Source: an uncultured Fusobacteriaceae bacterium (GTDB lineage: Bacteria > Fusobacteriota > Fusobacteriia > Fusobacteriales > Fusobacteriaceae). From it: a stretch of 35,483 bases of DNA. The notes under the pieces were generated by a model, which was not told the DNA's origin, searched no databases, and worked only from the letters and a program-made list of their open reading frames with translations. Every line of letters begins with the position of its first letter. The first letter of the stretch is position 1. Location of the stretch: the NCBI GenBank assembly GCA_947038515.1, contig CAMQWJ010000017.1, positions 1-35,483 on the forward strand, written 5' to 3'. A program made the position numbers and the translations under genes. Positions 1-35,483 of the stretch are shown here, piece after piece.

Positions 1-54
1 ATAATTGTGGATTCTTATAATCCAAGAAGACTTTTTAAAATAGGTGGAGATTAA
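1..54 (+). CDS. 3' end of an unidentified gene (partial)
   Basis: An open frame enters from the left edge and stops at TAA 52-54. It encodes a 17-residue C-terminus ending in RLFKIGGD. It lies 65 nt upstream of the TssF-like gene on the same strand, so it is probably the previous member of the injection-system cluster. Too little is present to assign a family. Confidence 0.5.
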   Translation: MIVDSYNPRRLFKIGGD

Positions 55-119
55 AATATTTTGTGAAGAAAATTGAAGGTGTAGAATAAAAAAGAAAATG
101 AAGATTTGAAGGATGAAAA

Positions 120-1382
120 ATGAAATATGATAAAATAATTAATGAGAGTTTGAAAGAATTAGAAAAAGAGGAAAGAACTTTATTTAGAGAAAGCTCTCTT
201 GAAACTTTTGACATGTTAGAAAAAAATATAAAAAATAGAATGAATAATTTTGAAGCTAAAATTTTATCGTCAGGAAAGAAAAAAGGGAAATATTCAACTG
301 TTGTAAGTATTTTAGTTCCTCGAGAGGATTATTATTTATATGAGATGAAATTTAGTCCAATGTTGGATGAAGATATTGAAGAAATAAATCCTAATTTTTT
401 AAAATCAGAAGAAGAATTTTTTTTAAAAAAAATTCTTTTAGATATAGGGACAGAAGAAATATCCAAGTATGATAAGATGATTTTTAATGGAACTATTATG
501 GTAGGGGAAATAAAAGTAGATGTTCCTTTTAAGTTAGAACAAGATATTGAATATAAAGAAAAACTAAAAGAGCTTTATGATGTTTTTTGCTTAAATAATG
601 TGGGATGGAGAACTTGCAATATTCCTTATATCAACAAAGTATTTAAAGTAGTATTAACAGAATATCCTGTGGCATTAAAAAATATGGTTTTTTCAGAGCA
701 AGAAGAAATAAAAGTAGAGATAGAAATTAAAGAGTTGGAGAAAAAAATTATTAAAAATCACATTATTTTATGGAATATAAAAAAGAATGTTCTTGTAGGG
801 GCTGGAGATATTCATCCAACAAGAAATAGAATACATTCAGAGCATTATATGACTTTTGATGATGTTCAAAGTATGTATTTATGCCCAGAAGAACAGTGTC
901 ATATATATAATGTTGAAGAAAGAAATGATACAGTGGTAATAATAACAGATAGTTCTAAAAAAATAAAATGGAGATTTTTAAAGATACATGAGATAGATAC
1001 AATTACACTTTCCAGTTTAAAATATCCAGTGTTTGAAAATAAAATGAATGAGAACTTTTTGAATAAACTGAGAAAAGAATCTTGGTCAAGACTAAGAAAT
1101 ATAGGAGAAGTAAAAAGATTGATATATAGTTTTGAAAGTGTGGTAGAACGATTAGAATTGGAAAAAATAGAATTAGATTTGAAGTTTTCCGAAAAAATAT
1201 TAACAAAGGAATTGAATGGATTTATAGAGGATGAATTTAGTCTTAAAGGTAGAAAAAACAATATGATTCTATATTTTAAATTGAAGAAATCGGATATTTA
1301 TAGCTATGATACCTTAAACTTTATTTTATCTGAGTTACAACTATATTTTGCAGAATATAATTGTATAGGAATACTAGTATGA
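120..1382 (+). CDS. TssF-like baseplate protein of a divergent T6SS-like injection system
   Basis: A 420-residue soluble protein with no signal peptide or membrane segment. I infer a baseplate role. Residues about 325-420 carry a pattern like the end of TssF (DUF879): a short helical stretch, then a beta segment (MILYFKLKKSD), then a helix ending in LQLYFAEYNCIGILV, which resembles the TssF 'vL..ff..Y.siN.f' tail. It is shorter than typical TssF (about 600 residues), so it is highly divergent. The ATG at 120 follows a weak AAGGA. Its stop overlaps the next gene by ATGA, the arrangement often seen in tssF-tssG pairs. Family membership rests on faint similarity and context. A TssK-like or other baseplate protein is the main alternative. 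Confidence 0.45.
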   Translation: MKYDKIINESLKELEKEERTLFRESSLETFDMLEKNIKNRMNNFEAKILSSGKKKGKYSTVVSILVPREDYYLYEMKFSPMLDEDIEEINPNFLKSEEEFFLKKILLDIGTEEISKYDKMIFNGTIMVGEIKVDVPFKLEQDIEYKEKLKELYDVFCLNNVGWRTCNIPYINKVFKVVLTEYPVALKNMVFSEQEEIKVEIEIKELEKKIIKNHIILWNIKKNVLVGAGDIHPTRNRIHSEHYMTFDDVQSMYLCPEEQCHIYNVEERNDTVVIITDSSKKIKWRFLKIHEIDTITLSSLKYPVFENKMNENFLNKLRKESWSRLRNIGEVKRLIYSFESVVERLELEKIELDLKFSEKILTKELNGFIEDEFSLKGRKNNMILYFKLKKSDIYSYDTLNFILSELQLYFAEYNCIGILV

Positions 1383-2110
1383 TAAAAAAAGACTATAGCT
1401 ATTTATGGTATCCATTAACTAATCTTGTAGAAGTAGATAATGATAGAATAAAATTTAAAATATCTTCAACAATATCTCCATATATTGAGCTTAATTTAGA
1501 AAATTTGACTAAATTATCCTTGGAGTTAAAAAGTGAATTTTCTAATAATGAAAAAATAGAGATAGAAATAAATCCATTTTTAAGATTTCCAGAACTTTTT
1601 TATTTTTTGAATAATCCAGACTTAAGAAAATCTAAAACTAAATTAAAAGAAAATTTATCTAATTTAATTTTTCACTTTTTAGGTAATATTGATTTATATT
1701 TAGGGCAAAATAGAAAAGATATAATAGTAAAGGAAATTATAAAAGATATTGAAAATAATTGTTTTGGAGAAAAAAGTAAAAATTTATTTGTTCTTTTTAA
1801 GGAGTATGAAAAATATATGGTTGCTGATATAATTTGTTCTATGTATGAGCAGTTAGGTATGATAGACTCTTTTAGGAAAGTAGTTAAGTTAGTGTTTAAA
1901 GATTCAATAATTTATGATAGGTTATCATCGGACACAAACTTAGTTTTATATTTGAATTATCCAAAAAGTAAAAGAAATTTAGGCAAAGTAGAATTTATAA
2001 AAGAAATTTTTTTACCATTAGGTTTAAAATTAGATATATTTTGGGAAAATCATTTTGGAGTAATTGATGTGGATATAACAATGAAAGTTGGGGAAATTGC
2101 AGTGTTTTAA
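1379..2110 (+). CDS. TssG-like or other baseplate protein (tentative)
   Basis: A 243-residue soluble protein rich in Lys, Ile, Leu and Asn. I chose the ATG at 1379 because it overlaps the stop of the preceding gene (ATGA), indicating translational coupling. An upstream TTG at 1361 is less likely. The C-terminal part has a helix then a beta segment (EIFLPLGLKLDIFW), resembling the wedge-type ends of gpI/TssG-like tail proteins, but no diagnostic motif is present. The TssG assignment comes mainly from position directly after a TssF-like gene and before the sheath gene. It could be another wedge component specific to this system. Its last codons contain a possible promoter for the sheath gene. 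Confidence 0.35.
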   Translation: MIKKDYSYLWYPLTNLVEVDNDRIKFKISSTISPYIELNLENLTKLSLELKSEFSNNEKIEIEINPFLRFPELFYFLNNPDLRKSKTKLKENLSNLIFHFLGNIDLYLGQNRKDIIVKEIIKDIENNCFGEKSKNLFVLFKEYEKYMVADIICSMYEQLGMIDSFRKVVKLVFKDSIIYDRLSSDTNLVLYLNYPKSKRNLGKVEFIKEIFLPLGLKLDIFWENHFGVIDVDITMKVGEIAVF

Positions 2111-2116
2111 TATAAT
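2088..2116 (+). promoter_or_regulatory. Possible sigma-70-type promoter for the sheath gene
   Basis: TTGGGG (2088-2093), a 17-nt spacer, then a perfect TATAAT (2111-2116). It sits at the end of the TssG-like gene and ahead of a 134-nt gap, so it could start a separate sheath/tube transcript. AT-rich sequence makes chance matches common, so this is tentative. Confidence 0.35.
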
Positions 2117-2244
2117 TGAGAAAGGGGGCTTTCAATATTAATAAAAAAAGTAGAAAAGTCTCTTGAATTTTTAAAGAGAAAGTAGTATGCTTAAAGTAGG
2201 GGATTAAAGGAAAAAAGTTATAAAAAAAACTAGAGGAGTTGAAT

Positions 2245-4389
2245 ATGGCAAAAAAAATATTTGAACAAACAAATCGGACGATGCTTTTTGAAGAAGTAAA
2301 TCCAGAAAAATTAGACATTTTGACATTAATAGGTAGTGGAAAAGGATTGACAAGTTTGGATGATGAAAAAATTAATGAGATTCATCATCATTTATTAGTA
2401 AAAAGTTTTGACGAATTTTTAGAGAAGTTTGAACCTAAAGTATTTAGTTTTTTCAATGCGAGTAATCAAAAAATTAAATATAGTTTAGAGAAGCCACAGG
2501 GTATACCAGAAAATGCGATAACTGAAATCCCTTTAGGAATGGATAATACCTTATTTAAAATGTTATCAACATTAATAGATAGTAAAAAAGCAGCAGGAAG
2601 TAAGAATGTAGATTTTGATTTTGCAAGTATTTTAAATATGTTATCACCAAAAAAAGTAATGGATGATATTAAGCAATTAAGAAAAGAAATTTCATATTTA
2701 CATGAAAAATATGAAAATTTAGAAGATGCAGATCCATTAAAATTAGAATATGGTGATAAATTAAATATTAGTTTTGATAAGGCAAGTCAAAATTATAATA
2801 ATATTTTAGGAATGTTACCGTTAGCAATTGAAGATATAAAATCTAGAATTTTAATTGGACAAAGTGACGGTGACAAAAAATCAGAAGAAATAAAAATAGG
2901 TATGCTTACAATGGATGAGCATGGAGAATTAAAGATAATAGAAAATAAAAATAGAAAAACTAAAGAGTTGTCTATTGTGGAGCAAAAAAGTCAATCATTG
3001 GCTAAATATTTTGAAGAAGATTATGAAATAGTAAATGAAGATCCAAATGATTATATAAAAAGTTTAGTGGTTAGAACTTTTGCACCTATGGCAACATTGA
3101 GCGAAGACGTAAATATTCCTCAAGAGATAAAAAATTATAATAGTTATCTAACTTTTTATAAGGATGCACAAGAAGATTTTATAAAAACAATCAAGCCTTT
3201 ATTAGAAAAGATGATAGGAATAAAAGTATTTTTTGAACAATATGATAAAGATTTGAAAGGAATGAGACCCTCATTAATAATAACGAATATAAAATTAGAA
3301 ATGCTATTAAAGGGTGAAAACAAAAATTCTCTAGAGCTATATTTAAATACAGTTAACCAAAAAAATGACTTTGAACATACAGTATGGTTTGGAATAGTTC
3401 CATCATTACATTTGGAAGAGGCTGAAAAGAAGAAAGGTAGAGCTATTTTTGCAGGTACAAATAAGGTTGAAAAATTAAAAGGAAACACAATAGAAAATTT
3501 ACAATTACTTATGTCTATTTTATGGAAATATAAGGTTCATACATTCTTTAGTGTAAGTGGAAGTGACGAAACAACATTTAATAATTTAGCAACAATAGGT
3601 GTAGAGAAATATGTTGAAAAAACAAGAAATCTTCAATATAGAGAATATTCAGAATATTTAATTCCATGTATGCCTAATTTTACAATAATTCCAAAAGAGA
3701 AATCAAGTGTAATTTTGGACTATAAACTACTTTTAGATGAATCGGAACTAGCTCAAAAAGATAAAGAAAATATAGTTAAGTTTTGGATAGAGGGAGTATA
3801 TATAGAGGGGTCATATGTAGCGGCAGGAGTAACAGCAGCTTATCAATGTCCTGATTATTTGAAAAAGAGATATAAAAAAGTAGATATGCAAGGTCCAGGA
3901 GTAAGAATAAATATAGAAAGTCATGATAATATAGCAAAAATAACAACAACTATGGCAAAAGAAATCACAGGTTATACAGTAGCCACAAAAGATAGTATAA
4001 ATAGAAATAATTTTGGATTTATTTTTTCATCAGATAATATCCAATCAAATGGGAAGACAGTGAGTACTATAACAGTCTATAAAGCAAGAACTTTGGCAAC
4101 AAATGAAGATGGAATATTTGAACCTTTATATAAAACATTAACAACAACATTTATTGAAAGAACATTAAGATTTATGACAACAGATTTTAAAGAAGATAAA
4201 GTAAAAGATTTCTTTAGTAACAGACCAGATAGTCAAAAAAATAAATGGTTAAACAGTCAAAATAATATTAATTCAATAATGCAAGAAGGTGATGATATAT
4301 CAATGGGAATAGAAGGAAATGATTGCTACTTACATATTAACTTTAATGGAGATATAAAAAATCTAACAGTTGATATAACAAAAAATTAA
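2245..4389 (+). CDS. T6SS/CIS contractile sheath protein, TssC-like, unusually long
   Basis: A 714-residue protein, the probable contractile sheath subunit. The C-terminal two thirds look like TssC/VipB. Around residues 510-540 is GVYIEGSYVAAGVTAAYQCP; around 605-650 an arm with VYKARTLATNEDG and a helix FIERTLRFMTTDF; and the last 60 residues form a beta domain (CYLHINFNGDIKNLTVDITK) like the end of TssC. TssC proteins are near 490 residues. The extra 200 or more N-terminal residues carry segments (KIKYSLEKPQGIP; VDFDFASILNMLSPKKVMDDI) loosely like the beta strand and 'fdd.l..i.P' motif of TssB, so a natural TssB-TssC fusion is possible but unproven. The start is ATG 2245, six nt after GAGGAG; the in-frame TTG at 2239 is too close to that site. 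The hcp-like gene follows 51 nt later. Confidence 0.75.
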   Translation: MAKKIFEQTNRTMLFEEVNPEKLDILTLIGSGKGLTSLDDEKINEIHHHLLVKSFDEFLEKFEPKVFSFFNASNQKIKYSLEKPQGIPENAITEIPLGMDNTLFKMLSTLIDSKKAAGSKNVDFDFASILNMLSPKKVMDDIKQLRKEISYLHEKYENLEDADPLKLEYGDKLNISFDKASQNYNNILGMLPLAIEDIKSRILIGQSDGDKKSEEIKIGMLTMDEHGELKIIENKNRKTKELSIVEQKSQSLAKYFEEDYEIVNEDPNDYIKSLVVRTFAPMATLSEDVNIPQEIKNYNSYLTFYKDAQEDFIKTIKPLLEKMIGIKVFFEQYDKDLKGMRPSLIITNIKLEMLLKGENKNSLELYLNTVNQKNDFEHTVWFGIVPSLHLEEAEKKKGRAIFAGTNKVEKLKGNTIENLQLLMSILWKYKVHTFFSVSGSDETTFNNLATIGVEKYVEKTRNLQYREYSEYLIPCMPNFTIIPKEKSSVILDYKLLLDESELAQKDKENIVKFWIEGVYIEGSYVAAGVTAAYQCPDYLKKRYKKVDMQGPGVRINIESHDNIAKITTTMAKEITGYTVATKDSINRNNFGFIFSSDNIQSNGKTVSTITVYKARTLATNEDGIFEPLYKTLTTTFIERTLRFMTTDFKEDKVKDFFSNRPDSQKNKWLNSQNNINSIMQEGDDISMGIEGNDCYLHINFNGDIKNLTVDITKN

Positions 4390-4390
4390 T

Positions 4391-4417
4391 AAAGAATTTT
4401 ATTATTAAAAATTCTTT
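4391..4417 (+). other. RNA hairpin between sheath and tube genes
   Basis: A perfect 10-bp inverted repeat (AAAGAATTTT at 4391-4400 and AAAATTCTTT at 4408-4417) with a 7-nt loop. No U-tract follows, so it is more likely an mRNA processing or stabilising hairpin protecting the downstream tube mRNA than a terminator. Confidence 0.4.
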
Positions 4418-4440
4418 AACATAAAAAAGGAGAGTGTATT

Positions 4441-4878
4441 ATGGGATTCGAAGTAAAAATTAAGGGGAAAGAAGAGATTAATTTAAAGCAGGAGAATATT
4501 TCAACGGTAAAATTTATCTCTGATACTCCTAATGATTCAAATGCGAGAGCAAGTGACTTGGGAGTAGGGATAGAAATTAAAGGTAAAATATTAACACCTG
4601 TAAGTGGAGAAGAAGCAGATGATACAAAAAAACTTGGTAAATGGTCATTAGTTCCAGCAGAAAGTTCTGATGCTTATAGAACAATGAATTTGAAAGTAAT
4701 TGCTGGAAGTGTTGTAGTAAGAGAGATTGATTTCTCTAATTCTTTTGTAGTTGATTATACAGAAGACTATAATGAAAAAGGTGGAGTTGGAGAGTATACT
4801 CTTGTAATAAGACAGAAAAAAGAAAAATTAACAGATATTAAATTTGAAGGTGGTTATGCTTCTACTAATGAGCAATAA
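4441..4878 (+). CDS. Hcp/TssD-like inner tube protein
   Basis: A 145-residue beta-rich protein, the probable stacked-ring tube inside the sheath. The segment DFSNSFVVDYTEDYNEKG followed by an alternating strand (YTLVIRQKKEK) resembles the conserved end of Hcp/TssD proteins, especially the Bacteroidetes-type form in which an 'f.dayvv.Y.E.f' motif precedes the last strand. N-terminal residues (MGFEVKIKGKEEI) also form a beta strand. Length is close to Hcp (about 130-170). A good AGGAGA precedes the ATG. It is flanked by a stabilising-type hairpin upstream and a terminator downstream, as expected for a protein needed in high copy. I am fairly sure it is a tube-type protein and less sure of the exact family. 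Confidence 0.7.
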   Translation: MGFEVKIKGKEEINLKQENISTVKFISDTPNDSNARASDLGVGIEIKGKILTPVSGEEADDTKKLGKWSLVPAESSDAYRTMNLKVIAGSVVVREIDFSNSFVVDYTEDYNEKGGVGEYTLVIRQKKEKLTDIKFEGGYASTNEQ

Positions 4879-4881
4879 TTA

Positions 4882-4917
4882 AAGTAAAAAGGAGAGAATA
4901 AAACCTCTCCTTTTACT
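4882..4917 (+). terminator. Intrinsic terminator after the tube gene
   Basis: An inverted repeat with arms AAAAGGAGAG and CTCTCCTTTT, extended by AAGT/ACTT around one bulged A, with loop AATAAAAC. A moderately T-rich tail follows. It lies between the tube gene and the TssK-like gene, so it probably reduces expression of the downstream genes relative to the tube. Confidence 0.6.
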
Positions 4918-4950
4918 TATTAGTTATAGTAGAAAAAAAAGAGGTGTAAA

Positions 4951-5718
4951 ATGATAATAAAAAATAGAAGTCCATTATTTAAGAGAGGGACAATACTAGA
5001 TAAAGAAATATTAGAGTATTTAAGAAATGATGTACGTGAATATTTTGATATGAAGTATAAAAAAAACTCTATAGGAGTAATAGAAGGATTTGATGTTGGG
5101 GTAAAAGAAGAAGTCCTACATGTGGAAGAAGGAATCTTTAAATGGGATGGAAAAACATATAAATTGTCAAAATTGATTAATATAGATATACCAGAAAAAG
5201 ATGGAGATTATTATTTAAAAATTAAATTTCATGAAGAGAAAGAATTAGGAAAATTTCTTTGTAATTATTTTGAAATTGTTTTAACAACAGAAAAAGTAGA
5301 AAAAAATGAATTGGAACTAGCTCGTATAAAGAAAAGAGAGGGAGCTGAAATACGGAATTATCAAAAATATCAAGGAATAGATAAAGAATATAATCAAATA
5401 AATATAATTCATCAACTTCAAAGTACAAAAACAGGAACAAGTCTAAATTATAAGATTTTAAAATTATTTTCCCAAGAGATGTTAAATGAAAAAGAATTGT
5501 TAGAGTTGGATAAAATTATATGTTTTATGATTCTAGAAGAAAAGTTTGAACGTGAATCTTTAAATAAATATCTATCTGAAAAAATAAATATAGAGAGTGA
5601 AGAGTTATCTTCAGAAGATATTTATATTATACTTGAAAAAATATTGAGAAATAGTAAAAATAGAAAAAATATAATAAAAAATAATTTTAAAAGTAAAAAT
5701 AAAATAATGGTGGAGTGA
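4951..5718 (+). CDS. TssK / phage receptor-binding-protein-like baseplate adaptor (tentative)
   Basis: A 255-residue soluble protein. The N-terminus (SPLFKRGTILDKEILEYL) followed by a beta region (VIEGFDVGV..EVLHVEEGIFKWDGKTYKL) is like the opening of TssK and of phage tail-fibre connectors, where a protein announces its first contact and then describes a 'value at' beta shoulder. The C-terminal half is predicted helical, very Lys/Glu/Asn rich, and ends in a basic tail. TssK is about 445 residues, so this could be a reduced version or a different adaptor. The start is the ATG after GAGGTG. Only 3 nt separate it from the J-domain gene, so the two are probably co-translated. No membrane segment was seen. 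Confidence 0.35.
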   Translation: MIIKNRSPLFKRGTILDKEILEYLRNDVREYFDMKYKKNSIGVIEGFDVGVKEEVLHVEEGIFKWDGKTYKLSKLINIDIPEKDGDYYLKIKFHEEKELGKFLCNYFEIVLTTEKVEKNELELARIKKREGAEIRNYQKYQGIDKEYNQINIIHQLQSTKTGTSLNYKILKLFSQEMLNEKELLELDKIICFMILEEKFERESLNKYLSEKINIESEELSSEDIYIILEKILRNSKNRKNIIKNNFKSKNKIMVE

Positions 5719-5721
5719 TAA

Positions 5722-6156
5722 ATGAGAAGTTTATATGAAATTTTGGAAATACAAGAAGATGCAACAAATGCTGAAATTAAAAATAAATATAGAGAATTAG
5801 CAAAAAAATATCACCCAGACCGACATAGCAACCTTGATGAAAAAAGTAAAAAAGAATTCGAAAGAAAGTTTATTGAAGTAAGTGATGCTTATTCAGTTTT
5901 ATACGATGCAGAAAAAAGAAAAGAATATGATGTTCTTTTAAAGAGAAATACAGGAAAAACAAAAAAAGAAAACAGAGGAAGTTCACCGAATTATTCTGAT
6001 ATAAACGATATATTTTCAAAAAATGGAATGAATAATATGTTTGGAAATTATTTTAATCAAAATAAAAATAAGGAGAATAAAGAAGATAAACAAATGAAAG
6101 AAAAAGTGAATAATATGTTTGACTCATTTTTTACAATGAAAAAAGGGGGGAAATAA
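5722..6156 (+). CDS. Small J-domain protein linked to the injection system
   Basis: A 144-residue protein. Residues 1-70 form a clear J-domain: LYEILEIQEDATNAEIKNKY, then helix II, the invariant HPD at 31-33, and helix III with FIEVSDAYSVLYDAEKRKEYD. J-domains bind DnaK and stimulate its ATPase. The remainder is low-complexity, rich in Asn and Lys with Met/Phe patches, and lacks Gly/Phe and zinc-finger regions, so this is a type III (specialised) J-protein distinct from the full DnaJ at 22014. It is tightly packed between the TssK-like and FHA genes (the FHA ATG directly follows its stop). I infer that it brings DnaK to sheath, baseplate or FHA-protein assembly. The J-domain itself is certain; the role is not. 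Confidence 0.85.
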   Translation: MRSLYEILEIQEDATNAEIKNKYRELAKKYHPDRHSNLDEKSKKEFERKFIEVSDAYSVLYDAEKRKEYDVLLKRNTGKTKKENRGSSPNYSDINDIFSKNGMNNMFGNYFNQNKNKENKEDKQMKEKVNNMFDSFFTMKKGGK

Positions 6157-6819
6157 ATGATTTTTACTAAAGAGTGGGAGTTAAGTCGAGAAATAAAAAG
6201 ACATAAAAGAAAAAAATTAGATAAAGGCATATTTAGATATTCTAAAAAAGTTATGGTATCAAGTATTGTATTTTTACTATTAGTATTATGGTATTTAAAT
6301 TATGAAAACTATTCAAAAGAGAGTTTAATAACTGTATATGGAATAATAGTAGGAATAGTAATAATAATTCTATTTTATAGTAATATAAAGTTAAAAAGAC
6401 AGATAATATTATATGAACAATCACAAGCAGTAAGAGATAATAGAATTGTTCAACAAATAGAAGATAAACAGGAAATCAGTAGAAACGAAATATCAAATAT
6501 AATACTAAAAAATGATGAAGGATATGATATCAAGACTTGGAGTGTTGGTAAAATGGATTCTTTGGTAATAGGAAAAAATTCAAGAGTAAAAGTAGATATA
6601 GATTTATCAAACTGTAATTATTCACAAATAATTAGCAAGAAACATGCAATGTTAAATAAAACTGATAATGGTTGGTATTTAGAAGATTTAAATTCAAAAA
6701 ATGGAACTGGAATATCAAGGTTATCGGATAATAGAAAATTAAAAGTGAAAGATTTACCAGTAAAAGTTCAAAGTGGTGATACAATTTATATTGGACAAAC
6801 TGCATTATTATTAAAGTAA
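6157..6819 (+). CDS. Membrane-anchored FHA-domain protein
   Basis: A 220-residue protein. A basic N-terminus (about 1-30) is followed by two hydrophobic segments (about 31-48, VMVSSIVFLLLVLWYLNY, and 56-77, with VYGIIVGIVIIILFY), so it should be a hairpin membrane anchor with the C-terminal domain in the cytoplasm. Residues about 125-220 are an FHA phosphothreonine-binding domain, with an IGKNSR strand, SKKHAML, and LEDLNSKNGT. FHA proteins (Fha/TagH) regulate or scaffold many type VI systems, usually with a Ser/Thr kinase, and no kinase is seen here. The ATG abuts the J-domain stop and has a strong GGGGGG site inside the J-domain gene's end. It is the last gene of the cluster. Confidence 0.85.
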   Translation: MIFTKEWELSREIKRHKRKKLDKGIFRYSKKVMVSSIVFLLLVLWYLNYENYSKESLITVYGIIVGIVIIILFYSNIKLKRQIILYEQSQAVRDNRIVQQIEDKQEISRNEISNIILKNDEGYDIKTWSVGKMDSLVIGKNSRVKVDIDLSNCNYSQIISKKHAMLNKTDNGWYLEDLNSKNGTGISRLSDNRKLKVKDLPVKVQSGDTIYIGQTALLLK

Positions 6820-7138
6820 GAGTTATTGAAAAAAGTAATAATTTAACCGAAAAATAAGATAAAACAAGAGAAAAAGAGTATAAATATAAATGAATCTGAT
6901 AACAATATATTTTTTATAAAATTAAAGAGAAAGAAAGTTTTGTGTAGAGTGGTCATTGGATAATCCAAATATTGGAAGATTTAGTGACCCAATTATATAT
7001 TAAGAGAAAATATGTATAGTTTTAGATTAGAGAATAAAATTTTTATAATACTAATAGGTGGGTTGAAGTAAGAATGAAAAATGTAGTCTATTTAAAATTT
7101 GGAATAATATTTAAACAAATAAAATAGGAGGCAAAAAA
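6820..7138 (+). other. Intergenic stretch between injection system and hut operon
   Basis: 319 nt without a confident gene. It holds nested dyads around TTGGATAATCCAA (6956-6968) and a GGTCA/TGACC pair (6951-6955 and 6985-6989). A short open frame (about 6926-7003) would end in NIGRFSDPIIY, possibly a decayed gene end. The hut promoter candidate is at 7021-7049. I see no clear terminator for the FHA gene. Confidence 0.4.
7021..7049 (+). promoter_or_regulatory. Putative promoter of the hut operon
   Basis: TTTAGA (7021-7026), a 17-nt spacer and a perfect TATAAT (7044-7049) give a plausible vegetative promoter about 90 nt upstream of ftcD. Confidence 0.5.
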
Positions 7139-8032
7139 ATGGCAAAAGTAGTTCAGTGTGTACCTAATTTCAGTGAAGGAACAGATTTAGAAAAAGTGAA
7201 ACAAATAGAGGTAGTTTTTATGAACAAAGCGGGAGTGACACTCTTAAGTTGTGAACCGGATAAAGATTATAATAGAACAGTTATAACTGTAATTGGTGAA
7301 CCAGAAGCAGTTAAAAACAGCGTGATAGAAGCGATAGGGGTAGCAACAAAAATTATAGATATGAGAGTACAAAAAGGGGAACACCCAAGAATGGGGGCAA
7401 CTGATGTAGTGCCTTTTATTCCAATTATGGATATGACAATGGCAGAATGTGTTGAAATTTCAAAAGAAGTGGGAAAAATATTAAATGAAAAATATAATAT
7501 CCCTATTTTCTTATATGAAAATTCAGCATCAGCAACAAATAGATTTTCACTTCCAGATATAAGAAAAGGACAATTTGAAGGAATGCCAGAAAAATTATTA
7601 CTAGAAGAATGGGGACCAGATTATGGCGAGAGAAAAATTCACCCAACAGCAGGAGTAACAGCAGTTGGTGGAAGAATGCCATTGGTAGCTTATAATATAA
7701 ATCTTGGAACGACTGATGTTGATATTGCAAAAAAAATAGCAGCATCTATAAGGTTTTCAAGTGGCGGATTCAGATTTATTCAGGCTGGACCAGCAGAAAT
7801 TAAAGAAAAAGGATATGTTCAAGTTACAATGAATATTAAAGATTATAAGAAAAATCCAATTTACAGAGTATTTGAAACTGTTAAAATGGAAGCTAAAAGA
7901 TATGGTGTATCTATTATTGGTAGCGAAGTTATAGGAGCTTTACCTCTGGAAGCAGTGGCAGAATCTTTAGAATATTATTTAGGATTAGAAAAAGGATTAA
8001 CTGAAAAAGTAATAGAATCTAAATTAATTTAA
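7139..8032 (+). CDS. ftcD: Glutamate formimidoyltransferase
   Basis: A 297-residue cytoplasmic enzyme that transfers the formimino group of N-formimino-glutamate to tetrahydrofolate, the last step of the route that saves the one-carbon unit from histidine. Family features: an opening VVQCVPNFSEG, the RMGATDVVPFIP motif with HPR just before it (about residues 80-95), and the HPTAGVTAVGGRMPLVAYNINL segment (about 177-200). The length matches stand-alone transferases, and no cyclodeaminase domain is fused, unlike the animal protein. A strong AGGAGG lies 7 nt before the ATG. It is the first gene of ftcD-hutH-hutI-hutG; 35 nt separate it from hutH. Confidence 0.95.
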   Translation: MAKVVQCVPNFSEGTDLEKVKQIEVVFMNKAGVTLLSCEPDKDYNRTVITVIGEPEAVKNSVIEAIGVATKIIDMRVQKGEHPRMGATDVVPFIPIMDMTMAECVEISKEVGKILNEKYNIPIFLYENSASATNRFSLPDIRKGQFEGMPEKLLLEEWGPDYGERKIHPTAGVTAVGGRMPLVAYNINLGTTDVDIAKKIAASIRFSSGGFRFIQAGPAEIKEKGYVQVTMNIKDYKKNPIYRVFETVKMEAKRYGVSIIGSEVIGALPLEAVAESLEYYLGLEKGLTEKVIESKLI

Positions 8033-8067
8033 ATAAAACTCTAAAATAAAAAAAAGGAAGGTAAAAT

Positions 8068-9603
8068 ATGAAACTAATACTAGGCGATCAAAATTTAAGA
8101 TTAGAAGATGTAGTGAATGTAGCTAGAAATAATTATAAAGTAGAATTAGCAGACACAAGTATAAAAAGAATAGAGAAAGCGAGAGCATTAGTTGAAAGAT
8201 ATGTAGAAGAAGGAAGAGTTTGTTACGGAATAACTACAGGATTTGGAATGTTTTCAGATGTAGTTATTTCTAAGGAAGATACAAGTTTATTACAAAAAAA
8301 TCTGATAATGAGTCATGCTTGTGGAGTGGGAAATCCTTTTTCAATAGAGATAGTAAGAGGAATCATGCTACTTAGAGTAAATAATTTTACAAAAGGACAC
8401 TCTGGAATAAGATTATGTGCAGTGGAAAAGTTAGTTGAAATGCTTAATAAAGGAGTAACTCCTTTTATTCCTGAAAAGGGTTCTTTAGGTGCCTCAGGAG
8501 ACCTAGCACCACTATCTCATATGGTTCTTGTAATGTTAGGAATGGGGAAAGCTTACTTCAATGGAGAGCTATTAGAGGGAGCAGTGGCACTAGAAAAAGC
8601 AGGAATAGAAAAATTAGAAAATCTTTCTTCCAAAGAAGGATTGGCTTTAATAAATGGAACTCAAGCAATGACTTCTGTTGGAGCATTGACAGTATATGAT
8701 AGTATTCAATTAATGAAACATTTAGATGTGGCAGCAGCAATGACTTTTGAAGCATTTAAAGGGGTAACTTGTGCATTAGATCATAAACTACACGAAGTTA
8801 GAGGTCATAAAGGTCAAATAAAAACAGCTAGAAACTTATTAAATATATTAAGTGGAAGTTCAAGTGTTACAAAACAAGGAGAAGTAAGGGTACAAGATCC
8901 ATATTCACTTAGATGTACTCCTCAGATACATGGTGCAAGTAAAGATGCTATAAATTATGTAAAAGAAAAAGTAGAAATAGAAATCAATGCAGTTACTGAT
9001 AATCCTATAATATTCCCTGATGATGACCAAGTTTTATCAGGAGGAAATTTTCATGGTCAACCTATGGCACTACCTTTTGACTTTTTAGGAATAGCACTTT
9101 CAGAAATGGCAAACATATCAGAAAGAAGAATAGAAAGATTGGTAAATCCAGATTTAAATCATGGATTACCTGCTTTTTTAGTAGAGAAGGGTGGATTAAA
9201 TTCAGGATTTATGATAGTACAATATAGTGCAGCAGCTCTTGTATCAGAAAATAAAGTTCTAGCACATCCTGCAAGTGTGGATTCAATTCCATCATCGGCA
9301 AATCAAGAAGATCATGTATCAATGGGAACTATTGCAGCTAGAAAAGCAAGAGAAATACTAGGAAACGTAAGAAAAGTTATAGCTATGGAAATGTTAACAG
9401 CAACACAAGGAATAGATTTAAGAAAAATAGAAAAATTAGGGATAGGAACAGAAGTTGCTTATGGTATTATTAGAAAAGATGTGAAATATTATGATATAGA
9501 TAGAGTAATGAATATTGATATTAATAAAGTTGAAAAAATTATAGATTCAAATATAATAATAAATAATGTTGAGAATAAAAATATTGAAATAGGGTTAGAA
9601 TAA
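8068..9603 (+). CDS. hutH: Histidine ammonia-lyase
   Basis: A 511-residue enzyme deaminating L-histidine to trans-urocanate and ammonia. The catalytic MIO prosthetic group forms by cyclisation of Ala142-Ser143-Gly144 in GSLGASGDLAPLSH, the same numbering as the well-studied Pseudomonas enzyme. The active-site region also shows YGITTGFG (53-60), the NGTQAM segment, and the QDPYSLRC..Q.HG motif. Length is normal. It is followed 24 nt later by hutI. The product urocanate needs urocanase (HutU) to proceed, and no such gene lies in this window. Confidence 0.97.
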   Translation: MKLILGDQNLRLEDVVNVARNNYKVELADTSIKRIEKARALVERYVEEGRVCYGITTGFGMFSDVVISKEDTSLLQKNLIMSHACGVGNPFSIEIVRGIMLLRVNNFTKGHSGIRLCAVEKLVEMLNKGVTPFIPEKGSLGASGDLAPLSHMVLVMLGMGKAYFNGELLEGAVALEKAGIEKLENLSSKEGLALINGTQAMTSVGALTVYDSIQLMKHLDVAAAMTFEAFKGVTCALDHKLHEVRGHKGQIKTARNLLNILSGSSSVTKQGEVRVQDPYSLRCTPQIHGASKDAINYVKEKVEIEINAVTDNPIIFPDDDQVLSGGNFHGQPMALPFDFLGIALSEMANISERRIERLVNPDLNHGLPAFLVEKGGLNSGFMIVQYSAAALVSENKVLAHPASVDSIPSSANQEDHVSMGTIAARKAREILGNVRKVIAMEMLTATQGIDLRKIEKLGIGTEVAYGIIRKDVKYYDIDRVMNIDINKVEKIIDSNIIINNVENKNIEIGLE

Positions 9604-9627
9604 AATATCATAAGGAGAAAGAAACTA

Positions 9628-10887
9628 ATGAAAGCAGAACTTATATTGTATAATATAGAAGAGTTGGTTACTTCACGTGAAATTATAGAAAAAAAAGACT
9701 CTAGTAATATGGAAAATATAGAATTGCTAAAAAATGGTTATTTAGCAATTAATCAAGGTAAAATTATTGAGGTTGGTAGTGGAAGTTATCCAGAAGCTCT
9801 TGTTGATAAAAATACAAAAATGGTAGATTTGAAAAATAAAACAGTTATACCAGGAATTGTAGATTCTCATACTCATTTAGTACATGGAGGGTCACGGGAA
9901 AATGAACTTACTATGAAAATAAAAGGTGTTCCTTATCTTGAAATATTAAAAAGTGGTGGTGGGATTTTAAGTACAGTAATAGCTACAAGAAAAGCAACTG
10001 AAAAAGAGTTAGTGGAAAAATCTTTAAAAATATTAGATAGAATGGCTGAGTACGGGGTAACAACAGTTGAATCAAAAAGTGGGTATGGTTTAGATTTAGA
10101 AACTGAATTAAAACAGTTAGAAGTTAATAAAATAATAAATGAAACTCACTCATTAGATGTTGTATCAACCTTCATGGGAGCCCATGCAATACCTACAGAA
10201 TTTAAAGGAAATAAAGAGGGATATATTCAAGAATTAATGAAAATGATGGAAGTAGTAAAGGAAAAAAAATTAGCAGAATTTTGTGATATTTTTTGTGAGG
10301 ATGCTGTTTTTACAGTTGAAGATTCAAGACGAATATTAATGGCTGCAAAAGATAAAGGATTTAAGTTGAAAATTCATGCTGATGAAATTGTTTCTCTAGG
10401 AGGGGCAGAATTAGGAGCAGAATTAGGATGTATATCAGCAGACCATTTAATGGCTATAAGTGATTTGGGAATACAAAAATTAAAAGAGAAAAAAATAATT
10501 GCAAATATATTACCAAGTACATCTTTTAACTTAGGAAAAACTTATGCTCCAGTTAGAAAAATGATAGACGAGGGAGTGGAGATTGCTATATCAAGTGATT
10601 ATAATCCAGGTTCTTCACCTTGTGAAAATATAGGGATAGCAATGGCGATATCTTGTTGTGGAATTAGAATGACACCTCTTGAAATAATTAAAGCTGTAAC
10701 TATAAATGGGGCAAAATCTCTTTGTTTGGAAGATAAAATTGGATCTTTAGAAGTTGGTAAAGATGCAGATTTTGTTGTTTTTGATAAACCAAATTTAGAA
10801 TATATTTTTTATAATTTTGGTGTTAATAATGTAGAAGAAGTGTATAAAAGAGGTATTAAAATAGTAGAGAATGGTAGAAAAATCTAA
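9628..10887 (+). CDS. hutI: Imidazolonepropionase
   Basis: A 419-residue amidohydrolase that opens 4-imidazolone-5-propionate to N-formimino-L-glutamate. Metal-ligand positions expected for the family are present: His81 and His83 in DSHTHLVHGG, His250 in KIHADE, His273 in SADHL, and Asp324 in SSDYNPGS. Length is standard. A good AAGGAG lies before the ATG. It supplies the substrate of both ftcD and hutG, which flank it in the same operon. Confidence 0.97.
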   Translation: MKAELILYNIEELVTSREIIEKKDSSNMENIELLKNGYLAINQGKIIEVGSGSYPEALVDKNTKMVDLKNKTVIPGIVDSHTHLVHGGSRENELTMKIKGVPYLEILKSGGGILSTVIATRKATEKELVEKSLKILDRMAEYGVTTVESKSGYGLDLETELKQLEVNKIINETHSLDVVSTFMGAHAIPTEFKGNKEGYIQELMKMMEVVKEKKLAEFCDIFCEDAVFTVEDSRRILMAAKDKGFKLKIHADEIVSLGGAELGAELGCISADHLMAISDLGIQKLKEKKIIANILPSTSFNLGKTYAPVRKMIDEGVEIAISSDYNPGSSPCENIGIAMAISCCGIRMTPLEIIKAVTINGAKSLCLEDKIGSLEVGKDADFVVFDKPNLEYIFYNFGVNNVEEVYKRGIKIVENGRKI

Positions 10888-10910
10888 AAATATATTTTAC
10901 TATAAAAATA

Positions 10911-10951
10911 AGGAGGGGCTAATAAAAATAAAATATTATTAGCTAAAACAA
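10911..10951 (+). promoter_or_regulatory. hutG ribosome site with a hairpin in the spacer
   Basis: AGGAGG at 10911-10916 is 35 nt from the hutG ATG, far too far for normal use. Between them is an 8-bp perfect inverted repeat, GCTAATAA (10918-10925) and TTATTAGC (10936-10943), loop 10 nt. Folding removes the insert and leaves about 9 nt between the site and the ATG. An in-frame TAG (10940-10942) excludes an upstream start in the hutG frame. Confidence 0.55.
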
Positions 10952-11902
10952 ATGGACTGGAGTGGAAGAATTGACGGGGAAGAACGTGATGTATTAAGGG
11001 TTCATCAGATTGTAAAACAAATGGATTTAGAAAAATTGTTAGAAGAGCAAGAAACAGGAAAAAAAGTTTGTTTTGTGAGTTTTAATTCAGATGAAGGTAT
11101 AATAAGAAATAAAGGACGAATTGGAGCAAAAGATGGTTGGCGAGAGTTAAAACACAATCTTTCGTCGTTTCCTGTCCTAGAAGATGAAATACAGTTTTAT
11201 GATTTGGAAATACCTATTGAAATAGAAGATAATAATTTAGAAAAAGCTCAAGAAGAACTGAGTGAGATAGTAAAAAAATTAAAAGAAAAAAATTATTTAG
11301 TTGTTGTTTTAGGTGGTGGACATGAGATTGCTTATGGAACATTTACAGGAATAAAAAAATATGCAAAGAGCAAAGAAGAAAGTCCAAAAATAGGAATAGT
11401 TAATATTGATGCACATTTTGACATGAGAGACTATGATAAAGGGTGTACTTCTGGAACTATGTTTTTACAAATAGCTGATGACTGTAAAAAAGAAAATTTA
11501 AAATTTAATTATAATGTATTTGGAATTCAAAAATTTTCCAATACAAGAAGATTATTTAATAAAGCAGAGACTTTAGGAGTTAATTATGTATTAGCCTCTG
11601 AAATGGCTGATGTTAATCCAGATAATGTATATAAGATTTTAAGTGAAAATGATTATATTCATTTAACTATATGTACAGATGTATTTAGAATAACAGATGC
11701 ACCAGGAGTCAGTGCACCACAACCTTTTGGAATAGATCCAAGAGTAGGAATGAAAGTTATTAAAACAGTGTGTAAACATTCAAAAAATTTAACTGTTGAT
11801 GTGGCAGAAGTAAATCCTAAATATGATTATGATAGTAGAACTTCAAGGCTGATGTCTAATATAATTTATGAAATTATTTTATCTCATTATTCAACTTTTT
11901 AA
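10952..11902 (+). CDS. hutG: Formimidoylglutamase (arginase family)
   Basis: A 316-residue ureohydrolase that cleaves N-formimino-L-glutamate to glutamate and formamide. The binuclear manganese site is visible: His124 in GGGHEIAYG, Asp153-His155-Asp157 in NIDAHFDMRD, and the later CTDVF aspartate. The N-terminus WSGRIDGEERDVLRVHQIV is typical of HutG, so ATG 10952 is the right start even though its ribosome site is 35 nt away across a hairpin. It ends the operon and is followed by a strong terminator. Together with ftcD it gives the cell two alternative ways to finish histidine degradation, with or without capture of the one-carbon unit. Confidence 0.93.
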   Translation: MDWSGRIDGEERDVLRVHQIVKQMDLEKLLEEQETGKKVCFVSFNSDEGIIRNKGRIGAKDGWRELKHNLSSFPVLEDEIQFYDLEIPIEIEDNNLEKAQEELSEIVKKLKEKNYLVVVLGGGHEIAYGTFTGIKKYAKSKEESPKIGIVNIDAHFDMRDYDKGCTSGTMFLQIADDCKKENLKFNYNVFGIQKFSNTRRLFNKAETLGVNYVLASEMADVNPDNVYKILSENDYIHLTICTDVFRITDAPGVSAPQPFGIDPRVGMKVIKTVCKHSKNLTVDVAEVNPKYDYDSRTSRLMSNIIYEIILSHYSTF

Positions 11903-11914
11903 ATAATAAAAAAC

Positions 11915-11946
11915 AAAAAGGTATCTTCTTAGATACCTTTTTATTT
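11915..11946. terminator. Bidirectional terminator between hutG and tonB
   Basis: A perfect 12-bp stem (AAAAAGGTATCT at 11915-11926 and AGATACCTTTTT at 11931-11942) with a 4-nt loop. It has a U-run on the plus strand and A-runs that make it work on the minus strand. It lies between the convergent hut and exb-tonB operons. Confidence 0.9.
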
Positions 11947-11961
11947 TTTATTAATAAATTA

Positions 11962-12642
11962 TTATTGAGGTTTAAATGTAAAATCTTTTTGAAAATAAAC
12001 TTCAATAGGTTCATTTTTATAAAAAATTGGTTTAAATTTCCATTTTTTTAATGCTATTTTAATTTCCTCTTCAAAACCTAGATTGTTTTTTTTACTTAAA
12101 AATTCTATTTTTTTAATTAGACCTGAATTTCCTACTAAAAATCTTACTTTTATAGTAATTGTTTTTTTTAGTCTAAGAAACTGAGCTTTTTTTGGATATT
12201 TTGGAGAAAATTCTCTTATAATTTCATATTCTATTCCTTTACTGGAGTTAGCCAGTAATCCATCACCTTGAATTCTACTTATATTAGATGGAAGTTCTGG
12301 GGAGTTATTTTGTGTATTTTTTTCTTTAATGTGATTTTCATTTTCTTTTTTATTTTCTGATTCTTCCTTTTTTTCTTTCTTTCTAATTTTTTCTAATTTT
12401 TTATTGTTTTTTATTTTACTTTTATTATTTTTTTTGACAGTTTTTTTTATAGGAACTGTTTCATTATTATTTTTAGTATTGAGATTAGATAAAGATTGTT
12501 TTTTTGGTTTACTTCCAATTTTAATTACTAATTCTGATTTTTGTTTTATATTTTCAACCTTTAAATTTTTTTTTGAAAATATAAATCCTTGAAAAAATAA
12601 TAAAAAATGAGCTAAAGTGACTATAAGAATAATTTTTTTCAT
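11962..12642 (-). CDS. tonB: TonB energy-transducing protein
   Basis: A 226-residue protein that links the ExbB/ExbD proton channel to the outer-membrane receptor. It has one N-terminal membrane segment (about residues 3-22, IILIVTLAHFLLFFQGFIF), a long Lys/Asn/Glu-rich periplasm-spanning linker (about 25-130, in place of the usual Pro-rich one), and a C-terminal TonB domain (about 140-226) with SPKYPKKA, a VRFLVGNSGLIKKIEFL strand and ALKKWKFKP. It starts 7 nt after exbD on the minus strand and is the last gene of the receptor-flavodoxin-exbB-exbD-tonB group. Confidence 0.9.
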   Translation of the reverse strand: MKKIILIVTLAHFLLFFQGFIFSKKNLKVENIKQKSELVIKIGSKPKKQSLSNLNTKNNNETVPIKKTVKKNNKSKIKNNKKLEKIRKKEKKEESENKKENENHIKEKNTQNNSPELPSNISRIQGDGLLANSSKGIEYEIIREFSPKYPKKAQFLRLKKTITIKVRFLVGNSGLIKKIEFLSKKNNLGFEEEIKIALKKWKFKPIFYKNEPIEVYFQKDFTFKPQ

Positions 12643-12649
12643 TACTCAC

Positions 12650-13039
12650 CTATTCAAGAGCTGATAGAGTTACTGTAACCCCATCAGAATTTGCCTTTAT
12701 ATTCCCTAATAATGTCATTACATCTTCATAGAGCAGGGATTTATCTGCTGTAACAATAACTTCTTTTTCATTTTTAATTTTTTCTATCAAAGATTGTAGT
12801 TCTATTATTTTTAGTGATTCACCCTGTTTTATTAAATATTCTTTATTTTTATTAATTATAATTTCAAGAGATTTAGTTTCATTAACCATGGCTGGAAGTC
12901 CTATTTTAGGAAGTTCCAGAGACAAACTAGTATATTTATTAAAGTTAGAAACTATCATAAAAAAAATTAAAAGTAAAAAGACTATATCGATTAGAGGAGT
13001 TAAATCTGGAGTCATAAGTTGATATTTTTTTTTTCTCAT
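12650..13039 (-). CDS. exbD: ExbD/TolR-type channel subunit
   Basis: A 129-residue inner-membrane protein with a short cytoplasmic basic N-terminus, one membrane segment (about 13-33) and a periplasmic C-domain. The proton-path aspartate is Asp18 in PLIDIVFLLLIFF, matching Asp25 of E. coli ExbD. The GGAGG ribosome site is embedded in the last codons of exbB, and the ATG is 3 nt after its stop, so the two subunits are translationally linked. Confidence 0.93.
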   Translation of the reverse strand: MRKKKYQLMTPDLTPLIDIVFLLLIFFMIVSNFNKYTSLSLELPKIGLPAMVNETKSLEIIINKNKEYLIKQGESLKIIELQSLIEKIKNEKEVIVTADKSLLYEDVMTLLGNIKANSDGVTVTLSALE

Positions 13040-13042
13040 CGA

Positions 13043-13651
13043 TTACCTCCAAATGACATTTAGGACACTAGTTGTTATTTTATCTATCTCTTCTGAAATT
13101 TGGTTTGCTTTAGTAGTGAGCAGATTATACATGATCATACTTGGAATTGCAACAATGAGACCAGCAGCAGTTGTAACAAGAGCTTTTGAAATTCCACCAG
13201 CAACAAGATTAGGATCTCCAGCACCGTGGATTGCCATTTGGTTAAAAGCTTCTATCATTCCAGTTACAGTACCTAAAAGTCCAATCATTGGAGAGACAAC
13301 TGAAATTATTCCTATAAGATGAAGATGTCTTTCTATTCCCTCTAACTCTTTATACTCTATCTCTCTTGCTAGTTTCTCAAAATGGTGAATGTCACCCTTG
13401 ATATCCATTCTTATTAAAAATTCTTTAATAGTTCGTCCAATTGCATTTTTTTCATTTTCAGATTCACTTATAGCGAGAGAAATTTCATTATTAGAGATTA
13501 ATTCTATAATATTTTTTTTAAAATTTCTATGATATTTTTTTTCTGTTTTAAACATATATATTAATTTTTCTATAACAACACTTGTAACAATTATGGACAT
13601 TGTGAAAAGTATCCACATTAATGGTCCGCCATTAGCAAAGATTTTATACAT
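13043..13651 (-). CDS. exbB: ExbB/TolQ-type proton channel
   Basis: A 202-residue MotA/TolQ/ExbB-family protein with three membrane segments: about residues 12-32 (LMWILFTMSIIVTSVVIEKLI), about 105-135 (IGIISVVSPMIGLLGTVTGMIEAF) and about 150-175 (ALVTTAAGLIVAIPSMIMYNLL). The GLLGTVTGMI and TTAAGL signatures line the channel. With ExbD it converts proton flow into force carried by TonB. It is preceded by GAGGAG. Located 59 nt after the flavodoxin-like gene in one operon with the heme receptor. Confidence 0.95.
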   Translation of the reverse strand: MYKIFANGGPLMWILFTMSIIVTSVVIEKLIYMFKTEKKYHRNFKKNIIELISNNEISLAISESENEKNAIGRTIKEFLIRMDIKGDIHHFEKLAREIEYKELEGIERHLHLIGIISVVSPMIGLLGTVTGMIEAFNQMAIHGAGDPNLVAGGISKALVTTAAGLIVAIPSMIMYNLLTTKANQISEEIDKITTSVLNVIWR

Positions 13652-13710
13652 TTTTCTCCTCTGTTATAATTTAATTTTATTAGTAAGATAATTTCTAAAG
13701 TTAAAATTTT

Positions 13711-14217
13711 TTATAAGATATCTTTAAAATATTTTTTTATGTTTTCAAAATCTTCATTATTAGGATGCCCATTTGCTTTTTCAATTCGAGCTTTTCTTTC
13801 TTCAGTGTAGGGATGAATTAATTTTAATGGAAATTTTTTCATCATTTCAATTAACTTAGGAGCAACTTCTCCTAAACATAGATAGCCACCTAGAAACTCA
13901 TTTTCTTTAGAGCATAATAGTTGTGCTTTTTCATATACTTTTTTTCCATGAGCAGATTGGGGTTCTGCACCTAGAGTCCCAATAAATCCAACTTTTTTAC
14001 CTTTTATACCTTTTAAACATTTCCGAATTTTTGAGTCCATATTTCCTTTGTCCACCCAAAAACCTAAAATTACTTTTTCATATTGGGTTAAATCAATATT
14101 TTCTGCTTCTTGAACAGAAAAGAAATTTTTATTATTTCCTATTATTTCACAAATAGATTCTGCAGCTTTTTTTGTATTTCCTGTTAATGATGAATAAATT
14201 ATTATCGTTTTTTCCAT
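13711..14217 (-). CDS. fldH: Flavodoxin-like protein, probably FldH-type (heme/anaerobilin)
   Basis: A 168-residue cytoplasmic flavodoxin-fold protein. The FMN phosphate loop is YSSLTGNTKKAA near the N-terminus, and GFWVDKGNMDSKIRKCL and GFIGTLGAEPQSAHGKK follow as in the flavodoxin-like family. From memory, a flavodoxin-superfamily protein named FldH from the F. nucleatum heme operon traffics heme and reduces anaerobilin; the location here, between a TonB receptor and exbBD-tonB and opposite a ChuW/HmuW-like gene, fits that. I chose ATG 14217 because the flavodoxin strand starts there; an in-frame TTG at 14241 lies inside a hairpin. The ribosome site is 41 nt upstream, across that hairpin. 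Confidence 0.75.
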   Translation of the reverse strand: MEKTIIIYSSLTGNTKKAAESICEIIGNNKNFFSVQEAENIDLTQYEKVILGFWVDKGNMDSKIRKCLKGIKGKKVGFIGTLGAEPQSAHGKKVYEKAQLLCSKENEFLGGYLCLGEVAPKLIEMMKKFPLKLIHPYTEERKARIEKANGHPNNEDFENIKKYFKDIL

Positions 14218-14264
14218 ATGATATATATTAGGTAAATACAATATTTACCTAATATTTCCCTCCT
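14218..14264 (-). promoter_or_regulatory. Flavodoxin ribosome site with a long hairpin in the spacer
   Basis: On the minus strand AGGAGGG (14264-14258) is followed two nt later by a perfect 14-bp inverted repeat (14255-14242 and 14238-14225, loop 3 nt; core TTAGGTAAATA) and then 7 nt to the ATG. Linear spacing is 41 nt, folded spacing about 10. The palindrome's TTAGG...CCTAA ends also resemble a DtxR/MntR-type operator, so a DNA-binding role is an alternative. Confidence 0.5.
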
Positions 14265-14277
14265 ATTTTTTCATTTT

Positions 14278-16410
14278 TTAAAATTTTAGACTTCCACCAA
14301 CATAGTATGTTCGCTCTGGAGCTACAATACCATAATCTTTAGTTTCTTCAAAATAAAACTTACTATCAAAAAGATTATTTATACCTGCTTTTAATAGTAA
14401 ATTTTCATTTACATTGTAATTAAATGATAAATCAGTATAGTGATATCCTGACGACTTACTTCTTATAGTTTTATCTTTTGTAGCTCCTGGTTTATTATCT
14501 TTTCCATATTCAACTATATCGCTTTCACCTACGTAATTGAATACAATTCCTGCTGAAAATTTCTTAGTAATATTGTAATCAACTCCTAATTTTAATTTTA
14601 AATCTGGAACAAATGGAACTTTTTCTCCTTTTTCAGCTCCTTTAGTGACTTTAGAGTTAATATAATTTATATTTTCATAGAAAACAAATTTACCTATCTC
14701 TTGCTCAAAACCTAATTCAACTCCAATTCGTCTTGTTTTATCAACATTTTCATAAGACCAATATTTTGTTGCAGGGTTATGACTATTTCCTTGTATTAGA
14801 GTAATTTCATCGTTAGTAAAAGAACTATAGACAGCTCCTGAGATTAGAGAACCATATAGATAATCTCTAAAACCAACTTCAATACTATCAGAGGTTTCAG
14901 AACTTAAATTATTGGTTGTATAATTTCCTTTTTTATCTTTATTAATCATTTGAATAGGTAGAGGGGAAATGAAACCACGCTCATATCTAGTATAAACTGA
15001 ACCAGTTTGGCTATAGCTATAAGTAAGACCTATTTCACCAGCAAAATTTTCTTCTGTTTGTTTTGAATTAGGAGCAACTTTTTTATGATCCCCTAAATAT
15101 CCATTAGGCATTCCAGGAAGAATAAATGTTGGAACCTTTACAAGTGTTCTACTTCTTCTATCACTTTCTAGCTTGGAAATTTCATATCTAGCTCCAGCTG
15201 TTAAACCTAACTTATCTGTAACATTATATTTATTAAGAGCATAAAGAGCATGTGTTTCTTTAGAAACCTCATTAAAAATATCTATATTTACAGAAGTAGG
15301 GAAAGGAGCTAACCCAAGATAAAAATTACCTTTAGTTGAAATATGACTATTTCTTTTTAATTTTGCATCAGAATAGTCATAACCAAATAATAATTCACCA
15401 TTTGAGTATTTGTATTGACCTTTTATTTTTCCACCATTGGTCGTTTCATCAAAGGTTCCAAGCATAGTTGAAGGTAGATTATATCCTATAAATGGTCCAT
15501 TTCGATATTCGTCCATTATAGAATGTTCAGTAAAATTCCTTTTAAAGTTTTGAGTATAGCCTGTTAAAACAAAATTTAAATTTTCTGTTGGAGAATATTT
15601 GTAATCAACAGAATAGCTTTCACGTTCCATTTCACTTTCTACAGGGAATCCATTTGTTTTTCTATCATGGTCTAAAAGAGATTTTAAAACTGGAGTACTA
15701 GTATTTTCTTGACCTTTATATTTATTTGCTGTAAATTTGATACTGTTTTTTTCATTAATTTTAAATTCTAGCCCTCCATTTAGTACTCCAGAAAATTCAT
15801 TGTCACCATATCTATACCCATTGCCCTCTTTATAACTATACCCAATATTGGCATATAACCAATCAGTTAAATTATAACCTGTTGAAATACTAGTATGGTT
15901 GGTTGCAAAAGAGGAATTTCCATAATCAATTCCTAGATAATTTTTTTTACTATCACTTTTTGTAATTATATTGACAACTCCTCCAGCAGTTCCAGAACCA
16001 TTAAGAACAGAACCACCACCAGGAATTACTTCTATTCTCTCAATAGAAGATACCTGAACAGTATTGAGCGGCAAAGATCCCATAGCATCATCTAATGGAT
16101 TAATACCAATTCCATCGACTAAAACTTTGACTCTAGTAATTGCTCTTTGACCATTTCCTCTTATGTCAACTACTGGACCAAAATATGTGTCTTTTATATT
16201 GACATTATTTGAGTCTCGTAATATTGCCTCAACATTTTCATAGCTTTTTTTTTGGATTTCCTCTTTTGTGATGACGCTTACATTTTTATTTTCAGATGTT
16301 AAATTAGTTTCGAAACCTGTTGTTGAAATAATTTGACTTTCCCCTAATTGGATATCTTTAGCATATAGTAAATTGCTGATAATAAACGAATAAATTAATA
16401 ATTTTTTCAT
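14278..16410 (-). CDS. TonB-dependent outer-membrane receptor, probably heme
   Basis: A 710-residue receptor. A signal peptide (about 1-17, ending LLYA) is followed by a possible TonB box (GESQIISTTGF), a plug domain (about 40-150: NVSVITKEEIQKKSYENVEAIL, VDIRGNGQRA, RIEVIPGGGSVLNGSGTAGGVVNI), and a 22-strand barrel whose C-terminus ends in SLKF, an aromatic last residue. The barrel end carries the LLLKAGINNLFDSKFY motif. Length is typical. Its operon supplies its own ExbB-ExbD-TonB, and a divergent radical SAM heme-degrading gene suggests heme as substrate. I cannot see the substrate directly, so other iron compounds remain possible. A consensus-like promoter precedes it. Confidence 0.88.
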   Translation of the reverse strand: MKKLLIYSFIISNLLYAKDIQLGESQIISTTGFETNLTSENKNVSVITKEEIQKKSYENVEAILRDSNNVNIKDTYFGPVVDIRGNGQRAITRVKVLVDGIGINPLDDAMGSLPLNTVQVSSIERIEVIPGGGSVLNGSGTAGGVVNIITKSDSKKNYLGIDYGNSSFATNHTSISTGYNLTDWLYANIGYSYKEGNGYRYGDNEFSGVLNGGLEFKINEKNSIKFTANKYKGQENTSTPVLKSLLDHDRKTNGFPVESEMERESYSVDYKYSPTENLNFVLTGYTQNFKRNFTEHSIMDEYRNGPFIGYNLPSTMLGTFDETTNGGKIKGQYKYSNGELLFGYDYSDAKLKRNSHISTKGNFYLGLAPFPTSVNIDIFNEVSKETHALYALNKYNVTDKLGLTAGARYEISKLESDRRSRTLVKVPTFILPGMPNGYLGDHKKVAPNSKQTEENFAGEIGLTYSYSQTGSVYTRYERGFISPLPIQMINKDKKGNYTTNNLSSETSDSIEVGFRDYLYGSLISGAVYSSFTNDEITLIQGNSHNPATKYWSYENVDKTRRIGVELGFEQEIGKFVFYENINYINSKVTKGAEKGEKVPFVPDLKLKLGVDYNITKKFSAGIVFNYVGESDIVEYGKDNKPGATKDKTIRSKSSGYHYTDLSFNYNVNENLLLKAGINNLFDSKFYFEETKDYGIVAPERTYYVGGSLKF

Positions 16411-16469
16411 ATTCCCCCCTGAATTTAAAATAAAATTTATATAAATATGGAATCTAATTTACAAAAACA

Positions 16470-16498
16470 ACTATAACACAAAATATTATGTAAGTCAA
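16470..16498 (-). promoter_or_regulatory. Promoter of the heme receptor operon
   Basis: On the minus strand: TTGACT (16498-16493), a 17-nt spacer, TATAGT (16475-16470), about 53 nt upstream of the receptor start. It is arranged back-to-back with the plus-strand promoter at 16536. No convincing Fur box was recognised. Confidence 0.65.
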
Positions 16499-16535
16499 AA
16501 TATTTTTTATTCTTTACTTTTGTATAACAAAAAAT

Positions 16536-16564
16536 TTGACAACGCTTTATTTTTATTTTATAAT
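16536..16564 (+). promoter_or_regulatory. Perfect consensus promoter of the DUF454-radical SAM operon
   Basis: TTGACA (16536-16541), a spacer of exactly 17 nt, then TATAAT (16559-16564), a full match to the sigma-70/sigma-A consensus. The transcript start would be about 16571, leaving a leader of about 30 nt before the DUF454 gene. Confidence 0.8.
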
Positions 16565-16602
16565 GATGAAATCTTAATAAAATAAAAAAAGGAGATTTAA
16601 TT

Positions 16603-16980
16603 ATAAAACAAAAAATATATTTCATTTTAGGGACAATTTCTATATTTTTAGGAGTTGTGGGAATTTTTATTCCCCTACTTCCCACGACCCCTTTTTTACT
16701 TTTAGCTTCATTTTTATTTGAAAGAAGTTCACCAAAAATTCATAATTTATTAATAAATAATAGGATTTTTGGAAAATATATTTCTGATTATCAAGAAAAA
16801 AAGGGGATAACTTTAAAAAACAAAATAATTTCTTTGGTTATCCTTACTCTTGGAATGGGGAAAGCTTTTTTCTCTATGACATCCATAATCGGACGTACTT
16901 TTTTGATAATAATTTTTATTGCTGTAAATTACCATATTTTTAAATTAAAAACACTAAAAGGAGAAACAAAAAATGTTTAA
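16603..16980 (+). CDS. DUF454 (YbaN-like) membrane protein with a non-standard start
   Basis: About 125 residues. Two or three membrane segments and the family signature GIFIPLLPTTPFLLLASFLF with SSPKIHNLLINN are clear. Homologues begin like MKxKIYFILG; here the equivalent codon is ATA (16603), 8 nt after AGGAG, and the previous in-frame codon is ATT (16600). A GTG at 16657 would have only a 2-nt spacing to AGGAG and would cut off the first membrane helix. So translation must use ATA or ATT, or the ATG has been lost by mutation. The stop overlaps the radical SAM gene by 8 nt. Function of DUF454 is unknown; the operon suggests a heme link. Alternative start: 16657. Confidence 0.7.
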   Translation: MKQKIYFILGTISIFLGVVGIFIPLLPTTPFLLLASFLFERSSPKIHNLLINNRIFGKYISDYQEKKGITLKNKIISLVILTLGMGKAFFSMTSIIGRTFLIIIFIAVNYHIFKLKTLKGETKNV

Positions 16981-18217
16981 TGTTAGATTAAAATCACATC
17001 ATGATGTAAAAAATATAATAACATCAAAAATTAAAAGAAAATTAGCTACCCCTTTATCATATTATAAAATTTTAAATTCTGTGCCTGTAGAGAAAGAGGG
17101 TGGAATATATGTTCATACACCATATTGTGATAAAATATGTTCTTTTTGCAATATGAATAGAAAACAAGTTAATAATAATTTAGAGGAGTATACTAATTAC
17201 CTTATAAGACAAATTGAAAAATTAGGTAGAAAGAAATATATAAAATTAAAAGAATTTAATGTTTTATTTTTTGGTGGAGGAACTCCAACAATTTATAATT
17301 CATTACAATTAGAGAAGATTTTACAATCAGTAAGAAAATCCTTTATTTTGGCTGATATTTATGAATTTACTTTTGAAAGTACTCTTCATAATTTGACTAT
17401 TGAAAAGCTAAAAATTATGGAGAACTATGGAGTAAATAGACTTAGCATAGGAATTCAAACTTTCTCTGACAGAGGTAGAGAGGTGTTAAATAGAACCTAT
17501 AAGCAAGAAGAAGTCATAGAAAAAATTAAAGAGATTAGAGATAATTTTTCTGGTTTAATTTGTATAGATATCATATATAATTATTTAGATCAGACTGTGG
17601 AAGAGGTGGAGGAAGATGTGAAAATTTTATCAGAACTTAAAGTTGATAGTTCTAGTTTTTACTCTCTTATGATACATGAAGGTTCAAATTTAGCAACAGA
17701 TTTAAGTAATGGAGATAAGAATTTTGATTATCAAATAGAACTTGATAAAAAATTACATCATAAATTTTTAGAGCTTTCTTTAAAGAATGGGTATGAAATT
17801 TTAGAACATACAAAAATAACTTCAGGAAGAGATAAATATAATTATATAAAAAATGTTCATGAACTTAAAGATTTAATTCCGATTGGTATTGGAGCAGGGG
17901 GACGAGTTGGAAATTTAGAGATTTATAATTTAAATAAATTTATTACTTTTTATTCTCCTGATTCTGAAATTAAAAAGAAACTTCAACTTTTATCAGGGGT
18001 TACTCAATATAAAAAAGTATTATTAGAAAAAATAAAAGAAATATGTGGAAACAACTATTCTGATATTTATCCAGTTCTATTATCTCTAGTTGAAAAGAAA
18101 TATATAATTTTAGAAAAAGATTTTTACACATATACTAATGAAGGAATATTTTGGGGAAATAATATTTCAGGACTACTGGTAGAAACGTTGTATAATTCTA
18201 TCAAAAAGAGAAGTTGA
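16973..18217 (+). CDS. hmuW: ChuW/HutW/HmuW-type radical SAM heme-degrading methyltransferase
   Basis: A 414-residue HemN-like class C radical SAM protein. The cluster cysteines are Cys52, Cys56 and Cys59 in TPYCDKICSFCNMNR (CX3CX2C), followed by FGGGTPTIY (SAM binding) and the RLSIGIQTFSD segment. ChuW/HutW enzymes open heme without oxygen by methyl transfer, giving anaerobilin and free iron. The plain alternatives are HemW or HemN-like proteins. I prefer the heme-degrading type because the gene is divergent from a TonB receptor and a flavodoxin-like gene, as in the hmu operon of F. nucleatum (recalled, not checked). The ATG has AAAGGAG upstream. It is followed by a strong terminator. Confidence 0.75.
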   Translation: MFNVRLKSHHDVKNIITSKIKRKLATPLSYYKILNSVPVEKEGGIYVHTPYCDKICSFCNMNRKQVNNNLEEYTNYLIRQIEKLGRKKYIKLKEFNVLFFGGGTPTIYNSLQLEKILQSVRKSFILADIYEFTFESTLHNLTIEKLKIMENYGVNRLSIGIQTFSDRGREVLNRTYKQEEVIEKIKEIRDNFSGLICIDIIYNYLDQTVEEVEEDVKILSELKVDSSSFYSLMIHEGSNLATDLSNGDKNFDYQIELDKKLHHKFLELSLKNGYEILEHTKITSGRDKYNYIKNVHELKDLIPIGIGAGGRVGNLEIYNLNKFITFYSPDSEIKKKLQLLSGVTQYKKVLLEKIKEICGNNYSDIYPVLLSLVEKKYIILEKDFYTYTNEGIFWGNNISGLLVETLYNSIKKRS

Positions 18218-18232
18218 AAAAGGAAATAATAG

Positions 18233-18270
18233 AAAAAACTAGAATATTAAGATAGGTTCTAGTTTTTTTT
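18233..18270 (+). terminator. Intrinsic terminator after the radical SAM gene
   Basis: A 12-bp stem (AAAAAACTAGAA at 18233-18244 and TTCTAGTTTTTT at 18257-18268) followed by T-rich sequence, 16 nt after the stop codon. Confidence 0.85.
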
Positions 18271-18287
18271 ATTTTGTAAAAAAAAAG

Positions 18288-18316
18288 TTGACAATAATGA
18301 AAAAAAGTTGTATGAT
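18288..18316 (+). promoter_or_regulatory. Promoter of the hrcA operon
   Basis: TTGACA (18288-18293), a 17-nt spacer, then TATGAT (18311-18316). It is a strong vegetative-type promoter and the CIRCE element begins 5 nt further downstream, where the start of transcription should be. Confidence 0.85.
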
Positions 18317-18320
18317 ATTT

Positions 18321-18347
18321 TTAGCACTCGAGAACAGCGGTTGCTAA
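18321..18347 (+). promoter_or_regulatory. CIRCE operator (imperfect right arm)
   Basis: TTAGCACTC (18321-18329), nine-nt spacer, then GGTTGCTAA (18339-18347). The consensus is TTAGCACTC-N9-GAGTGCTAA; the left arm is perfect and the right arm matches at 7 of 9. HrcA binds this to repress the heat-shock operon that follows. Confidence 0.9.
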
Positions 18348-18401
18348 TAAGTGAAAAACACTAAGATTAATCTGCTATGAGGAAGTTAGGAAGGTGATAA
18401 G

Positions 18402-19412
18402 ATGACAGAAAGAGAAAAATTAGTATTGAATGCAGTAATTGATTACTATTTAACTTTTGGAGAAACAATTGGTTCAAGAGCTTTAGTAAAGAAGTATGAA
18501 ATTGATTTGTCATCTGCAACGATTAGAAATGTAATGGCTGATTTAGAAGATATGGGTTATATTTCAAAGACACATATTTCATCAGGAAGAATACCCACTG
18601 ACAAAGGATATAGACTTTATTTAGATAAACTGCTTGAAATTGAAAAAATAACAAAGCAAGAAAAATTTAATATAAAAAATATCTATGAACAAAGAGTTAG
18701 TGAGTTAGATTTGATGCTAAAAAAAACCTCTTCATTACTATCTAAACTTACAAATTATGCAGGGATAGCAATTGAACCAAATCAGAGTAAAGAGAAAATT
18801 AAAAAAATAGAATTGGTTCATTTAGATGATTTTTTAGTTATGGCAGTCATAGTTATGGAGAATAAATCAATAAGAACTAAAAAAATAATTTTAGATAAAA
18901 AAATGTCTAGAGAAGAAGTTTTTAAGTTATCAGAAGAGATAAATAATGAAAAATTTTCACAAGAAGAGCTTAAAGAATTTTTATTTAAAACGAAAGGAGA
19001 AGAGTTTAAAGAGATTACAGAAGCTATAAGTAATGAGATATCTCAAGATGTTACAGGTCAATTATTTATGGATAATGCTCAGGGAATAGTTAATACAGAT
19101 ACAGTAGGAGCATTGGAAATCTTAAAACTATTCAATGATAATAAAAATGTGAAAATTTTATTTGAAGAAATGATAAATAAAGAAGAAAAAAATTATGGTG
19201 CTGTAAATGTAATTTTTGGAGATGAACTTCAGATAAAGGGATTAGAAAATTATAGCTTTGTATATTCTCTCTATAAAATGGGAGATAGTGAAGGAGTAAT
19301 TGGAGTAATAGGACCTAAAAGAATGGCATACTCCAAGACAATAGCACTTGTTGAATTTGTTACAAATGAGGTTAAAGAGGTTATAAAAAAAATAGAAGAA
19401 AAAATAGAATAA
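18402..19412 (+). CDS. hrcA: Heat-inducible transcription repressor HrcA
   Basis: A 336-residue repressor. The N-terminal winged helix (about 1-75) has the typical MTEREKLVLNAVIDYYLTFGETIGSRAL and the recognition region SSATIRNVMADLEDMGYISKTH, followed by the SGRIPTDKGYRLY motif. The C-terminal GAF-like and dimer domain ends in MAYSKTIALVEFVTNEV. It needs GroEL to fold in other bacteria, which couples free chaperone to repression. It represses its own operon through the CIRCE just upstream. Confidence 0.97.
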   Translation: MTEREKLVLNAVIDYYLTFGETIGSRALVKKYEIDLSSATIRNVMADLEDMGYISKTHISSGRIPTDKGYRLYLDKLLEIEKITKQEKFNIKNIYEQRVSELDLMLKKTSSLLSKLTNYAGIAIEPNQSKEKIKKIELVHLDDFLVMAVIVMENKSIRTKKIILDKKMSREEVFKLSEEINNEKFSQEELKEFLFKTKGEEFKEITEAISNEISQDVTGQLFMDNAQGIVNTDTVGALEILKLFNDNKNVKILFEEMINKEEKNYGAVNVIFGDELQIKGLENYSFVYSLYKMGDSEGVIGVIGPKRMAYSKTIALVEFVTNEVKEVIKKIEEKIE

Positions 19413-19453
19413 AATAAAAAAGTAGGATTAAAATAAAGGAGATGATAGAAGAT

Positions 19454-20050
19454 ATGAAATCTGAAAAAAGAAAAAATAAAGAGGAAATAATTTCAGAAGA
19501 GCTAGAAAAAGAAACACAAAAAGAAATAGAGGAAATTGTTGTTGAGGAAATAATTGAGGAAAATGTAGAAAAAGAAACAGAAGAAACAGAAGAAAAAGAA
19601 AATGAATTATTAAAACTTAAAGCTGAAAATGAAGAATTAAAAGCAGATTATTTAAGAAAGAATGCTGAGTTTCAAAACTTTACTAGAAGAAAAGAGAAGG
19701 AAATGGAAGAGTTAAGAAAATATGCTTCTGAGAAAATAATAATAAAATTATTGGATAGTATAGATAATTTAGAGCGAGGTATTATAGCTTCCATTGAAAC
19801 TAAAGACTTTGATTCCCTTGTAAAAGGTGTAGAAATGACATTGTCTCAAATGAAAGCAGTATTAAAAAGTGAGGGTGTTGAAGAAATAGATTCTGAAGGT
19901 GCCATGTACGATCCAGTATTACATCATGCAGTAGCAGTAGAAGAATCAGAAAATCATGAAAATGATCAAATAATAAGTATTTTTCAAAAAGCGTATAAAA
20001 TGAAAGATAAAGTTATAAGACCAGCAATGGTAAAGGTTTGTAAAAAATAA
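19454..20050 (+). CDS. grpE: GrpE nucleotide exchange factor
   Basis: A 198-residue cochaperone that releases ADP from DnaK. A long Glu/Lys-rich N-terminal tail and coiled coil (about 1-95) is followed by the C-terminal beta domain with YDPVLHHAVAVEES and the end VIRPAMVKV. The start at 19454 (MKSEKRKN) is preferred: the AAAGGAG site touches the upstream ATG at 19442 with no spacing, while 19454 has about 12 nt. It lies 41 nt after hrcA. Confidence 0.95.
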   Translation: MKSEKRKNKEEIISEELEKETQKEIEEIVVEEIIEENVEKETEETEEKENELLKLKAENEELKADYLRKNAEFQNFTRRKEKEMEELRKYASEKIIIKLLDSIDNLERGIIASIETKDFDSLVKGVEMTLSQMKAVLKSEGVEEIDSEGAMYDPVLHHAVAVEESENHENDQIISIFQKAYKMKDKVIRPAMVKVCKK

Positions 20051-20115
20051 GAGATTACCAACCATAAAAAAAGTAACAATTAAATTTAATTATAAAAAAC
20101 TAAAAGATATTTTAA

Positions 20116-21924
<1,809 letters not shown>

Positions 21925-21954
21925 AATAGAAAAACAGTGTAAAATATAAAGAGC

Positions 21955-21987
21955 AGATAGGGGAATAGCTTAGCTATTCCCCTATCT
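21955..21987 (+). other. Long hairpin between dnaK and dnaJ
   Basis: An almost perfect palindrome: 16-nt arms (21955-21970 and 21972-21987, core AGATAGGGGAATAGCT) around one nucleotide. It is GC-rich for this genome but has no U-run on either side, so termination is unlikely. Transcript processing or 3'-end protection of dnaK mRNA is more plausible. Confidence 0.55.
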
Positions 21988-22013
21988 AGAATGTTATGAA
22001 ATGAGGAGAAATA

Positions 22014-23162
22014 ATGTCTAAAAAAGATTACTATGAGTTATTAGGGACAGAAAAAGGAGCTTCTGAATCTGAAATAAAAAAAGCATATAGAAAAAAAGCT
22101 ATGCAATATCATCCTGATAAAGTTGGAAATGGAACAGATAAAGAAAAAGTAGAGGCAGAAAAAAAATTCAAAGAAATAAATGAAGCTTATCAAGTTTTGT
22201 CAGACTCAACTAAAAAGCAACAATATGATCAATATGGTCATGCTGCTTTTGAGCAAGGTGGCGGCGGTGGTGGTAACTATAGAAGTGGAGGATTTGGTGG
22301 AGAAGATTTAGGCGATATATTTGGATCATTTTTTGGAGGTGGTTTTGGTGGTGGAAATCGTCGACGTGGACCTGAACCAGGGGAAGATTTAAGCTATCAA
22401 GTGGAAATTACACTTGAAGAAGCAGCTCATGGAGTAGAAAAAACTGTAAAATATAAGAGAGAGGGCCAGTGTGGAACTTGCCACGGAACAGGTGGAAAAC
22501 CAGAAAGTAAAACTACAAAATGTAGTAAGTGTAATGGAAAAGGAAAAATTAAAAAAATTCAACGGACAATGTTTGGAAACATAGAATCTGAAGAAGTTTG
22601 TGGAACTTGTCATGGGACAGGAAAGATTTATGAAGAGAAATGTAGTACGTGTCATGGAAGAAGAATTGTTAATGAGGCAGTGGAAAAAACTATAAAGATA
22701 CCTGCTGGAATCGAAAGTGGACAAAAATTAAGAATTAGTGGAATGGGTGAAGCCAGTAGAGATGGTGGAGAGAATGGAGATCTATACATATTCATCAAAG
22801 TAAAACCACATGCATTCTTTGAAAGAGATGGAAGTGATATATATTGTAGAGTTCCAATTAGCTACTATATAGCAACTTCAGGTGGAGAAATAGAAGTACC
22901 TACTCTAAATGGAAAGAAAAGTATAAAAATAACTCCAGGAACTCAAACAGGAAAAAGATTGAATATGAAAGGTGAGGGAATTATTAATTTACGAGGTAAA
23001 TGGGTAGGTTCTCAAATTGTAGAAGTTTATGTAGAAGTACCTGTTGACTTAAGTGGAAAACAATTGGAATTATTAAAATCTTTTGACGATAGTTTAAAAG
23101 ATAAAAACTATAAAGCTAAAAGAACTTTTACTGATAAACTGAAAAAAATATTAAAAATGTAA
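22014..23162 (+). CDS. dnaJ: Chaperone DnaJ (Hsp40, type I)
   Basis: A 382-residue cochaperone. J-domain with HPD at 33-35, a Gly/Phe-rich linker (about 80-125), four zinc-binding repeats ([24 protein letters not shown] and a last CSTCHGRR lacking the second Gly pattern), and the C-terminal substrate domains. It delivers unfolded proteins to DnaK. It closes the hrcA-grpE-dnaK-dnaJ operon and is followed by a terminator. Confidence 0.98.
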
Positions 23163-23200
23163 AGAACAAGGCTAAGTTGTATATATATTTTTTTTTAAAT

Positions 23201-23238
23201 TAATGGTATCTTTTTACATTTTAGATACCATTATTTAA
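23201..23238 (+). terminator. Intrinsic terminator after dnaJ
   Basis: An 11-bp stem (TAATGGTATCT at 23201-23211 and AGATACCATTA at 23223-23233) followed by T-rich sequence. Its core GGTATCT/AGATACC is the same as in the terminator at 11915. Confidence 0.8.
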
Positions 23239-23307
23239 TATTATTATTTTTTTATATAAAAGGCAAGAAGAGATACTATTATAAAAAATATTAAAAAAGG
23301 AGGTTTT

Positions 23308-26300
23308 ATGAAAAAAAAGAAATTAAATAATCGGTTGAAAAGAATAAGCTTTATAACTTCACTTTTTGTGATTAGTGCAAGTATGGGGTATGGAATAGAT
23401 GTAGTAGAAGATTTTGTTAATGAAGGAAGTATTTTAGTAACAGAAGGAAATGGGATTGATTTAAAAAGAGAAGGAATAAATATAACAAATAGTGGAACGA
23501 TCTCAAGTGTTACTAGTAGTAATGTTAGTCCTGGTAATGGAATAAGTAGTACTAGTACTATAGGAACTATAACAAATAGTGGTAATATATTTGGTAGTGC
23601 TGTTGTTGATAGTGATGCTGTTGGTGTCAGTTCAGCAAATGGAATAAGTAGCTACAGTAATGGTAGTAGTAGTACTATAGGAACTATAGTAAATAGTGGT
23701 AATATATCTGGTAATGTTGTTATTTATAGTGGTACTATTGGTAATAGTTCAGGAAATGGAATAAGTAGCGATAGTTTTAATCATATTAATAATAGTACTA
23801 TAGGAAATATAATAAATAGTGGTAATATATTTGGTAATATTGCTGCTCTTAATGGTAGTGGTATGGAGTCCAATTCAGGAAATGGAATAAGTAGCTACAG
23901 TATTAGTGTTATAGGAAATATAACAAATAGTGGTAATATATTCGGTAATACTGTTATTTCTGATGGTGGTAGTAGTAGAGGTGTTGTAGGAAATGGAATA
24001 AGTAGCTATAGTCTTCGTGGTGGTAGTAGTAGTAGTATAAAAAATATAACAAATAGTGGTAATATATCTGGTAATGTTGTTAATTCTGGAGGTAGTATTC
24101 TTGATAAGAATTCAGGAAATGGAATAAGTAGCTATAGTTTTCGTAGTAACAGTAGTATAGGGAATGTAACAAATAGTGGTAATATATCTGGTAATGTTGT
24201 TAATTCTGACGGTAGTCTTCTTGATAAGAATTCAGGAAATGGAATAAGTAGCTATAGTTTTAATAATATTAGTAATAGTACTATAGGAAATATAATAAAT
24301 AGTGGTAATATATCTGGTAATGTTGTTGATTCTAATGGTAATATCCTTGATAAGAATTCAGGAAATGGAATAAGTAGCGACAGTTTGAGTGGAAAAACTA
24401 TAGGAAACATAATAAATAGTGGGCTTATAAAAGGTTCTAACCAAGCTATTAAAGGTGATTTTTCCTCTCTTAATAATTATGGAATACTAGTCGGGGAAAC
24501 TATTGTTGATCTTGGTGCAAATTTGAATAATAATGGAATTATGATTACTTTAAAAACTGATAATTCTGGAGAAATAAGTACAATTGGAAATGGAACTGGT
24601 GGAGAAGTAACACTAGCTGATGGAAACAAAAAAACTGTTATGAATGGAACAGTTACAGGAAAAGATAGTTCTTTACTCTCTTCTGATTTAATAGGAGTAG
24701 ATAATTTAATAATAAATGGTGCAGGAGTAGATAAAGGTGCTCTTGTTATTGATCAAAATACAATTCTAACAGGAAGTATTGTTAATGGATATAACACCGC
24801 TGTGTATTTAGAGGGAACTAATAAATTGACAGCAACAGATACGATTTTTAATGGTGGTGGATTTAAGAATGATATTACAGTTATAAAAGGAGATTCAGGA
24901 GATAATGAGATATCTTTAAATGGTACTTCTATTATCAATGGTAGTGTGAATTTAGGAGATGGAAACGACACTCTTTTACTAGATAATACTACTCAAATAA
25001 ATGGGGTCTTAAATGGCAGTTTAGGTAACAATGATACTTTAGGTTTAGGGCAAAACACTACAACTAAAACAACTACAAACTTAAATATTTTACACAATAT
25101 ATCAGGATTTGAAACAATTAATACAAATGGAAATGTAACTCTATTTGAAACTATTAAAGTTACAGATGCAGATAGTATTAATTTAGAAAGTGGAAATTTA
25201 ACATTAAGAGTAGACCCAACTAAGGTGGATACTGACGGAAAAATAACAGGTCATGCTCTTTATGAAAATACAGGAACCTTAAATTCAACAGGTGGAAACT
25301 TAGTTATTGGATTAAATGGACTTGGAAAAAATGCAATTGTTTCTATGGGTGGAACAACAATAACTCAAAACACCAATGATTCATGGTGGAAAGATAGTGA
25401 TCATCTGACAACTAATTCATTAGTTTTAGATGCTAAACTTTCAGCAGATGGAAAAGATGTTACTATAACAGTAAAAGAAAGTCTTCCATTGGGACCCGGA
25501 ACACCAGTAGTGCCAGGAACACCAGTAGTGCCAGGAACACCATTAGAACCAAGCACACCAGTAGTGCCAGGAACACCATTAGAACCAAGTACACCAGTAG
25601 TAAATGACTCTGAATTATATAATAGATTAAATGAAGTGTATAAATCCATCGTAAATTCAGGAGAGATAGGAGTTTTAGCAAATACGACTCTAATAGACTC
25701 TGTAGCTGGTGACTCATACTTAGAAACGGTAAATGGAAGTACAGGAAAGACTTTTGAAGAATCTTTAGGTGGTCTATTAACAGTATTAGATCAAATCTAT
25801 GCAAATAATCCATATGCTTACACACTAAAATCATCAAGAGATAGTTTGAAATTATTTGAAGATAATATGTCATACTTAACAATAAAGCCAGAAGCTAAAG
25901 AATGGCTAGTTCAAGGAAGAGCAATTTATACAGGAGTAAAAAATGATAATGAAGCTTCAGGAAAAAACTATTATGGTTTTGATACTGATCATAGAAATTA
26001 CAATACAACAACAAATACAATAGGTGGATTAGCAACATTAGAGTATGGAGTTTCAGATAAAACATCAGTAGGTTTAGTCTTAGGAGGAAATAATCAGCAT
26101 ATAAATTTTAAAGGAACAAGTAAAATAGATGGAAATTCATTGTATGTAGGAACATTTATAAAGACAGAGATAAATAAATTTAAACTTATGTCCGGATTGG
26201 GTTATCAGTATACCTCAGCTACAGCTGAAAGAGGAGTATCAAATGAATATAATTCTTTTAGAACAAGTGATAAATATGATATAAACTCATTCAATACATT

Positions 26301-26778
26301 TGTAGAAGCAAAATATCTATTAGCATCAGATAAGCAGTGGAAAGTAGAACCTAAAATACGTTTAAGCTACTATTATGTGTCACAAGATAGAGTAAATGAG
26401 GGTTATACACCGAGTCAATTGTCAATAGAAGTGGATAAAGCAAATAGTAATACAGCAGATGTAGAAATAGGTATAGACTTTACAAAAGAAGTACTATTAA
26501 GTAGAGGAAAACTAAATAGTATAATATCAGTAGGGGTAATAAATACATTAGGTAACAAAGAAAAATCATTAGAAGGAAATATTATAGGAAAAGATAAAAA
26601 CGGAAGTAAATTTGAAATTAAAGGAATTGAATTACCAGGAACTGCTGGAAAAGTATCATATGATTTAGAGTATGAGCAAATAAATGGAATGATATATTCA
26701 GCAGGAGTAGACTTTGAATTTGCAAAAGATTACAATAGAAATATTAATGTAACACTAGGAATGGGATATAAGTTTTAA
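23308..26778 (+). CDS. Type Va autotransporter adhesin-like protein with repetitive passenger
   Basis: An 1156-residue secreted protein. A long signal peptide (about 1-30, ending SMGYG) is followed by a passenger with about nine repeats of about 36-42 residues, each opening NSGNI(S/F)GN and containing SGNGISSYS and (T/S)IGNI. This is the Gly/Ser/Asn-rich form that folds as a beta-helix. A Pro-rich linker (PGTPVV/PSTPVV units, about 730-765) precedes a helix and the C-terminal beta-barrel (about 865-1156), which ends in GMGYKF. The barrel exports the passenger across the outer membrane, so a role in adhesion or surface interaction is likely but not shown. The ribosome site is AAGGAGG. Confidence 0.9.
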   Translation: MKKKKLNNRLKRISFITSLFVISASMGYGIDVVEDFVNEGSILVTEGNGIDLKREGINITNSGTISSVTSSNVSPGNGISSTSTIGTITNSGNIFGSAVVDSDAVGVSSANGISSYSNGSSSTIGTIVNSGNISGNVVIYSGTIGNSSGNGISSDSFNHINNSTIGNIINSGNIFGNIAALNGSGMESNSGNGISSYSISVIGNITNSGNIFGNTVISDGGSSRGVVGNGISSYSLRGGSSSSIKNITNSGNISGNVVNSGGSILDKNSGNGISSYSFRSNSSIGNVTNSGNISGNVVNSDGSLLDKNSGNGISSYSFNNISNSTIGNIINSGNISGNVVDSNGNILDKNSGNGISSDSLSGKTIGNIINSGLIKGSNQAIKGDFSSLNNYGILVGETIVDLGANLNNNGIMITLKTDNSGEISTIGNGTGGEVTLADGNKKTVMNGTVTGKDSSLLSSDLIGVDNLIINGAGVDKGALVIDQNTILTGSIVNGYNTAVYLEGTNKLTATDTIFNGGGFKNDITVIKGDSGDNEISLNGTSIINGSVNLGDGNDTLLLDNTTQINGVLNGSLGNNDTLGLGQNTTTKTTTNLNILHNISGFETINTNGNVTLFETIKVTDADSINLESGNLTLRVDPTKVDTDGKITGHALYENTGTLNSTGGNLVIGLNGLGKNAIVSMGGTTITQNTNDSWWKDSDHLTTNSLVLDAKLSADGKDVTITVKESLPLGPGTPVVPGTPVVPGTPLEPSTPVVPGTPLEPSTPVVNDSELYNRLNEVYKSIVNSGEIGVLANTTLIDSVAGDSYLETVNGSTGKTFEESLGGLLTVLDQIYANNPYAYTLKSSRDSLKLFEDNMSYLTIKPEAKEWLVQGRAIYTGVKNDNEASGKNYYGFDTDHRNYNTTTNTIGGLATLEYGVSDKTSVGLVLGGNNQHINFKGTSKIDGNSLYVGTFIKTEINKFKLMSGLGYQYTSATAERGVSNEYNSFRTSDKYDINSFNTFVEAKYLLASDKQWKVEPKIRLSYYYVSQDRVNEGYTPSQLSIEVDKANSNTADVEIGIDFTKEVLLSRGKLNSIISVGVINTLGNKEKSLEGNIIGKDKNGSKFEIKGIELPGTAGKVSYDLEYEQINGMIYSAGVDFEFAKDYNRNINVTLGMGYKF
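23470..24440 (+). repeat. Degenerate tandem repeats encoding the passenger
   Basis: Units of about 110-125 nt, each containing AATAGTGGTAATAT followed by a TCAGGAAATGGAATAAGTAG-like block. The last three or four are the most alike (ATTCTTGATAAGAATTCAGG and close variants), which points to recent duplication or ongoing recombination inside this gene. Confidence 0.8.
25496..25605 (+). repeat. 18-bp tandem repeats in the Pro-rich linker
   Basis: Near-identical units CCAGGAACACCAGTAGTG and variants with CCATTAGAACCAAGC encode PGTPVV, PGTPLE and PSTPVV. Unit length is a multiple of three, so slippage would change linker length without a frameshift. Confidence 0.8.
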
Positions 26779-27077
26779 ATAAAAATAGGTTAGTGAGAGT
26801 AAAAAAATACCTTTTAAAAAAAATCTGTTGTTATAGAATTAAATAAACTAGAAAAGACGTGTAAAGAATAGAACATTGGATGAATAATTATCCAAGAAGA
26901 AATTTGACTATAAAACATCAAATGGTATGTACGACCTTGAGGTATAGATTATCATAAAATTTTGTAATTAAACTTGCAATTTACAAATGTAAAGAACAAT
27001 CTAAAAAAACTTGAAATTTAACTTAAAAAAAGTAGTAAAAGACTGAAATTTAATCAGTGTTTTTACTACTTTTTTTG
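26779..27077. other. Intergenic stretch after the autotransporter
   Basis: About 300 nt with no convincing gene. It contains a TTGGAT/ATCCAA dyad (26876-26895) and, at its end, the shared terminator 27025-27076. One short frame (about 26860-26950) has no recognised match. Confidence 0.4.
27025..27076. terminator. Bidirectional terminator between autotransporter and MATE gene
   Basis: AAAAAAAGTAGTAAAA (27025-27040) pairs with TTTTACTACTTTTTTT (27061-27076), with an inner ACTGA/TCAGT. A U-run on each strand serves the convergent autotransporter and MATE transcripts. Confidence 0.85.
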
Positions 27078-28475
27078 TTATAAAGAAATTTTACTAGTTT
27101 TTTCTCTAAAGTATCTTCTATAAATAACAACTATAACAATGATAGCTTCAAGCGTCCATTGAAGACATATGATCCACCATAAAAAAGTTAGAGAAGATTT
27201 TTTATAGTAAATAAAATAAGTTATTAAAGGAAGTCTTACACACCAGTTACAAAAAAGAACAATAAACATAGGAGTTTTTGTATCTCCACTACCCTTTAAT
27301 CCCCCTTGTAACACCATAGCTATTGCAGTAGAAACTTGAGCAAAAGCTGCAATTTTAAGACATTGAGCTCCTAAATTAATAACTGTTTCTAGTCCTGGGG
27401 TAGAAGCTTTTTGAGAAGGATCTAAAAAAACCTCTATAAAGAAAGTTGGTGTGAAATAAAAAAATAATCCAGGTATAGACATTAATAATATTGCTATAAT
27501 TGTTGAATAAAAGAGGTATTGTTTAACTTTAGGAATATTATTTTGTCCAATACTAAAACCAACAAGAGTATTACAAGCAACAGCAACACCATATCCTGGC
27601 ATAATAGAAAGTCCTTCAATTGCAAGAGTAATTTGATTAGCAGCAAATGAAACACTACCAAGAGCCATTACCATTGAAACAGCAATAAGTCGTCCAACTC
27701 TAAAAGCAGCCTCTTGTAGAGTTGCAGGAAGTGAAATTTTTAAAAGTTCTTTTAATTCAGAAAAATTATTTTTATAAAATAAAAATCTATATGATACTGG
27801 GAATGGAAGTCTCTTAGTTTGAGATAAAATAAAGAAAAATCCAAAAATATTTGCTAAAAGAGTTGAAATAGCAGCACCTGCAACACCAAATTCAGGGAAT
27901 CCAAATTTTCCAAAAATCAATAAGTAGTTAAAAGTAATATTAACTACATTAATGATACCAGCTGTTAAAAGTGGTACTTTAGTATTTTGAAACCCTATAA
28001 AAACACTAGTTAAAGTATTTCGCATAACATTGAAAAAAATAATGAAAGAGCAAATTTTAAAATAAGTAGTCCCTAATCTTAAAACTTCTCCTTGAGCTTT
28101 GTTTAAAGAAAGAATATCTTTTGCAAAAAAGAAGAAAAAAAGAGTGATAATTATGGAAATAAAAAAAGCAATTTTAAGACCTAAATTGGTAATATTTTCT
28201 ATTTTTTCAGATTGTCCACTTCCAAGAAGTCTTGAAATAAGTGAAGTTATTCCAATACAAAGTCCCATTGTTATAAAAACATTTGTAAAAGTAAAGAAAA
28301 TTTCAGAAGAAATTCCAACTGCAGAAACAGCAGTATGTCCACCGTAGCGACCTACCATAGCAGTATCTGCGAGCCAAATCACCATAAAAAGTGACATTTC
28401 ACCAACAACAGGAAGAGCCAATTTTAAAATTCTAGGTATTGTTACCTTAGCTTCATTAAAATCGAAAATACTCAT
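27078..28475 (-). CDS. MATE-family multidrug/cation efflux protein
   Basis: A 465-residue inner-membrane protein with about 12 membrane segments in two six-helix halves. The first helix carries ALPVVGEMSLFMVIWLADTAMVGRYGG, the usual MATE opening. NorM/DinF-type proteins exchange Na+ or H+ for cationic drugs; the substrate cannot be told. The ATG at 28475 follows directly on the stop of the 74-residue gene (TAAAATG) with a GGA-rich stretch before it; a longer TTG start at 28505 would overlap that gene. It is the last gene of the minus-strand group. Confidence 0.9.
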   Translation of the reverse strand: MSIFDFNEAKVTIPRILKLALPVVGEMSLFMVIWLADTAMVGRYGGHTAVSAVGISSEIFFTFTNVFITMGLCIGITSLISRLLGSGQSEKIENITNLGLKIAFFISIIITLFFFFFAKDILSLNKAQGEVLRLGTTYFKICSFIIFFNVMRNTLTSVFIGFQNTKVPLLTAGIINVVNITFNYLLIFGKFGFPEFGVAGAAISTLLANIFGFFFILSQTKRLPFPVSYRFLFYKNNFSELKELLKISLPATLQEAAFRVGRLIAVSMVMALGSVSFAANQITLAIEGLSIMPGYGVAVACNTLVGFSIGQNNIPKVKQYLFYSTIIAILLMSIPGLFFYFTPTFFIEVFLDPSQKASTPGLETVINLGAQCLKIAAFAQVSTAIAMVLQGGLKGSGDTKTPMFIVLFCNWCVRLPLITYFIYYKKSSLTFLWWIICLQWTLEAIIVIVVIYRRYFREKTSKISL

Positions 28476-28476
28476 T

Positions 28477-28701
28477 TTATTCCATATCCAGTTTTGCTTT
28501 TTCAAATCTCTTTTTTAAATCATTAAGTCTCTTTTTAGAAAAATCTTCTTGCTTTTTAAAATTTCCTTCTGTTTCATCTCGTCCATATTCTTTTCGGTAT
28601 TTTTCATGGTTTTCAAGAAGAGTGGCGTGTATACGTTCAAAGTTATGGTAATCTCTTTCTGCATTATTAAAAATTTGTTTTTTTGATAATCTAGCCTTCA
28701 T
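28477..28701 (-). CDS. Small charged coiled-coil protein of unknown function
   Basis: A 74-residue soluble protein, highly charged, with a heptad-like helical pattern (FERIHATLLENHEKY; KKRLNDLKKRFEKAKLDME). No family is recognised. A strong GGGGGAGG site lies before its ATG. Its stop is one nt from the MATE start, so the two are translationally linked; it might act with the transporter, but it may also be an unrelated small gene. Confidence 0.6.
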   Translation of the reverse strand: MKARLSKKQIFNNAERDYHNFERIHATLLENHEKYRKEYGRDETEGNFKKQEDFSKKRLNDLKKRFEKAKLDME

Positions 28702-28722
28702 AATTCCTCCCCCTTATAAAAA

Positions 28723-28765
28723 ATATTAAAAAAAGAATTCCCCTTGTAAAAACAAAGTGAATTCT
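28723..28765 (-). terminator. Hairpin with U-run between BCCT gene and the small gene
   Basis: On the minus strand AGAATTC (28765-28759) and GAATTCT (28740-28734) pair, with an inner CTTTGT/ACAAG. A run of seven T then T-rich sequence follows. It should terminate the BCCT transcript, and also sits 11 nt after a possible promoter start, so it could act as a leader attenuator for the next genes. Confidence 0.6.
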
Positions 28766-28782
28766 ATTACTTATTTTTGTTT

Positions 28783-28811
28783 ATTATAACACGAATGAAT
28801 TGTGTCGTAAA
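28783..28811 (-). promoter_or_regulatory. Possible promoter for the small-protein/MATE pair
   Basis: On the minus strand TTTACG (28811-28806), 17-nt spacer, TATAAT (28788-28783). It lies before the U-run hairpin, so transcripts would meet it at once. Confidence 0.45.
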
Positions 28812-28841
28812 GAGATTTGTTAAATAAAATATTATAAAATT

Positions 28842-30323
28842 TTAAATTTTTTCTTTTTGTAATTCTTTATAAAAAGAGAATACACAAAGGATCATAATGA
28901 AAGAAAAAGGGAATGCAAGTGTTATAGAAGCTGTCTGTAACATTTGTAAACCATTTTTACTACCAATCATAAGAGAAAGAGCAAAACCAGCTTGTAATAA
29001 AGCCCAAATTATTTTTTTCTTATTTGAGGGATTCAAATCACCATCAGAAGATAAAATACCAAGAACAAAAGTTGCTGAATTTGCTGAAGTCACAAAGAAT
29101 GTAAAGAGTAAAACTATTGTGAAAACACTAACTAAAGCTCCAAATGGAAAATGTTCCATTACAACAAAATATGCAGTAGGAGTAGAGACAATAGCTTCTT
29201 TCATAACAGATAAAGGAGAATTAATAGCTATACGACCAAAAATTGAAAACCAAACAAATGATACCAAAGCAGGAGCTAATAAAACACCTGTGATAAACTC
29301 TTTAATTGTTCGCCCTCTTGAAATTCTAGCTATGAAAAGTCCTGTGAATGGTGCCCAAGCAATGAACCAAGCCCAGTAAAAAAGTGTCCAAGTTCCATAC
29401 CAATTATTATCTTCAAAAGCACCAATAGAAAAGGTGTTAGGAATAATATTAGAAATATAGATTCCTATACCATCAATGAAGGTTTTAAGAATATCAACTG
29501 TTGGACCAACTGAGAAACAAAAAATTAATAAAATTATTGATAAATAAATATTTAAATTTGAAATTAATTTTATACCTTTTTCTAACGGTGTAGAAACAGA
29601 AATGATTACAATAATAGTTGTAATTAAAACTATTATTATTTGTATAAAAGAAGAATTCGGTATGTCAAAGATATAGTTTAAACCACTATTTATTTGGTAA
29701 GTTCCTAAACCAAGTGAGGTAGCAATTCCTGCAACTGTAGCAATAATAGTTAAAATGTCAATACTTTTTCCTAAAATAGTTTTTCCAAAATTTTCACCAA
29801 ATAGAGGAATAAGTAAAGAACTAATTAAACCTTTTTGATCTTTTCTAAATTGCATATATGCAAGTGCCATACCAATAGTAGAATAAGCAGCCCAAGGGTG
29901 GACCCCCCAGTGTAAAAAAGATTTATTAAAAGCAAAAATGGCTGCTTCTCTGCTTCCAGAGACTGCATTTAAAGGATTTAGAAAATAATTTAAAGGTTCA
30001 GCAACTCCCCAAAAAATTAATCCAACTCCCATTCCTGCAGAAAAAAGCATTGAAAACCAAGAAAACATTGAGTATTCAGGTTTTTCATCATCTTTTCCTA
30101 ATTTTATATTTTTGAATCTACTAAAATATGCTATCCATACAGAAAAAGAAAGAAAAATTGCCATGGATAAAACATAGAACCATCCAAACTGTTTAGAAAT
30201 AGTAGCAAAAAGCCAGTTTGAAATATTTTCAAAAGCTAAAGGGGATAATAATCCCCATAAAACTATAGCTAAAGAAATACTTATTGAGACAAAAAAAACT
30301 GTATTACTATATTTTTTATTCAT
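28842..30323 (-). CDS. BCCT-family transporter (betaine/choline/carnitine)
   Basis: A 493-residue inner-membrane carrier with 12 membrane segments. Family marks: GMGVGLIFWGVAEPLNYFL in helix 3 and the Trp-rich signature (TWTLFYWAWFIAWAPFTGLF) followed by RISRGRTIKEF. BCCT proteins import quaternary ammonium compounds. The start at 30323 has a strong GGAGGGGG site; a longer start at 30365 lacks one. It is 81 nt downstream of grdH on the same strand. The genes before it reduce betaine or sarcosine, so it probably delivers that substrate. Long cytoplasmic tails typical of osmosensing BetP are absent, consistent with a nutritional role. Confidence 0.93.
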   Translation of the reverse strand: MNKKYSNTVFFVSISISLAIVLWGLLSPLAFENISNWLFATISKQFGWFYVLSMAIFLSFSVWIAYFSRFKNIKLGKDDEKPEYSMFSWFSMLFSAGMGVGLIFWGVAEPLNYFLNPLNAVSGSREAAIFAFNKSFLHWGVHPWAAYSTIGMALAYMQFRKDQKGLISSLLIPLFGENFGKTILGKSIDILTIIATVAGIATSLGLGTYQINSGLNYIFDIPNSSFIQIIIVLITTIIVIISVSTPLEKGIKLISNLNIYLSIILLIFCFSVGPTVDILKTFIDGIGIYISNIIPNTFSIGAFEDNNWYGTWTLFYWAWFIAWAPFTGLFIARISRGRTIKEFITGVLLAPALVSFVWFSIFGRIAINSPLSVMKEAIVSTPTAYFVVMEHFPFGALVSVFTIVLLFTFFVTSANSATFVLGILSSDGDLNPSNKKKIIWALLQAGFALSLMIGSKNGLQMLQTASITLAFPFSFIMILCVFSFYKELQKEKI

Positions 30324-30404
30324 TATTTCCCCCTCCATTAATAACTGGTAATAATTTAAAGGCATTGTATATTTTGATTTTATAATGATTAAAAATAATA
30401 TTAA

Positions 30405-31712
30405 TTAGATTTTAACAGTGAATATAGTTTGTTCTTTAATATCTTTAGTTAAGCTATCAAGAGCAACACCGACTCTGTGATATCTCAGTTTCCATTGCTC
30501 CGCTAGAGAAGTATTTGGGTCTCCTAAAGGATAAGGAATGGAAATAGTAGGAACTATCCTGTTTGATCCAACACTTTTGGCAACAGGAATTAGGTTTGCC
30601 AGATGAACAATTGGTAACCCAGATTTTTCTATTGTTTTGACCATCGTTGCACCGCAACGAGTACAAGTTCCTCAAGTGGAAGTCATTATTACTCCGTCGA
30701 CTTTATTTTTTGTTAAATGAACAAGTATTTCTTCAGCCATTCTTTTAGCTTCGGCTTCAGTAGTTCCAGTTCCAACTGTTGTATAAAAATAATCATCAAC
30801 TGAACCAATTTTTGATTCTTTTTCATAAGCTCTAAGAGCATCTAATGGAACACATATATCAGGATTTTTATCTACTGCAGCAGGGTCAAATCCAGCATGT
30901 ATAGTTTTGTAAATTATTGGTTCTAGAGATTCTGAATTACTTATATCATACATTCCCCATCTTGTTGCAGAAGCTGATTGTATTCTGTCAGGATTATCAG
31001 ATGGAACAACTCCACCAGTGGTGATAATAGCAATTTTAGCAGTTTTTAAATCTTTAATAGGTGCAGCAATTGGAACTGTTTCCAATTCAGGAATAGGAAG
31101 TTGAGTTATAAACTCTTCATTAGAAAGTTTTTGTAGAAGCATTTTAACAGCACGTGAAGCACCAGTTTCACTTCCTAAAACTTGATATCTTATCCCTTGA
31201 CCAAAGTAGTTTTCCTCTTCAGCTGAATAAAGTTTTTCATTGCTTGTCATTTTATTTACATAATCTGTTATAGTTTGAATATCTTTTTTCATAGAAACAG
31301 CACTTCTGTTTCCTTTAAAAATAACAAATTCTTTTTTGAAAAGTTGTACTCCAGGATTTTCTACATGCATAGATGAGAAAATAGGAATATTATATTTTTC
31401 TTTAATTGCCTTTCCTATTGTTCCACATGCCACTCCATATCGTCCAGCTTGAAAAGCAGGACCTGCAAATAGAAAATCAACTTCTAAATCTTTAATAAGA
31501 TCAAATATAATTTTTAATGCTTCATCAGTATTAGAACACATAAAATTATCACCACAAACGATAGTATGAGTAATTTCAATATCTTTTAAATTTTTTGCGA
31601 ACATTAATCCAGGTCCAACAACCCCTTCTCTTAACTCAGGTGGAAAATCTGCTTTTTCTTCTCCCCCTATTCCTGCAAAAAATTGATTAATATAAAGAAT
31701 TCCTTTTTTCAT
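30405..31712 (-). CDS. grdH: Selenocysteine-containing component B subunit of betaine (or sarcosine) reductase
   Basis: A 435-residue GrdB/GrdF/GrdH-family protein, translated through an in-frame UGA (30672-30674, minus strand) at residue 347 as selenocysteine. The motif around it is STUGTCTRCGATM, with U347, C350 and C353, as in all GrdB-type proteins. The reading frame continues 89 residues to 30405, with homology on both sides, so this is not a pseudogene or a two-gene split. A SECIS-like hairpin lies at 30644-30660. The Sec attacks the substrate's C-N bond, forming a Se-carboxymethyl intermediate on GrdA. The BCCT neighbour favours betaine (GrdH) over sarcosine (GrdF). It starts 11 nt after the GrdE-like gene. 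Confidence 0.88.
30644..30660 (-). promoter_or_regulatory. SECIS-like hairpin for selenocysteine insertion
   Basis: On the minus strand a 7-bp perfect stem (TCGTTGC and GCAACGA) with loop GGT begins 11 nt after the UGA codon. This distance and the GU in the tip fit bacterial SECIS elements recognised by SelB. It is also coding sequence (the TRCGATM stretch). Confidence 0.8.
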
Positions 31713-31723
31713 AAAATACCTCC

Positions 31724-33049
31724 TTAAAATTCTTTGACAGTTTTAGTAGACCAACCAACAACCATGTCTCCACAGAACATACAGTTGTTTTCAATAAGAA
31801 TAGAGCCATCTTCTCTAACAGAAGGTCCTAATTTTTCATCCCCTTCCCAACCTCCAGAAAGGCCATCTCTTCCTATAGAAGCAAGTTCACCTATAACCTC
31901 ATCCATAGGAGGTAATTCTAAGAGTTGAGAAACATTTCCACAAGAAACAATAGCATTAGCTTTTATATCTAAAGCAACTAATGGTTGAGATCGTCCATCT
32001 CTTCCAGTACATTCATTAGTAATTCCAACTGTTTTAACTCCAGCATCTTCTAAAGCTACAAAACAAGCTATAAAATCTGCGTCAGGATTACCGTATCCTT
32101 CTTCTGCAAGAATAGCACTGTCAGCTCCTAGAGATTTAGCTATTTGAGCAACATATATAGCAGCTCTATTTTTTTGTTCTAGGGATACATTTAAGTTAGA
32201 CATAATAACACCTAAAAAATTAACTGTTTTACCATGTTCAGCATAAAGTCCTTTGATTGTAGGAGAATTTTGCATATCATAAGTTGACCATTTAGATGAA
32301 CATGGCATAAATGATCCACCAATAATAGAACCATCAAAAATTTCATTAGGATGCATAAAAGTAGGTAAAATTCTATTCATATCCCATCCATATAATAAAT
32401 CATTATATCCTAATTCTTCCATTTGTGATTGTGGCTGCATAATGTAGACAACACTAGGAAGTTTTTGAACTTTTTCTTCTCTTTTAGTGATTGGAGGTAG
32501 TTCAAAAGTCTCAACATCTTGAGGAACAAGTTCTTTTACTGTTGCCCCAATATATTCAGAAAGCTTCATTGTAGCCCATCTGATAGCTTTGTTTTTTTTC
32601 TGTTGCTCAAATCTTTCAAATTCTTCATCTGTATTAATTACAAGACATACATTGATAAGATTTGAATAATATGAATAATTAGCCCCTTCACCTGACATAT
32701 CAACTATTCCATCTCCAAAACTTCCCCAATGTTTTCCAACACCCATGATACTCATATTTTTAAGAGCATGAATAGTTCCTTCACCGCAAGAACTTAATTC
32801 ACCAGTGACACCTGGAAAAATTGCTCTACCATCAAGTCTTACTCGAGCTTCTATCGCTTCTTTAATAGGAACGATTCTTTTACTTTCACCAGGTCGAGCA
32901 ATAATAATATCAGAGAATATGATATGATCATCTTCATTAACAAGAGCAAGAGCTTCCTCTTTATTAATTGTTAAAATTTTGTTCGAGTAAAAACTTGTTT
33001 TTCCGAACTGAACATCTTCAACATAAAAATTACCAATTTCTAATTTCAT
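31724..33049 (-). CDS. grdI: GrdE/GrdG/GrdI-type proprotein of betaine (or sarcosine) reductase
   Basis: A 441-residue proprotein that supplies the pyruvoyl (carbonyl) subunit of component B, which forms a Schiff base with the substrate amine. In relatives the chain is cut before a cysteine around residue 242. The equivalent segment here is SFMPCSSKWSTYDMQNSPTIKGLY with Cys250, the likely cleavage site. GrdE-family marks GRAIFPGVTGELSSCGEG and IGRDGLSGGWEGDEKLGPSVREDGSILIE are also present. It is first in the minus-strand operon, with a consensus promoter and a palindromic operator candidate upstream. The choice of betaine over sarcosine again rests on the BCCT gene. Confidence 0.85.
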   Translation of the reverse strand: MKLEIGNFYVEDVQFGKTSFYSNKILTINKEEALALVNEDDHIIFSDIIIARPGESKRIVPIKEAIEARVRLDGRAIFPGVTGELSSCGEGTIHALKNMSIMGVGKHWGSFGDGIVDMSGEGANYSYYSNLINVCLVINTDEEFERFEQQKKNKAIRWATMKLSEYIGATVKELVPQDVETFELPPITKREEKVQKLPSVVYIMQPQSQMEELGYNDLLYGWDMNRILPTFMHPNEIFDGSIIGGSFMPCSSKWSTYDMQNSPTIKGLYAEHGKTVNFLGVIMSNLNVSLEQKNRAAIYVAQIAKSLGADSAILAEEGYGNPDADFIACFVALEDAGVKTVGITNECTGRDGRSQPLVALDIKANAIVSCGNVSQLLELPPMDEVIGELASIGRDGLSGGWEGDEKLGPSVREDGSILIENNCMFCGDMVVGWSTKTVKEF

Positions 33050-33076
33050 TCTTCACCTCTCTATTTAATTTTTTAC

Positions 33077-33088
33077 TAATCGCGATTA
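33077..33088. promoter_or_regulatory. Candidate operator: CG-centred palindrome in the grdI leader
   Basis: TAATCGCGATTA is a perfect 12-bp palindrome, starting a few nt downstream of the expected transcript start of the grd operon and upstream of its ribosome site. CGCG is rare in this AT-rich DNA. It is placed as a roadblock operator, possibly for the divergent TetR regulator. Confidence 0.5.
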
Positions 33089-33098
33089 TGTTAATGAG

Positions 33099-33127
33099 AG
33101 TATAGTTTATATAAAGACAAAAGTCAA
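33099..33127 (-). promoter_or_regulatory. Promoter of the grd operon
   Basis: On the minus strand TTGACT (33127-33122), 17-nt spacer, TATACT (33104-33099). Start of transcription would be about 33092, giving a leader of about 43 nt. Confidence 0.75.
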
Positions 33128-33167
33128 TTTTTTTTTTTAGTTTTTTAATTTTTTTTTGAAATTTTTT

Positions 33168-33210
33168 AATAATGAAGGTTTATTTTGATTGAAAAAATAA
33201 TGAAGGTTTA
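33168..33210 (+). repeat. Two 15-bp direct repeats upstream of the TetR gene
   Basis: AATAATGAAGGTTTA occurs at 33168-33182 and at 33196-33210, 28 nt apart start to start, each followed by similar T/A-rich sequence. A partial inverted copy (GATAAACTTT) follows at about 33229. They sit between the divergent grd operon and the TetR gene, so they could be regulator sites. Confidence 0.5.
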
Positions 33211-33274
33211 CTTTAATTAAAAAAAATGATAAACTTTAGAATAATGATAAATATAAAGAAAATGAGGTTTGTTT

Positions 33275-33952
33275 ATGAAGAGAAAATCAAATGAAGTTAA
33301 TGTGAAAAAAAAATTAATAGAAGCAACTACTCAACTAATAGATGAAGAGGGAGTAAAAGGTGTTTCAATAAGAAAAATAGCAAGTAAAGCGGGATATACA
33401 AGTGGAACAATATATTTATATTTTGAAAAAATTGAAGAATTAATTTTTTTATCTAGTTTAAAATATTTAAAACAATATAATGAAAATCTAGAAAGTTATG
33501 TTAAAAATGCTAAAAATAGTTATGAAGAAAATATTTTAGTATGGAGATTTTTTTGTGATTGTTCTTTTCAAGAGCCTGAAATATTTCATTCAATATTCTT
33601 TTCATCTTTTGAGTTCCAAACAAATAAAATAAATGAATATTATGAACTGAAAGATTTTTATAAAATTTTTCCAGAAGAAATTAAAGAGTTTTCTTCAAAA
33701 TTCTATCCTATGCTATTAAAATTAAGTTTAAAAGAAAGAAACAAATATCTTATAGGAAAAATGGTTAAAGATAAATATATATCTCCATCTCATATTTATT
33801 CCTTGAATCAAAGTCAAATTTTTATCTACAAAGGTTTTTTAGAACAGGCAATGAAAAGCAAAAATAAAAAAGAAAATGATAGGATAAAAAGAAGTTGTGT
33901 TCGAGCAATAGAGCAAATTTATAAGGCATATCTTCTTTCTGATTCTGAGTAA
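33275..33952 (+). CDS. TetR/AcrR-family transcriptional regulator
   Basis: A 225-residue regulator. The N-terminal helix-turn-helix (about 10-60) has the typical KKLIEATTQLIDEEGVKGVSIRKIA, GYTSGTIYLYFEKIEELI pattern. The C-terminal ligand domain is all-helical and divergent, so the inducer is unknown. The ATG at 33275 has GAGG 7 nt upstream; the in-frame TTG at 33269 is too close. It is divergent from the grd operon, with the shared 225-nt gap holding a palindrome and direct repeats; it is probably a local repressor that responds to the substrate or to a related compound. Confidence 0.85.
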   Translation: MKRKSNEVNVKKKLIEATTQLIDEEGVKGVSIRKIASKAGYTSGTIYLYFEKIEELIFLSSLKYLKQYNENLESYVKNAKNSYEENILVWRFFCDCSFQEPEIFHSIFFSSFEFQTNKINEYYELKDFYKIFPEEIKEFSSKFYPMLLKLSLKERNKYLIGKMVKDKYISPSHIYSLNQSQIFIYKGFLEQAMKSKNKKENDRIKRSCVRAIEQIYKAYLLSDSE

Positions 33953-34022
33953 AGAGATAATGAGGTTATAGTCAGAGGAATTCTAAAAAAATAATGTATA
34001 CTATAAAAAAAAGGAGATATAA

Positions 34023-35483
34023 ATGAAAAAGTTAATATCATTATCATTGTTACTATTTTTAATAGGTTGTGGAAAAGCAGTAGATATTTTACAGGAACGA
34101 AATGGAGTAAAGTTTGAAATAAATAGTACAACTCCTTATACAGGAAAATTCAAAGAAAATCATTCCAATGGAAAATTAAAGAGTAAAGGAAATTATAAAA
34201 ATGGAAAAGAAGAAGGAGAAGCTAAATATTATTATTACACAGGTAAGTTAGAGAGGGAAGAAAATTATAAAAATGGAAAACGAGATGGAGTGACTAGAGT
34301 TTATTATTATACAGGTAAGCTAAATAGTGAATTGAATTATAAAAATGGGAAACGAGACGGAATGGCTAGACTTTATTATTATAATGGGAAATTAGAGCAG
34401 GAATTAAATTATAAAAATGGAAAAGAAGAAGGAGTATATAAATGTTATTTAAAAACAGGTAAGTTAAAGAGTGAAGAAAATTATAAAAATGGAAAACGAG
34501 ATGGAGTGGCTAAATATTATTCTGACACAGGTAAGTTAAAGAGTGAAGAAAATTATAAAAATGGAAAACGAGATGGAGTGGCTAGATATTATGAGTACGC
34601 AGGTAAGTTAAAGAATGAGTTAAATTATAAAAATGATGTAAAAGAAGGAGTGTATAGAACTTATTATGACACTGGGGAATTAAAGGCTGAAGAAAACTAT
34701 AAAAATGATGAAAAAGAAGGAGCGCGCAGAGCTTATTATGCCAGTGGTAAGTTACAAGAGAAAGCAAATTATAAGGATGGGAAACGAGATGGAGTATATA
34801 AAGGTTATTATACCAATGGTAAGTTAAAGTGGGACGAAAATTATAAGAATGGAAAAGAAGAAGGAGTATTTAAAGAGTATTATGAAACTGGTCAGCTAGA
34901 GAGGGAAGAAAATTATAAGAATGGTAAAGGAGTAGGAGTGGATAGAGCTTATTATGCTAGTGGTAAGCTAAGGTGGAAATTAAATTATAAAAATGGAGAA
35001 AAAGAAGGAGTATGCAAATATTATTATTATACAGGTAAGTTAGAGAGGGAAGAAAATTATAAAAACGGAAAATTAGAAGGAGTGCGTAGAATTTATTATG
35101 CCAGTGGTAAGTTAAAGCAGAAAGAGAATTATAAAAACGGAAAAGAAGAAGGAGTATTTAGAAAGTATTATGAAACTGGTAAGTTAGATGAGGAAAAAAA
35201 ATATAAAAACGGAAAATTAGAAGGAGTATTTAAAGAGTATTATGACACTGGTAAATTACGTGAGGAAAAAAAATATAAAAACGGAAAATTAGAAGGAGTA
35301 TATAAAGATTATTATTATGACTCAGGTAAGTTAGATGAGGAAAGCAATTATAAAAATGGTAAGTTAGATGAGGAAAGCAATTATAAAAATGGAAAACGAG
35401 AAGGAGTGCATAGAACTTATTTTGAAAATGGTAAGTTAGATGAGGAAAAAAAATATAAAAACGGAAAATTAGAAGGAGTATTT
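34023..35483 (+). CDS. Repetitive MORN-like (YwqK-type) lipoprotein, open at the right edge
   Basis: At least 487 residues with no stop before the window ends. The N-terminus is a lipoprotein signal (MKKLISLSLLLFLIGCGK, lipobox LIGC, lipidated Cys16). A short linker (about 20-45) leads into about 18 repeats of 23-24 residues of the form YKNGKxxGxxxxYYxxGKLxxExN. This is the MORN-variant of the YwqK antitoxin-like family, which makes a long beta-solenoid. The repeats differ mainly at exposed positions (KEEG, KRDG, KLEG). An 11-residue part-unit (GKLDEESNYKN) is duplicated near 35320-35390. It would be attached to a membrane and face outward. Its role is unknown. The ribosome site is AAGGAG. 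Confidence 0.85.
   Translation, partial: MKKLISLSLLLFLIGCGKAVDILQERNGVKFEINSTTPYTGKFKENHSNGKLKSKGNYKNGKEEGEAKYYYYTGKLEREENYKNGKRDGVTRVYYYTGKLNSELNYKNGKRDGMARLYYYNGKLEQELNYKNGKEEGVYKCYLKTGKLKSEENYKNGKRDGVAKYYSDTGKLKSEENYKNGKRDGVARYYEYAGKLKNELNYKNDVKEGVYRTYYDTGELKAEENYKNDEKEGARRAYYASGKLQEKANYKDGKRDGVYKGYYTNGKLKWDENYKNGKEEGVFKEYYETGQLEREENYKNGKGVGVDRAYYASGKLRWKLNYKNGEKEGVCKYYYYTGKLEREENYKNGKLEGVRRIYYASGKLKQKENYKNGKEEGVFRKYYETGKLDEEKKYKNGKLEGVFKEYYDTGKLREEKKYKNGKLEGVYKDYYYDSGKLDEESNYKNGKLDEESNYKNGKREGVHRTYFENGKLDEEKKYKNGKLEGVF
34110..35483 (+). repeat. About 72-bp tandem repeats in the MORN-like gene
   Basis: Units of 69-72 nt share AATTATAAAAATGGAAAA followed by a GGTAAGTTA block. The array continues off the right edge. 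One partial unit of about 33 nt is duplicated at about 35328-35393, a sign of slippage or unequal recombination that kept the frame. Confidence 0.85.

What the first reader, a model, noticed from the sequence alone, without database searches (positions are those of the whole stretch)
1..6819. Divergent T6SS-like contractile injection system with J-domain and FHA partners
Sheath (TssC-like) and tube (Hcp-like) proteins sit beside likely baseplate proteins, but sequence similarity is low and gene sizes differ from textbook T6SS: TssF-like 420 residues, TssK-like 255, sheath 714. Contractile injection systems of this kind in Fusobacteriota are, as far as I know, poorly described. Two regulators or assembly factors (J-domain, membrane FHA) are built into the operon.
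Basis: partly seen in the sequence, partly recalled or inferred. Interest (0 to 1): 0.72.

Follow-up and report, generated by a model that had tools for sequence, protein, structure and literature searches.

The report
T6SS-like injection machine with Hsp70 partner
The window holds about half of a gene cluster for a phage-tail-like, spring-loaded protein injector, related to but clearly different from the type VI secretion system, which is shared by Fusobacteriota and Gram-positive Clostridia and carries an Hsp70/J-protein module where known systems use the ClpV ATPase.

Summary
Window 1-6819 holds seven co-directional genes. The 714-aa protein's predicted fold matches the T6SS sheath (VipB), the 145-aa protein is Hcp-like, and the 420-aa protein's fold matches TssF; a J-domain protein and a membrane FHA protein are confirmed. 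The rest lies on other contigs of the same genome: zinc-ribbon FHA, PP2C/TPR, Ser/Thr kinase, an Hsp70-class ATPase, VgrG, three PAAR-like (DUF4280) proteins and effector-like genes. The set occurs in 34/98 Fusobacteriota and in Clostridium and Lachnospiraceae, where one continuous cluster holds nearly all of it. DUF4280 and the Hsp70-like ATPase co-occur with the sheath (Fisher p about 1e-18). TssM and ClpV are absent (0/98); no relative was found in phages, plasmids or viral contigs. [quoted passage not shown] this looks like the missing machine. Best explanation: a membrane-anchored contractile injector of a new T6SS-like type, with the Hsp70/J pair assembling or recycling the sheath (inferred). 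TssK and TssG assignments remain unproven, and no experiment shows contraction. New variant of a known kind.

The parts
1..54 (+). 3' tail of a repeated lipoprotein-like ORF (ends ...IIVDSYNPRRLFKIGGD); two further copies lie on contig C22 of the same genome. The assembly breaks in this repeat
   Evidence: window 1-99 matches C22 9248-9347 and 11713-11812 at 93%
120..1382 (+). TssF-like baseplate protein, 420 aa
   Evidence: AlphaFold model pTM 0.72; best PDB fold match TssF-size chain of 6n38, next hit far weaker; 15-member family
1388..2110 (+). conserved partner of the TssF-like gene, 240 aa; TssG-like by position only
   Evidence: almost always directly after the TssF-like gene; no profile match to TssG
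2245..4389 (+). single-chain contractile sheath protein, 714 aa, TssC/VipB-like; N-terminus possibly TssB-like
   Evidence: fold match VipB 5myu prob 1.00; N-terminal 205 aa x TssB is the best of 70 profile pairs (E 0.0026), again best of 60 with a larger alignment (E 0.006), but weak
4441..4878 (+). Hcp-like tube protein, 145 aa
   Evidence: Pfam TssD E 9.4e-5, 12/27 members match TssD and nothing else; PDB Hcp1 6bdc E 0.014
4882..4920 (+). stable hairpin directly after hcp
   Evidence: z -3.3; strong hairpins of unrelated sequence at the same place in 4 of 5 other loci tested
4951..5718 (+). conserved 255-aa protein 'F9', candidate baseplate protein in the TssK role (role inferred only)
   Evidence: co-conserved in Fusobacteriota and Clostridia; no match to TssK
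5722..6156 (+). short J-domain protein, 144 aa, HPD motif intact
   Evidence: Pfam DnaJ E 1.4e-20; HPD in every homologue inspected
6157..6819 (+). membrane FHA protein, two predicted TM helices then FHA, 220 aa
   Evidence: Pfam FHA E 3.3e-12; TM 29-47 and 56-74

Best explanation
The window carries the sheath, tube, two or three baseplate-type genes, a J-protein and a membrane FHA protein of a contractile injection machine of a new T6SS-like type. It most likely works like a T6SS. A TssF-like baseplate sits on the cytoplasmic membrane, where the two-TM FHA protein and the TM-bearing PP2C/TPR proteins are the only conserved membrane proteins and so the likely anchor. A VgrG-like hub tipped by a DUF4280 PAAR-like cone with effector attached nucleates an Hcp-like tube, and a single-chain TssC-like sheath polymerises around it, contracts and drives tube, spike and effector out of the cell. 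Kinase, phosphatase and two FHA proteins would gate firing by Ser/Thr phosphorylation, as PpkA/PppA/Fha do in some T6SSs (established knowledge). The Hsp70-class ATPase with its dedicated J-protein would take the place of ClpV, remodelling contracted sheath or chaperoning sheath, tube and spike assembly. Shown here: folds or families of the main parts, conserved synteny, co-occurrence, absence of TssM and ClpV. Inferred: contraction, anchoring, phospho-control, chaperone role, antibacterial purpose.
For: Sheath fold, TssF fold, Hcp profile, VgrG, DUF4280. Nearly the same gene order in many Clostridium and Fusobacteriota loci. Sheath and DUF4280 together in 31 genomes, 3 and 3 with one alone, 61 with neither (p 1e-18); Hsp70-like only in sheath genomes, 28/28 (p 5e-19). 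Hsp70-class ATPase: HHalign to Hsp70s E 1.8e-9, prob 96% over 208 columns, against 9e-5 for MreB and nothing for ten Tss families. J-gene and intact Hsp70-like motifs go together, and both are missing from one clade of nine small genomes. Effector-like cargo beside DUF4280: lipase-like gene in the own genome, RHS/AHH nuclease and Imm11-type gene in Clostridium.
Against: Fold matches are single top hits with TM-scores below 0.5 (models pLDDT 69 and 76). No sequence-profile link of the sheath C-terminal part, TssF-, TssG- or F9-family to canonical Tss proteins, though the same method also fails for Hcp against proteobacterial Hcp. No TssE or TssK identified. The contig join C22-C17 is inferred. 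One clostridial genome (L008) keeps J with a degenerate Hsp70-like protein. The J/Hsp70-motif co-loss is one evolutionary event. Nothing experimental.
Confidence: 0.82

Rival explanations
1. It is an extracellular contractile injection system or tailocin-like particle, assembled free in the cytoplasm and released by lysis, rather than a cell-anchored T6SS-like machine.
For: Hcp, sheath, VgrG/GPD and PAAR-type parts are common to both kinds; no TssM was found, and Gram-positive lineages are otherwise known for tailocins and eCIS (own knowledge).
Against: Conserved membrane proteins inside the core (TM-FHA, TM-PP2C/TPR); kinase/phosphatase/FHA control as in T6SS; best folds are T6SS VipB and TssF; several scattered VgrG/DUF4280 effector cassettes per genome, typical of T6SS; no lysis or tail-fibre genes recognised in the clusters.
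Confidence: 0.12
2. It is a domesticated or active prophage tail.
For: Sheath, tube and GPD-like hub are phage-tail parts; one uncultured phage protein is a weak fold match of the sheath model.
Against: No sheath relative in 50,697 phage records, 72,556 plasmids or the IMG/VR contigs scanned; no capsid, terminase, portal or integrase next to it in the window; conserved chromosomal synteny across two phyla.
Confidence: 0.03
3. The machine is as proposed, but the Hsp70-like/J pair is an assembly or effector-loading chaperone (or, in one clade, a structural pseudo-ATPase) and does not replace ClpV; contracted sheaths are recycled by a general protease or not at all.
For: One clade keeps the Hsp70-like protein with its ATP motifs gone and J lost, so the protein can have a role without ATPase activity; the protein is long (about 880 aa) with extra parts outside the ATPase domain.
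Against: In the other lineages ATP motifs and J-protein are kept together, and no ClpV is present.
Confidence: 0.45

Closest known systems
Type VI secretion system type iii of Bacteroidota
   Same: Pfam TssD (PF17642, the Bacteroidota-type Hcp model as I know it) is the only family hit of the tube protein; type iii also lacks TssL and TssM homologues (PMC8632748); DUF4280 proteins are discussed there too (PMC11854122)
   Different: Single-chain sheath instead of TssB plus TssC; TssF-like protein of 420 aa instead of about 600; no ClpV; dedicated Hsp70-like ATPase and J-protein; two FHA proteins with PP2C/TPR
Type VI secretion system type i (E. coli, Pseudomonas)
   Same: VipB-like sheath fold, TssF-like fold, Hcp, VgrG, PAAR-type tip, FHA/kinase/phosphatase control (TagH, PpkA, PppA)
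   Different: No TssM (0/98 genomes), no ClpV over cut-off (0/98), no separate TssB, no recognised TssE or TssK; present in monoderm Clostridia
Francisella FPI T6SS (type ii)
   Same: DUF4280 PAAR-like tip (IglG; PMC5014421)
   Different: Different gene set; no Hsp70/J module there as far as I know (own knowledge)
Orphan DUF4280 (PAAR_H2) and Phage_GPD genes of Firmicutes
   Same: These are the spike genes of the present clusters: DUF4280 next to GPD-type VgrG, in 9/9 clostridial sheath genomes tested
   Different: PMC8651086 saw no eCIS or T6SS genes around them and speculated about an unknown translocation system; PMC5349215 raised the same possibility
eCIS and R-type tailocins
   Same: Shared phage-tail ancestry: sheath, tube, hub, PAAR-type tip
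   Different: Membrane-anchored regulators in the core here; T6SS-type best fold matches

Membership tests
T6SS (any type) | Hcp tube protein | tested here: met
   Pfam TssD in 12/27 homologues, best 1.6e-5; the window's own copy is just under the cut-off; PDB Hcp1 E 0.014
T6SS (any type) | TssC/VipB-type contractile sheath | tested here: met
   Fold match only: 5myu prob 1.00, E 1.8e-3, TM 0.45 to target; no sequence-level match
T6SS (any type) | separate small sheath subunit TssB | tested here: not met
   No separate gene recognised in the conserved clusters; a TssB-like N-terminus of the sheath is suggested, weakly
T6SS (any type) | TssF baseplate protein | tested here: met
   Fold match 6n38 prob 0.84; none by sequence profile
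T6SS (any type) | TssG, TssK, TssE baseplate proteins | tested here: inconclusive
T6SS (any type) | VgrG hub | tested here: met
   Own genome C19 3055-4623: TIGR03361 E 9.5e-9 (below its cut-off), Phage_GPD 35.4 bits over its cut-off
T6SS (any type) | PAAR or PAAR-like tip | tested here: met
   Three DUF4280 genes over cut-off in the own genome, 34/98 in the phylum
T6SS (any type) | ClpV (TssH) recycling ATPase | tested here: not met
   TIGR03345 over its cut-off in 0/98 genomes; own genome has only short weak matches
T6SS type i | TssM (IcmF) membrane protein | tested here: not met
   PF06761 in 0/98 genomes; control E. coli rings
T6SS type i | TssJ and TssL | not tested
   No dedicated genome search was made
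prophage / tailocin | relatives in phages; capsid, terminase or lysis genes nearby | tested here: not met
   No sheath relative in phages, plasmids or viral contigs; neighbours are hut and housekeeping genes
Hsp70-class ATPase (contig C22 gene, not in the window) | Hsp70-type ATPase domain with phosphate-1 and phosphate-2 motifs | tested here: met
   IDFGTANTTAG and IDCGGGTTDL; HHalign to Hsp70 E 1.8e-9, prob 96%
eCIS | defining eCIS genes (AAA+ Afp15-type ATPase, LysM tube protein) | not tested
   Not searched specifically; none surfaced in the Pfam scans of the proteins examined

The most novel reading that the evidence does not exclude
A new, fifth type of T6SS-like machine that spans diderm Fusobacteriota and monoderm Clostridia: a single-chain (TssB-TssC-fused) sheath, a reduced baseplate, an anchor built from FHA and PP2C/TPR membrane proteins, and an Hsp70/J chaperone engine in place of the ClpV Hsp100 ATPase, making it the first T6SS-like injector of Gram-positive bacteria.
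Probability: 0.45. Interest if true: 0.93.

Novelty: new variant of a known kind. Interest (0 to 1): 0.83.

Why it matters
T6SSs are described from Gram-negative bacteria, yet spike genes (DUF4280, GPD) with no known delivery machine have been noted in Gram-positives (PMC5349215, PMC8651086). This cluster supplies the sheath, tube and baseplate that go with them, in organisms that can be cultured (C. beijerinckii, Cetobacterium), so the question becomes directly testable. A contractile machine that uses Hsp70/J rather than an Hsp100 unfoldase would be a new mechanism for making or recycling such springs, and a monoderm version would show how an injector works without TssJLM and an outer membrane.

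Tried and rejected
Pfam, NCBIfam and PHROGs on the seven window proteins: only TssD, DnaJ and FHA informative. VipB family search of the own genome: no match. PDB sequence searches with profiles of sheath, TssF-like and F9: nothing relevant. HHalign against single E. coli IAI1 Tss proteins and then against ten alignments built from E. coli and plasmid-borne T6SSs: no support except sheath N-terminus x TssB; even Hcp x Hcp failed, so these nulls say little. The two TssB alignments use different registers, so the fusion idea stays a suggestion. BL21 was tried as a T6SS reference but has lost the cluster. Prophage and plasmid origin rejected. The archaeal label of L002 rejected: its sheath falls inside the Fusobacteriaceae clade, so the contig is probably misbinned. 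Searches were coordinate or handle errors and gave no result.
Full report
Observation. Downstream, after 319 bases, comes an unrelated histidine-degradation operon, and further on hrcA-grpE-dnaK-dnaJ. The window starts at the first base of contig C17 of a 1.78-Mb, 23-contig genome, so the left part of the operon is cut by the assembly.

The missing half. A profile of the Hsp70-like family from relatives finds its member on contig C22. C22 (11,954 bases) encodes, in order, a DUF4280 protein, 275- and 113-aa proteins, a zinc-ribbon FHA protein, a PP2C/TPR membrane protein, a kinase, the Hsp70-like ATPase (883 aa), and a 303-aa and a 576-aa protein with an Hcp-like domain, each followed by a copy of a lipoprotein-like ORF. 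The end of that lipoprotein ORF is also bases 1-54 of the window (93% over 100 bases), and C22 ends inside the start of a further copy. The contigs therefore very probably join through this repeat; relatives G059 and G062 have a matching order, Hsp70-like, extended Hcp, a 330-aa gene, TssF-like, TssG-like. Two more contigs carry satellite cassettes: C13 with a lipase-like protein and DUF4280, and C19 with a 657-aa DUF4280-ended protein and a VgrG.

What the parts are. The tube protein hits only Pfam TssD (12 of 27 homologues) and weakly Hcp1 in the PDB. The sheath has no family hit, but its AlphaFold model (25 sequences, pTM 0.71) has one outstanding PDB match, the VipA/VipB sheath (prob 1.00, E 1.8e-3; next prob 0.28). 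The 420-aa model (pTM 0.72) has one outstanding match, a TssKFG baseplate chain of TssF size (prob 0.84, E 1.2e-3; next E 0.46). TM-scores are below 0.5 in both, so these are family-level pointers and not close structural identities. VgrG is supported by TIGR03361 and Phage_GPD, PAAR-like tips by DUF4280. The 240-aa gene is TssG-like only by position and the 255-aa gene TssK-like only by guess: profiles are null.

One chain or two. In known T6SSs the sheath is a TssB-TssC heterodimer. No separate TssB is seen in any of the clusters. Of 70 profile pairs tested, the sheath N-terminus against TssB scored best (E 0.0026), and again best of 60 with a wider alignment (E 0.006). Corrected for the number of tests this is only suggestive, and the two alignments differ in register. 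The fusion is a hypothesis.

The Hsp70/J module. The ATPase carries IDFGT.NTTAG and IDCGGGTTDL motifs in most members. HHalign against an Hsp70 alignment built from the same genomes gives E 1.8e-9 and probability 96% over the ATPase domain, against 9e-5 for MreB and 0.25 or worse for ten Tss families. The J-protein has an intact HPD in every homologue inspected. In the loci where both could be read, those with intact ATPase motifs have the J-gene in the cluster; nine small-genome Leptotrichiaceae-like genomes (family f4) have lost both, and these nine form one clade (support 0.999), so this is one co-loss, not nine. L008 is an exception with J and degenerate motifs. ClpV is absent over its cut-off in all 98 Fusobacteriota, and the source genome lacks even a full-length ClpB-like match.

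Distribution. Sheath: 34/98 Fusobacteriota (one is a remnant, G027). DUF4280: 34/98; both in 31, Fisher p 1e-18; Hsp70-like in 28, all with sheath, p 5e-19. Shared ancestry inflates these p-values, but presence and absence cut across genera. TssM: 0/98. In Clostridia 9 of 393 evenly drawn genomes have the sheath. Six of eight clostridial clusters read through have the order sheath, one or two Hcp, J, TM-FHA, Zn-FHA, PP2C, PP2C/TPR, TssF-like, TssG-like, Hsp70-like, 255-aa gene; the other two differ by a J gene moved upstream (L009) and an uncalled Zn-FHA gene. VgrG, DUF4280 and effector-like genes follow, including an RHS protein with an AHH nuclease domain. All nine clostridial genomes tested have DUF4280. 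Sheath relatives were not found in 50,697 phages, 72,556 plasmids or the viral contigs.

Mechanism. The most economical reading is a membrane-docked contractile injector, phospho-regulated, with VgrG/DUF4280-linked effectors. A strong hairpin after the last hcp gene, unrelated in sequence, in five of six loci tested fits a need for excess sheath and tube protein, since it separates them from the genes for less abundant parts; that is inference. The Hsp70/J pair is either the sheath recycler or an assembly chaperone; I cannot separate these.

Known or new. [quoted passage not shown] The passages of PMC8632748 read here describe types i to iii and the Amoebophilus system, none from Firmicutes or Fusobacteria. 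Ten literature searches found no description of this cluster; the library lacks preprints and most subscription journals, so prior description cannot be ruled out. It works like a T6SS; it fails two defining features of type i (TssM, ClpV) and is therefore filed as a new variant, not as a member of a known type.

Noticed in passing
window 4882-4920: Stable hairpin right after the hcp stop codon (z -3.3); hairpins of unrelated sequence occupy the same place in Cetobacterium and three of four other loci tested.
   Followed up: partly
L060 8834-9301 and 11305-11766; window 1-54: Repeated lipoprotein-like ORFs (92% over 681 bases), interleaved with extended Hcp-domain proteins; possible immunity or accessory genes. 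The assembly breaks here.
   Followed up: partly
L060 7764-8675 and 9559-11289: 303- and 576-aa proteins with an Hcp-like domain and long extra regions; similar extended Hcps occur in G059, G060, G057 and Cetobacterium. They may be Hcp-linked cargo.
   Followed up: no
L065 1818-3617 (contig C13) and L066 3-1976 (contig C19): Satellite effector-like cassettes: lipase-like gene plus DUF4280, and a 657-aa protein ending in DUF4280 next to a VgrG.
   Followed up: partly
L047 5897-7942 and L049 7259-9301 (also G078, G084, G085, G093-G096): One clade of nine small genomes keeps the Hsp70-like protein without its ATP motifs and without the J gene, and no TssF/TssG-like gene was recognised by profile there.
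   Followed up: partly
L002 1-12266: Contig labelled Candidatus Methanovirga (archaeal MAG) carries the system and groups inside the Fusobacteriaceae sheath clade; probably a misbinned contig.
   Followed up: yes
L170 (G390): A clostridial genome with two tandem sheath genes, each followed by an Hcp gene.
   Followed up: no
genome G000: No full-length ClpB/ClpV-type Hsp100 match in a genome rated 100% complete, while a congener (G001) has one.
   Followed up: no
window 23308-26778 and 34023-35483: A 1156-aa autotransporter-like protein with repeats, and a repeat-rich lipoprotein (YKNGK-type repeats) running off the right end of the contig.
   Followed up: no
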